From assembly GCF_019966495.1 (NCBI RefSeq), contig NZ_JAIMIA010000031.1, positions 1 through 46,092 of the forward strand: a stretch of 46,092 bases of DNA. Reading direction: 5' to 3'. Made by a program: the position numbers and the translations under genes. This DNA is from Tateyamaria pelophila. GTDB taxonomy: Bacteria > Pseudomonadota > Alphaproteobacteria > Rhodobacterales > Rhodobacteraceae. The notes under the pieces were generated by a model. The model did no database searches and was not told the origin of the DNA. It saw nothing but the letters and a program-made list of their open reading frames with translations. Each line of letters starts with the position of its first letter. Position 1 is the stretch's first letter. This document shows positions 1 through 46,092 of this stretch, piece by piece.

Positions 1-28
1 CCTCTGCCGGGGCACGCCTCGGCAGGGG
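1..28 (+). terminator. Hairpin at left edge, probable end of the upstream unit
   Basis: Positions 1-12 pair with 17-28 (12 bp with two G-T pairs, loop CACG). No T tract follows, so termination strength is uncertain. In related genomes the gene upstream of this point would be rplP, but that is inference because the gene lies outside the window. Confidence 0.5.
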
Positions 29-181
29 CTCTCAGCGCAATCTCCAACTAAATTTCCAGACGTCAGGTTACAGTACCAAATATGCTCGTACAAACCGCGT
101 CTAATGCAGCCTGCTTGTAGCCATCCGTTCGCAATCGGTTATCATAGTATCAGCTCTTCATTCCACACAAGGCTCCACACC

Positions 182-394
182 ATGAAACAAGTCCCCAAGC
201 CCAATACTGACGAAGACCTGATCCAAGCCTTTCTCGACAAGGGTGGAGAGGTCAAGAAGGGCAAGACCAAGCCGATGCCCGAGGGTCTGGGTCTGTCCAA
301 CAATCAGTGGGGCAATACGCTGACCAAAGAGGAAAAGGCGGCGCGCAAGGCGGTTGAGGCGGCAGCCAAGACTGAGGCCAAGACGTCGAAATAA
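182..394 (+). CDS. Small basic hypothetical protein (70 aa)
   Basis: The frame is open from 104, but ATG 182 gives a compact 70-residue protein starting MKQVPKPNTDED. It is rich in Lys and Ala, with an acidic/hydrophobic N-terminal helix (DLIQAFLDKGGEV) followed by a Lys/Pro/Gly middle and a charged Ala-rich C-terminal helix. There is no signal peptide or membrane segment. I recognise no function. It stands alone on the plus strand in the accessory block before rpmC and runs tail-to-tail with the hemerythrin gene, whose stop begins 1 nt after this one ends. The upstream 28-codon extension has no better ribosome-binding site, so the internal start is a judgement call. Confidence 0.6.
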   Translation: MKQVPKPNTDEDLIQAFLDKGGEVKKGKTKPMPEGLGLSNNQWGNTLTKEEKAARKAVEAAAKTEAKTSK

Positions 395-395
395 C

Positions 396-1019
396 TCAGA
401 TCCGGTCGACGTAGACGCCGATGGCGGCTTCCAGCTCTCGCTCTTCATAGCCGAAATGGCTTTGGATTGCGCGGTGCAGCGCCGCGAACGTGGTCCGGGT
501 TTCGGCGAAGCCCTCGGCATCGGGGGTCCTGCTCAACCGCTCTGAACAGTTGACCAACCGGTTCAGCAATTCATGCACGACCTTATGTTCCTCGCGCAGC
601 CGCGCGATGAGGGCGACGAAGGGCGGGGCTTTGCCTTCGATCTCGGGGAACATGTGGTGTTCCTCTATGTTGTGATGCATCGACAGCATCCGGCAGCCTT
701 GCCCACACAGGTTCCCGAAAGCTGCAAAGTTCTGGTGCATGTCCGAGGCCAGAACGATCTGCGCCAGATGGGCAGGGGGTGTGTCCCCGGCCTCGATCCG
801 GTCGATCACCGCGCTCAGCCGCGCCATGTCCTGTAGGTAATGCGCATGGATGGCGGCAAGATGGCGGCCCTTTTGTCGTTGGCCTTCGGTGACGTTTTTC
901 AGAACCGGGGCTTGCGGGCGCGTGCCGGTCTCGACGCTCAACGCGTCGAGCGGCGTGGTTGACAGATCGCTCAAGCCGCTATTCCCAACCGTAATTGAAG
1001 GACACCGACACCCGCTCAT
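396..1019 (-). CDS. Hemerythrin-like HHE-domain protein
   Basis: A protein of up to 207 aa with the spaced His/Glu pattern of hemerythrin HHE cation-binding proteins. His58/His60 lie in the first helix, HHNIEEHHMFPE at 115-126, EEHKVVHE at 143-150, and His188 near a final EERE helix. The family binds a non-heme di-iron centre and is used for O2, NO or redox sensing or iron handling. The ATG at 1019 makes the first 13 codons overlap the preceding oxygenase gene by 41 nt. A start just downstream of the oxygenase stop is possible, since the first ~40 residues look non-conserved. It is almost certainly co-transcribed with the oxygenase-like gene, so two iron proteins are coupled. The exact role is unknown. 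Confidence 0.8.
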   Translation of the reverse strand: MSGCRCPSITVGNSGLSDLSTTPLDALSVETGTRPQAPVLKNVTEGQRQKGRHLAAIHAHYLQDMARLSAVIDRIEAGDTPPAHLAQIVLASDMHQNFAAFGNLCGQGCRMLSMHHNIEEHHMFPEIEGKAPPFVALIARLREEHKVVHELLNRLVNCSERLSRTPDAEGFAETRTTFAALHRAIQSHFGYEERELEAAIGVYVDRI

Positions 1020-1599
1020 CCTCGGCCATGTTCATCGGCACCTCGTGGCGCAGCCAGCTTTCCCAAAGCAGCACATCGCCCACCGACGGACGCGCATAGT
1101 GGAACTGTCGCAAATCCTCGGGTGCGTCTGCAAGCCGACCGGGTGACGCCATCATCATCGGCAAGCGTGGGTCTTCGAGCTTGAGCGCAGAAGTGCCTTC
1201 GGGCATCGCCACATAGGTCGTGCCGGAGATCACCGAGTGGGGGTGGATGTGCCCGGTGTGGATGCCGCCTTCTGGCAGGATGTTGATCCAGATGCTATCC
1301 AGTTTGAGTTTCTTGTCGCCCAGATCAAAGGCAAGATCACGGGCAAAGGCCGCGACATGGGCATCCAGAGCCTTGACCAGATCGGCAAAGATCGGGAACC
1401 GCCAGGGCAGATCGTCCAGTGACGCATAGGAGGTGTATCCGGGATAGCCCTCCCGCTCGCACCAGTTATGGCCCGCCTCGTCATCTTCGGCGATACCGTA
1501 ACAGTTTGTGGTCAGTTCTGCCGGGTCAACCGCAGGGGCGAACTCAGACAACGGGGCATGATAGAGACGGGTCGCGAAGAGAGAAGTGATGTGTGGCAT
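979..1599 (-). CDS. Putative 2OG-Fe(II) oxygenase family protein (TIGR02466-like)
   Basis: The 206-aa protein matches my memory of the TIGR02466-type putative 2-oxoglutarate/Fe(II) oxygenases. It has an N-terminal LFATRLYHAPL segment and a jelly-roll metal site HIHPHSVISGTTYV around residues 117-130. A distal His lies in RHEVPMN (His185), and Arg196 in ERVSVSFNYGWE is the expected 2-oxoglutarate ligand. The substrate is unknown; related folds hydroxylate peptides or small molecules in the cytoplasm. Its 3' end overlaps the hemerythrin start by 41 nt, suggesting coupled translation. The start was chosen at the first Met giving the typical MPHITSLF opening. Confidence 0.8.
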   Translation of the reverse strand: MPHITSLFATRLYHAPLSEFAPAVDPAELTTNCYGIAEDDEAGHNWCEREGYPGYTSYASLDDLPWRFPIFADLVKALDAHVAAFARDLAFDLGDKKLKLDSIWINILPEGGIHTGHIHPHSVISGTTYVAMPEGTSALKLEDPRLPMMMASPGRLADAPEDLRQFHYARPSVGDVLLWESWLRHEVPMNMAEDERVSVSFNYGWE

Positions 1600-1659
1600 G
1601 GAACTTTGTTAACTCAGCATGAAACGAAAGGCGATCAGGTTTCAGTGCAGATATCACAT

Positions 1660-2217
1660 CTATTCAAATTCCAACCCAATTGACGCCATCAGATGATAAT
1701 AGGCAAAAAGGGCCGCAAGGAAAAAGGCAAAGAGTATCAGTTCGTGCTTGAAATGGTTTGAGTGGAAGAAATCACGTTCGCGGTGGTGCAAGACGTCCAT
1801 CAGCTCGTCCGCAAACCGGATCGACAGGAACGTGCCAATCCCCGACAGGACAATGATCGCCCAATACGGCACCGGGTTGGTCAGAATGACAAGGAACGCG
1901 CGCGTCAACAGTGTGGTGTCATAGGCTTCGGGCCAAAAAAGCAGAGCGGCCGAATTGACGGACAGCGCCACGGCCCAGACCACGATTTCAGACACCACCA
2001 TGCGGATTCCGAACAGCAGGCGCAGCGGGAAATCCAAGAGGAAGCCGGCATCGGCCACCGGTGTGCAAAGCACGAAAAAGCTCCACGTCAGCCCCGCAAC
2101 GATCCCGCTGGTTGCGAGATCATACTGATAGTTGAGATATGCGAAATAACCGACAAGAACGCCCAACAAGAGGGTAAATTTCACGATCACTTGCCGCTGC
2201 GGATGTACTGCCACCAT
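1660..2217 (-). CDS. Multi-pass membrane protein of unknown function
   Basis: A 185-aa protein with about five or six hydrophobic helices: near residues 12-33, a long hydrophobic block about 40-95, 100-135, and a final helix near 155-180. The loop before the last helix is rich in charged residues (ADELMDVLHHRERDFFHSNHFKHE), leaving several His residues that could be cytoplasmic or metal-facing. The ATG at 2217 is preferred over the upstream TTG because AAGGA sits 5 nt before it. I do not recognise the family. It ends 60 nt before the oxygenase-hemerythrin pair and could be in the same minus-strand unit, within the block that separates rpmC from the upstream ribosomal genes. Confidence 0.7.
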   Translation of the reverse strand: MVAVHPQRQVIVKFTLLLGVLVGYFAYLNYQYDLATSGIVAGLTWSFFVLCTPVADAGFLLDFPLRLLFGIRMVVSEIVVWAVALSVNSAALLFWPEAYDTTLLTRAFLVILTNPVPYWAIIVLSGIGTFLSIRFADELMDVLHHRERDFFHSNHFKHELILFAFFLAALFAYYHLMASIGLEFE

Positions 2218-2314
2218 GCCCGTCCTTTGCAAGATGTGTGGGAGTGATGTACTCCTTGTAAATCAATGCGTCCAGCGATTGCGCGCGCATTATGAAACGC
2301 TTGGTATTTAAGGG

Positions 2315-2343
2315 TTGCCATAACCCAGTACCCCCCATATACG
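2315..2343 (+). promoter_or_regulatory. Sigma70-type promoter for the rpmC-rpsQ block
   Basis: TTGCCA (2315-2320) and TATACG (2338-2343) are separated by exactly 17 nt, about 90 nt before the rpmC start. It lies in the otherwise empty stretch 2218-2431. A new promoter is needed here because the block before rpmC is on the opposite strand. No experimental support. Confidence 0.55.
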
Positions 2344-2431
2344 GCGCACTTCACCACCCACTCCACGGGAATCAGGGTGACCCGGCGCAATTCGCCAAGG
2401 GCCCTCTCGTGATGTTGAAAGGAATAGGCGC

Positions 2432-2632
2432 ATGAACGCCCAAGAACTTCGGGATAAGACCCCGGACCAGCTTCGTGATGAACTGGCAAACCTGAAAAAA
2501 GAAGCCTTCAACCTGCGTTTCCAGCAGGCCACTGGCCAGCTTGAGAACCCTGCGCGTTTGCGCGGTGCCCGTCGTGATGCAGCCCGCGTCAAGACGATCC
2601 TCAACGAACAAGCCGCAAAAGCTGCAGAATAA
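2432..2632 (+). CDS. rpmC: 50S ribosomal protein L29 (uL29)
   Basis: The 66-aa product begins [18 protein letters not shown] and contains the L29 hallmark [20 protein letters not shown] around residues 21-40, forming the two-helix hairpin that sits near the polypeptide exit tunnel. Length is normal. AAAGGA lies 9 nt upstream of the ATG. It opens the visible ribosomal block, with rpsQ 12 nt downstream. In the canonical S10 operon rplP directly precedes rpmC; here an accessory block replaces it, so this gene is now first in its transcription unit. Confidence 0.97.
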
Positions 2633-2644
2633 GGAAATCACGAT

Positions 2645-2875
2645 ATGCCCAAGCGTATTCTGACCGGCACCGTGACATCCGATGCCAACGCCCAGACAGT
2701 TACCGTTTCCGTAGAGCGCCGCTTTACGCACCCGGTTCTGAAAAAGACCATTCGTAAGTCCAAGAAATACCGGGCGCACGATGAGAAGAATGTTTTCAAA
2801 GTAGGGGATTCTGTTCGCATCATCGAATGCGCCCCCAAGTCGAAGACAAAACGTTGGGAAGTGCTGGAGGCCTGA
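2645..2875 (+). CDS. rpsQ: 30S ribosomal protein S17 (uS17)
   Basis: The 76-aa OB-fold protein begins [19 protein letters not shown] and contains the family core [20 protein letters not shown] followed by YRAHDEKN. S17 binds 16S rRNA early in 30S assembly. Length and start are typical, and it follows rpmC by 12 nt. A 78-nt gap to rplN contains no clear terminator, so the operon probably continues. Confidence 0.97.
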
Positions 2876-2953
2876 AGCCCCCGGCATTTGCCACATTAAT
2901 CGAAACCCTGGGGATCAGGCACGCATCGCCCCCCAAAGGTCGGGAGAAACCAT

Positions 2954-3322
2954 ATGATCCAGATGCAAACCAACCTGGATGTAGCTGACAACAGCGGCGC
3001 ACGCCGTGTTCAGTGCATCAAGGTGCTGGGTGGTTCCAAGCGTAAATACGCATCCGTCGGCGACGTCATTGTCGTGTCGGTAAAGGAAGCCATTCCGCGC
3101 GGCCGTGTGAAAAAAGGGGACGTCCGCAAGGCCGTCGTCGTCCGCACCGCCAAGGAAGTTCGTCGTGACGATGGCACAGCCATCCGTTTTGATCGCAACG
3201 CCGCCGTTATCCTGAACAACAACAATGAGCCTGTCGGTACACGTATCTTTGGCCCGGTTGTTCGCGAGTTGCGTGGCAAGAACTTCATGAAAATCATCTC
3301 GCTGGCTCCGGAGGTGCTCTGA
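2954..3322 (+). CDS. rplN: 50S ribosomal protein L14 (uL14)
   Basis: The 122-aa protein begins [20 protein letters not shown], the near-universal L14 opening, and ends with the conserved [12 protein letters not shown]14 lies at the 50S subunit interface and contacts L19 and 16S rRNA. Its TGA shares one base with the rplX ATG (TGATG at 3320-3324), so translation of the two is coupled. First gene of the spc-type order. Confidence 0.98.
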
Positions 3323-3627
3323 TGGCTGCGAAACTCAAAAAAGGCGACAAGGTCGTCATGCTTGCGGGCAAGGACAAGGGCCGCGAGGGAACAATTTCCT
3401 CGATCGATCCCAAGGCGAACAAGGCTGTTGTTGACGGTCTGAACATCTCGATCCGTGCCACACGTCAAAGCCAGACGACACAAGGCGGCCGCATCCCCAA
3501 GGCGATGCCGGTAGATTTGTCGAACCTGGCACTGCTGGACGCGAATGGCAAAGCCACCCGCGTTGGTTTCAAGATGGATGGCGACAAGAAAGTCCGCTTT
3601 GCCAAGACAACAGGGGACGTGATCTGA
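3322..3627 (+). CDS. rplX: 50S ribosomal protein L24 (uL24)
   Basis: The 101-aa protein starts [20 protein letters not shown], the KOW motif that nucleates 50S assembly. It continues with the usual [20 protein letters not shown] and a C-terminal [20 protein letters not shown] segment. Both ends overlap neighbours by one base (TGATG with rplN and rplE), indicating translational coupling. Confidence 0.98.
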
Positions 3628-4190
3628 TGCTCGACACAGCAAACTATACACCCCGCCTCAAGGCAGCGTATCGCGATACGATCCGCGCTGCGATGAAAGA
3701 GGAATTCGGCTACAAAAACGACATGCAGATCCCGCGTCTGGACAAGATTGTCCTGAACATCGGATGTGGTGCTGAAGCCGTCCGTGACAGCAAGAAAGCC
3801 AAATCCGCTCAGGAAGACCTGACCGCGATTGCAGGCCAGAAGGCGCTGACCACAGTGGCCAAGAAATCCATCGCGGGTTTCCGGGTCCGTGAGGACATGC
3901 CTTTGGGTGCCAAGGTGACTTTGCGCGGCGACCGGATGTACGAATTCCTGGACCGCCTGATCACGATCGCGATGCCGCGTATCCGTGACTTCCGCGGCAT
4001 CCCCGGCAAATCGTTTGATGGCCGTGGCAACTATGCCATGGGTATGAAAGAGCACATCGTTTTCCCTGAAATCGACTTTGATAAAGTCGATGAGACCTGG
4101 GGAATGGATATCGTGATCACCACGACAGCAGACAATGATGCCGAAGCAAAAGCCTTGCTCAAGCATTTCAACATGCCCTTCAACTCGTAA
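3627..4190 (+). CDS. rplE: 50S ribosomal protein L5 (uL5)
   Basis: The 187-aa protein carries the L5 signatures [18 protein letters not shown], then [19 protein letters not shown], and the C-terminal [21 protein letters not shown]5 binds 5S rRNA and P-site tRNA in the central protuberance. The start overlaps the rplX stop by one base. rpsN follows after 17 nt with a GAGGAAAA ribosome-binding site. Confidence 0.98.
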
Positions 4191-4207
4191 GCGCAGAGGA
4201 AAAAGAT

Positions 4208-4513
4208 ATGGCTAAAAAATCCATGATCGCGCGCGAAGTGAAGCGCGAAAAGCTGGTCAAGAAGTACGCCGCCAAGCGCGCCGAACTCAAAGCAATCATC
4301 AGCGATGAAACCAAGCCGATGGAAGACCGTTTCCGCGCTTCGCTGAAGCTGGCGAAACTGCCGCGCAACAGCTCGGCCGTGCGTCTTCACAATCGTTGCC
4401 AACTGACGGGTCGTCCGCATGCGTATTACCGCAAGCTGAAGATCAGCCGGATCGCGCTGCGGGAGCTTGGCTCTGCGGGCCAGATCCCTGGCCTCGTCAA
4501 GTCAAGCTGGTAA
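4208..4513 (+). CDS. rpsN: 30S ribosomal protein S14 (uS14), zinc-independent long form
   Basis: The 101-aa protein lacks the CxxC...CxxC zinc ribbon of short S14. It has the long C-minus form usual in proteobacteria, with [20 protein letters not shown] then [19 protein letters not shown] and the terminal GLVKSSW. It is required for 30S head assembly. It sits between rplE and rpsH, with rpsH starting 13 nt downstream behind a GGGAGAGAGAG sequence. Confidence 0.98.
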
Positions 4514-4526
4514 GGGAGAGAGAGAT

Positions 4527-4919
4527 ATGAACGATCCTATCGCCGATATGCTCACCCGGATCCGCAACAGCCAGATGCGCGGTAAATCCGTGGTCTCGAC
4601 CCCCGCGTCGAAACTGCGTGTGCGCGTCCTCGAAGTGCTTGCGGACGAAGGCTACATTCGTGGTTTCGAAGAAACCAAAGGTGAAGATGGCCACCCCGCT
4701 ATCGAAATCAGCCTGAAATATTACGAAGGCGAACCTGTCATTCGCGAGTTGAAGCGGGTCTCAAAACCCGGTCGTCGCGTCTACATGGGCGTCAATGACA
4801 TCCCATCGGTCCGTCAGGGCCTGGGTGTGTCGATTGTCTCCACCTCAAAAGGTGTGATGTCGGATGCAAGTGCACGCAGCCAGAATATTGGCGGCGAAGT
4901 GCTCTGCACGATCTTCTAA
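4527..4919 (+). CDS. rpsH: 30S ribosomal protein S8 (uS8)
   Basis: The true start is ATG 4527 ([20 protein letters not shown]), preceded by a strong GGGAGAGAGAGAT site. An in-frame extension back to 4467 overlaps rpsN and is spurious. The 130-aa length is normal. The C-terminal signature [20 protein letters not shown] is intact. S8 binds 16S helix 21 and in E. coli autoregulates the spc operon; I did not find an obvious S8-site mimic near rplE here. Confidence 0.97.
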
Positions 4920-4929
4920 GGAGCAGCAG

Positions 4930-5463
4930 ATGTCTCGTATTGGTAAGAAACCGGTCGACCTGCCTTCGGGTGTTTCGGCATCCGTCTCTGGTCAGATGAT
5001 CGAAGTCAAAGGCTCCAAAGGCACACGGTCGTTCAAGGCGACCGACGATGTGACGCTCAAAGTCGAAGACAACGCCGTCACCATCACCCCGCGCGGGTCG
5101 TCCAAGCGGGCGCGCCAGCAATGGGGCATGTCCCGCACGATGGTCGCCAATCTGGTGACCGGCGTGACGGATGGGTTCAAGAAAGAGCTTGAAATCCAGG
5201 GTGTTGGTTACCGGGCGTCGATGCAGGGGAACTCCCTGCGTCTGAACCTGGGCCTGTCGCATGACGTTGACTATGTGCCACCTGCCGGTGTCACAGTCAC
5301 AGCCCCCAAGCAGACCGAAGTGATCGTCGAGGGTATCGATGAGCAATTGGTCGGCCAGGTTGCCGCAAACATTCGTGAATGGCGCAAGCCCGAGCCCTAC
5401 AAAGGCAAAGGCATCCGCTACAAGGGCGAATTTATCTTCCGCAAGGAAGGCAAGAAGAAGTAA
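4930..5463 (+). CDS. rplF: 50S ribosomal protein L6 (uL6)
   Basis: The 177-aa protein begins [20 protein letters not shown] and contains [20 protein letters not shown] and the C-terminal [20 protein letters not shown], all L6 hallmarks. An open frame upstream to 4864 overlaps rpsH and is not used; AAGGAG lies just before ATG 4930. L6 sits near the factor-binding site of the 50S subunit. Confidence 0.97.
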
Positions 5464-5474
5464 GGACCAGACAA

Positions 5475-5834
5475 ATGGCAAACAGCAAACGGACCCTGTT
5501 CCTCAAGCGCCGCCTGCGCGTCCGGAACAAACTTCGCAAGGTCAATGCAGGGCGTCCGCGCCTGAGCGTTCACCGTTCGAACAAGAACATCAGCGTGCAG
5601 CTGATCGACGACGTGCAAGGTGTGACCCTGGCCGCTGCCTCGACCCTCGAAAAGGATCTTGGCGTTGTGGGCAAGAACAACATCGAAGCAGCGACCAAGG
5701 TCGGTGCGGCGATCGCAGAGCGCGCGAAGAAGGCCGGCGTGGACGTTGCGTACTTCGACCGTGGCGGCTTCCTCTTTCACGGAAAGGTCAAGGCCCTTGC
5801 CGACGCCGCCCGTGAAGGTGGCCTGAAAATCTAA
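5475..5834 (+). CDS. rplR: 50S ribosomal protein L18 (uL18)
   Basis: The 119-aa protein begins [20 protein letters not shown] and contains [20 protein letters not shown] and the C-terminal [20 protein letters not shown] and REGGLKI, the L18 fold that binds 5S rRNA with L5. AAGGA lies 8 nt upstream of ATG 5475, so the longer frame starting at 5379 inside rplF is rejected. A GC-rich hairpin follows before rpsE. Confidence 0.97.
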
Positions 5835-5841
5835 GACCTGC

Positions 5842-5861
5842 GGAGGGCGGCGACGCCCTCC
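5842..5861 (+). promoter_or_regulatory. Intercistronic hairpin between rplR and rpsE
   Basis: A perfect 7-bp stem, GGAGGGC (5842-5848) with GCCCTCC (5855-5861) around GGCGAC, lies 7 nt after the rplR stop in a 101-nt gap. No T tract follows, so it is more likely an mRNA-stability or attenuation element than a full terminator. Confidence 0.5.
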
Positions 5862-5935
5862 CGATGATCCGGGGGCAACAGGCTCACCTGGATTGAGATA
5901 AACTGGCGCAAGCCACCTGAATAAAGGATGTTCTC

Positions 5936-6520
5936 ATGGCAGAACGTGATAATAACCGTCGCGGCCCCCGTCGCGACCGCGACGAGTCACCGGAATTTTC
6001 GGATCGCCTGGTCGCGATCAACCGTGTGTCCAAAACAGTAAAAGGTGGTAAGCGCTTTGGTTTCGCCGCCCTTGTTGTCGTAGGCGACCAAAAAGGCCGC
6101 GTTGGTTTCGGTAAAGGTAAGGCGAAAGAGGTCCCCGAGGCTATTCGCAAAGCCACCGAGCAAGCCAAGCGCCAGATGATCCGCGTCCAGTTGCGCGAAG
6201 GCCGGACATTGCACCACGATATGGAAGGCCGCCACGGCGCCGGGAAAGTCGTGATGCGGACAGCCCCTGAAGGTACCGGTATCATCGCCGGTGGTCCGAT
6301 GCGTGCCGTGTTCGAAATGCTGGGCGTGAAAGACGTTGTGTCCAAGTCGATCGGTTCGCAAAACCCCTACAACATGATTCGCGCAACCATGGACGGCCTC
6401 CGCAAAGAGCAGTCGCCCCGTGGTGTCGCGCAACGTCGTGGCAAGAAAGTGTCCGACATTCTGCCCAAGCGTGACGAAGCACCTGCTGCCGACGCGGCAC
6501 CTGTGGCTGAGGAGGCCTGA
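5936..6520 (+). CDS. rpsE: 30S ribosomal protein S5 (uS5)
   Basis: The 194-aa protein has an N-terminal basic/acidic tail ([18 protein letters not shown]), the S5 double-stranded RNA-binding-like domain [19 protein letters not shown], and the conserved [20 protein letters not shown] in the C-terminal domain. The Ala/Glu-rich C-terminal tail (about residues 175-194) is an alphaproteobacterial-style extension. S5 helps decoding fidelity. A 101-nt leader with a hairpin separates it from rplR; the AAAGGA ribosome-binding site lies upstream of ATG 5936. Confidence 0.97.
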
Positions 6521-6525
6521 GACAG

Positions 6526-6714
6526 ATGGCAAAAACAATCGTTATAAAACAAATCGGTTCCCCCATCCGCCGTCCCGCGAAGCAGCGCGCGACTTTGATT
6601 GGTCTGGGTCTGAACAAGATGCACAAAACCCGTGAGCTGGAAGACACACCTTCCGTGCGTGGCATGGTCAATTCGATCCCACACATGGTCGAGATCATCG
6701 AAGAAAAAGGCTGA
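6526..6714 (+). CDS. rpmD: 50S ribosomal protein L30 (uL30)
   Basis: The 62-aa protein begins [20 protein letters not shown] and ends [16 protein letters not shown], with the family signature [20 protein letters not shown]. It follows rpsE by 5 nt. It is the last gene of this block because a strong intrinsic terminator lies 38 nt downstream, whereas rplO normally follows directly in the spc operon. Confidence 0.97.
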
Positions 6715-6752
6715 CGTCTGGCAGATTGAAATCCGCCTTACGACCTTGATTG

Positions 6753-6788
6753 AACGCCTCGCGGGAGACTGCGGGGCGTTTCTTTTTG
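6753..6788 (+). terminator. Rho-independent terminator after rpmD
   Basis: A 10-bp stem pairs 6753-6762 with 6771-6780 (one T-G pair, loop GGGAGACT), followed directly by a T-rich tract TTTCTTTTT. This is textbook geometry and ends the rpmC-rpmD unit. It also lies at the 3' side of the convergent VWA gene. Confidence 0.9.
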
Positions 6789-6826
6789 ACGTCGCAGACC
6801 GGTCGTTTCCCCAGAAGCTCATCGCG

Positions 6827-7576
6827 TCAGGTGAAAGCTGCGCGTTCTGGTTCAGTGTTGTCCCGACTGATCAGTGCACAACCCAGAGTGACTCGCAACG
6901 CATCGGCCAGTTCATCCACCGTTTCCGCGGAGACATAGAGCCCACCGGTGCGATCCGCGAGGCACTTGGCCACGGTGTTACCCGCGCCAACATCCTGCTG
7001 TTCGGGATTGTCCCAGCTGAAAAAGTCGAAAACCACTTTGAACCCGATCACATGAACAGTCAGGTCAGCGGCTTCTGACGCCAGTTCGGCCCCCAAGGCG
7101 CAGGGCCGTCCTCCACATGTCTCGTTCCCATCCGTGACCAAAACGACAATTCCGGGGCGCACCTTGTAATCCAGCGCTTGGGTCGCGGCACGCACCGCAG
7201 CCGTCAGCGGCGTCAGCCCTTTGGGGTGCAATCTGTCGATATCCGAAATGATTGCAGCGGCTGCATCGTCGCGTGGTCCAAACCGCAAATTGATATTATC
7301 GCAGGCGGCCCTTGTTCCCGGTCCATAGGTCAATAGCCCGACCCGCCGGAAGGGCGTGATGTCGGGGATTGCATCCCGGACGGCCTCGCGTGCCTCAACG
7401 ATCCGGGTCTTGCGTTGGAGGTCGAAGGTCAGCTCGGCCATCGAGGCGGAACCGTCAAAAACGAGCATTGCATCTTTGGCGCAGCCCGCAGCGCCTTCGG
7501 ACGTCAGAGAGGTCAGTGGCAGGACCAGAGCCGCCAGACTTACGGCGCACAGCAAGGGTATGTGATTGGCATTCAT
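6827..7576 (-). CDS. Secreted VWA-domain protein
   Basis: Starting at ATG 7576 the product is 249 aa with a signal peptide (MNANHIPLLCAVSLAALVLP, cleavage probably near residue 30). A von Willebrand factor A domain follows. The metal-ion-dependent adhesion site is visible as DGSAS (Asp41-x-Ser43-x-Ser45), a Thr in KGLTPLTAAV and VLVTDGNETCGG. Four or more Cys residues suggest periplasmic disulfides. VWA proteins bind partners through Mg2+; the partner here is unknown. The open frame extending to 7681 is rejected because it removes the signal peptide from the N-terminus. It lies in the accessory block between rpmD and rplO and diverges from the DsbA-like gene. Confidence 0.8.
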   Translation of the reverse strand: MNANHIPLLCAVSLAALVLPLTSLTSEGAAGCAKDAMLVFDGSASMAELTFDLQRKTRIVEAREAVRDAIPDITPFRRVGLLTYGPGTRAACDNINLRFGPRDDAAAAIISDIDRLHPKGLTPLTAAVRAATQALDYKVRPGIVVLVTDGNETCGGRPCALGAELASEAADLTVHVIGFKVVFDFFSWDNPEQQDVGAGNTVAKCLADRTGGLYVSAETVDELADALRVTLGCALISRDNTEPERAAFT

Positions 7577-7665
7577 GGGGACACCCTGACACCGGCGTTG
7601 GGACCAGATCAATGACCCGGTGTATTTTCTTTGCTCTGTCTGCAATGGCCCCGTAGCGTGGTCCC

Positions 7666-8310
7666 ATGACCGAACTGACATATTATTATTCCGCCCATTC
7701 AGCCTTCGCCTATCTCGGCTCTGCCCGTGTGATGGAGATCTGCCGGGCCCACGATCTCACGCTGGTGCATCGCCCGATCCCGTTGTCACCGGTGGTCGAA
7801 GCGCAGGGCAGTCTGCCGTTTCGCGCGCGCACGCAGGCTCATGTTGACTACTTCTTTGGGCGAGAGATCGAACGCTGGGCCGCATACCGTGACGTCCCGG
7901 TCGTCCAGTTTCGCCCAACCTATCACGATGCGGATTACACTCTGGCCAGCGGCATGATCCTTGCCCTTGGGGATCGCGGGCCTGCTGTCGATGCGATGGC
8001 CCATGCTCTGCTTGAAGCGCATTGGCGCGATGATGCGGACCTGTCGGATATCGCAACCTTGTCGAGCATAGCTGTGCGGCTTGGTCATGATGACGCAACT
8101 CTCCTGACGCAGGCCCAAGCGCCTGAGGTCGTTGAGCGTTACGCGCAGAATGCCCAAGCGGCTTTGACTGCAAATGTGTTCGGCTCGCCGACCTATGTGC
8201 TGGAGGGGGAGATGTTCTATGGGCAGGATCGCCTGGAACTCTTGGAACGCGCCATTGCCGTTCCCTTTGCCCCGACCCGTTGGCGTAACCCGCCGGTGAA
8301 CGCACGTTAG
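7666..8310 (+). CDS. DsbA/GST-kappa-fold protein, 2-hydroxychromene-2-carboxylate isomerase-like
   Basis: The 214-aa protein opens MTELTYYYSAHSAFAYLGSA, in which the S-x-x-S-x-x-A-Y-L pattern replaces a DsbA CxxC and matches the glutathione-binding serine motif of HCCA isomerases and kappa-class GSTs. The C-terminal cis-Pro region TANVFGSPTYVLEGEMFYGQ and the following DRLELLERAI helix are typical. Probably a cytosolic GSH-dependent isomerase or transferase; the naphthalene-type substrate of characterised members should not be assumed. It starts 90 nt from the divergent VWA gene in the block that interrupts the ribosomal cluster. Confidence 0.8.
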   Translation: MTELTYYYSAHSAFAYLGSARVMEICRAHDLTLVHRPIPLSPVVEAQGSLPFRARTQAHVDYFFGREIERWAAYRDVPVVQFRPTYHDADYTLASGMILALGDRGPAVDAMAHALLEAHWRDDADLSDIATLSSIAVRLGHDDATLLTQAQAPEVVERYAQNAQAALTANVFGSPTYVLEGEMFYGQDRLELLERAIAVPFAPTRWRNPPVNAR

Positions 8311-8338
8311 GCAAGTGGCGCATAAGCGATCGGGCCTT

Positions 8339-9016
8339 TCAGAAGCCGACTTTCTGCTGCCAGACGATCGGGGCCATTCCAAGTTCCGCTTTGCGCGTAT
8401 GCCCCAATTTAGTCGCAAGGACAATCACGCCGTACAGAACAAAGAGGTACACTGGGTACGCCAGAAGCACCCAGGACGGTTCTCCAACGGCCAGAACTGC
8501 CAAAGCGGACGCGCAAAAGGACATGACCCAGGTGGACATCGTTTCCGAGCCCGGATCCCTGTACGCCTTCTTGATCGTTGCGACGCCGCCCAAAGAAGAC
8601 ACCGCAATGACGATGGCAAGCGCATAGGCCGTCGTGTCCGTCATGATCCAAAGCAAGACACCAATTCCCGCCGCGATCAGCATGCAGGCGTCACTTGCGT
8701 TCAGCAGGGACCCTGTGCCACGTGAAATCGACAATATGAAAATGAAGACCGTACTCGCGGCCTGAATGGCGACAAACCAAAGCGAACTCGTCGCGCCTTC
8801 ATAGATCTGGGAGCACAGTGTGATGCTGCTGAGCACGGACCAGATGAACCACGATGCGCGCTGCGGCTGTGTCCGCAAGGCCAATGTATCCCGGACGTAA
8901 GGCGCAAAGGCGAAAATGCTGACCAGACCAGCCAAAAGCCCGATGATGGGCAGCGCATGCTCGGTGTACCGGGGCGATACCCCGGCACTGTGAAATAAGA
9001 TTTCAATCACTAACAA
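8339..9016 (-). CDS. Seven-helix membrane protein with two PQ-loop-like repeats
   Basis: A 225-aa protein with about seven hydrophobic helices. Two segments resemble each other: LAGLVSIFAFAPYVRDTLAL with TQPQRASWFIWSV near residues 28-61, and VIAVSSLGGVATIKKAYRDP with SETMSTWVMSFCAS near residues 135-170. Each has a helix ending in a basic Y/R-D/K turn, then a polar S/T-x-W-x helix, the arrangement of SemiSWEET/PQ-loop transporters. The proline-glutamine pair is visible only in the first repeat. Transport of a small solute is inference. Convergent with the DsbA-like gene (28 nt apart). Confidence 0.65.
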   Translation of the reverse strand: MLVIEILFHSAGVSPRYTEHALPIIGLLAGLVSIFAFAPYVRDTLALRTQPQRASWFIWSVLSSITLCSQIYEGATSSLWFVAIQAASTVFIFILSISRGTGSLLNASDACMLIAAGIGVLLWIMTDTTAYALAIVIAVSSLGGVATIKKAYRDPGSETMSTWVMSFCASALAVLAVGEPSWVLLAYPVYLFVLYGVIVLATKLGHTRKAELGMAPIVWQQKVGF

Positions 9017-9230
9017 CAGACTCCGAAAAAATCTGATATGAAAAATGTGCGGCTGAAAATTTATATCGAAAAATGACGATACGATGAGCCTAGTACTTTG
9101 TTTGTAGTGTGCAATTCGAGTGCTTGTGCAGTCAGGTTTTCCATACTCGATTGCCCATGACTCAGGCTGTACAGTGTGCGCCGGTCAGCCGGTTGCCTCA
9201 TCTCGCGTCACGGTTTGACCGGGAGAGGCC

Positions 9231-9259
9231 TTGAAGGGCGCTGCAACCGGGTTTATACG
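9231..9259 (+). promoter_or_regulatory. Sigma70-type promoter for rplO-secY-adk
   Basis: TTGAAG (9231-9236) and TATACG (9254-9259) are spaced by 17 nt, about 97 nt before rplO. The -10 hexamer is identical to that proposed for rpmC. It falls in the 339-nt gap 9017-9355, which holds no credible gene: a frame open from 9176 into rplO lacks a start signal. A small CGCTTC/GAAGCG stem (9332-9353) surrounds the rplO ribosome-binding site. Confidence 0.5.
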
Positions 9260-9355
9260 CCCCCGGTGGACCTGCGGGCTCACGAGAATCAAAACCAAGA
9301 AACGCCGTGTTCGCCCATTCCGCTTCGGGGGCGCTTCCGGCTTAGGAGAAGCGAT

Positions 9356-9826
9356 ATGAAACTGCATGAACTGCGCGACAACCCTGGCGCAACAAAATCC
9401 CGCAAACGCGTGGGCCGCGGCCCGGGCTCCGGCTCCGGCAAGATGGGTGGCCGTGGTATCAAGGGTCAGAAATCCCGTTCGGGTGTGGCCATCAATGGTT
9501 ACGAAGGCGGTCAGATGCCGTTGTACCAACGTCTGCCCAAGCGTGGCTTTAACAAGCCGAACCGCAAGGCATTCGCCGTGATCAACCTTGGCCTGATCCA
9601 GAAATTCATTGATCTGGGCAAAATTGACGCCGGTTCCGCCATCACCGAAGACGCTCTGATTTCTTCTGGCGCGGTGCGTCGCAAGCTCGACGGCGTTCGT
9701 GTTCTGGCCAAAGGCGAGATCACAAGCAAAGTTGATCTGCAGGTGACCGGCGCGTCGAAATCGGCGGTTGAAGCCGTTGAAAAAGCCGGTGGCACACTCG
9801 CTATTGTCGCGGTCGCTGCCGAGTAA
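9356..9826 (+). CDS. rplO: 50S ribosomal protein L15 (uL15)
   Basis: The 156-aa product begins [20 protein letters not shown], followed by the Gly-rich [20 protein letters not shown], the L15 tail that threads through 23S rRNA. The C-terminal half has the usual [25 protein letters not shown] lies 7 nt before ATG 9356. It is separated from rpmD by 2.6 kb of unrelated genes and therefore heads its own unit with secY and adk. Confidence 0.97.
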
Positions 9827-9941
9827 GCCTCTAACACGCCTTGTGAGCCGCGCCTGAGCGGCTTACATAAGGCAGAGTTTTTCATAGCGCCGCCCGCCGG
9901 AAAATGGTCTGGGCGGTGTTTTGCCAAAGGACATCGCCCGC

Positions 9942-11306
9942 ATGGTATCTGCTGTCGAGAATATGGCCGCCAACACGAGCTGGAGCGCTCTTGGCAAGGC
10001 CACCGACCTGCGCAATCGCATCCTGTTCACACTCGGTCTGCTGATCGTATACCGGCTGGGCACGTTTATCCCGGTGCCGGGCATAGACGGTGCGGCGCTG
10101 CGCGAGTTCATGGAAAGCGCGGGGCAGGGCATTGGCGGCATGGTTTCCATGTTTACCGGCGGGGCGCTGGGGCGCATGGGTATCTTTGCTCTCGGCATCA
10201 TGCCCTACATTTCGGCCTCGATCATCGTTCAGCTTCTGACCTCGATGGTGCCCAAGCTTGAGCAACTCAAGAAAGAGGGCGAGCAGGGCCGCAAGAAAAT
10301 CAACCAATATACCCGGTACGGCACTGTGGCGCTGGCGACCTTGCAGGCCTACGGCCTTGCCGTATCCTTGGAATCCGGTGATCTGGTGACCGATCCTGGC
10401 ATGTTCTTCCGGATGGCCTGTCTGATCACGCTGGTCGGTGGCACGATGTTCCTGATGTGGCTGGGTGAACAGATCACCGCACGCGGTATCGGCAACGGTA
10501 TCTCTCTCATCATCTTTGTCGGCATCATCGCCGAGGTTCCCGCCGCGATCGCGCAGTTCTTCGCTTCTGGCCGGTCCGGTGCCATCAGCCCGGCGGTCAT
10601 CGTTGGTGTGCTGGTGATGGTCATCGCGACAATCATGTTCGTGGTTTTCATGGAGCGCGCCTTGCGCAAGATCCATATTCAATATCCCCGTCGGCAGGTG
10701 GGTATGAAGGTCTATGACGGCGGCTCAAGTCACCTGCCCGTCAAGGTCAACCCGGCAGGTGTTATCCCCGCGATCTTCGCCTCGTCCTTGCTGCTGTTGC
10801 CGATCACGATCAGCACGTTTTCGGGCAACTCGACCAATCCGATCATGAGCTGGCTCTTGGCCAATTTTGGCCCCGGACAGCCGCTTTATCTGGCGTTTTT
10901 CGTCGTGATGATCGTGTTCTTCACCTATTTCTACACGTTCAATGTCAGCTTCAAACCTGACGACGTGGCGGACAACCTCAAGAACCAGAACGGCTTCATT
11001 CCCGGTATTCGTCCCGGTAAGAAAACTGCTGAGTATCTGGAATATGTGGTCAACAGGGTTCTGGTGCTCGGGTCGGCCTATCTGGCCGCAGTGTGTCTGT
11101 TGCCGGAAATCCTGCGGGGCCAATTTGCCATACCCTTCTACTTTGGCGGCACATCGGTCCTGATCGTCGTGTCGGTGACGATGGACACCATTCAACAAGC
11201 GCAAAGCCATCTTTTGGCCCATCAATACGAAGGGCTGATCGAGAAATCACAACTGCGTGGCAAAGGCTCGAAGGGCCGCAAGAAACGGAGCCCTGTGCGT
11301 CGATGA
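9942..11306 (+). CDS. secY: Protein translocase subunit SecY
   Basis: The product of 454 aa (start ATG 9942, [14 protein letters not shown]) has ten hydrophobic helices. Family signatures include [12 protein letters not shown] near the first helix, [15 protein letters not shown] (helix 2, plug-adjacent), GLAVSLES, the cytoplasmic loop with [13 protein letters not shown], and [20 protein letters not shown] with PGIRPG in the C5 loop that contacts SecA and ribosomes. A basic C-terminus ([12 protein letters not shown]) follows helix 10. It forms the Sec channel with SecE and SecG. Its TGA overlaps the adk ATG (ATGA), so the two are translationally coupled. Confidence 0.98.
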
Positions 11307-11947
11307 ATATCATACTGCTTGGCCCGCCCGGAGCGGGTAAAGGAACCCAGGCCCGTTTTCTGGTAGAAGAACGTGGCATGGTGCAATTGTCGACTGGCGA
11401 TATGTTGCGCGCCGCCAAGGACAGCGGGACCGAAATGGGCAAGATCGTCGCTGACGTGATGGCTCGTGGTGCCCTCGTCACGGACGATATCGTGATCGGT
11501 CTGATCCGCGAGCAAATCGAGACGGTCAAGTCGAACGGTTTCATCTTTGATGGTTTCCCTCGTACGCTGGCGCAAGCCGACGCGTTGAACGACTTGCTGG
11601 CAGAAGAAGGCGAAACCCTCGATGCCGTGATCGAGATGGAAGTGGATGACGAAGCCTTGGTGGCCCGGATCACGGCCCGCTCGACCTGCGCGGGATGCGG
11701 TGAGGTTTATAATGATAACACCAAACCGGTTCCAGCGGATGGGATCTGCACCAATTGTGGAGAATCCAAGGGGTTCACGCGTCGCGCTGACGACAACGAG
11801 GAAAGCCTCAAGACCCGCCTGATGGAATATTACAAGAAAACATCACCGCTGATCGGCTATTACTATGCCAAGGGTCAGTTGACCAAAGTGAATGGTCTGG
11901 GCGAGATGGCCACCGTGAAAGCTGACATTGCAACGGTCCTTGATTAG
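11303..11947 (+). CDS. adk: Adenylate kinase with zinc-binding LID
   Basis: The 214-aa enzyme interconverts ATP+AMP and 2 ADP. The P-loop [10 protein letters not shown] is at residues 7-16, STGDMLR lies near 30, and the DGFPRT motif at 83-88 is involved in AMP binding. The long-form LID carries Cys129-x2-Cys132 and Cys149-x2-Cys152, a full zinc site that is common in Gram-positives and alphaproteobacteria but absent from E. coli Adk. The start codon overlaps the secY stop (ATGA). The unit appears to end here, since a promoter for rpsM lies in the following 268-nt gap. Confidence 0.97.
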
Positions 11948-12041
11948 CGATTTGATATAAACCCGCGCGTGGAACCTTGTCGGCGCAATCGACGAAAGAT
12001 CGCGCACAGATGCGCCTCATGAACAGGTGATGAAACCGGGG

Positions 12042-12070
12042 TTGACGCCCCAGTAAACAACGCCTATCTC
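12042..12070 (+). promoter_or_regulatory. Sigma70-type promoter for rpsM-rpsK-rpoA-rplQ
   Basis: TTGACG (12042-12047) and TATCTC (12065-12070) are separated by exactly 17 nt. The -35 fits the alphaproteobacterial consensus well. It predicts a leader of about 140 nt before rpsM, which contains two hairpins. Confidence 0.6.
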
Positions 12071-12132
12071 ACGCCATCTCTAACGAGAATCAATGATGGG
12101 AACGCGTCCCATCAGATCACCTGATCAGCGGC

Positions 12133-12194
12133 AGGCCCGGGGGCGAAATCCTTGGGCCTTATGTTGTGAAAAAAGGGCCCGGAACTACGGGCCC
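12133..12194 (+). promoter_or_regulatory. Structured rpsM leader with two GGGCCC-type hairpins
   Basis: Hairpin 1 pairs AGGCCC (12133-12138) with GGGCCT (12154-12159). Hairpin 2 pairs GGGCCCG (12175-12181) with CGGGCCC (12188-12194) around GAACTA, ending 7 nt before the AAGGAAAG ribosome-binding site. In E. coli the alpha operon leader is bound by S4, but rpsD is not in this cluster, so any regulator here is unknown. Confidence 0.5.
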
Positions 12195-12215
12195 GCAACG
12201 AAAAGGAAAGCCCAC

Positions 12216-12584
12216 GTGGCACGTATTGCAGGGGTCAACATACCCACAGCCAAACGGGTCCCGATTGCACTGACTTACATTACAGGCATCGGCACCTCCT
12301 CCGCCCAACAAATCTGCGAAGCCGTCGGCATCGACATCAGCCGTCGCGTCAATGAATTGAGCGATGCAGAAGTTTTGAAAATCCGCGAGCACATCGACGA
12401 GAACTTTACCGTCGAGGGTGACCTGCGTCGTGAAACGCAGATGAACATCAAACGTCTGATGGACCTTGGTTGCTACCGCGGCCTGCGCCACCGTCGTAAC
12501 CTGCCCGTCCGTGGTCAGCGTACACACACCAATGCTCGCACCCGCAAAGGCCCCGCAAAGGCCATTGCCGGCAAGAAGAAATAA
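12216..12584 (+). CDS. rpsM: 30S ribosomal protein S13 (uS13)
   Basis: The 122-aa protein uses a GTG start at 12216, giving (M)[20 protein letters not shown], the standard S13 opening, with AAGGAAAG 7 nt upstream. The C-terminal [20 protein letters not shown] and RTRKGPAK tail reaches toward tRNA in the P site. There is no ATG at the correct position. The GTG start and the leader hairpins suggest translational control of the operon's first gene. Confidence 0.96.
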
Positions 12585-12596
12585 GGGGACGCACAG

Positions 12597-12986
12597 ATGG
12601 CACGCGATACACGCAAGACCAAGCGCAAGGTCTCCAAGAACATCGCCGCAGGAGTGGCGCATGTGAATTCTTCTTTCAACAACACCAAGATCCTGATTTC
12701 GGACGTGCAGGGCAATGCCATTGCATGGTCGTCGGCCGGTACCATGGGCTTTAAAGGCTCGCGGAAATCCACGCCTTACGCGGCCCAGATGGCTGCCGAA
12801 GATGCGGCCAAGAAGGCTCAGGAACACGGCGTCAAGACAATCGAAGTCGAAGTGCAGGGCCCCGGTTCGGGTCGTGAGTCGGCTTTACGTGCTTTGGCTG
12901 CTGCCGGGTTCAACGTTACATCGATCCGTGACGTGACTCCAATGGCACATAACGGCTGCCGCCCACCAAAGCGCCGCCGCGTCTAA
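12597..12986 (+). CDS. rpsK: 30S ribosomal protein S11 (uS11)
   Basis: The 129-aa protein begins [20 protein letters not shown] and carries [20 protein letters not shown] and the C-terminal signature [21 protein letters not shown]11 forms the 30S platform next to the mRNA exit channel. It follows rpsM by 12 nt. The next gene, rpoA, starts 114 nt further on. Confidence 0.98.
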
Positions 12987-13100
12987 GTACGAACGGAACG
13001 ACCATGGGGCCGCGTGTTTCGCACGGCCCCGATCCGCTTTTCTGAAACCTCGGGAGTCGGCGCGTTAGGACATGGCGCGCGGACAAGAATGGAGGGACGC

Positions 13101-14117
13101 ATGATCCACAAAAATTGGGCAGAACTGATCAAGCCACAGCAGCTTGAAGTCAAGCCGGGCAACGAGCCTGCGCGCCAGGCGACCGTGATCGCCGAGCCGC
13201 TGGAGCGTGGTTTTGGCCTGACCATGGGCAACGCCCTGCGCCGCGTGCTGATGAGCTCGCTGCAAGGCGCTGCGATTTCGTCGGTACAAATCGACAACGT
13301 GCTGCATGAGTTCTCGAGCGTGGCCGGTGTGCGTGAAGACGTCACCGACATAATCCTGAACCTCAAAGGTGTGAGCCTGCGGATGGAAGTCGAAGGGCCC
13401 AAGCGGCTGTCGATCTCTGCCAAGGGTCCGGGTGTTGTTACGGCCGGTGACATCTCCGAAAGCGCCGGGATCGAGATCCTGAACCGCGATCATGTGATCT
13501 GCCACCTTGATGACGGTGCCGACGTGTACATGGAACTGACGGTCAATACCGGCAAGGGCTATGTCTCCGCGGACAAGAACAAACCCGAAGATGCGCCCAT
13601 CGGCCTGATCCCGATCGACGCAATCTATTCGCCGGTCAAGAAGGTCAGCTATGATGTTCAGCCAACCCGTGAAGGTCAGGTTCTGGATTATGACAAGCTG
13701 ACGATGAAAGTCGAAACAGACGGCTCGCTGACCCCCGACGATGCTGTGGCCTTTGCCGCGCGCATTTTGCAGGATCAGTTGGGCATCTTCGTCAACTTCG
13801 ACGAACCAGAATCGGCCTCGCGTCAAGACGACGACGACGGTCTCGAGTTCAACCCGCTGCTGCTCAAGAAAGTAGACGAACTGGAATTGTCCGTTCGTTC
13901 GGCAAACTGCCTCAAAAACGACAATATCGTTTACATCGGCGATCTCATCCAGAAGACCGAAGCAGAGATGCTGCGCACGCCGAACTTTGGCCGCAAGTCG
14001 CTGAACGAGATCAAGGAAGTGTTGTCCGGCATGGGTCTGCACCTCGGCATGGACGTCGAAGACTGGCCACCAGACAACATCGAAGACCTCGCCAAGAAGT
14101 TCGAAGACAACTTCTAA
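13101..14117 (+). CDS. rpoA: RNA polymerase subunit alpha
   Basis: The 338-aa protein starts at ATG 13101 ([20 protein letters not shown]), with GGAGGG 6 nt before it. The frame open from 13014 is not the start. The N-terminal dimerisation domain contains the signature [20 protein letters not shown] with the family's [14 protein letters not shown]. The C-terminal domain (about 265-325) has [20 protein letters not shown] and [20 protein letters not shown], which bind UP-element DNA and activators. A perfect 28-bp palindrome follows 10 nt after the stop, before rplQ. Confidence 0.98.
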
Positions 14118-14127
14118 GCCATTGGTA

Positions 14128-14155
14128 CCAAGATTTTTCGTACGAAAAATCTTGG
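14128..14155 (+). repeat. Perfect 28-bp palindrome between rpoA and rplQ
   Basis: The centre is ATTTTTCGTACGAAAAAT, flanked symmetrically by CCAAG and CTTGG. The 22-bp core recurs at 23219-23240 between engB and argB. The T run lies in the 5' arm of the RNA hairpin rather than after it, which is not the normal terminator layout on either strand. Confidence 0.85.
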
Positions 14156-14257
14156 GCGCCGACCCCGGGCTAAAGCGCCCCAAGGAGAGCAGGTGACACG
14201 CATCGTCTGCCGGACAAAGCAAAACCGCCCGTAGAGGGCACGATTAGGAGATAGAAA

Positions 14258-14677
14258 ATGCGTCACGCACGTGGTTACCGCCGCCTGAACCGGACTCATG
14301 AACACCGCAAGGCGTTGTTCTCGAACATGGCAGGCTCACTCATCGAACATGAGCAAATCAAGACAACTCTGCCCAAGGCAAAAGAACTGCGCCCGATCAT
14401 CGAAAAGATGATCACGCTCGCCAAGCGCGGCGACTTGCACGCCCGTCGTCAGGCCGCATCCAAGCTGAAGGAAGAACAATACGTCGCCAAACTGTTTGAC
14501 GTTCTCGGCCCACGTTATGCCGACCGTCAGGGTGGTTATGTGCGGGTACTCAAAGCCGGTTTCCGCTACGGCGATATGGCACCGATGGCCATCATCGAGT
14601 TCGTGGACCGCGACCGCGACGCCAAAGGCGCTGCCGATAAGGCCCGTGTTGCAGCCGAAGAAGCCGCAGACGAATAA
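14258..14677 (+). CDS. rplQ: 50S ribosomal protein L17 (bL17)
   Basis: The 139-aa protein begins [20 protein letters not shown], followed by [20 protein letters not shown] and [19 protein letters not shown], all L17 signatures. The final ~18 residues are Ala/Glu-rich, a lineage-type extension. L17 lies at the 50S exit-tunnel rim. It is the last gene of the alpha operon; an intrinsic terminator lies 25 nt after the stop. Confidence 0.98.
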
Positions 14678-14702
14678 TATCCAAACAATTTGGATGTGCT
14701 GG

Positions 14703-14726
14703 GCCCCTGCAAATGCGGGGGCTTTT
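14703..14726 (+). terminator. Rho-independent terminator after rplQ
   Basis: An 8-bp GC-rich stem (14703-14710 with 14715-14722, loop AAAT) is followed by TTTT and, after two bases, another TTTT. It closes the rpsM-rplQ unit. Confidence 0.85.
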
Positions 14727-14881
14727 GCGTTTTCTGTGTTTTGTCTGTAAGCTTTTCCATCCGGCTTTTCCCCCGCGGGTTTTGAATATTTCAGGAACCA
14801 TGAAACAGTCTGTACGTCGATTTTATGCTTGCACCGACGCATCGAAGGGCTGCGTTTGCTGGGGTGAACGGAGCGCGCTCC

Positions 14882-16186
14882 ATGGCTGACCTGTTTGGAA
14901 CGGAGACATCGCCCGATACCGGCCATCGCCCCCTTGCGGATCGCTTACGTCCGCAAAAGCTGTCTGACGTCATTGGTCAGGCAAAGGTGATTGGCCCCGA
15001 GGGGCCGTTGACCGTGATGCTGGAAGCCGGTGCATTGGGTTCACTGATATTCTGGGGCCCGCCGGGCGTCGGAAAAACCACGATTGCGCGCCTTCTGGCC
15101 AATGAAACCGACCTGCATTTCGTACAGATCAGCGCCATTTTCACAGGTGTTCCGGACCTCAAGAAAGTGTTCGAAGCCGCCAAGTTCAGACGGCAAAACG
15201 GGCAGGGCACCTTGTTGTTCGTCGACGAGATCCATCGTTTCAACAAGGCACAGCAGGACGGTTTTCTGCCGCACATGGAAGACGGGACAATCCTGCTGGT
15301 CGGGGCCACGACCGAAAATCCCAGCTTTGAGTTGAACGCTGCCGTTCTGAGCCGCGCACAGGTCCTTGTGTTGGAACGGCTTGACCTGAAAGATTTGGAA
15401 CTGCTGGCGCAACGGGCCGAACAGGAACTCAACCGCCCCTTGCCGCTGGATGGTCTCGCGCGCGAAAACCTGTTGGAGATGGCAGATGGCGATGGCCGCG
15501 CCCTATTGAACCTGATCGAGCAGGTGATGGCCTGGACCGTGACCGGGACGTTGGATCAAAACGCGCTTGCGACCCGTTTGATGCGGCGGGCTGCGCAATA
15601 TGACAAATCGGGCGACGCGCACTACAATCTCATTTCTGCGCTGCACAAATCGGTCCGCGGCTCCGACCCGGATGCGGCCCTTTATTGGTTTGCACGTATG
15701 CTGGAGGGCGGCGAAGATCCCCGCTTTCTTGCCCGCCGCATCACCCGGATGGCGGTCGAAGATATTGGCTTGGCAGACCCGCAGGCGCAATCTGTCTGCC
15801 TGCAAGGCTGGGAAACCTATGAACGGCTTGGCAGCCCGGAGGGCGAGCTGGCGTTGGCACAGGCGCTTGTCTATCTTGCTTTGGCCCCCAAGTCGAACGC
15901 GACCTACGTGGCATACAAGGGCGCGCGGCGCGCAGCCAAACAGACCGGATCAGAGCCACCGCCCAAACATATCCTGAACGCGCCTACATCGTTGATGAAG
16001 GATCAGGGATACGGCACAGGCTATGCCTATGATCACGATGCCGAAGATGGGTTTTCCGGCCAGAACTATTTCCCTGATGGAATGGATCGTCCGGATCTCT
16101 ATCAACCGGTCGAGCGCGGGTTTGAGCGGGATCTGAAAAAACGGCTGGACTACTTTGCGCGGCTCCGGGCCAAGCGTGAAACTTGA
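14882..16186 (+). CDS. rarA: Replication-associated recombination protein RarA (MgsA), AAA+ ATPase
   Basis: Starting at ATG 14882 the product is 434 aa. It has PLADRLRPQKLSDVIGQ, Walker A GPPGVGKTT near residues 59-67, Walker B LLFVDEIHRFNKAQQD near 115 and sensor 1 VGATTENPSFELN, the classic RarA/WRNIP1 layout. The C-terminal tetramerisation region has LISALHKSVRGSDPDAALYW and AYKGARRAAKQ. RarA acts at stalled replication forks with SSB. The upstream in-frame start at 14825 adds 19 unconserved residues and is rejected. It heads a five-gene plus-strand string (rarA-crcB-rluC-HAD-ATP12). Confidence 0.95.
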   Translation: MADLFGTETSPDTGHRPLADRLRPQKLSDVIGQAKVIGPEGPLTVMLEAGALGSLIFWGPPGVGKTTIARLLANETDLHFVQISAIFTGVPDLKKVFEAAKFRRQNGQGTLLFVDEIHRFNKAQQDGFLPHMEDGTILLVGATTENPSFELNAAVLSRAQVLVLERLDLKDLELLAQRAEQELNRPLPLDGLARENLLEMADGDGRALLNLIEQVMAWTVTGTLDQNALATRLMRRAAQYDKSGDAHYNLISALHKSVRGSDPDAALYWFARMLEGGEDPRFLARRITRMAVEDIGLADPQAQSVCLQGWETYERLGSPEGELALAQALVYLALAPKSNATYVAYKGARRAAKQTGSEPPPKHILNAPTSLMKDQGYGTGYAYDHDAEDGFSGQNYFPDGMDRPDLYQPVERGFERDLKKRLDYFARLRAKRET

Positions 16187-16217
16187 CTCTTGTACGCGTT
16201 CGGACGACAGACCGCAC

Positions 16218-16598
16218 ATGACCTCAACACTCTCTCTTGTTGCCCTTGGCGGGGCCATCGGCGCATCCTTGCGCTGGTTGACGGGCGTGGCCATTCTACG
16301 CGCACTGGGGCCGACTGACTTCCCCCTGGCCATCATCACCGTGAACGTGATCGGTTCTTTTCTGATGGGATTCTTTGTGGTTGCCGCGGCCCATCGCGGC
16401 CTGACGCATCTGAGCCCCTTTGTGATGACGGGTCTGTTGGGTGGGTTCACGACATTCTCTGCCTTTTCGCTTGAAACCATGACGATGATCGAACGTGGCC
16501 AGGTGGGGCAGGCGGGCCTCTATATTTTGTTGTCGGTGGGCCTGTCGGTCGGAGCACTGGCATTGGGGCTGTTTGCAGCCCGAGGAGTATTCCTATGA
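16218..16598 (+). CDS. crcB: Fluoride channel CrcB/Fluc
   Basis: The 126-aa, four-helix protein exports F- as a dual-topology dimer. Signatures are LGGAIGASLRWLTG, VNVIGSFLMGFF and GLLGGFTTFSAFSLE, the last supplying the Phe-box and the central Na+-site region. The start at 16218 gives the normal length. No fluoride riboswitch can be placed upstream, since the region is rarA coding sequence. Its TGA overlaps the next gene's ATG (ATGA). Confidence 0.95.
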   Translation: MTSTLSLVALGGAIGASLRWLTGVAILRALGPTDFPLAIITVNVIGSFLMGFFVVAAAHRGLTHLSPFVMTGLLGGFTTFSAFSLETMTMIERGQVGQAGLYILLSVGLSVGALALGLFAARGVFL

Positions 16599-17641
16599 GT
16601 CGAGTTCAAACAGTCACTGTCGCCGAAGGCGAAGGCGATCAGCGTCTGGATCGCTGGATGAAGCGCCGATTTCCGCAGGTCAGCCAGGGCATGATCGAAA
16701 AGATGTGTCGCAAGGGCGAGTGTCGCATTGATGGGGGGCGGGTGAAATCCTCGACCCGTGTCGAAGAGGGCATGCAGGTGCGTATTCCGCCGCTGCCGGA
16801 CAAGGCGGCGCCTGTCGTCGTGCGCACAACCGTTTCGGACGCGGACACCAAGCTGATCCAGTCCTGCGTGATTTACCGCGACGATCATATCATAGCGCTG
16901 AACAAACCGCCGGGTCTGGCGACCCAAGGGGGGTCAGGCCAGACGCGCCATGTCGACGGCATGGCCGAAGCTCTGAAATTCGGGTTTGAGGAAAAGCCGC
17001 GCCTCGTCCACCGGCTCGACAGGGACACGTCGGGTGTGTTGCTGATGGCCCGCACCCGGTTGGCGGCCAAGGCCCTCACGGCAGCAATGCGTCACCGCGA
17101 AACGCGCAAAATCTACTGGGCCCTCGTGGCTGGCGTTCCGACGCCTTACCTCGCCGAGATCAAGTACGGTCTGGTCAAGGCGGGCGGCCATGGAAAAGGC
17201 GGCGAAGGTGAGAAAATGGTCGCGGTGCATCCGCGCGACATTGAGAGCACCTTTGGAGCCAAGCGGGCGCATACGCTTTATGCCACGCTTTACCGTGTCG
17301 CGTCGCGGGCGGCCTGGGTGGCGCTTGAGCCTTTGACGGGCCGCACGCACCAGCTGCGCGCCCACATGGCCGAGATTGGCCATCCGATCATTGGCGATGG
17401 CAAATATGGCGGCTCTGGCCAGGAAAACATGGGCGACGGTTGGGGCGCGCAATTGGGGGGCATCATCTCGAAAAAGCTGCACCTGCATGCCCGTATGATC
17501 CGGTTTGAGCATCCCGAGACCCGCAAGGTGACCACCATCACCGCCGCCATGCCCGAGCATATGAAACAAAGCTGGGATACGTTCGGCTGGACCGAAGATC
17601 TGGCCGCCGAAGACCCGTTCGAGAGCCTTCATGACGACTAG
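16595..17641 (+). CDS. rluC: RluC-type 23S rRNA pseudouridine synthase
   Basis: The 348-aa protein has an N-terminal S4 RNA-binding domain (about residues 16-75: QRLDRWMKRRFPQVSQGMIE). The RluA-family catalytic domain follows, with LVHRLDRDTSGVLLMART carrying the catalytic Asp, then LTGRTHQLRAHMAEIGHPI and GDGKYGG. RluC isomerises U955/U2504/U2580 in E. coli 23S rRNA; the exact sites here are inferred. It overlaps crcB by 4 nt and the HAD gene by 11 nt. The C-terminal 25 residues are acidic. Confidence 0.88.
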   Translation: MSRVQTVTVAEGEGDQRLDRWMKRRFPQVSQGMIEKMCRKGECRIDGGRVKSSTRVEEGMQVRIPPLPDKAAPVVVRTTVSDADTKLIQSCVIYRDDHIIALNKPPGLATQGGSGQTRHVDGMAEALKFGFEEKPRLVHRLDRDTSGVLLMARTRLAAKALTAAMRHRETRKIYWALVAGVPTPYLAEIKYGLVKAGGHGKGGEGEKMVAVHPRDIESTFGAKRAHTLYATLYRVASRAAWVALEPLTGRTHQLRAHMAEIGHPIIGDGKYGGSGQENMGDGWGAQLGGIISKKLHLHARMIRFEHPETRKVTTITAAMPEHMKQSWDTFGWTEDLAAEDPFESLHDD

Positions 17642-18299
17642 GACCCGTTTGGTCGTGTTCGATGTCGATGGGACGCTCGTGGACAGTCAGGCCGTGATCG
17701 TCGCCAGCATGCTGGACGCGTTCGATGCCGTTGGGCATGTTCCGCCTGCGCGCGATCAGATCCTGCGCATCGTCGGCCTGTCATTGCCTGTCGCAATGGC
17801 ACGGCTGGCGCCGGATGCAGACATCGACCGCATGGTGCAAACCTACAAGGACAGCTTTGTGTCTCGTCGAGCTGCCGCAGGGTCTGCACAATCTTCGCCG
17901 CTCTATCCCGGCGCGCGCGGGATGCTTGAACGGTTGCAGGCCACGCCGGGCATTTTGCTTGGGATCGCGACAGGAAAATCGCGACGGGGCCTTGATCTGT
18001 TGCTGGAGGCCTACGATTTCGGCCCGATTTTCGTGACGCAGCAAGTGGCTGACTTCCATCCGTCCAAACCGCACCCCGCGATGTTGCACGCCGCGATGGA
18101 TGAGGCGGGCGTAGAAGCGGATCACGCGGTTATGATTGGCGATACGACCTTTGATATGGATATGGCGCGGTCGGCGGGAATGCCTTTCATCGGTGTGTCA
18201 TGGGGGTATCATCCAGCCGATCACCTGACCTATGCGACAACCGTACTAAATGATTTTGACAGCTTGGACGCCGCGCTGGCGACGATGTGGGAACGCTGA
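17631..18299 (+). CDS. HAD-superfamily hydrolase, phosphoglycolate-phosphatase-like
   Basis: The 222-aa protein has all HAD motifs: FDVDGTLVDS (Asp11, Asp13) for phosphoaspartate formation, IATGKS (motif II), the Lys in HPSKPHPAML (motif III) and MIGDTTFDMDMARSAG (motif IV). The helical cap after motif I resembles Gph/PpaX. Substrate cannot be fixed from sequence; phosphoglycolate or another small phosphate ester is likely. It overlaps rluC by 11 nt and is followed 1 nt later by the ATP12 gene. Confidence 0.88.
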   Translation: MTTRTRLVVFDVDGTLVDSQAVIVASMLDAFDAVGHVPPARDQILRIVGLSLPVAMARLAPDADIDRMVQTYKDSFVSRRAAAGSAQSSPLYPGARGMLERLQATPGILLGIATGKSRRGLDLLLEAYDFGPIFVTQQVADFHPSKPHPAMLHAAMDEAGVEADHAVMIGDTTFDMDMARSAGMPFIGVSWGYHPADHLTYATTVLNDFDSLDAALATMWER

Positions 18300-18300
18300 A

Positions 18301-19014
18301 ATGAGTGAGTGGAAAGCGAAACGCTTTTGGAAAGCGGCCGAAACGGAGCAGGTTGAGGACGGCTGGACCGTGCGGTTGGATGGGCGGGCGGTCAAAACGC
18401 CGGCCAAGGCCGCGCTGGTCGTACCCACGGTTGCGCTTGCCGACGCGATTGCCGCCGAGTGGGACGCGCAGGACGATGTGATCGATCCGCTTTCCATGCC
18501 CTTTACGCGAACGGCGAATGCGGCGATCGACAAAGTTGCCCCTCAGCACGCGGAAGTTGTTGACATGTTGGCGGCCTACGGTGACGCGGATTTGCTGTGC
18601 TACCGCGCCGCGGCACCGACAGAGCTTGTGTTGCGGCAGGCGGCTGTCTGGGATCCCTATCTGGATTGGGCGGCTGACGCGCTGGGTGCGCGCTTGCATC
18701 CGCGTATCGGATTGATGCACGAACCCCAAGATGAAGCAGCGCTGAAAACGCTCTGGCATCACACCCACGCCCTGTCTGCATATGAATTGGCTTGCTTCCA
18801 CGATCTTGTCAGTTTGACTGGTTCACTGGTCCTTGGTTTTGCAACGGCACAGGCCGACGCCTCAGCGAATGAGATTTGGTCAGCATCCCGGCTGGATGAA
18901 ACATGGCAAGAGGAGCAATGGGGTGTTGATGAAGAAGCGCAAGAAGCGGCGGAAGTAAAGAAATCCAGCTACTTTCATGCAAAAAACTTCCTGGAGGCTA
19001 TGCGCGAGCGATAA
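18301..19014 (+). CDS. ATP12-family F1-ATPase assembly chaperone
   Basis: Beginning at ATG 18301 the product is 237 aa. It opens with FWKAAETEQVEDGWTVRLDG and RAVKTPAKAALVVPT, then WDAQDDVIDPLSMPFTRTAN and the conserved YGDADLLCYRAAAP region, the core of ATP12 proteins. ATP12 is a chaperone for the F1 alpha subunit in mitochondria and alphaproteobacteria, which supports the lineage call. An acidic linker near residues 205-215 precedes a final helix. The start is one base after the HAD stop, so the two are coupled. Confidence 0.92.
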   Translation: MSEWKAKRFWKAAETEQVEDGWTVRLDGRAVKTPAKAALVVPTVALADAIAAEWDAQDDVIDPLSMPFTRTANAAIDKVAPQHAEVVDMLAAYGDADLLCYRAAAPTELVLRQAAVWDPYLDWAADALGARLHPRIGLMHEPQDEAALKTLWHHTHALSAYELACFHDLVSLTGSLVLGFATAQADASANEIWSASRLDETWQEEQWGVDEEAQEAAEVKKSSYFHAKNFLEAMRER

Positions 19015-19222
19015 ATTCTCGCTTGGAGGGTAACCCGCCGTTATGCTCAATAATGCATCAAATATCAGTGCCTTGGTCTTGACGTAGTGCGGCAAATCCT
19101 AACAAACTGTTGCCAAATCATAGTAGGGTAAAAACCTGACGGGAAGGCTTCGGCGTGGCAAAACGCTCATATCACGCCGTCGCCGCCGCAAAAGTGCGGT
19201 GTACAATCAGGAAGAGGTAAAA

Positions 19223-20239
19223 ATGAAAAAGTCGGTATTTTTTGGCGCGTTGGCTGTCGTGAGCCTTACGGCAGGTTTCGCAGTCGCCGGCACATTGGAT
19301 GACGTCAAAGCACGTGGCAAACTGAACTGCGGCGTGAACTCCGGTCTTGCGGGCTTTGCGTCCGAAGACGCAAATGGCGAGTGGAAAGGTTTTGACGTTT
19401 CTATTTGTCGTGCACTGGCTGCGGCCGTTTTGGGGGACGGAAATGCCGTGGAGTTCTTCCCGACCACTGGAAAAACACGCTTTATCGCACTCGCCTCCGG
19501 GCAGGTCGACGTTCTGGCACGGAATACGACATGGACGCTCAGCGCCGATACGGATCTCAAGTTCGATTTCGCTGGCATAAACTACTATGACGGCCAGGGC
19601 TTTATGGTTCCGAAGGAGCTGGGCGTGTCTTCTGCCAAGGATCTTGGTGGCGCGACGGTGTGTATCCAGACCGGCACGACAAACGAGTTGAACCTGTCGG
19701 ATTTCTTCCGCGCGAACAACATCAGGTACGAGCCCGTTGAAATCGAAACCAATGCCCAGGCACAACAACAGTATCTGGCGGGTGCCTGTGACGTGTACAC
19801 GACGGACGCATCCGGCCTGGCTGCGACACGCGCGACATTCGAAACACCCGGCGAGCATGTTCTGTTGCCCGAAATCATCTCCAAGGAACCGCTTGGCCCG
19901 CTGGTCCGCCATGGCGACAACGAATGGGGTGACGTGGTGCGCTGGACGTTGAATGCGATGATCGCGGCAGAAGAGTTGGGCATCACATCGGCAAACATCT
20001 CTGAATTGAGCGCGGGCACCAACAACCCGGAAATCAATCGTCTGCTGGGCACCGAAGGCACGCTTGGTCAAATGCTTGGTTTGGAACCGGACTGGGCGAT
20101 GAAAGCTCTGTCCGTCTCGGGCAACTACGGCGAAGTTTTCGAGAAAAACATCGGCGAAGCTACCCCGATCGGTCTGGCCCGTGGCCTGAATGCGCAGTGG
20201 ACGGATGGCGGCCTGCTCTACAGTCCGCCATTTCGCTGA
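19223..20239 (+). CDS. Amino-acid ABC transporter substrate-binding protein (BztA/AapJ family)
   Basis: Starting at ATG 19223 (GAAGAGGT 6 nt upstream), the 338-aa protein has a signal peptide (MKKSVFFGALAVVSLTAGFA, mature N-terminus near GTLDDVKARG). It is a type-II binding fold with GVNSGLAGFASEDANGEWKG, a VFIC-like ICRALAAAVLGD region, and TTGKTRFIALASGQVDVLAR then NTTWTLSAD, as in BztA/AapJ general or acidic amino-acid binders. The normal partners (two permeases and an ATPase) are absent: the next gene is on the other strand. The 208-nt upstream gap holds a GGCGTG/CACGCC inverted repeat near 19152-19178 that may be regulatory. Confidence 0.88.
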   Translation: MKKSVFFGALAVVSLTAGFAVAGTLDDVKARGKLNCGVNSGLAGFASEDANGEWKGFDVSICRALAAAVLGDGNAVEFFPTTGKTRFIALASGQVDVLARNTTWTLSADTDLKFDFAGINYYDGQGFMVPKELGVSSAKDLGGATVCIQTGTTNELNLSDFFRANNIRYEPVEIETNAQAQQQYLAGACDVYTTDASGLAATRATFETPGEHVLLPEIISKEPLGPLVRHGDNEWGDVVRWTLNAMIAAEELGITSANISELSAGTNNPEINRLLGTEGTLGQMLGLEPDWAMKALSVSGNYGEVFEKNIGEATPIGLARGLNAQWTDGGLLYSPPFR

Positions 20240-20321
20240 GGTACAGACCCCGTAGTGCTGAGTTAAGCTTGTCCCATTTGCATTACGCGAAGATGCCTGA
20301 GGACAGCAGAGAAAACGCTGG

Positions 20322-20340
20322 GGCGGATGATGCGTCCGCC
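20322..20340 (-). terminator. Terminator-like hairpin after sixA
   Basis: On the minus strand the sixA TAA is followed at once by GGCGGA...TCCGCC (20340-20335 with 20327-20322), then CCAGCGTTTTC. The stem is short and the T tract is 8 nt away, so it is a plausible but imperfect terminator. It may also stop the convergent bztA-like transcript. Confidence 0.55.
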
Positions 20341-20835
20341 TTACCCCATCACCTCGCGTGGTATCGCGAAATCAATTGGCTGGCCTTCGCGCCAGCCAAT
20401 CGTGTTCCAACTGTCGGAATCGAACCGGATTACACAGGTGGCACAGGTCGGATAGTCAGCAAATCGCGGATGTCGCGGTGCATGGCTGACCAACCGATCT
20501 GCAAAATCGGCAATGCCGGGATTGTGTCCGAGCATCAGCAGTGTCTGCGCGGTCTGATCTCGCAGCACATCCATCATGACCTCGGGGCCTGCGTGATAAA
20601 GTGTCCGCGTGTAGAAGACCGGAATATCGAAGCCCAGCATGCGAAACGTCTCACCCGTCCGTTGGCTGGTGGAACTGACTGCCGCGTCAGGCCGGTGGTC
20701 TTGCGTCCGCAGCCAGTTTCCCATGGCTTGCGCCGAAGCGCGACCGCGATCGTTCAGGGGGCGGTCGTGATCTGGCAAAGTGATGTCATCCCAGCTTGAT
20801 TTGGCATGGCGCATCAGGATCAAAGTACGGGTCAT
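20341..20835 (-). CDS. sixA: SixA-type histidine phosphatase
   Basis: The 164-aa protein starts MTRTLILMRHAKSSWDD, with the RHA(K) catalytic motif (Arg9-His10) of the SixA branch of histidine phosphatases. A second active-site part lies in the LMLGHNPGIADFADRL segment (His about 104), and SSTSQRTGETF provides the conserved Arg. SixA proteins remove phosphate from phosphohistidine, for example on phosphocarrier proteins. Its ATG overlaps the stop of the 4Fe-4S gene by 4 nt, making it the last gene of a coupled trio. Confidence 0.88.
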   Translation of the reverse strand: MTRTLILMRHAKSSWDDITLPDHDRPLNDRGRASAQAMGNWLRTQDHRPDAAVSSTSQRTGETFRMLGFDIPVFYTRTLYHAGPEVMMDVLRDQTAQTLLMLGHNPGIADFADRLVSHAPRHPRFADYPTCATCVIRFDSDSWNTIGWREGQPIDFAIPREVMG

Positions 20836-21449
20836 CCGAGAAATGCTTTCATATGGAATGCAGATTGGCGTTCAGGTCGAGCAAAGGCGCGGCTGACCGG
20901 GCAGGCGCGGCGGACATCGCACCCTTTGGCCATGCAGGTCTGTGCTCCGGAGGGCGTATCAAGATACGCCTTACATGCGGGCACATCATAGGGATGCGCG
21001 TCACTCAACGCGTCGACGGGGCACGCGGATATGCAGGGCCTGTCGGTGCAGGTGTCGCATGGGCTGGTTTTGGGTTGGACCTTTGGAAACTCTGTTGGAA
21101 ACTCCAAAGCTCCCCGGATTGAAATCATCAGTCCGGCACGGTCGTGGATCATCATTCCCGTCGGACTTTGCCAGAACCTGCCGGTCTCCAGCGCCCATGC
21201 GATGAAAGGGGCATAGGGTGGCCCGTCGGAAGGGAAGAAGGCCGTTGCACCTGCGCGCGCAGCCAAGTCATTCAGGACGCGTTTTGACCAGCGATCGACG
21301 GGATTTTTTTCACCGTCAGCGCATTCAGGGCTTTCTTCAAAGATGCCCCACCAATGACTGTCTGTGCCGATCAATACACGTGAACCGGCAGCGCCCATTA
21401 CGAAAAGCCCATGCGCCGCAACGTCATTTTGAATGTCATTGAAATTCAT
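20832..21449 (-). CDS. Iron-sulfur protein with C-terminal double 4Fe-4S ferredoxin module
   Basis: With the start at ATG 21449 the product is 205 aa. The N-terminal ~125 residues (GLFVMGAAGSRVLIGTDSHW, then PPYAPFIAWALETGRFW) are not a fold I can name, though the layout recalls QueG-like proteins. The C-terminus has Cys131-x2-Cys134-x4-Cys139-x3-Cys143-Pro and a second set around Cys159, Cys172, Cys177 and Cys183-Pro, enough for two clusters. Its ATG overlaps the desaturase stop (ATGA), and its own stop overlaps the sixA ATG. It is a candidate electron donor for the upstream di-iron enzyme. Confidence 0.75.
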   Translation of the reverse strand: MNFNDIQNDVAAHGLFVMGAAGSRVLIGTDSHWWGIFEESPECADGEKNPVDRWSKRVLNDLAARAGATAFFPSDGPPYAPFIAWALETGRFWQSPTGMMIHDRAGLMISIRGALEFPTEFPKVQPKTSPCDTCTDRPCISACPVDALSDAHPYDVPACKAYLDTPSGAQTCMAKGCDVRRACPVSRAFARPERQSAFHMKAFLG

Positions 21450-22240
21450 TTGCGCATGAATGGGAGCGACATGCTCCACACCAGCTTCGAGGGGCGATCA
21501 TCCTGCCATTCGAGACCGACCTGCATGGCATCGTGCCCCGCAGCCGGCTGTGCGATGTAGGTGCCAAACAACCTGTCCCAGATCGACAGCGCAAAGCCGT
21601 AGTTGCTGTCATGCTCTGAGCGATGCACGGAATGATGGACGCGATGCATGTCCGGGGTGACCAGAACTTTGCGCACGATACGATCCAGCCAGAGTGGCAA
21701 ACGGATATTTGCATGGTTGAACATTGCGGTCCCGTTCAGAATGATCTCGAACAGGATAACGGCAATGGCGGCAGGTCCCAGCAGGTAGACGAGGCCGATC
21801 TTCAGGATCATTGACAGCCCGATTTCAATCGGATGAAACCGAATGGCCGTGGTGACATCCATATCCACATCCGCATGATGAACCCTGTGGAGGCGCCACA
21901 ACGCAGGTACCTTATGTGTGATCAAATGCTGGGCCCAGATAGCAAAGTCGAGGATCAGAATGGCGGCGATCACTTCGATCCACACGGGCAGTGCCAGCGT
22001 ATTGAATAGCCCCCAGCCCTGTGCAGCCGCATCAATGGCCGCTCCTACGGCCAAGAGGGGCATAGCGATTGAGAGACCGCGTAAGAGCAGCGTATTCGCG
22101 ACCGTAAAGCCCCAGTTGGTCGTCCATCGCCGAACGCGGGTTTGCGTCCGCTGGCGGCGTGGCGCAACAGTTTCCACAATCGCGAAGATTGAAAACAGCC
22201 CTAGAAAGATGGCCAGGCGAATGAGAGCTTCATGTTCCAT
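21446..22240 (-). CDS. Sterol desaturase / fatty-acid hydroxylase superfamily protein
   Basis: The 264-aa integral membrane protein has four to five helices and the histidine boxes of membrane di-iron enzymes: HLITHKV near 104-110, HRVHHADVD near 118-126, and HRVHHSVHRSEHDSNYG near 200-216. The superfamily uses O2 and two electrons to hydroxylate or desaturate lipids. The lipid substrate is unknown. It is the first gene of the coupled trio with the iron-sulfur protein and SixA (4-nt overlap). Confidence 0.88.
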   Translation of the reverse strand: MEHEALIRLAIFLGLFSIFAIVETVAPRRQRTQTRVRRWTTNWGFTVANTLLLRGLSIAMPLLAVGAAIDAAAQGWGLFNTLALPVWIEVIAAILILDFAIWAQHLITHKVPALWRLHRVHHADVDMDVTTAIRFHPIEIGLSMILKIGLVYLLGPAAIAVILFEIILNGTAMFNHANIRLPLWLDRIVRKVLVTPDMHRVHHSVHRSEHDSNYGFALSIWDRLFGTYIAQPAAGHDAMQVGLEWQDDRPSKLVWSMSLPFMRK

Positions 22241-22297
22241 GATGCAAACCTAAGCGACACAGTCGCGCGCGCAATGCGGTCAACCGACACGTTTGCG

Positions 22298-23161
22298 TCA
22301 ACGGGGCCGGATGATCGAGCCGGCGCCATGATCGGTGAACAATTCAAGAAGGCACGCGTTGGATGCTCGACCATCCAGGATGACGACGGCTCGGACGCCG
22401 CTGGCAATGGCATCGAGAGCTGTTTGCGTTTTGGGGATCATGCCACCGGCAATTGTGCCGTCTTCGGTCATTTCTTTGATCTGGTTCGCGGTGAGGTCCG
22501 TGACCACGTCGCCTTCGGTGTTTTTCACGCCTGAAACGTCCGTCAGCAATAACAAACGATCGGCTTTGAGCGCGCTGGCAATGGCGCCTGCCGCTGTGTC
22601 CCCGTTGATGTTGTAGGTTTCGCCGTTCCGCCCGGCACCCAAAGGCGCAATCACGGGGATTATGGATTGCTCGAACAAAGTGCGTAACAGACCGGGATCC
22701 ATCTGGGCCGGCGTGCCGACAAGGCCCAATTCAGGATCCGTTTGATCGCAGATGATCAGGTTTGCGTCTTTGCCGGACAAACCGACGGCACGCCCACCGG
22801 CGCGATTAATGGCCTGCACGATTTTTTTGTTGACGACACCGGACAACACCATTTCAACCACTTCCATTGTGGCGGCGTCCGTCACGCGTTTGCCGTTCAC
22901 GAACTCCGATTGGATGTTCAAACGCTTCAGCATGGTGTTGATCATGGGACCGCCGCCGTGGACGATCACGGGGTTTACGCCGACCTGACGCATCAAAACG
23001 ATATCGTTGGCGAAATTAGCCATGGCCTCGTCACTGCCCATCGCGTGTCCGCCAAGTTTGATTACGACCGTCGCGCCGGCATATCTTTGCATATATGGCA
23101 AAGCTTGGCTCAGGGTACGGGCTGTTGCGATCCAATCGCGGTTCATATCTTGCGTCTTCAT
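22298..23161 (-). CDS. argB: Acetylglutamate kinase
   Basis: Starting at ATG 23161 the product is 287 aa. It has the amino-acid kinase signature [32 protein letters not shown] (N-acetylglutamate site), [10 protein letters not shown] and [20 protein letters not shown] for ATP binding. It catalyses the second step of arginine synthesis from glutamate. An N-terminal helix before residue 25 is the type used for hexamerisation and arginine feedback. An open frame to 23422 reaches into engB and is rejected. The palindrome at 23216-23240 lies 55 nt upstream. Confidence 0.96.
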
Positions 23162-23215
23162 CTTTGTGTAACGAGTTCCAAGCGTGATCACTTTTGCCTG
23201 AACAGTTGGGACAGG

Positions 23216-23240
23216 CCAAGATTTTTCGTACGAAAAATCT
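23216..23240 (-). repeat. Second copy of the CGTACG-centred palindrome, between engB and argB
   Basis: The 22-bp core (AGA + TTTTTCGTACGAAAAA + TCT, 23219-23240) is identical to that after rpoA. CCA lies to the left, but the right flank is CGT, so the outer symmetry is lost. It starts 7 nt beyond the engB stop. Confidence 0.85.
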
Positions 23241-23247
23241 CGTCGCG

Positions 23248-23901
23248 TTAAGTCAGCGTCGCGATAATGGCGCGCAGTGTCGGGATGCCGTCGCCCTTTT
23301 CGCTGGAGGTTAGTACGATTTCGGGGAAGGCTGCAGGGTGTTTCGAAAGCGCGGCGCGGGTCCTGTCTAAAACAGCTTTGCGTTCGTTGGCTTTGACCTT
23401 GTCCGCTTTCGTCAGCACACATTGAAACGTCACCGCCGCACTGTCGAGCAGGCTCATGATCTCTTCATCTACCTTTTTGACACCGTGGCGCGCGTCGATC
23501 AGAACAAATGCCCGTCGTAGCGTCTGGCGGCCGGACAGATATTGCTTCAGCAATTTTTGCCACTTTTCCACGACCGGCAGCGGCGCATTGGCAAAGCCAT
23601 ACCCCGGCAAATCAACAAGATAGTGGTCTTCCCCGGCGGTGAAGAAGTTAATCTCTTGCGTCCGCCCTGGTGTGTTTGATGCCCGTGCCAGTCCCTTGCG
23701 ACCTGTCAAAGCGTTTATCAGGCTGGATTTTCCAACATTTGAGCGGCCTGCAAAACAAACCTCAAGACGATCTGCCGGAGGCAGACCTGACATGACGACC
23801 ACGCCTTTCACAAACTCGGTGTCGCCGGCAAACAACAGCCGACCCCGCTCTTCTGTTTGTGGATCAGGTGTTTCTGCGAGTGGAAATCTAAGTTGGCTCA
23901 T
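23248..23901 (-). CDS. engB: Ribosome biogenesis GTPase EngB (YihA/YsxC)
   Basis: The 217-aa GTPase has G1 [17 protein letters not shown] near residues 51-67, G2 with [14 protein letters not shown]3 [13 protein letters not shown]4 LTKADKVK and G5 TSSEKGDG. EngB acts late in 50S assembly. Its ATG overlaps the MOSC gene stop by 4 nt (ATGA), part of the rpmH-to-argB minus-strand cluster. Confidence 0.96.
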
Positions 23902-24638
23902 ACCAGAACAACCTCATCTCCAACGCAAACATTCCCCGACGACACGACCTCGCATCTGACCGAAAAATCCTGATGCCCAAAGGACGCCAGTGCCGCAAGT
24001 GTATCTGCATCCCGTTTGCCCGTTTCCGGGTTTGTTGTCGTCGCGAGGCAGCGGTCTGTACGCTCCCGTGGGCGCAGTGTAGCGCCGCCGATCTGAATGT
24101 CACGATCGATCCAGTCAAACTCAATCCAAGGCGTATCGCTATCGAACCAGACATTGCCGCGCCAGCGGTGGATCGACAGATCCTTACCCATTTGCGCCTC
24201 GAGAGCACGATGTGATGCGCGGTTGCAGAGCGTCACGGATGGGAAATCGCTGTCCGTATATCCGCGCCCATCAAGGCGCATGATATGATCGGGCAAGGCG
24301 CGATCTTGTGGCACCAGAGGTGCTGTCCAACCGATCAGCGCGTCTGGTTCCTGGTCCGGATCAAAGGTGAGATCCGGACGATCCGGATGCGAAAGGGTCA
24401 ATACTCCCTTGGCTTCGTCCAGAACGATGGTAATGGCCATCAGCTTGGGCGCCTTTGAGACGCGGCTGAAATTTGCGCAAGGGGCCCATTCACCGGGTCT
24501 TGCCCGTGTCGCCTCATGTGCAACGGCCCAAACGCGATCCCACGGCATGGCTTCCCCCGCCCGCAAGCTCACGGAAGTGAGTGCTTCACGCCCGTGGCTT
24601 TTTATCGGGTGACGCCAGAGACCGTCGACCTTCATCAC
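23898..24638 (-). CDS. MOSC-domain protein
   Basis: The 246-aa protein has an N-terminal MOSC beta-barrel domain (VDGLWRHPIKSHGREALTSV, with WDRVWAVAHEATR). The C-terminal MOSC core contains LSIHRWRGNVWFDSDTPWIE, LRPRERTDRCLATTTNPETG and a Cys near SVRCEVVSSG. MOSC proteins bind the molybdenum cofactor or move sulfur; whether this one is an mARC-like reductase or a carrier is not decided. It overlaps yidC and engB by 4 nt on either side. Confidence 0.85.
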   Translation of the reverse strand: MMKVDGLWRHPIKSHGREALTSVSLRAGEAMPWDRVWAVAHEATRARPGEWAPCANFSRVSKAPKLMAITIVLDEAKGVLTLSHPDRPDLTFDPDQEPDALIGWTAPLVPQDRALPDHIMRLDGRGYTDSDFPSVTLCNRASHRALEAQMGKDLSIHRWRGNVWFDSDTPWIEFDWIDRDIQIGGATLRPRERTDRCLATTTNPETGKRDADTLAALASFGHQDFSVRCEVVSSGNVCVGDEVVLV

Positions 24639-26458
24639 TTGTTTTCCGTTTTCGCCCGCTTTTTGAAGCCCGATTTGATGTTGCCCAAAAGATCAGGCTT
24701 ATACCCCTGGCTGCGCATGATCAGGTATTGCTGGGTGAATGTGATGGTGTTGTTCGCAATCCAGTACACGACCAGACCGCTGGCAAACCCACCCAGCATG
24801 AACATAAAGACCCACGGCATCCACGCAAAGATCATCTGCTGTGTCGGGTCCGTCGGCGCCGGGTTCAACTTTTGCTGCACCCACATCGAGATGCCCAGCA
24901 GGAGCGGCAGGATACCGATGAAAATAAGCGCCATGATTGAACCTGGTTCGGGAGCGGCGATTGGCAGCAAACCAAAGAGGTTCAGGAATGTCGTTGGATC
25001 AGGCGCACTCAAGTCGCGGAATGGACCAAAGAAAGGTGCGTGCCGAAGCTCGATCGTGACAAAGATCACCTTGTACAGGGAAAAGAAGATGGGGATCTGC
25101 AACAGGATCGGCAAACAACCCGCGGCCGGGTTCACCTTTTCCTTCTTGTACAACTCCATCATGCCTTGCTGCATCTTTTGGCGATCGTCGCCAGCTGCCT
25201 CTTTCAGAGCTTCCATCTGCGGCTGAAGTTCTTTCATCTTCGCCATCGAGACGTAGGACTTGTACGCCAGCGGGAACAGGATTGCCTTGATGATCAGCGT
25301 GAGCCCAATAATCGACCAGCCCATATTGCCGATCAGCTTGTTCAACTCGTGAAGAAGCCAAAAGATTGGCTTGGTCAGGAAGAAGAACCAACCCCAGTCG
25401 ATGGAATCGATGAATCCTTCTACGCCTGCTTCTTGATAGGCGCGGATGGTTTCCCATTCCTTTGCACCGGCAAAAAGTTGCGTTGTAACAGAGGTCGAGG
25501 CCCCAGGCGCAATGGTACGAGTTGGCAGTACCGCTTCCGTCTGGAAGATATCGCGACGCTCATCATATTTGATGACCTGGCGGAATGCGGATCCCGGCTC
25601 GGGGATCAGCGTGCTCATCCAGTAGTGATCTGTAAATCCAATCCATCCGTTTTGCTCGACGGCAGTGGTTTCTGCGCGGGCACCCTGACGGGGATCGAAT
25701 TCGAAATCCGGGATGTCATCCCAGTTTACTTCGCTCAGTTCCCCATCTGCCATGGCAACGACGCCTTCGTGCAGGATAAAGAAGTTCTTGAGATCGGGTG
25801 GCATCCCGTGCCGCGCGATCAGGCCATAGGGTGCCATGCTGACAGTTGCATCGCTTGCGTTGGTGACCGATTGGGTGACGGTAAACATGTAATCGGCATC
25901 GACGGCGATTTCGCGGGCGAAAGTCTGACCGCTGTCGTTAGACCATTCAAGACGGATGGGCGTGTCCACGCCGAGCGTTCCGCCACTGACCTGTTTCCAC
26001 TCCGTGTTTGGCCCGGGAACCGAAGCGGGGTCGATACCTGCTCCAGGGGCCCAGCCATAAAGCGCGTAATATGCGCTTGCTGACCCGACGGGTTGCAGGA
26101 GCGTGACAACGGGCGAGTCCTCAGCCAGGGTGACGCGGTAGTCGCTCAGGTTCAAGTCGTCGATCCGTCCTCCCAACAAGGAGATGGAACCGCTCAACCG
26201 TGGCGTTTCGATGTCGATGCGCGGGGCGTCTGCCGATGTTTCCATGTCTGTTGCCGCAACGGCATCGGCTGGCTGTGTAAAGCCATCGGCAGGCGCGCTT
26301 GGGACAGTGGCCGTGCCATCGACAGGTGCAGTCAATTCAGGTGAAGATACGTCCAAAGACGGGTCGGGTTCCGGCGGCGGAAACAAGACAAACCACACCA
26401 GAATTACGATGAAGCTGAGCGCTGTTGCAAGAATAAGGTTCTTGTTTTGATCGTCCAT
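24635..26458 (-). CDS. yidC: Membrane protein insertase YidC
   Basis: The 607-aa protein has an N-terminal signal-anchor helix (LILATALSFIVILVWFVLFP), then a large periplasmic beta-supersandwich domain (about 60-350) preceded by a low-complexity Pro/Ala/Thr linker. The conserved five-helix 60-kDa insertase core follows from about 365: GWSIIGLTLIIKAILFPLAY, SMAKMKELQPQMEALKEAAG, KVNPAAGCLPILLQIPIFFS. The basic tail (about 585-607, FKKRAKTENK) could bind ribosomes. The gene starts 213 nt downstream of the GGDEF/EAL gene; its stop overlaps the MOSC ATG. Confidence 0.97.
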   Translation of the reverse strand: MDDQNKNLILATALSFIVILVWFVLFPPPEPDPSLDVSSPELTAPVDGTATVPSAPADGFTQPADAVAATDMETSADAPRIDIETPRLSGSISLLGGRIDDLNLSDYRVTLAEDSPVVTLLQPVGSASAYYALYGWAPGAGIDPASVPGPNTEWKQVSGGTLGVDTPIRLEWSNDSGQTFAREIAVDADYMFTVTQSVTNASDATVSMAPYGLIARHGMPPDLKNFFILHEGVVAMADGELSEVNWDDIPDFEFDPRQGARAETTAVEQNGWIGFTDHYWMSTLIPEPGSAFRQVIKYDERRDIFQTEAVLPTRTIAPGASTSVTTQLFAGAKEWETIRAYQEAGVEGFIDSIDWGWFFFLTKPIFWLLHELNKLIGNMGWSIIGLTLIIKAILFPLAYKSYVSMAKMKELQPQMEALKEAAGDDRQKMQQGMMELYKKEKVNPAAGCLPILLQIPIFFSLYKVIFVTIELRHAPFFGPFRDLSAPDPTTFLNLFGLLPIAAPEPGSIMALIFIGILPLLLGISMWVQQKLNPAPTDPTQQMIFAWMPWVFMFMLGGFASGLVVYWIANNTITFTQQYLIMRSQGYKPDLLGNIKSGFKKRAKTENK

Positions 26459-26670
26459 TGGGGACTGCCACCTGCTGTCTGAAACGTTTCACGGGTTCAA
26501 CAGAGTGCGAGCCCAAAGGTCAAGCGGATTCGCCCTTTTCTGGTGCATCCGATTGCAGCGGGACGCGCCGTAGCAGGGCGTTTCGATCGCGGAAGAATAA
26601 TCGTGTACCGTGATCTTGTCGGCCAGATGGATTGCCACCGGGCAGATGTGAGGCCGAGTAGAGACGACCG

Positions 26671-28218
26671 TTAGTTGATCCTACGGCCTGGAATGACGGG
26701 TGCCTCTTGCAGTTTCGCTTCGTGGGCCCGCACCCAATCAAGGGTTTTTTCAAAGGGCATGGGGCGCGCAATGCCAAAGCCCTGGACGTGGTCGCAACCC
26801 AGTTGTGCCAACAAAGCATGCTCTCCAACGGTTTCTACCCCTTCGGCAAGGGTTTCCACACCCAGACGTTCTGCCATTGTCAAAACGGCGCTGATCATGC
26901 GTTGTTGTTCGGGATCACGATCCGCTTTCATGACAAATGAACGGTCGATCTTGATGCGCCCGACTCCAAAGCGACGGATTGACGCAATTGAGGCGTTGCC
27001 AGTGCCGAAATCGTCGAGATCGATATGACATCCCAAATCGGTCAACGCCTTGATATTTCGTGTGATCGTGTCATCCGTACTGTTGGTTACGACGGTTTCC
27101 AATATCTCGACAGTCAATCGGTCCGGGGTAAGATCGAAACGATCCAGTTCCCAGCGAACCTTGTCGACCAGTCTGGGATTGCTGAGTTCACTGCCGCTGA
27201 AGTTCACGCCCACCTGCGGTACGTGCAGCCCTGCAGAGTCCCACGCTTTCAGTGCCGTAAAGGAATGATACATCATTACTTCGGCCAAACGTTCCAACAG
27301 GCCGGCAGCTTCGATGGAGGGCAGAAACTCGGCGGGCGAAATCGCGCCGCGATCGGGATGGATCCAGCGCGCGAGGGCCTCGAATCCAGTCACTTTGCCA
27401 GTATTTGTGGAAATCTGAGGCTGAAACCAAGGCTGGATATAGCCTTGCTCCAAGGCTGAGGACACTTCATCTCGCAAATCGGCACGATACTTGAGACGCG
27501 ATTGCAATTCAGGTGAATAAGCCCGGACTGTACTCGGGCCGCGGCGCTGGGCTTCGTTCATGGCAGCCAGTGCTGCGTTCAGCCAATCTTGTGCGTCTTT
27601 GCCGGGTGCGCGGCTGAGCAGGCAGAACCCGATGCTTGCCGACACATAGGCCGATGTTCCGTCGATAGCGATCGGTTCTTCTATGGCGGCTTGAAGCCTG
27701 CCGGACAATTGAATGCAACTTTCCAGATCAAGATGCTGTACCAACCCAAGACAAAGCCCGAATCTGCTGTCCCCGATACGGCTGATCGTGTCGATATCGC
27801 GTGACGTGGCCAGCATACGGTCGCCGACCGCCTTCAAGACCTTGTCAATGGCCGCGGGTTCATAGCGATCCGTCAGATCGGTGAAGTGATCCATTTCCAA
27901 AACAAAAAGCGCGCTGGATTTGCCCGAACTGGGCGCATCGGCCAGTGTGGTATCCACCTTTGGCAAAAATTGATCGGTTGGGACGATGCCGGTTGCAGCA
28001 CTGCGCGCAAGGCGTGCTTTGGCCGTGGTTTCCACGCCCCCGAACAACAGCCACAACAGCGGCACAGCGACGGCCAATCCAACAAGGGCAGGTTCGCCAC
28101 CCAACCAGAAGGCAGCCAGTGTCGCCGCAGGTAGAAATGCCAGTGTTTGCGGCCCGGACATCGCGGCGACAAACCATTCGCGCGCGCGGTCCAACGCTTG
28201 TGTCAGACGAAGCAGCAT
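26671..28218 (-). CDS. Degenerate GGDEF plus intact EAL cyclic-di-GMP phosphodiesterase, membrane-anchored
   Basis: The 515-aa protein has two hydrophobic helices (about residues 25-60), a GGDEF-like domain (about 95-235) whose active site reads IGDSRF (149-153) instead of GG(D/E)EF, and an EAL domain from about 245. The EAL catalytic set looks complete: GFEALARW (Glu280), VNFSGSEL, VEILET, DDFGTG and EGVET. The likely activity is hydrolysis of c-di-GMP, with the degenerate GGDEF as a GTP sensor (inference). It sits between ttcA and yidC on the same strand. No clear gene occupies the 212 nt between it and yidC. Confidence 0.88.
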   Translation of the reverse strand: MLLRLTQALDRAREWFVAAMSGPQTLAFLPAATLAAFWLGGEPALVGLAVAVPLLWLLFGGVETTAKARLARSAATGIVPTDQFLPKVDTTLADAPSSGKSSALFVLEMDHFTDLTDRYEPAAIDKVLKAVGDRMLATSRDIDTISRIGDSRFGLCLGLVQHLDLESCIQLSGRLQAAIEEPIAIDGTSAYVSASIGFCLLSRAPGKDAQDWLNAALAAMNEAQRRGPSTVRAYSPELQSRLKYRADLRDEVSSALEQGYIQPWFQPQISTNTGKVTGFEALARWIHPDRGAISPAEFLPSIEAAGLLERLAEVMMYHSFTALKAWDSAGLHVPQVGVNFSGSELSNPRLVDKVRWELDRFDLTPDRLTVEILETVVTNSTDDTITRNIKALTDLGCHIDLDDFGTGNASIASIRRFGVGRIKIDRSFVMKADRDPEQQRMISAVLTMAERLGVETLAEGVETVGEHALLAQLGCDHVQGFGIARPMPFEKTLDWVRAHEAKLQEAPVIPGRRIN

Positions 28219-28295
28219 TTTGGTCCCCTCAGGTCTGCTCTTGCATGAGTTATAGCAAGCTTGGTCAGGGGTAGTGCAGCAGAGTGTGCAGGCTC

Positions 28296-29174
28296 TTAAC
28301 GCAAAACCGGAATGTCATCCGGATTTATGTCAAGTTTTTCCGAAGCGCGGGTAAGGCCCGCGAAATCAAACAGCTTGGGATCAAGCAAATGCGACGGGCG
28401 CGCGTTCATCAAGGACCGGAACATGACCTGCCTGCGCCCGGGGCTGTTGGCCTCCCACCCATCAAGGATCTGTTTGACCTGCTGCCGCTGCAAACCATCC
28501 TGACTGCCGCACAAATCGCAGGGAATAATGGGATATTTCATAGCCTTGGCGAATTTTTCGCAATCCGCTTCTGCAACATGCGCCAAGGGGCGGAAGACAA
28601 ACAGATCGCCCTCTTCGTTCACGAGTTTCGGTGGCATCGTGGCCAGTCGGCCACCATGAAACAGGTTCATGAAAAAGGTTTCGAGAATGTCGTCACGGTG
28701 GTGGCCCAAGACCACCGCAGAGCATCCTTCCTCACGCGCGACCCGGTACAAATTGCCCCGGCGCAACCGCGAACACAGCGCACAGAACGTGCGCCCTTGC
28801 GGGATTTTGTCGACCACAATGGAATAGGTATCCTGATATTCGATGCGATGCGGGACGCCCATGCGGTCCAGAAACGCGGGCAGAACCGTTGCGGGAAAAC
28901 CGGGCTGACCCTGATCCAGATTACAGGCCAGAATATCGACGGGTAGCAATCCGCGCCATTGCAACTCGTGCAGGACGGCCAACAGGGTATAGCTGTCCTT
29001 GCCGCCAGACAGGCACACCAGCCAGCGGGCGCGCGGCGCATCCTGTTCGATCATACCGTATTGCTCAACCGCTTCGCGGGTTTGACGTACGATACGCTTG
29101 CGCAGTTTCTTGAACTCGGTCGTCGAAGGCGCACCGGCGAAAAGTGCGTGGATGTCTTCGCTGTCGTCCAGCAT
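28296..29174 (-). CDS. ttcA: tRNA 2-thiocytidine synthetase TtcA
   Basis: Starting at ATG 29174 the product is 292 aa. It has the PP-loop SGGKDS (56-61), the CxxC pairs [11 protein letters not shown] and [13 protein letters not shown] that hold the 4Fe-4S cluster, and [18 protein letters not shown]. It thiolates C32 of tRNAs in an ATP- and [4Fe-4S]-dependent reaction. A 28-codon upstream extension contains a hairpin region and is rejected. It lies between yidD and the EAL gene. Confidence 0.94.
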
Positions 29175-29193
29175 GGTGCGGCCTCGCGGGTTA

Positions 29194-29217
29194 ACGTGGT
29201 GTATGCGTATACCACGT
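29194..29217 (-). promoter_or_regulatory. Inverted repeat upstream of ttcA
   Basis: ACGTGGTGTA (29194-29203) pairs with TATACCACGT (29208-29217), seven outer base pairs perfect and one inner G-T. It lies 20 nt before the ttcA start and 71 nt after the yidD stop. It could be an operator or an RNA hairpin; no T tract follows on the minus strand. Confidence 0.45.
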
Positions 29218-29287
29218 GGTGGTTGAACCAAAAGAGGGCGTGCGCTGGTAGGTGCCAAACGCCCCTGATCTTGCGTCGCGTCGAACG

Positions 29288-29530
29288 CTAGTGGTCTTGT
29301 GTATCGTTTCTTTTCGGAACCGGGTCATAGCCGTCGCTGCCCCAGGGATGGCAGCGGCCGATGCGTTTTGCGGCCAGCCAGCCACCTTTGAGGCCGCCAT
29401 GTTCTTGCAGGGCGTCGAGGGCGTAAGCGCTGCACGTCGGCTGATACCGGCAATTGAATCCGACCCATGGAGAAAAGACGAGGCGGTACGCCCGCACAGG
29501 CAGCGCAAGGATGAAAGCAAGCGGTGTCAT
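29288..29530 (-). CDS. yidD: Membrane protein insertion efficiency factor YidD
   Basis: The 80-aa protein has the family core [20 protein letters not shown] followed by [20 protein letters not shown] and [18 protein letters not shown], with three conserved Cys residues. It assists YidC-dependent insertion. Its ATG overlaps the rnpA stop by 4 nt, the usual arrangement. Confidence 0.95.
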
Positions 29531-29922
29531 GGGGCTTTGGCCAGCGCAGTGCGTAAATCGGTCAGCAGATGTTGAAACGGGCGCCGCGCGGTTTCCCTGG
29601 CGCGGCCAATCAGAACATAGTCGGTTCCGGGCTTGCCGTATTCCGTCAGAACAAGCCGTGCGATTTCGCGTAGTCGACGTTTGGCGCGATTGCGTGCGAC
29701 AGCATTACCGACCTTTTTTGAACAGGTATAGCCAACCCGGATCAGCCCGTCGTTTTCACGGCTGCGGATCTGCAGGATGAACCCGGGCATCGCGACACGT
29801 TGGGCGCGTGCTGCGCGCAGGAAATCCGCACGTTTTTTCAAGGTCTCCAAACGCACTGGCCCCGCCGATGGCGTACCTCTATCAGCAGTAATGCTGATCA
29901 AAGGGGCCTCCGGCGGGGTCAT
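29527..29922 (-). CDS. rnpA: Ribonuclease P protein component
   Basis: The 131-aa basic protein contains [20 protein letters not shown] near residues 24-43 and the RNase P signature [24 protein letters not shown] near 63-86. With the RNA subunit it trims the 5' ends of pre-tRNAs. An N-terminal ~22-residue Pro/Ala-rich extension precedes the conserved part, so a later start is possible but no better Met exists. It lies 20 nt after rpmH and overlaps yidD. Confidence 0.93.
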
Positions 29923-29942
29923 GTATAAACCTGTGGAGAAGT

Positions 29943-30077
29943 TTACGCGCTCAGCGATTTCCGGCCATGGGCACGGCGGGCGTTGAGGATCTTGCGACCA
30001 GCTTTGGTTGCCATGCGGGCACGGAAACCGTGGCGCCGTTTGCGCACGAGGTTCGAAGGTTGATATGTGCGTTTCAT
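29943..30077 (-). CDS. rpmH: 50S ribosomal protein L34 (bL34)
   Basis: A 44-aa product read directly from the sequence: [20 protein letters not shown] continuing [20 protein letters not shown] and ending SLSA. This is full-length, canonical L34. It is the first gene of the minus-strand cluster with rnpA (20 nt downstream) and yidD, and a good promoter lies about 70 nt upstream. Confidence 0.97.
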
Positions 30078-30146
30078 CGCAGTTACTCCAGATCTATTGG
30101 CCGCTCTGCCCGCGGATTCGGGACGGCGACAGTATTCGAAGCCCGT

Positions 30147-30175
30147 CCTCTAAAGGGGGAGACGGTGCAAGTCAA
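30147..30175 (-). promoter_or_regulatory. Sigma70-type promoter for rpmH-rnpA-yidD
   Basis: On the minus strand TTGACT (30175-30170) and TAGAGG (30152-30147) are separated by exactly 17 nt, 70 nt upstream of rpmH. The divergent 311-nt gap 30078-30388 holds no gene; I see no equally good plus-strand promoter for the VTT gene. Confidence 0.65.
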
Positions 30176-30388
30176 ACCCCGGATGGCGGAAATCCCTGCC
30201 GTTTGCAACAAATTTGGCTTGCGTGGTCGCGTATGTTTCAGGCGACCGGCAATAAGAGGCCGATCCTCACGAAAGCGGTCATGGGTGATCAAGCACGCGT
30301 GAGGTGGCTGTTTTATTCGGCCTGACAGGCGCATTTTGAACTCCAGACGCGTCAGAATGACTGGTGCAAGTGTTCAAAGGGGGCATCG

Positions 30389-31120
30389 ATGTCTGATATG
30401 AGTGAACCAAGCAAATCCGGCCTGATGCGAAACCTGCCCCTGATTGGCATCGTGATGGTTGCGATCATCGGGGCATTTACGCTGGGTGATTACCTCAGCT
30501 TTGAAACGCTGGCCGAGAATCGCGAGGCGCTTTTGGGGTTCCGGGATGCCAATTTCGTGCTGACGGCGCTGCTGTTTATCGGGGCTTATACCATCGTCGT
30601 CGCGTTTTCGTTGCCGGGGGCCACGGTCATGACGCTGACGGGGGGCTTTTTGTTTGCCACCTTCCCCGGTGCGCTGTTCAACATGACGGGGGCGACGTTG
30701 GGGGCCATCGGGATCTTTCTTGCGGCGCGCTGGGGCTTGGGAGAAAAGCTGGCCCACAGAATGGATACCAGCGATGGAGTGGTGAAACGCATCAAGGCAG
30801 GGATCGACGAAAACCAGTGGTCGATGCTGTTCCTGATCCGTCTGGTGCCCGCCGTACCGTTTTTCGTGGCCAATCTGGTGCCTGCGCTGGTTGGCGTTCC
30901 GCTGCGGCGCTTTGCGATCACCACCTTTTTGGGCATCATTCCGGGTGCCATTGTCTTCACCTCCGTGGGCGCGGGTCTCGGCGAAGTCTTTGACCGTGGT
31001 GAAACCCCCAATCTGGGCATAATCTTCGAGCCTCAGATATTGCTGCCGATCCTTGGCTTGTGCGCGCTGGCGGCATTGCCGATCGTGCTAAAACTTGTGC
31101 GTGGCAAGAAGGGACTTTGA
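30389..31120 (+). CDS. TVP38/TMEM64 (VTT-domain) membrane protein
   Basis: The 243-aa protein has six or so helices. The VTT core lies about residues 65-200 with SLPGATVMTLTGGFLFATFP, GALFNMTGATLGAIGIFLAA, RLVPAVPFFVANLVPALVGV and the re-entrant GIIPGAIVFTSVGAGLGE. VTT/DedA proteins are implicated in lipid scrambling or H+-coupled transport. The next gene, a flavoprotein reductase, starts 5 nt later, a pairing that suggests a joint redox or membrane function (inference). Confidence 0.88.
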   Translation: MSDMSEPSKSGLMRNLPLIGIVMVAIIGAFTLGDYLSFETLAENREALLGFRDANFVLTALLFIGAYTIVVAFSLPGATVMTLTGGFLFATFPGALFNMTGATLGAIGIFLAARWGLGEKLAHRMDTSDGVVKRIKAGIDENQWSMLFLIRLVPAVPFFVANLVPALVGVPLRRFAITTFLGIIPGAIVFTSVGAGLGEVFDRGETPNLGIIFEPQILLPILGLCALAALPIVLKLVRGKKGL

Positions 31121-31125
31121 CCAAA

Positions 31126-32544
31126 ATGAAACGGATCAAGACAGATATTCTGGTCATCGGGGCCGGGTCAGGCGGGTTGTCGGTTGCGGCCGGGGCCAGC
31201 CAGATGGGCGCAAAAGTTGTCCTTCTCGAGGGGCACAAAATGGGTGGCGATTGCCTGAATTACGGCTGTGTCCCGTCCAAGGCTTTGATCGCCAGTGGCA
31301 AGGCAGCTTATGGGCAGCGCCATAGCGACGTTTACGGTGTGGCCGATACCGACGGCGCGGCAGACTATGCCGCCGCCATGGAGCATGTGCACGACGTCAT
31401 TGCCCAGATCGAACCTATGGACAGTCAGGAACGTTTCGAAGGCTTTGGCGTCGACGTCATCCGCGAATTCGGACACTTTATCTCCGATAGCGAAGTGCAG
31501 GCGGGCGATACGGTCATCACTGCGCGCCGGATCGTGATCGCCACCGGTTCAAGCCCCCTCGTGCCGCCGATCGATGGCATTGACACCGTACCCTACCTGA
31601 CGAACGAAACACTGTGGGATTTGCGCGAAAAGCCCGATCATCTGCTGATCATCGGCGGCGGGCCCATCGGAATGGAAATGGCGCAAGCGCATATCCGGCT
31701 CGGGTCGAAAGTGACTGTGATCGAAGGGGCCAAGGCATTCGGCAAGGATGATCCGGAGATGGCCGAAGTTGTGTTGAAAAAATTGCGCGCCGAAGGCATC
31801 GAGATTGCCGAAGACGCGAAGGCCGCCAAAATCGACGGGGCGGATGGCCGAGTCACCGTTCACGCAGAGGACGGACGCAGCTTTACCGGCACGCATCTTT
31901 TGGTGGCCGTCGGGCGCAAAACGAATATGGAATCTCTGGGGTTGGATGCCGCAGGCGTTGAAACGACGCGCAGCGGTGTCAAAGTCGATTCGAGCCTGCG
32001 CACGAGCAATCGCCGGGTCTACGCCATTGGGGATGCTGCAGGTGGGCTGCAGTTTACACATGTGGCTGGGTATCATGCAGGTGTGATCATCCGCTCGATG
32101 CTGTTTGGGTTACCGTCCAAGGCGATGACAAGCCATATTCCCTGGGTCACGTATACAGACCCGGAACTTGCACAGGTCGGATTGACCGAAGCGCAGGCCC
32201 ACGACGCACACGGGACGGCGCTGGAAGTGATCCGCTTTCCTTACAACCATAATGATCGTGCGATAGCCGAACGCAAAACAACCGGTCTGATCAAGGTTAT
32301 GGTGGTCAAGGGACGGCCTGTGGGGGCCTCGATCGCGGGCTATCAGGCGGGTGAATTGATCAACCTCTGGGCGCTGGTTCTGGCCAACAAGATGAAGATG
32401 AGCCAGGTTGCGGCAATGGTGTCACCCTATCCAACCATCGGCGAGGTCAACAAACGGGTGGCCGGCGCCTATTTTTCGCCGCGACTGTTCGAGAGTGATC
32501 TGGTCAAGCGCGTCGTAGGCCTTGTGCAACGGTTCATTCCCTGA
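31126..32544 (+). CDS. FAD-dependent pyridine-nucleotide disulfide oxidoreductase, MerA/LpdA-like
   Basis: From ATG 31126 the product is 472 aa. It has the FAD Rossmann motif VIGAGSGGLSVAAGA, the redox-active Cys43-x4-Cys48 in GGDCLNYGCVPSKAL, the NAD(P) site LLIIGGGPIGMEMAQ near 185-199 and the second FAD motif VYAIGDAAG. The C-terminal dimer domain ends SPYPTIGE where lipoamide dehydrogenases have HxHPTxxE. The catalytic His is thus a Tyr, as in mercuric reductase, but the MerA C-terminal Cys pair is missing. The substrate is unknown. It is in an operon with the VTT gene and is followed 12 nt later by the kinase. Confidence 0.86.
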   Translation: MKRIKTDILVIGAGSGGLSVAAGASQMGAKVVLLEGHKMGGDCLNYGCVPSKALIASGKAAYGQRHSDVYGVADTDGAADYAAAMEHVHDVIAQIEPMDSQERFEGFGVDVIREFGHFISDSEVQAGDTVITARRIVIATGSSPLVPPIDGIDTVPYLTNETLWDLREKPDHLLIIGGGPIGMEMAQAHIRLGSKVTVIEGAKAFGKDDPEMAEVVLKKLRAEGIEIAEDAKAAKIDGADGRVTVHAEDGRSFTGTHLLVAVGRKTNMESLGLDAAGVETTRSGVKVDSSLRTSNRRVYAIGDAAGGLQFTHVAGYHAGVIIRSMLFGLPSKAMTSHIPWVTYTDPELAQVGLTEAQAHDAHGTALEVIRFPYNHNDRAIAERKTTGLIKVMVVKGRPVGASIAGYQAGELINLWALVLANKMKMSQVAAMVSPYPTIGEVNKRVAGAYFSPRLFESDLVKRVVGLVQRFIP

Positions 32545-32556
32545 GCACATGTCGCC

Positions 32557-33939
32557 ATGATGAACTCACTTTCCGGTCGCTTTCTGATCCTCACGACGAT
32601 TTTCGTGATGCTGGCCGAAATTTTGATCTTTGTGCCGTCGATCGCGCGATTCCGCGAGGAGTACCTGCAAAATCGGCTGGAGCGGGCGCAAATTGCCTCG
32701 CTTGCACTGTTGGCCGACGACATGCTGGACAGCGCCTTGGAACAGGAGTTGCTGGAGAATGCGGGCGTCTTCAACGTGGTCTTGCGCCGCGATGAAATTC
32801 GCCAGTTGATGCTGTCCTCTCCGATGCCGCGCCCGATCAACGCGACATATGACCTGCGCAACGGCAGTGCACCCGTTCTGATCCGCGACGCAATGATGCG
32901 CCTGATTGAACCTGAAAACGAGGTGATCCGCGTGATTGGCGCACCGGTCCGCGAGGCTGGTTTGCTTATCGAAGTGACGATGGAAACGGCTCCGTTACGG
33001 GCTGCGATGATCGACTATGGCGTGCGCATTCTTGTCTTGTCGGCGGTCATCTCGATCGTGACGGCGCTTTTGCTCTTTGTCGCGGTGCGCGCCATTCTGG
33101 TCAAACCCATTCGCAGTGTCGTCGGCCATATGCAACGCTATGCGGCGGCCCCGGAAGATGTGCGCGGCATTATCACACCCAGTTCGACCGTGACGGAGCT
33201 GCGCGAAGCCGAAGAGGCGTTGCGCAGCCTGCAAACTGACCTGATCCACGCTTTGCGCCAGAAGGATCGCCTGGCGCAGCTGGGGTCTGCGGTGTCCAAG
33301 ATCAGTCACGATTTGCGCAATATCCTGACCTCGGCGCAACTGTTCACCGACCGGATCGAAACATCCGAAGACCCGCTTGTCGCGCGTATGGCGCCGAAAC
33401 TGGTCAATTCAATCACGCGGGCCGTGCATCTGTGCGAAAGCACCTTGGCGTTCGGCAAGGCCGAAGAACCCAGCCCGACCCTCACGATGATGACGCTGGA
33501 CGAGTTGGTCGACGATGTGCTGGACAGTGAACGCCTTGCTGTGGGCGACCATGATGTGAGCCTGAGCGAAAACATTCCTCCCTTGCTCATGCTGCGGGCC
33601 GATCCCGAGCAGCTGTTTCGCGTCGTGTCGAACCTGGTGCGCAATGCGCGGCAGGCGATCGTTGCAAGCGGTCAGCCGGGCGAGATTTGCGTCTCGGCCT
33701 ATGAGGATGACGATAACTGGTGGATTGAAGTGGCTGATACCGGGCCCGGTTTGCCACCAAAAGCCCAGGAACATCTGTTCGCCCCATTTCAGGGTGGTGT
33801 CAGCAAGGGTGGGACGGGCTTGGGTCTGGCGATCGCGTCTGAACTGATCCGCGGTCATGGCGGTGCGCTGGAACTGGATCGGACCGGCCCGAAAGGAACT
33901 GTCTTTTCCATCAGACTGCCAAAGGGCGACGGTATTTGA
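32557..33939 (+). CDS. Orphan membrane sensor histidine kinase
   Basis: The 460-aa protein has TM1 (about 8-28), a periplasmic sensor region to about 150, TM2 (about 157-180), a HAMP-like linker and a HisKA domain with SKISHDLRNIL (His251). The HATPase domain has the N box NLVRNARQAI (Asn363), DTGPGLP (G1) and GGTGLGLAIA (G2). It should autophosphorylate and hand phosphate to a response regulator, but no regulator gene is adjacent. It ends 70 nt before tRNA-Arg and is the last core-type gene before the island. Confidence 0.9.
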   Translation: MMNSLSGRFLILTTIFVMLAEILIFVPSIARFREEYLQNRLERAQIASLALLADDMLDSALEQELLENAGVFNVVLRRDEIRQLMLSSPMPRPINATYDLRNGSAPVLIRDAMMRLIEPENEVIRVIGAPVREAGLLIEVTMETAPLRAAMIDYGVRILVLSAVISIVTALLLFVAVRAILVKPIRSVVGHMQRYAAAPEDVRGIITPSSTVTELREAEEALRSLQTDLIHALRQKDRLAQLGSAVSKISHDLRNILTSAQLFTDRIETSEDPLVARMAPKLVNSITRAVHLCESTLAFGKAEEPSPTLTMMTLDELVDDVLDSERLAVGDHDVSLSENIPPLLMLRADPEQLFRVVSNLVRNARQAIVASGQPGEICVSAYEDDDNWWIEVADTGPGLPPKAQEHLFAPFQGGVSKGGTGLGLAIASELIRGHGGALELDRTGPKGTVFSIRLPKGDGI

Positions 33940-34009
33940 AGACTTGCCCGGCAATGCCGATATTCACACTTGCAAAGCGCTTGCCACAAGACTAAATTCC
34001 GGCCTCAAC

Positions 34010-34086
34010 GGACCGATAGCTCAGCTGGATAGAGTACCTGACTACGAATCAGGGGGTCGGGGGTTCGAATCCTCCTCGGTCCGCCA
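34010..34086 (+). tRNA. tRNA-Arg (anticodon ACG), CCA encoded
   Basis: The acceptor stem is GGACCGA/TCGGTCC, the anticodon stem CCTGA/TCAGG has loop CTACGAA, and the T arm has GTTCGAAT. All four arms fold, and CCA is at 34084-34086. ACG is read as Arg CGN after A34 deamination. The accessory DNA starts directly after it, making this the probable integration site. Confidence 0.96.
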
Positions 34087-34096
34087 GAAATTTCAA

Positions 34097-34126
34097 AGGC
34101 TTAGCGTGAAATCGCTAGGCCTTTTT
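34097..34126 (+). terminator. Terminator after tRNA-Arg
   Basis: A 10-bp stem pairs 34097-34106 with 34113-34122 (one G-T pair, loop TGAAAT), followed by five T. The rest of 34127-34306 has no recognisable gene. Confidence 0.85.
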
Positions 34127-34306
34127 CAGTTCTTAGTCTCTTTTTAGTCTCTTGAATCGCTGTGTTTTGAAGTGTTTTTCGATGTTCAGCTATGTCGCTG
34201 ACATTGGGCCGACTCGCCACGTGTTCGCGGGTCTGCTAGTCTGTTCCTGCCTAGGTTTCGTCAACCTCAGGGCATCGCGATGCTCTTCATTTGTGGAGAT
34301 ATCGTG

Positions 34307-34483
34307 ATGCGGATACTATCGAAACGCCAACTGAAGGAGCTGGTCCTGTATTCCCCTCAGCATGTTGCACGTCTGGAAAAGGCTGGAGAGTTCCCTAAGC
34401 GGATACAACTCGGCCCGAACAGAGTGGGATGGGTGGAAGCGGAAGTGTTGGAATGGCTTCAAACGCGGTTGGACGACCGATAA
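34307..34483 (+). CDS. AlpA-type helix-turn-helix regulator
   Basis: From ATG 34307 the product is 58 aa: MRILSKRQLKELVLYSPQHV, ARLEKAGEFPKRIQLGPNRV, then GWVEAEVLEWLQTRLDDR. This is the winged-helix AlpA/phage excisionase-like pattern, with a recognition helix at SPQHVARLEKAGEFPKRI and the GWxxxEVxxW signature. Such proteins control excision or integrase genes of integrative elements. No integrase lies nearby, so the element seems to have lost it or carries it outside the window. First gene after the tRNA-Arg junction. Confidence 0.85.
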   Translation: MRILSKRQLKELVLYSPQHVARLEKAGEFPKRIQLGPNRVGWVEAEVLEWLQTRLDDR

Positions 34484-34621
34484 CCCAACGACGCTCCTTT
34501 TGGGAGTATAGGGTGGCCAGATGTGCACTATTTGGCCACCCGACAACATTCGACCAATTTCAAATCCAAAGATTTCGAGGTGCAGGAGAAGACCTCATAT
34601 GGCCAAAGTAGGTTCCAAGAC

Positions 34622-34690
34622 GTCGCTGTTGCTCAGTCGGTAGAGCAGGTCCTTCATAATTAGCGGGTCCCCGCGAGAATGACTTGCAAA
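34622..34690 (+). pseudogene. Decayed tRNA-like sequence (CAT anticodon loop)
   Basis: The 5' acceptor GTCGCTG, D arm GCTCAGTCGGTAGAGC and a loop TTCATAA are recognisable. The anticodon stem GGTCC/TTAGC cannot pair, and no T arm or 3' acceptor strand follows. It is the sister of the tRNA-Thr in copy B. Confidence 0.7.
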
Positions 34691-34747
34691 ACCAAAGAGT
34701 TCGAGGAAGACGAGAAGAACTAGTAGGGCCATAGTAGGGTCCAGGAA

Positions 34748-34823
34748 GCCGCTGTAGCTCAGCTGGTAGAGCACGTCATTCGTAATGATGGGGTCGGGGG
34801 TCCGAGTCCCTTCAGCGGCACCA
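34748..34823 (+). tRNA. tRNA-Thr (anticodon CGT), possibly impaired
   Basis: The acceptor GCCGCTG/CAGCGGC is perfect, the D arm folds, the anticodon stem CGTCA/TGATG has loop TTCGTAA (anticodon CGT, Thr ACG), and CCA is encoded. The T loop reads TCCGAGT instead of TTCGANT, so the near-universal T55 is C, and two T-stem pairs are G-T. It could be functional, a mobile-element copy, or an early pseudogene. Confidence 0.8.
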
Positions 34824-34835
34824 AAATCTCCACAA

Positions 34836-34885
34836 ATTGGCTATTAATCAATTGGTCGTAGGTTTGATCCCTACCGCCGGAGCCA
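34836..34885 (+). pseudogene. 5'-truncated tRNA-Asn relic (anticodon ATT)
   Basis: The anticodon arm ATTGG/TCAAT has loop CTATTAA. A T arm GTAGG/CCTAC and the 3' acceptor strand CGCCGGA with G and CCA match a tRNA-Asn 3' half. No 5' acceptor or D arm is present upstream. The T loop TTTGATC has T in place of C56. Confidence 0.7.
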
Positions 34886-34888
34886 TAA

Positions 34889-35468
34889 AATATCAAAGAC
34901 TTCAACGTCTTATCGGGTCAGCATTTGGGAGGGTGCTGGCTCGCTTTGGTTTCGTGGTTCGCAGGTGGTTCGCTTTCAGACCCTTTGTCGAAGTCGTGAG
35001 CTTCGAGAACAAATTTACCGAGTCGTGACAACATGCTTAGCGTCTTGAGTGCGTACACTTCTCATTGCCTGCGAAGGGCGCTTGATGCAGTTTTTTTGCT
35101 GTGGCATTCGTTTCCACCGACGCCCACCGGGGCCTGCCCACGCCCCCGCCCCCAACCAGTTCACTATGGGACTCGCTCGCATATCTAAGCCGCGTTTTTG
35201 AGTGTTTGCTGACAGCAAGCAAGCACCAATGCGCCACAATAATCAGCGACCACCATTGATCTCAATCCAGAATGAAAGCGGACTGTGTTGCCTCATAGTC
35301 CGTCTTACGTCGCAGCCTCAATTGACGAATACACGTAGGTCATTTGCAATACCCCAGATCAAAGGGCGGCGGCGATACTGCGGCCATTGCCAGACTTAGC
35401 TGTGCAACTTGATTCATGCTCACCGCCAGTCACGTCGATATTTGCGAAGGCCAGACTGTCCGATGTCT
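34889..35468 (+). other. 580-nt stretch without a recognisable gene
   Basis: Only short frames without good starts or recognisable products occur on either strand. Local composition varies, from GC-rich near 35120-35150 to AT-rich near 35220-35350, as expected for decayed mobile DNA. I see no RNA gene here. Confidence 0.6.
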
Positions 35469-36113
35469 TTATCGTCGGTCCAACTCGCGCTTAGCATTCC
35501 ACTTCAGGTCATCGCTCATGTCGGACCCCAACATCCATCTCAGGTAACCTGCATCTGCTGCCGACCAACTCTCGCCCCGAAACTTGCCCAACGGGATTTT
35601 TGACATCAGCACCGGCTCGCGCGCCCAACCAATCATATCTTCGACCGTCACGCCCGTGGCCATCAGCGCCTTAAGGATGTGGGCTGTTGCATATGCGTCT
35701 GCGCCTGCCCGGTGAGACTTGCCCAATTGCGCGTGATCCAGAACTACATCGCCTCGATCCTCCAGCCAGTACGCCACTGCGAAGTTCTTGTGCGACGGCG
35801 CATCCGGCCAGATGCGCATCGCTGCTTTATAAGTGCAGATCACCGGCACCGGAGGGGTCCAGAACTGCAACTCATAGCTTGCGTTGTGGGCTGCGAATAC
35901 TGTGACCCCCGCGCTGGGTACACCGTCGAATATTGGCGCACCTTCGAGGTCCTCAGATCGAATGTGGTGAACTGCGCGTGCTCCGGGTTCAATCGGGCCT
36001 GTAATGCCATACAGCCGCGATGTAGGTGGTGTAATGCGGCCGTTCTTCAGGTCGCACCAACCCGCCTCGCACACTTCGGTGGGCGTGGTCTCGAAGTCAA
36101 ATATCCTTATCAA
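35469..36113 (-). CDS. ExoX-like DEDDh 3'-5' exonuclease
   Basis: I choose TTG 36113 as start because AAAGGAG sits 8 nt upstream and it yields MIRIFDFETTPTEVCEAGWC (214 aa), the ExoX opening. Exo I is DFE (Asp6, Glu8) and Exo III is HRAGAD (His134, Asp139). The Exo II position reads HNASYE, with Glu81 where Asp is expected. The C-terminal SKIPLGKFRGESWSAADAGY-LRWML module is the ExoX-type extension. It is probably a DNA-end-processing nuclease of a phage or integrative element; the Asp-to-Glu change may reduce activity. Confidence 0.8.
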   Translation of the reverse strand: MIRIFDFETTPTEVCEAGWCDLKNGRITPPTSRLYGITGPIEPGARAVHHIRSEDLEGAPIFDGVPSAGVTVFAAHNASYELQFWTPPVPVICTYKAAMRIWPDAPSHKNFAVAYWLEDRGDVVLDHAQLGKSHRAGADAYATAHILKALMATGVTVEDMIGWAREPVLMSKIPLGKFRGESWSAADAGYLRWMLGSDMSDDLKWNAKRELDRR

Positions 36114-36289
36114 TTTGTTGGCTCCTTTAGGTAATGAGATTATGTCCGCCCGTAGGTGGTTCGCGCTTATCATTAGAACGCCCAGGGTAGGGGCATCAGA
36201 GTCGCCGGTTAACCGATATGGGGACGGCTTCAAGAACGGGTCAAGTCATCTTGCGTAGTGACCAGGCCAGCGACGAAGTGACCCTTTTG

Positions 36290-36319
36290 CGCGTGGCATG
36301 GCGTCGCGTGGCATGGCGC
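36290..36319 (+). repeat. 15-bp tandem repeat, two copies
   Basis: CGCGTGGCATGGCGT (36290-36304) is followed directly by CGCGTGGCATGGCGC. It lies just beyond the rhomboid stop. Confidence 0.8.
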
Positions 36320-36326
36320 AGTATTG

Positions 36327-37052
36327 CTACGTTCCTTTTCGCTGACTTGCGAAAGTCCATGCGGCAGTCCAGCCAGCGATCCAACCGCCTAAGTGAGCTT
36401 CCCAAGCAAGGGTCCCGGATAGCGCGACGAAAAGCACCAAATTGACGAGAGCCACGCCTAAGATGCCACCAAGGACAGGTCGCACGGATTGGTTCAATTT
36501 CCGTCGCTGTCTAAAGTCCCAAGCTTGCCACACGCCCAGTAGGCCAAAAACGGCTCCTGACGCTCCAATCATTGGGCCGTTCGCAGTTGACAACAACCCG
36601 AAAGCTACGGCACCAGAAATCGCTGATAGGGCCAATAAAAAAGTGGTTTTGCCGACGCCAAGGTATGTTGCAACTCCTTTTCCCAAGGCGAGAAGGACCA
36701 CGCTATTCATGACAAAATGCACAGCACCGCCATGCAAAAACGCGTGCGTCATAAACATCAGAACTTTCTGACTTGAATAGAGCGGAGCGAGGCTGTCATC
36801 GAGCAAAGGATGCCAGAATGCGCCATATAAAAAGACGTTCATACGCCAACTATTAGAACCGATCCAACCTGAATCTGACAGCGTAAGTGGCAGTTCAATC
36901 GCCGCCATAACGCCAATCAGTACCCAAAGAAATACGGGCGCACCGGGTTCAACTTTTTTGGGGTGCGCGCCGCCAAGCTGCGCGACAGCACCGCGTGTTT
37001 GGAAGACGTGGATTACACATTCCCCAGGAAACTGGACCGAGCGCTGTTCCAA
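36327..37052 (-). CDS. Rhomboid-family serine protease, N-terminus replaced by IS21 sequence
   Basis: The frame encodes 241 aa. From about residue 31 (PKKVEPGAPVFLWVLIGVMA) it is a normal rhomboid core. HAFLHGGAVHFVMNS has the helix-2 His and Asn, MIGASGAVFGLLG the catalytic Ser in GxSG, and HLGGWIAGW the catalytic His. The first ~30 codons (37052 to about 36958) are antisense to istB of the adjoining IS21 remnant. The original start has therefore been cut away, and the current Met start is acquired from IS sequence. Whether the chimera is expressed is unknown. Rhomboids cleave membrane proteins within the bilayer. Confidence 0.7.
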   Translation of the reverse strand: MEQRSVQFPGECVIHVFQTRGAVAQLGGAHPKKVEPGAPVFLWVLIGVMAAIELPLTLSDSGWIGSNSWRMNVFLYGAFWHPLLDDSLAPLYSSQKVLMFMTHAFLHGGAVHFVMNSVVLLALGKGVATYLGVGKTTFLLALSAISGAVAFGLLSTANGPMIGASGAVFGLLGVWQAWDFRQRRKLNQSVRPVLGGILGVALVNLVLFVALSGTLAWEAHLGGWIAGWTAAWTFASQRKGT

Positions 37053-37550
37053 AGCCTGCGCGATAGCGTATGGATATCAAAGGCCCGCCCGATCCTCATC
37101 ACCGGCCCATGCGGCGTGGGGAAGTCGTGGTTGGCCTGTGCTTTGGGACATGGAGCCTGCCGTCAGGGCAAAACCGTGTTCTATTTCCGTATGCCACGTC
37201 TGCTGGCCGATCTGGCGGCCGCGCGCGGCGATGGCAGCTATGACCGGCTGTTTCGCAAGATCGCCCGCTCCGATGTGCTGCTCCTCGACGACTGGGGCCC
37301 CGAGCAGCTGACCGCCCCGCAACGCCGCGACTTGATGGAGGTCATCGACGAACGCTATGGCCGCAAGGCCACCATCGTCACCAGCCAACTGCCCGTCGAC
37401 ACTTGGCACGACATGATCGGCGACCCCACCTTCGCCGACGCCATCCTCGACCGCTTGGTTCATAACGCACACAAGTTCGCCCTCGATGGGCCATCAATGC
37501 GCAAACGCTCCAGCCAGATGCAAAAAACGGACGCTGGAGGTACGAAATGA
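36963..37550 (+). pseudogene. istB: istB, IS21 helper ATPase, 5'-truncated
   Basis: About 195 codons remain. LRDSTACLEDVDYTFPRKLD, Walker A ITGPCGVGKSWLACALG, Walker B VLLLDDWGPEQL, and TSQLPVDTWHDMIGDPTFAD with AILDRLVHNAHK are typical IstB. The N-terminal ~50 residues and start codon are absent because the reading frame begins at the rhomboid junction. Non-functional for transposition without istA. Confidence 0.88.
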
Positions 37551-37738
37551 TCCAGCTCTCCCGCACGGGCTTTGCCCACAGGTCCCTCCCACGCGCCCGC
37601 CGCCGCTTGCTCTTTGGAAAGCGCAGCGCCGGGCGCGCGGGTCCCTCCCATGGACAAACCCGCCTCACACGTCACGCAGTTGACGAAAGACACCAAATCA
37701 AGTCATGAAGAAACAGCCTCACAGACCCCCTATCCTGG

Positions 37739-37804
37739 GGTGGCCAAGTCCCATGGAATGGGTGGCCAAGTGTTCGTGGAATGACCGGCCAAGTCGCGTG
37801 GAAT
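37739..37804 (+). repeat. Three degenerate 20-22-bp IS21 terminal repeats
   Basis: Copies at 37739-37759, 37761-37782 and 37785-37804 share GGCCAAGT and a terminal TGGAAT. They mark the right end of the IS21 remnant. Confidence 0.75.
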
Positions 37805-37809
37805 ACTCA

Positions 37810-38330
37810 AGTAGCGCGGCCATGCCCTCATCAGCGCGAAGCTGGCGGTATTGACGCGCGTCTGATCCCATCAAGTCCCGGCGCATGTAAGCGACCTTTT
37901 GGTCGTCGTCGCGAATGAGAGTTGTGGTGAGGGAGGTGTCCGTTTCTGTGCGGGATGACCGACGATGTGTGTCGCCACCATCCGTGGAATCTACGATTTG
38001 AAGCACCGCACCGGCCTTGGCCGCTGCTTCTTTGGCAGCGCGATACTTCTGTGGGTCGCGCGCTTCTTCACGGGTCAGGGTGTGGGCGGGGCGTGTCCCT
38101 TGCGGATAGTAGTTACCGTCGGGGGCGCGTTGATAGCCCATATCGGCCAGCTTTTTGTCCGTCTCTGTCTGCTGTTCAAGCTGGCGCTGCATGTCCTTCT
38201 TTTCGTCGAGGATACGAGTATTGAAGTCGTGCAGTCCGTCCATTCGCTTTTGCTGATCGGTGACAGTGGTGGTGAGGGTTTTAACCTGCTTGATGAGAGC
38301 TTGCAGGGCAGCCGTGGTATCGTCGGGCAT
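37810..38330 (-). pseudogene. Phage-like coiled-coil protein, 3' end cut by IS21
   Basis: From ATG 38330 (AAAGGA ribosome-binding site) about 173 native codons run to the IS junction. The frame continues to 37719 through IS sequence. The N-terminus is a predicted coiled coil (about residues 5-60: LIKQVKTLTTTVTDQQKRMD, ILDEKKDMQRQLEQQ), then GYQRAPDGNYYPQG, REEARDPQKYRAAKEAAAKA and a polar C-terminal half. The layout recalls phage head-operon or scaffold-type proteins, but I cannot name the family. The lost C-terminus probably inactivates it. Confidence 0.6.
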
Positions 38331-38350
38331 TGGTCATTCCTTTGCGTACA

Positions 38351-38382
38351 ATAGAAAAGGCGGTGCGTGGTGCCACACCGCC
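38351..38382 (-). terminator. Minus-strand intrinsic terminator upstream of the phage-like gene
   Basis: The stem GGCGGTG/CACCGCC (38382-38376 with 38365-38359, minus strand) is followed by TTTTCTAT. It lies just before the ribosome-binding site of the phage-like gene and would end a minus-strand transcript from a gene no longer recognisable in 38383-38586. Confidence 0.65.
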
Positions 38383-38586
38383 CCTTCATGATTGGACAGG
38401 AATGACGCACCGATCCGTCATGCCCAAAATGTATCAACCGACGGGCGCTGCTCCGAGCGCAGAAGCAGGTGGAGAGTAGGGTTTCTAAGGTACTGCAGAT
38501 GCTTGAGGGTGCCGACAGCACTTTTATTGTTGCCGATTGGCAAGGATTGTTCATAGGCTTCTTGGTGCCTGCGTGGGGTTGAGGAA

Positions 38587-39057
38587 ATGACACTGGAAAA
38601 TTACTTTGCATTGAGCATTTCGCTTCTTGCCGCAGCCGCTTCTGTATGGGCTGTGATTGAAGCAAGGAAAGCTCGACACCAGAATTTGCGAGTTCAAGCT
38701 AAGAGTATTGCCGCTGCGGTCCACATCGGATTTGAACGGCAGAAAGGGCAATTGGCCGCTGTAAGGCAACGCTTTCAGGTTCTTGAAGCAAAGACCGGCG
38801 AAAAAGAAGTAGCTGCCAGTGGTATCAAGGATCTAGACGAAGCCGAAATCATGCTAACGAAAACAAGAAAAGACTTGGACGCCGAAATTGACAATATCTC
38901 GTCTGCGAAACCTGATGAACTCGAAGAAATTATTTTCCGATTGGAAGCTTTGACGCATGTAGTGACAGCAATTGACAAAAAATGTTTAGAAAGGATCACG
39001 GCGGTCGACCGCATTCTGGTAGAGAAGTTGGACGATCCTACCTACATCATTGGCTAG
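38587..39057 (+). CDS. Membrane-anchored coiled-coil hypothetical protein
   Basis: The 156-aa protein has one N-terminal transmembrane helix (about 6-24, YFALSISLLAAAASVWAVIE), then a long Lys/Glu/Ala-rich helical region with coiled-coil character to the end (EIMLTKTRKDLDAEIDNISS). No catalytic motif is visible. Composition is clearly more AT-rich than the core genes, pointing to acquired DNA. It is the only plus-strand gene in this part of the island. Similar short TM-plus-coil proteins occur in mobile elements, but the function is unknown. Confidence 0.65.
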   Translation: MTLENYFALSISLLAAAASVWAVIEARKARHQNLRVQAKSIAAAVHIGFERQKGQLAAVRQRFQVLEAKTGEKEVAASGIKDLDEAEIMLTKTRKDLDAEIDNISSAKPDELEEIIFRLEALTHVVTAIDKKCLERITAVDRILVEKLDDPTYIIG

Positions 39058-39106
39058 CACAGGGCTGCTGTCGGTCGATCGAGGAGATTTTTCAGTGACC
39101 TATTCC

Positions 39107-39385
39107 TTAACTAATGCCGCAAGCGCGCAGTTGGTCCACTACGGAGGTGATGTGCTGCCACGGGATCGGAAACGAGTGCGGATGCACTTCGACCTTCACG
39201 CCATCGGGTTTCACCAAGACGTTGTAGGCGTCGCGGTAGATGTCGTCTTGATCGGGCTTGAATGTCGATAGCAGGTCGTCAGCGAAGGCTGCTGCATCGG
39301 GCACACCAAGGTTCGACGTGGTGTTCATGCGGGTATAGGTGAGCGTGACGGCTTCATGCTCGTCGATGGTTGCGGTAATGGTCAT
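39107..39385 (-). CDS. Small hypothetical protein (92 aa)
   Basis: ATG 39385 with AAAGGA 7 nt upstream gives MTITATIDEHEAVTLTYTRM and a protein ending HITSVVDQLRACGIS. It is acidic, with alternating beta-type segments, and has no signal peptide or membrane helix. I recognise no family. The frame is open further upstream to 39562 without a good start. The GC content resembles the phage-like gene rather than the AT-rich genes around it, so it may be another prophage remnant. Confidence 0.55.
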   Translation of the reverse strand: MTITATIDEHEAVTLTYTRMNTTSNLGVPDAAAFADDLLSTFKPDQDDIYRDAYNVLVKPDGVKVEVHPHSFPIPWQHITSVVDQLRACGIS

Positions 39386-39562
39386 GCGTTGTCCTTTCGC
39401 ATTGTGATCGCGCGCACCCGGCGGGCCGGGCCGAAAGGATGCAGCCCACTGGGGCACCGGATGCGCGCAGAAGTGGAGTGTTTCATAGACCCGCCACTGG
39501 CCCAGCATGATTTGCGTATCATCCGCTGTCGGGGCGATGGTCTGGGGATTTAGGTGGAGCAT

Positions 39563-40064
39563 GGAGAAAAGAAGGTGCTGATTTCTTTGCAGGAATCTGA
39601 CCTATTTGCTCACTTTCTATGGGTCAGAAAGTGACCTTTCCACTCACTTACTTGCGTCTGTTGCAGAGCCAAAGAATTCTGCAACACCGTCCCCACCAAA
39701 CCGCTTTCGGAAGAATCGGTTAGACCCTCTTGGCGGTTGATTGCTGTTCAATTGCCGTGATCGTAGAAGGTCAGTTGCGACCATCTCGCAACAAGAAGGC
39801 AGAGATTTCGAAGGGAGGTAGGCAGCGTGAATAGTTGGCATCACCCGTCGAGATTACAGGCAATGCAGGGATTACATGCGCTTACTTATAGTGGAAAAAT
39901 TGGTTGGTTGGTCGGTTAACAACCACCAACCAACCAATAAAAAAACCTCTTAAAGCAAAACCCCATGATTCCCTGCAATGCCTGCACATTCGTTGATGTA
40001 TTGCACAATCAGAGCCTGTAGAAATGGTATCGAGTAACTTGGCGCGGATTATGGAGAAGCAAAA
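39563..40064 (+). other. 502-nt stretch without a gene, holding a nested inverted repeat
   Basis: No credible coding frame. The only notable structure is the large inverted repeat at 39857-39984, listed separately. Confidence 0.6.
39857..39984. repeat. Nested inverted repeat, about 128 bp, MITE-like
   Basis: The outer arms are CAGGCAATGCAGGGATTA (39857-39874, continuing CATG) against the complement of 39964-39984, with a few mismatches or indels. The inner arms are perfect: ATTGGTTGGTTGGT (39899-39912) with ACCAACCAACCAAT (39925-39938). Inner and outer arms share nearly the same centre (39919-39920). It codes for nothing. Confidence 0.75.
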
Positions 40065-40574
40065 ATGAAACTGTCCCCGAGAACAGAGGTCAAAGCGTTC
40101 GGAGATTGCGCGCACTCGGAATTCATTGAATTTCGTCTTCGCGGTGAAAGTCATTCAGGCCTGTGCATCCAGGATGAAAGTGGGGATAGAAGGTTCCTTG
40201 TCCTCTCAACCAAAGACGATACATTGCTCTTTCGGCTTTGCCCTTACTCAAAAAGCGAGGAAGTGTTGAGCTACGGAACCGATTGGTCGCTTTCCCCTTG
40301 CGGCCAGATAGGCACACCAGAAGACGCTTTCAAAGAGAAAGGCAGTCTGCTGCTGACTTCACAAGGCACATTTATGGTGTGTGTTGAGAACAGGCAAGGG
40401 TTCGACGACGAACTTGTGTGTCGACTTGATGAGGCCGAAGTGTTCAGCTTGACCGCTAGACCGCGTGGTGGCTTCAGTCGGAAGCAATGGCAAATTCACT
40501 ACTACGACAGCGAACGGGACGCCCGCCAAAGGCTGGCAGGTAAAGATGCCAATGAGTCAGACCACGAGCATTAG
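40065..40574 (+). CDS. Hypothetical protein (169 aa)
   Basis: ATG 40065 follows GGAGAAG. The predicted soluble protein starts MKLSPRTEVKAFGDCAHSEF, appears rich in beta strands (FIEFRLRGESHSGLCIQDES, RRFLVLSTKDDTLLFRLCPY), has several Cys residues and ends in a charged helix. I recognise no domain. It ends 1 nt before the stop of the convergent PriCT-helicase gene. It lies 80 nt after the inverted repeat, in AT-richer DNA, and is likely island cargo. Confidence 0.65.
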   Translation: MKLSPRTEVKAFGDCAHSEFIEFRLRGESHSGLCIQDESGDRRFLVLSTKDDTLLFRLCPYSKSEEVLSYGTDWSLSPCGQIGTPEDAFKEKGSLLLTSQGTFMVCVENRQGFDDELVCRLDEAEVFSLTARPRGGFSRKQWQIHYYDSERDARQRLAGKDANESDHEH

Positions 40575-40575
40575 T

Positions 40576-42552
40576 TCACCGCTCCATCGCGGCCAATTCT
40601 TCTGCGGTGATCTCAGGCGGTGGAACAAGCCGCCATTTCCGCGACTTCTTGTCGATCTCCCAACCTCGCTTCCTCAGCGATGGCTTGAGTTGGTTCAATT
40701 CTCGACTGAGCGTCGCCGCCGTCATGGGCAACCGCGATGGGTGCAACCCAATGATCTCAGCCGACTGCTGCAACTCGATCAGCAGTTCTTGGGGCGTGCC
40801 CCAAAACTCGCCGCGCCGCGCCACAGGTTCTTGGAATGACTCCAATGCCTGCATGGTCGCAGAGTCATCCGCCGCTTCGTCCTGCGCAATGTCTTGAGCC
40901 TCGACCATCTTTTCGATGAACCACCCCTCATCCCTACCCATGACCCGCGCCGTCGCCTCGCCAATTGCACCAAACTCGGCCAACCGCACATTGTCCGCAA
41001 AAGCGTGGGCGTCGATTTGCGGTAACACCTTCAACACTTCCATGACGAGTGCGACCGCGCCGATGAACATACGTGGTGCAGATTCAGCAAGCTGCTGTTC
41101 GAACTCGGATTCGAGCATTCGTTTTTCGGGCTTCTCCAACTCAATCTCGACCATTCGCGAGATCAAATCGGCTGCGTATTTCGATGGATCAATGCCGTTG
41201 ACGATCACGGGGCGTCTCACCCAAATCGAAAATAGGTCGCCATTGGTGAACAACTGCCGCACCTCAAAACCCATGCCCGTGGTGATGCCGCAAAGCGTGT
41301 CCGACAGCTTGGTCAGGTCAGACATGTTTTCGAGTGTCAGCACATAATTGTGCCAAGCCCGCACAAGCACATCGTCCACTTTGTCGCTACCCGGTGCGAC
41401 CATGGCAGACACAGGGTCAATCAAAGTCCGCAGCACCCGTGTCGTCGATGTTTTGGCCGACCCATATTCACCAATCAGGTTGACGATGGGCGAAGGGGTG
41501 TCGGGAAAGAACATTTTGACGGCACAGGCCATGAAGACGATGAATTGGTCATTGTCCATGTTGACCATTGCGCGGATGTCTTCGAGCGATCCTGACCCAT
41601 CCCCCAACTCGATTGGCAATTGGCGAGAGCGGCGGAACACAACAGGGCACTCTTCGTCACCGTCAATCAACTCAACACCGTCGGCCGAGATAATCAGCAC
41701 GCGGTCATCTGCATCGCAAAGATCGACGTAGATGCGGTTGTCTTGCCGTGCGACCCGTAGATGCACGTCTTCAACCGTCTCATAGGCGTGTGCCCGCGCT
41801 ATGCCCACGACGAGGTTGATCTGCTCTTGGCTTGCAGTCACGCCGCTTGAATAGGCCGTGCGACGCAACCAATCTGCGAACTCGATCGAGTCGATCCGCA
41901 TGATGCGGCGTGGACCCACGCGCGCATAAGCTGTGCCGTCAGGATCGCGGAACAGTTTGAGTGATCCAACCACGTCGTCGAGGATCAACTTGGTCTGATC
42001 CCCTTTGTTACCAATCTGCACACCATCAGGAAGACCGCCCGCGTAATCGCCCGCCCGTGCATATGCCCAAAACGGTTCGGGACCACATTTGCCTGCCTTG
42101 GAGATGTCTGCCCATTTACTTCGCACGTCGCTTTCAGATTCAAAGCCATCCGTTTGCTTCGAGTAGGTCAACCAATGCTCATACCCATCTTCGCCGAACG
42201 CGCCGAAAATGTTGAACCCCGCATCGCTCCACGATTTGTAACCACCACCTGGCCGCGCCTTCGTGAAAGCCCGCAACGCCGCATCCACATCGACCGCTTT
42301 CGTTCGCTGACCGCTCTTTGGGCCTGTCTTGCGAGGCTTTGCCTTTCGCAAAACAATCTCGCCGCCCTCGTCGAACTGCATTGCGCCCGTTTCGTCAATT
42401 TCTGTGGGCGTGAGGACGATGCTTTCGAGTGCAAGAGGCAATGCCACCACAGGGCGTTTCGCCGCGATCTCTTGAGCCGTCTTGTCGCCACGCAGCGCTT
42501 CGAGCGCTACCGTAGCTTTAAACTTGTCAGAAAAACTGCGTCTCTTGGTCAT
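40576..42552 (-). CDS. PriCT-domain primase/helicase-type ATPase fused to an IS3 orfA N-terminus
   Basis: A 658-codon frame. Residues 1-32 (MTKRRSFSDKFKATVALEAL, RGDKTAQEIAAK) are the start of an IS3-family OrfA. From about residue 33 the sequence changes. A PriCT-like module (about 88-172, GYKSWSDAGFNIFGAFGEDG, W...WADISKAGKCG) is followed by a P-loop ATPase with Walker A GEYGSAKTS (361-369) and a Walker B-like VLTLENMSDLTKLSD, then NGIDPSKYAADLISRMVEIE. This is the mobile-element replicative ATPase family. Its own N-terminus (probably primase) is missing. The join is in frame, so a chimera could be made from IS expression signals. Confidence 0.75.
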   Translation of the reverse strand: MTKRRSFSDKFKATVALEALRGDKTAQEIAAKRPVVALPLALESIVLTPTEIDETGAMQFDEGGEIVLRKAKPRKTGPKSGQRTKAVDVDAALRAFTKARPGGGYKSWSDAGFNIFGAFGEDGYEHWLTYSKQTDGFESESDVRSKWADISKAGKCGPEPFWAYARAGDYAGGLPDGVQIGNKGDQTKLILDDVVGSLKLFRDPDGTAYARVGPRRIMRIDSIEFADWLRRTAYSSGVTASQEQINLVVGIARAHAYETVEDVHLRVARQDNRIYVDLCDADDRVLIISADGVELIDGDEECPVVFRRSRQLPIELGDGSGSLEDIRAMVNMDNDQFIVFMACAVKMFFPDTPSPIVNLIGEYGSAKTSTTRVLRTLIDPVSAMVAPGSDKVDDVLVRAWHNYVLTLENMSDLTKLSDTLCGITTGMGFEVRQLFTNGDLFSIWVRRPVIVNGIDPSKYAADLISRMVEIELEKPEKRMLESEFEQQLAESAPRMFIGAVALVMEVLKVLPQIDAHAFADNVRLAEFGAIGEATARVMGRDEGWFIEKMVEAQDIAQDEAADDSATMQALESFQEPVARRGEFWGTPQELLIELQQSAEIIGLHPSRLPMTAATLSRELNQLKPSLRKRGWEIDKKSRKWRLVPPPEITAEELAAMER

Positions 42553-42618
42553 TTATGTATCCTGTCGTAAGCGTCGGATACATCTTAGCACGCTGTCTGA
42601 ATTCGCCGGACCACTTCA
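42457..42618 (-). mobile_element. IS3-family left-end fragment
   Basis: On the minus strand it runs from TGAAGTGGTCCGGCGAATTC (end at 42618) through a 66-nt leader to the first 32 codons of orfA (ATG 42552) and stops at about 42457, where similarity to OrfA ends. The rest of orfA, orfB and the right end are absent. Confidence 0.7.
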
Positions 42619-42627
42619 GGGTTCGCA

Positions 42628-42790
42628 TCATTGAGGCATATTTAGAGGCATGGGCCTCGACCTAAGGGGGTCAATTGGGTTCTGGTTCCCGGCCCTTTTC
42701 CTGATCACGTCGACGGCTTCTGAAGCTGTCAGTCCTCGGGCTGTGGTCAGGTACGTCATCAACACCAGCTCCGGGGATGCGCTCGCTGAT
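42628..42790 (-). pseudogene. C-terminal gene fragment, possibly dual-specificity phosphatase-like
   Basis: A minus-strand frame reads ELVLMTYLTTARGLTASEAV, then DVIRKRAGNQNP and ends LNMPQ. The LVLMTYL...RGLTASEAVDVIR pattern resembles the last helices of dual-specificity phosphatases. No active-site loop or start is present, and the frame reaches the neighbouring gene end within 60 nt. It is cut off next to the IS3 end. Identification is tentative. Confidence 0.35.
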
Positions 42791-42800
42791 GAACTGTGGT

Positions 42801-45800
42801 TTAGCCCAATTGGGGCCGAGTGAGGTCAAGGACAACAATATCGACCCTTCCTTCTTGCGCGGCCCGGCTGGTCGATAACAGCGCACTAGACAGCTCACCT
42901 GCATTGGTCGGTCTCTGAACACTATCCGGCAGCCGGGCCATGTTTACGCTATCTCCGAACCACAGAACGAGATAGATACCGCGTTCGGCCCGCCAATCGT
43001 TAACATAAAGATGGTCAAGCTGAGCGTCGGATGCAGTCCAGAGGTCTCGGTGCCACTGTCCTTTTATCTCTATTGGAAGGATCAATCTTTCATCTGCTCG
43101 AACAACGACATCGACCCGCTTGTCATCAGCGCCGTGACTTTCTGGGATGTATTCAAGCCCGGTGTCCATAGTTCGCAGCATCTTAACAAGTTCGTCGCGG
43201 CAGGACTCCTCATCCTTGTGTGGCCCCATCCTGTACAGAAACGGACCCTTACTTCCCTTACGGTATCTCTCAGGGATGTAGAAACCGCGGTACCAATCGA
43301 CATCGCTGTTTTTCAACATCGATTGAACGACAGTCAGGTGTTCTAACATTGCCGCTTGTAAGTCGGGCGATGTTCTGGGTCGGTTGTCAGATACAACCGA
43401 GACAATTTCATTCACCGTCGGCGGCGTGTAAGCGTGCTCTATTCTTCTTCGCTGTTGTTCTGCGGAAACACTCTGAAGGTGGTAAGTATAGCCATCTGCG
43501 TCCATGTCTCTAAGACTTTGCATTGCAGCAATCGCTGCGTCGGAATGATCGTTACCCAAGCGCGAGATCAGGCCGTTTAGATAGTCAGATGCATCCCACG
43601 CGTTCGTGTCGCCTCTGGTCATACTTGTCGGCCTGTTCGCCAGCGGCCAAACGTCGCGAAATGTAGCTACAATCCATCGGTGCTGATCCGGGGTTAGATC
43701 AACAGCGGACCGTTCTTCGCGATCAGAGCCTGCGCTTCTTTTACGCAGGTGCCAAAACAGTTCTGGTTCAACGCTATTCTCAAAGCGAAGACAAGCCGTT
43801 TCAAAATCGAGGATGACCTGAACGGCATCCCAATTTCGCCGCCGTTCGTCGTCCAGTTTCTGAGCTAGCCGCGCATTGCATATGTTAAGCAGTTCTGTGC
43901 GTCTTGGCGAAGCTAGGACTCTATCTACCAATTCGGTTTCTGTTTGATCTGACAAGTCCGAACAGGTTTCCAACCATTCGATTGCGAGCGTAGTTGCAAG
44001 TCCGATGTCCTCTTCGGACCTCATCAATTGGTAGAGCCGATCCACGTTGCTCTTTCGCTTTCTCAGCTGCGCAACAATGAAAAGACGGACGGCAGTTTCC
44101 CAGCCTCCCCTTGACCTGAGTTCAGCTTCCAAAGCTTCAACTAGGCCTGTCAGCCCAGCGTGTTCATCGATCATTGAGTGCCAAAGCTCGAACAGACCCG
44201 CCATCAGACGCTCGTCGGGCAGTTCCGCGAACGGCTCATCGCGCAATCGCAAGCGTTCAGCCAATGCCGCGACAATGATGTCTCCCGCGTGGTACTTGTA
44301 CCCTCTCGCGAAATTCAGTGCCATACGCACTGCGGTGGGCCTAGGGTTCTCTAAAGTCAGAAATGCTTCAAACCCCTCATGTGCAGCGGCAGCTAGTTCT
44401 GTTCCTAACCATTCCGCAGTTCTTTCGTGCGCGACAACATCATCCCCAAGGTCTGAGAAACGTTTTAGGTAGGCCATTGCAGCCGGATGAATCCAACGCA
44501 ATTCTCCAGCACGCATTTCTCCGATGTGCTCGGAAAACTCATTTCTGCCTCGCTCGAATCGTTCTCCTTGCTGTCTAGCGTGCTCTGCTACTCGCCTATC
44601 TTCTTGAATTTGCCACTTTGGGACAGCGGGGCTGGCAAGATTTGAAATACGAGTGCAGAGTTCGTGATCTTCGCCCGCCAACTGTATCGCCAACCGCCGA
44701 GTGTCTTCGCCTCGATCTTCATCATGACCAACAAGCGTCACAAGGCCCATCAAGAGTTCACCAGATACCTCGTCGGGGGTGAGACTAGAAAGAATGAAGA
44801 TGATGTCGCTTTCATCCGGAACTAGCCCGGGATTCACCTCCCTGAGGTTTCTTTGTTGCCTCCAGAGCCGGTCCCCCGATCCTTCCAGAAGAACGCTTCG
44901 CTGAATTGAGCGTCTGACATCATCCATTGATCTAAGCTTTTCCGCGAGCACCTTTGAGTTTTGCCGATGCTGGGTGTTCCAGTCTTCAGCCGATTTCAGC
45001 CACGCCCAAAGTTTGGGCGCGCTTACATCCCCAGTTTCTAAACGCTGCAGGACAAGTGCATGAAGAGTATCAACTACATCATTGTATTCGAGATCGTAAT
45101 CTCGCGGGAGAAGCTCCGTGAGGTTCGCCGAAAGAATGTCGAGCAAAAAATTTAATCGATCTGGAGAGATCGACTCAGGCAACCTTAGAAATTTGGCTAC
45201 AAAGTTTGAGGTTTCTTCTTGTGGCCAAACGCAAATTGTGAGTCCGCCGAAAGCCAATAATACATCTACTACCTGCTGATCAGAAAATTGATCCAAACCG
45301 ACCTCACACATAACTTCATATGCAATTCGCACGGAGGATTGGTCGGCTTTACCAACAAGTTCTTCGATTTTGGCAGGCCAGTCCGAAAAATCTGTTTTTT
45401 CTAGAGCGGTTGCAGCATGTCGTCGTATCACGAACATGTCCTGCTCGTCAGTCAGCAGGATAAGAAGAGTCTCCCGGTATGAGTGCGCCAATTCCGCGTT
45501 GGCAAGTTGTTCGATAAGCAACAACCGCAACGCAGAGGGGGCCTTACTATCAAGCATGACTCTGTCCGCTTCATCCCTCATCGCCCCAGAGACAAGCGAA
45601 CTTGCCTTTGCGTTTCCTCCCCTCCAGAAGCTTGGATTACTGTGAGCCAATGCTTCGAGTGATCTGAAAAGTTCACCTGTTAGTTGCGGAGTGAGAGATT
45701 CCGCGTCCCCATATTCAAGAACACCCATAGGGTCTGCGGATACCACAGAACTTGCTAAATTGGGATCGCGAGCCAGCCGAGCATGAATCCCGCGTAAGTT

Positions 45801-46043
45801 GGTTGGAACTAGATCGTAGTCGTGAAACAATTTCAATAAACGTCGTCGCTTCATGGGCGTGTCAGCTTTTTCAGCAAGCCAATACGCACCAAGAAACTCA
45901 CCTATTCGACGGTGCCAATATGAAAAACTATCGTTTTCCCCAGAAAACAGCCGCGTTCCTATCGCCTGTGTCAGGGCAATCGCGTTTGGCATCATGCCTC
46001 TTACAGCCCATTGAGAACGCTGCATAAGAATGCCTCGTCCCAT
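42801..46043 (-). CDS. Large HEAT-repeat protein with C-terminal PD-(D/E)xK nuclease; C-terminal part of a NACHT/STAND-type defence protein
   Basis: A 1080-codon frame. Near the start, LFSGENDSFSYWHRRIGEFL-GAYWL (about 32-56) matches the segment that follows the NACHT ATPase in STAND proteins. LRGIHARLARDPNLASSVVS, then ADPMGVLEYGDAESL, and long alpha-helical HEAT-like repeats follow to about 900. The C-terminus is a restriction-endonuclease fold: RVDVVVR (Asp978), LPIEIKGQWHRDLW (Glu992, Lys994) and a helix with Gln1008, all catalytic positions kept. No Walker motifs are present. An in-frame TAA (46059-46061) lies 16 nt upstream of ATG 46043. Either the gene is split or frameshifted from its ATPase half beyond the window, or it now starts at ATG 46025 behind GACGAGG. 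AT-richer than core genes. Antiphage defence is inferred. Confidence 0.7.
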   Translation of the reverse strand: MGRGILMQRSQWAVRGMMPNAIALTQAIGTRLFSGENDSFSYWHRRIGEFLGAYWLAEKADTPMKRRRLLKLFHDYDLVPTNLRGIHARLARDPNLASSVVSADPMGVLEYGDAESLTPQLTGELFRSLEALAHSNPSFWRGGNAKASSLVSGAMRDEADRVMLDSKAPSALRLLLIEQLANAELAHSYRETLLILLTDEQDMFVIRRHAATALEKTDFSDWPAKIEELVGKADQSSVRIAYEVMCEVGLDQFSDQQVVDVLLAFGGLTICVWPQEETSNFVAKFLRLPESISPDRLNFLLDILSANLTELLPRDYDLEYNDVVDTLHALVLQRLETGDVSAPKLWAWLKSAEDWNTQHRQNSKVLAEKLRSMDDVRRSIQRSVLLEGSGDRLWRQQRNLREVNPGLVPDESDIIFILSSLTPDEVSGELLMGLVTLVGHDEDRGEDTRRLAIQLAGEDHELCTRISNLASPAVPKWQIQEDRRVAEHARQQGERFERGRNEFSEHIGEMRAGELRWIHPAAMAYLKRFSDLGDDVVAHERTAEWLGTELAAAAHEGFEAFLTLENPRPTAVRMALNFARGYKYHAGDIIVAALAERLRLRDEPFAELPDERLMAGLFELWHSMIDEHAGLTGLVEALEAELRSRGGWETAVRLFIVAQLRKRKSNVDRLYQLMRSEEDIGLATTLAIEWLETCSDLSDQTETELVDRVLASPRRTELLNICNARLAQKLDDERRRNWDAVQVILDFETACLRFENSVEPELFWHLRKRSAGSDREERSAVDLTPDQHRWIVATFRDVWPLANRPTSMTRGDTNAWDASDYLNGLISRLGNDHSDAAIAAMQSLRDMDADGYTYHLQSVSAEQQRRRIEHAYTPPTVNEIVSVVSDNRPRTSPDLQAAMLEHLTVVQSMLKNSDVDWYRGFYIPERYRKGSKGPFLYRMGPHKDEESCRDELVKMLRTMDTGLEYIPESHGADDKRVDVVVRADERLILPIEIKGQWHRDLWTASDAQLDHLYVNDWRAERGIYLVLWFGDSVNMARLPDSVQRPTNAGELSSALLSTSRAAQEGRVDIVVLDLTRPQLG

Positions 46044-46092
46044 CCAGCTCGCTTGAGTTTAATGCTGAGAGAGCCTTTGGATGTGTCGCGTC

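Follow-up and report, generated by a model that had tools for sequence, protein, structure and literature searches.

An eruA-like STAND gene of Tateyamaria pelophila, very probably split by an ISAs1-like insertion

An open reading frame with a helical region and a C-terminal nuclease

The window, by which we mean the whole stretch of 46,092 nucleotides analysed here, is contig C205 of the genome of Tateyamaria pelophila. Its last part is occupied by one minus-strand ORF (42801-46043, 1080 aa). The sole NCBIfam family matching this ORF is NF058535.1 (antiphage_EruA, described as "NACHT domain-containing antiphage protein EruA"), with 894.4 bits and E values from 1.6e-268 to 1.8e-268, over profile positions 265-1317 of 1318. 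The curated cut-off of this family is 1000 bits over the whole protein. Pfam gave nothing significant on the ORF, with HEAT_2 and DUF459 appearing below threshold only, and searching the PDB by sequence returned nothing at E ≤ 1. The PADLOC models matched neither the ORF nor the fragment of the gene found on a second contig (see below). The antiphage label of the family comes from NCBIfam alone, and the function is putative. The features of the locus are given in Table 1.

Table 1. Features of the interrupted eruA-like gene and of the adjoining insertion sequence (window coordinates; residues are those of the 1080-aa ORF, P0001).
Feature	Position	Strand	Basis
3' four-fifths of the interrupted eruA-like gene (residues 25-1080 and stop; helical region and nuclease)	42801..45971	-	NF058535 match; IS boundary at 45971/45972
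C-terminal PD-(D/E)xK nuclease domain (residues 917-1073)	42825..43295	-	Predicted fold and invariant residues
Gln1008 codon	43020..43022	-	Invariant in 63/63 selected rows of alignment A2
Glu992-Ile993-Lys994 (ExK) codons	43062..43070	-	E and K invariant in 63/63 selected rows of A2
Presumed catalytic Asp978 codon	43110..43112	-	Invariant in 63/63 selected rows of A2 (D103 there)
All-helical HEAT-like superhelix, presumed sensor (residues 45-912)	43308..45911	-	AlphaFold2 model, Foldseek
10-bp target-site duplication	45962..45971		Second copy at G000:C38:78-87
24 spurious N-terminal ORF codons, IS-derived, in a frame other than that of the transposase-like match	45972..46043	-	Repeat and frame comparison
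Right end of the ISAs1-like IS; the contig ends inside the element	45972..46092	-	121-bp repeat; transposase-like translation

The AlphaFold2 model of the eruA-like part (ma58b4100da70, mean pLDDT 88.1) has helices from residue 21 to residue 888 of the 1056 modelled. They form a continuous stack of antiparallel helices, as in a HEAT-repeat superhelix, and the best Foldseek matches of this region (7 with E ≤ 0.001) are CAND1 and karyopherins. The separate model of the nuclease (m46788d2f18bb) shows an alpha-beta-beta-beta-alpha-beta core in which D, ExK and Q are in register, which places the domain in the PD-(D/E)xK superfamily. Foldseek returned no match to this model at E ≤ 0.001, and the VIA-align list is headed by type II restriction enzymes. 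These results bear out much of an earlier, sequence-only reading of the locus, which had proposed a STAND-type defence gene with a post-NACHT helical region (compare the NF058535 match and the HEAT-like fold) and an intact C-terminal nuclease with a restriction-endonuclease fold. The fold was found by both the model and VIA-align, and the four residues singled out by that reading (Asp978, Glu992, Lys994, and Gln1008) are those invariant in Table 1.

Elsewhere in the window, a 658-aa ORF (40576-42552, minus strand) begins with about 30 residues similar to the start of IS3-type transposases (HTH_Tnp_1 at an E of only 0.12) and continues as a PriCT-2 primase-like part; it is perhaps another IS-truncated gene. 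A piece of an IstB/IS21 ATP-binding protein (36963-37550, plus strand, 195.7 bits) lies beyond the genes of tRNA-Arg and tRNA-Thr (34010-34086 and 34748-34823, plus strand), approximately where recognisable housekeeping genes stop.

The insertion sequence and the NACHT half on a second contig

The terminal 121 bp of the window are repeated in the genome: identical copies (100%) lie at the ends of C204, C139, C72, C46, and C6, a copy of 99% identity ends C245, and one of 69% lies inside C257. The exact copies all diverge at the identical base. The related element of C257 codes for a partial protein scoring above the cut-off of the ISAs1 transposase model NF033564 (94 bits for a cut-off of 70). 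The terminal bases of the window, translated on the minus strand, match 35 residues of this partial protein at 60% identity (E = 9.1e-7); the matching stretch contains two stop codons, TGA and TAA, and is in another frame than the ORF. Only the last 121 bp of the element lie in the window, and its assignment to the ISAs1 family is tentative; a 10-bp duplication is present. The opposite (left) end is found at nine contig ends, including the first 77 bases of contig C38, and its inverted repeat matches that of the right end imperfectly (18/22). The IS is therefore multicopy, with its right end at seven contig ends and its left end at nine; we did not find its body in the assembly. Because the window closes with 121 bases of an IS end, the first 24 residues of the ORF do not belong to eruA and the gene is decapitated; eruA-like sequence starts at 45971.

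The ten bases ACACAGGCGA adjoin both IS ends, in the window and on C38. We controlled for chance by comparing the ten-base flanks of the seven right ends with those of the nine left ends. Among these 7 x 9 flank pairs, this sequence is exact in the C205-C38 pair only. Three of the seven right ends each agree at 10/10 with a single left end (C205-C38, C72-C231, and C46-C248), and two more pair at 9/10 (C204 with the start of C46, and C245 with C215). The right ends of C139 and C6 have no left partner above 5/10 among the nine, and not every copy of the IS shows an exact duplication. When the right flanks were shuffled in 20,000 trials, a 10/10 pair of any kind arose at a frequency of 0.0004, and a pair of at least 9/10 at 0.00285.

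The sequence-only reading had pointed past position 46092 for a NACHT ATPase, and one was found on C38, beside the opposite IS end. At a lax limit, NF058535 matches the whole genome at 13 places, of which two are strong (C205 and C38) and 11 weak (best E of 0.012). The match on C38 (64-894) covers profile positions 1-277, with 281.5 bits and an E of 5.5e-83. At the same lax limit, all 14 control genomes match the profile, none of them over the cut-off, and none matches at 1e-30. The fragment on C38 carries GEPGMGKT and IIDALDE, which we take to be the Walker A and B motifs of a NACHT/STAND ATPase. Pfam profiles of NACHT (19.1 bits) and nSTAND3 (19.8 bits), as well as AAA, match this half below their cut-offs. 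Since each fragment scored apart misses the EruA cut-off, we call the gene eruA-like. Together, on their two contigs, they reach homology to the full profile (1-277 and 265-1317 of 1318). On this profile evidence, we regard the window gene as an interrupted eruA-like gene rather than an EruA equivalog.

Directly upstream of the NACHT half, C38 carries a Wadjet/MksBEF-like set of four genes (1567-7993, minus strand). Three of them encode a DUF3584 SMC-type ATPase (518 bits), an MksE-like protein, and a DUF7281 TOPRIM-like protein; the fourth, an ORF of 402 aa, has no match. This set has no homologue in the 86 relative loci at E ≤ 1e-6. Between it and the eruA-like 5' half lies a C-terminal dGTPase-like fragment (1134-1520, minus strand; HD_assoc 71.9 bits, PADLOC dGTPase 5.2e-25).

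Relatives of the gene and their distribution

We kept the best 80 of 439 relatives (L048-L127), most of them titled proteobacterial. In 66 of these best 80, a single frame of 1250 aa or longer contains the homology to the NACHT half, and the match to the window protein extends past its residue 1000. The other 14 include six that begin or end at or near a contig edge, five in which the pieces share a locus although the frame is broken or short, and three without the NACHT half. Most of the 80 relatives were not seen to start at the start point of the window ORF. In the relatives with a P-loop pattern in their first part, this pattern lies approximately 30-120 residues from the start of the frame and the nuclease is C-terminal. 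The closest relative by identity, L049, scores 1237.7 bits with NF058535, i.e., over the cut-off.

Across the class, 13 of 385 genomes match NF058535 at 1e-30, two of them over the cut-off, and six of 293 kin genomes match the window protein (both counts include the genome studied here). Relatives are held by 23 of 72,556 plasmid records, 13 of which are typed conjugative, and by a single one of 50,697 phage records.

Two of the genes without a NACHT half adjoin transposition genes. The one of L073 (9941-12412) directly follows an rve/HTH_21 transposase gene, while TniQ and TniB/TnsA-like genes precede the one of L075 (9806-12244); the two are cases of repeated decapitation beside transposons. 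In another genome (G503), an eruA-like gene is spread over the end of C181 and the start of C39, with profile positions 1-864 and 880-1318, and the contig end is not repeated within that genome. In 15 of 86 loci, a DUF4143 gene adjoins the eruA-like one, in most cases as its next downstream neighbour on the same strand (L051, L053, L057, L063, L072, L074, L076, L077, L080, L081, L085, L119, L122, L129, and L130, with L129 repeating L085). Two of the five DUF4143 genes scanned also carry AAA_14, and a relative on a Paracoccus plasmid likewise has DUF4143 annotated next to it. The DUF4143 gene is possibly a partner of the eruA-like gene.

Origin of the split gene and comparison with known systems

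We consider it highly probable that an ISAs1-like insertion split an eruA-like STAND gene between its NACHT part and its helical region, and that the uninterrupted gene encodes a single protein. The element would have jumped between the NACHT ATPase part and the helical region, duplicating 10 bp and leaving the 5' part (NACHT, Walker A and B) on C38 and the 3' part (superhelix and nuclease) in the window. The two contigs would then join physically as C38-IS-C205. The copy in the window is probably inactive, because the ATPase has been lost in cis.

One may ask whether the split gene still works, with the IS driving the helical-nuclease half, either alone or with a separate NACHT half. The 3' half is open and keeps D, ExK and Q, and a start codon is present inside the IS end. 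However, a recent insertion would also leave the frame open, and STAND effectors normally require their ATPase in cis, so we regard continued function as very unlikely. We find it highly improbable that the IS created a split system, in which the ATPase and the sensor-nuclease are two cooperating proteins, or an on/off switch of a costly defence gene in the population.

The halves could also come from two different eruA-like genes that were broken separately and met the same type of IS by chance or by IS recombination. The IS is indeed multicopy (seven right ends, nine left ends) and the contigs are unjoined in the assembly. Yet the genome holds just two strong NF058535 pieces, which are complementary, and the exact 10-bp duplication pairs these two flanks alone, which leaves two separate genes with a very faint chance. 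Finally, we practically set aside the reading of the ORF as a complete sensor-nuclease that naturally lacks NACHT and begins with the ATG at 46043. In its favour, the frame stays open down to 42801 with intact nuclease residues, and three of the 80 relatives (L073, L075, and L106) lack the NACHT half. Against it, the first 24 codons consist of repeat DNA common to six other contig ends, the NACHT half adjoins the matching IS end, 66 of the 80 relatives have NACHT in the same frame, and, of the three exceptions, L073 and L075 are themselves behind transposition genes and L106 is on a 3.5-kb contig.

The probable insertion into an eruA-like gene changes the status of the locus. The sequence-only reading took it for a complete and poorly described sensor-nuclease, and the candidate NACHT-less system becomes a fragment, or broken copy, of a family already named by NCBIfam, i.e., an ordinary defence gene apparently disrupted by an ISAs1-like element. 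It also considered a C-terminal nuclease behind a repeat sensor to be a less described order; the order is real, but NACHT, helices, and C-terminal nuclease are the usual layout of the EruA family. A contig that ends inside an IS can mimic a new domain architecture.

For the intact type, we propose a mechanism drawn from the NCBIfam name and from what holds for STAND proteins in general, with a cycle modelled on proteins such as bNACHT25. Its components, the NACHT motifs, the helices, and the nuclease, have the backing of sequence and predicted folds. The helical region would recognise a phage product, the ATP-bound NACHT would oligomerise after sensing, and the C-terminal nucleases, thereby brought together and activated, might cut phage or host DNA.

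EruA and the window gene with its C38 part are alike in layout: the NACHT motifs fall within the first ~277 positions, and the helical region and the C-terminal end (to position 1317 of 1318) come after them. They differ in the interruption of the latter by the ISAs1-like element, with fragments that are each under 1000 bits. The Avs (AVAST) STAND proteins resemble it in combining a STAND NTPase with a sensor of helical repeats; several of their types also have a nuclease effector. The characterised Avs carry their effector at the N-terminus. bNACHT25 and bNACHT32 share with the eruA-like gene a NACHT STAND protein and a PD-(D/E)XK effector. According to PMC12169576, neither of the two protects without this PD-(D/E)XK nuclease, and with bNACHT25 DNA is degraded. 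These proteins have the nuclease at the N-terminus and the sensor at the C-terminus, whereas the eruA-like type has NACHT at the N-terminus and the nuclease at the C-terminus; an effector N-terminal to NACHT did not occur among the eruA-like relatives with a P-loop pattern in the first part of the frame. The intact EruA type is of interest for this placement of its nuclease at the opposite end from the effectors of bNACHT25/32. How a NACHT core is linked in function to a C-terminal nuclease across almost 900 residues of helices can be tested.

Our search of the literature library returned no paper on an antiphage EruA; the one match to the name concerns an unrelated E. coli regulator. The string 'Eru' occurs 0 times in the main text of the DefensePredictor paper (PMC13092281). 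PMC7159879 contains passages on REase and NACHT domains. A second, longer related family is present in seven loci (L040-L046), with frames of approximately 1440-1480 aa that score only 109-162 bits with NF058535.
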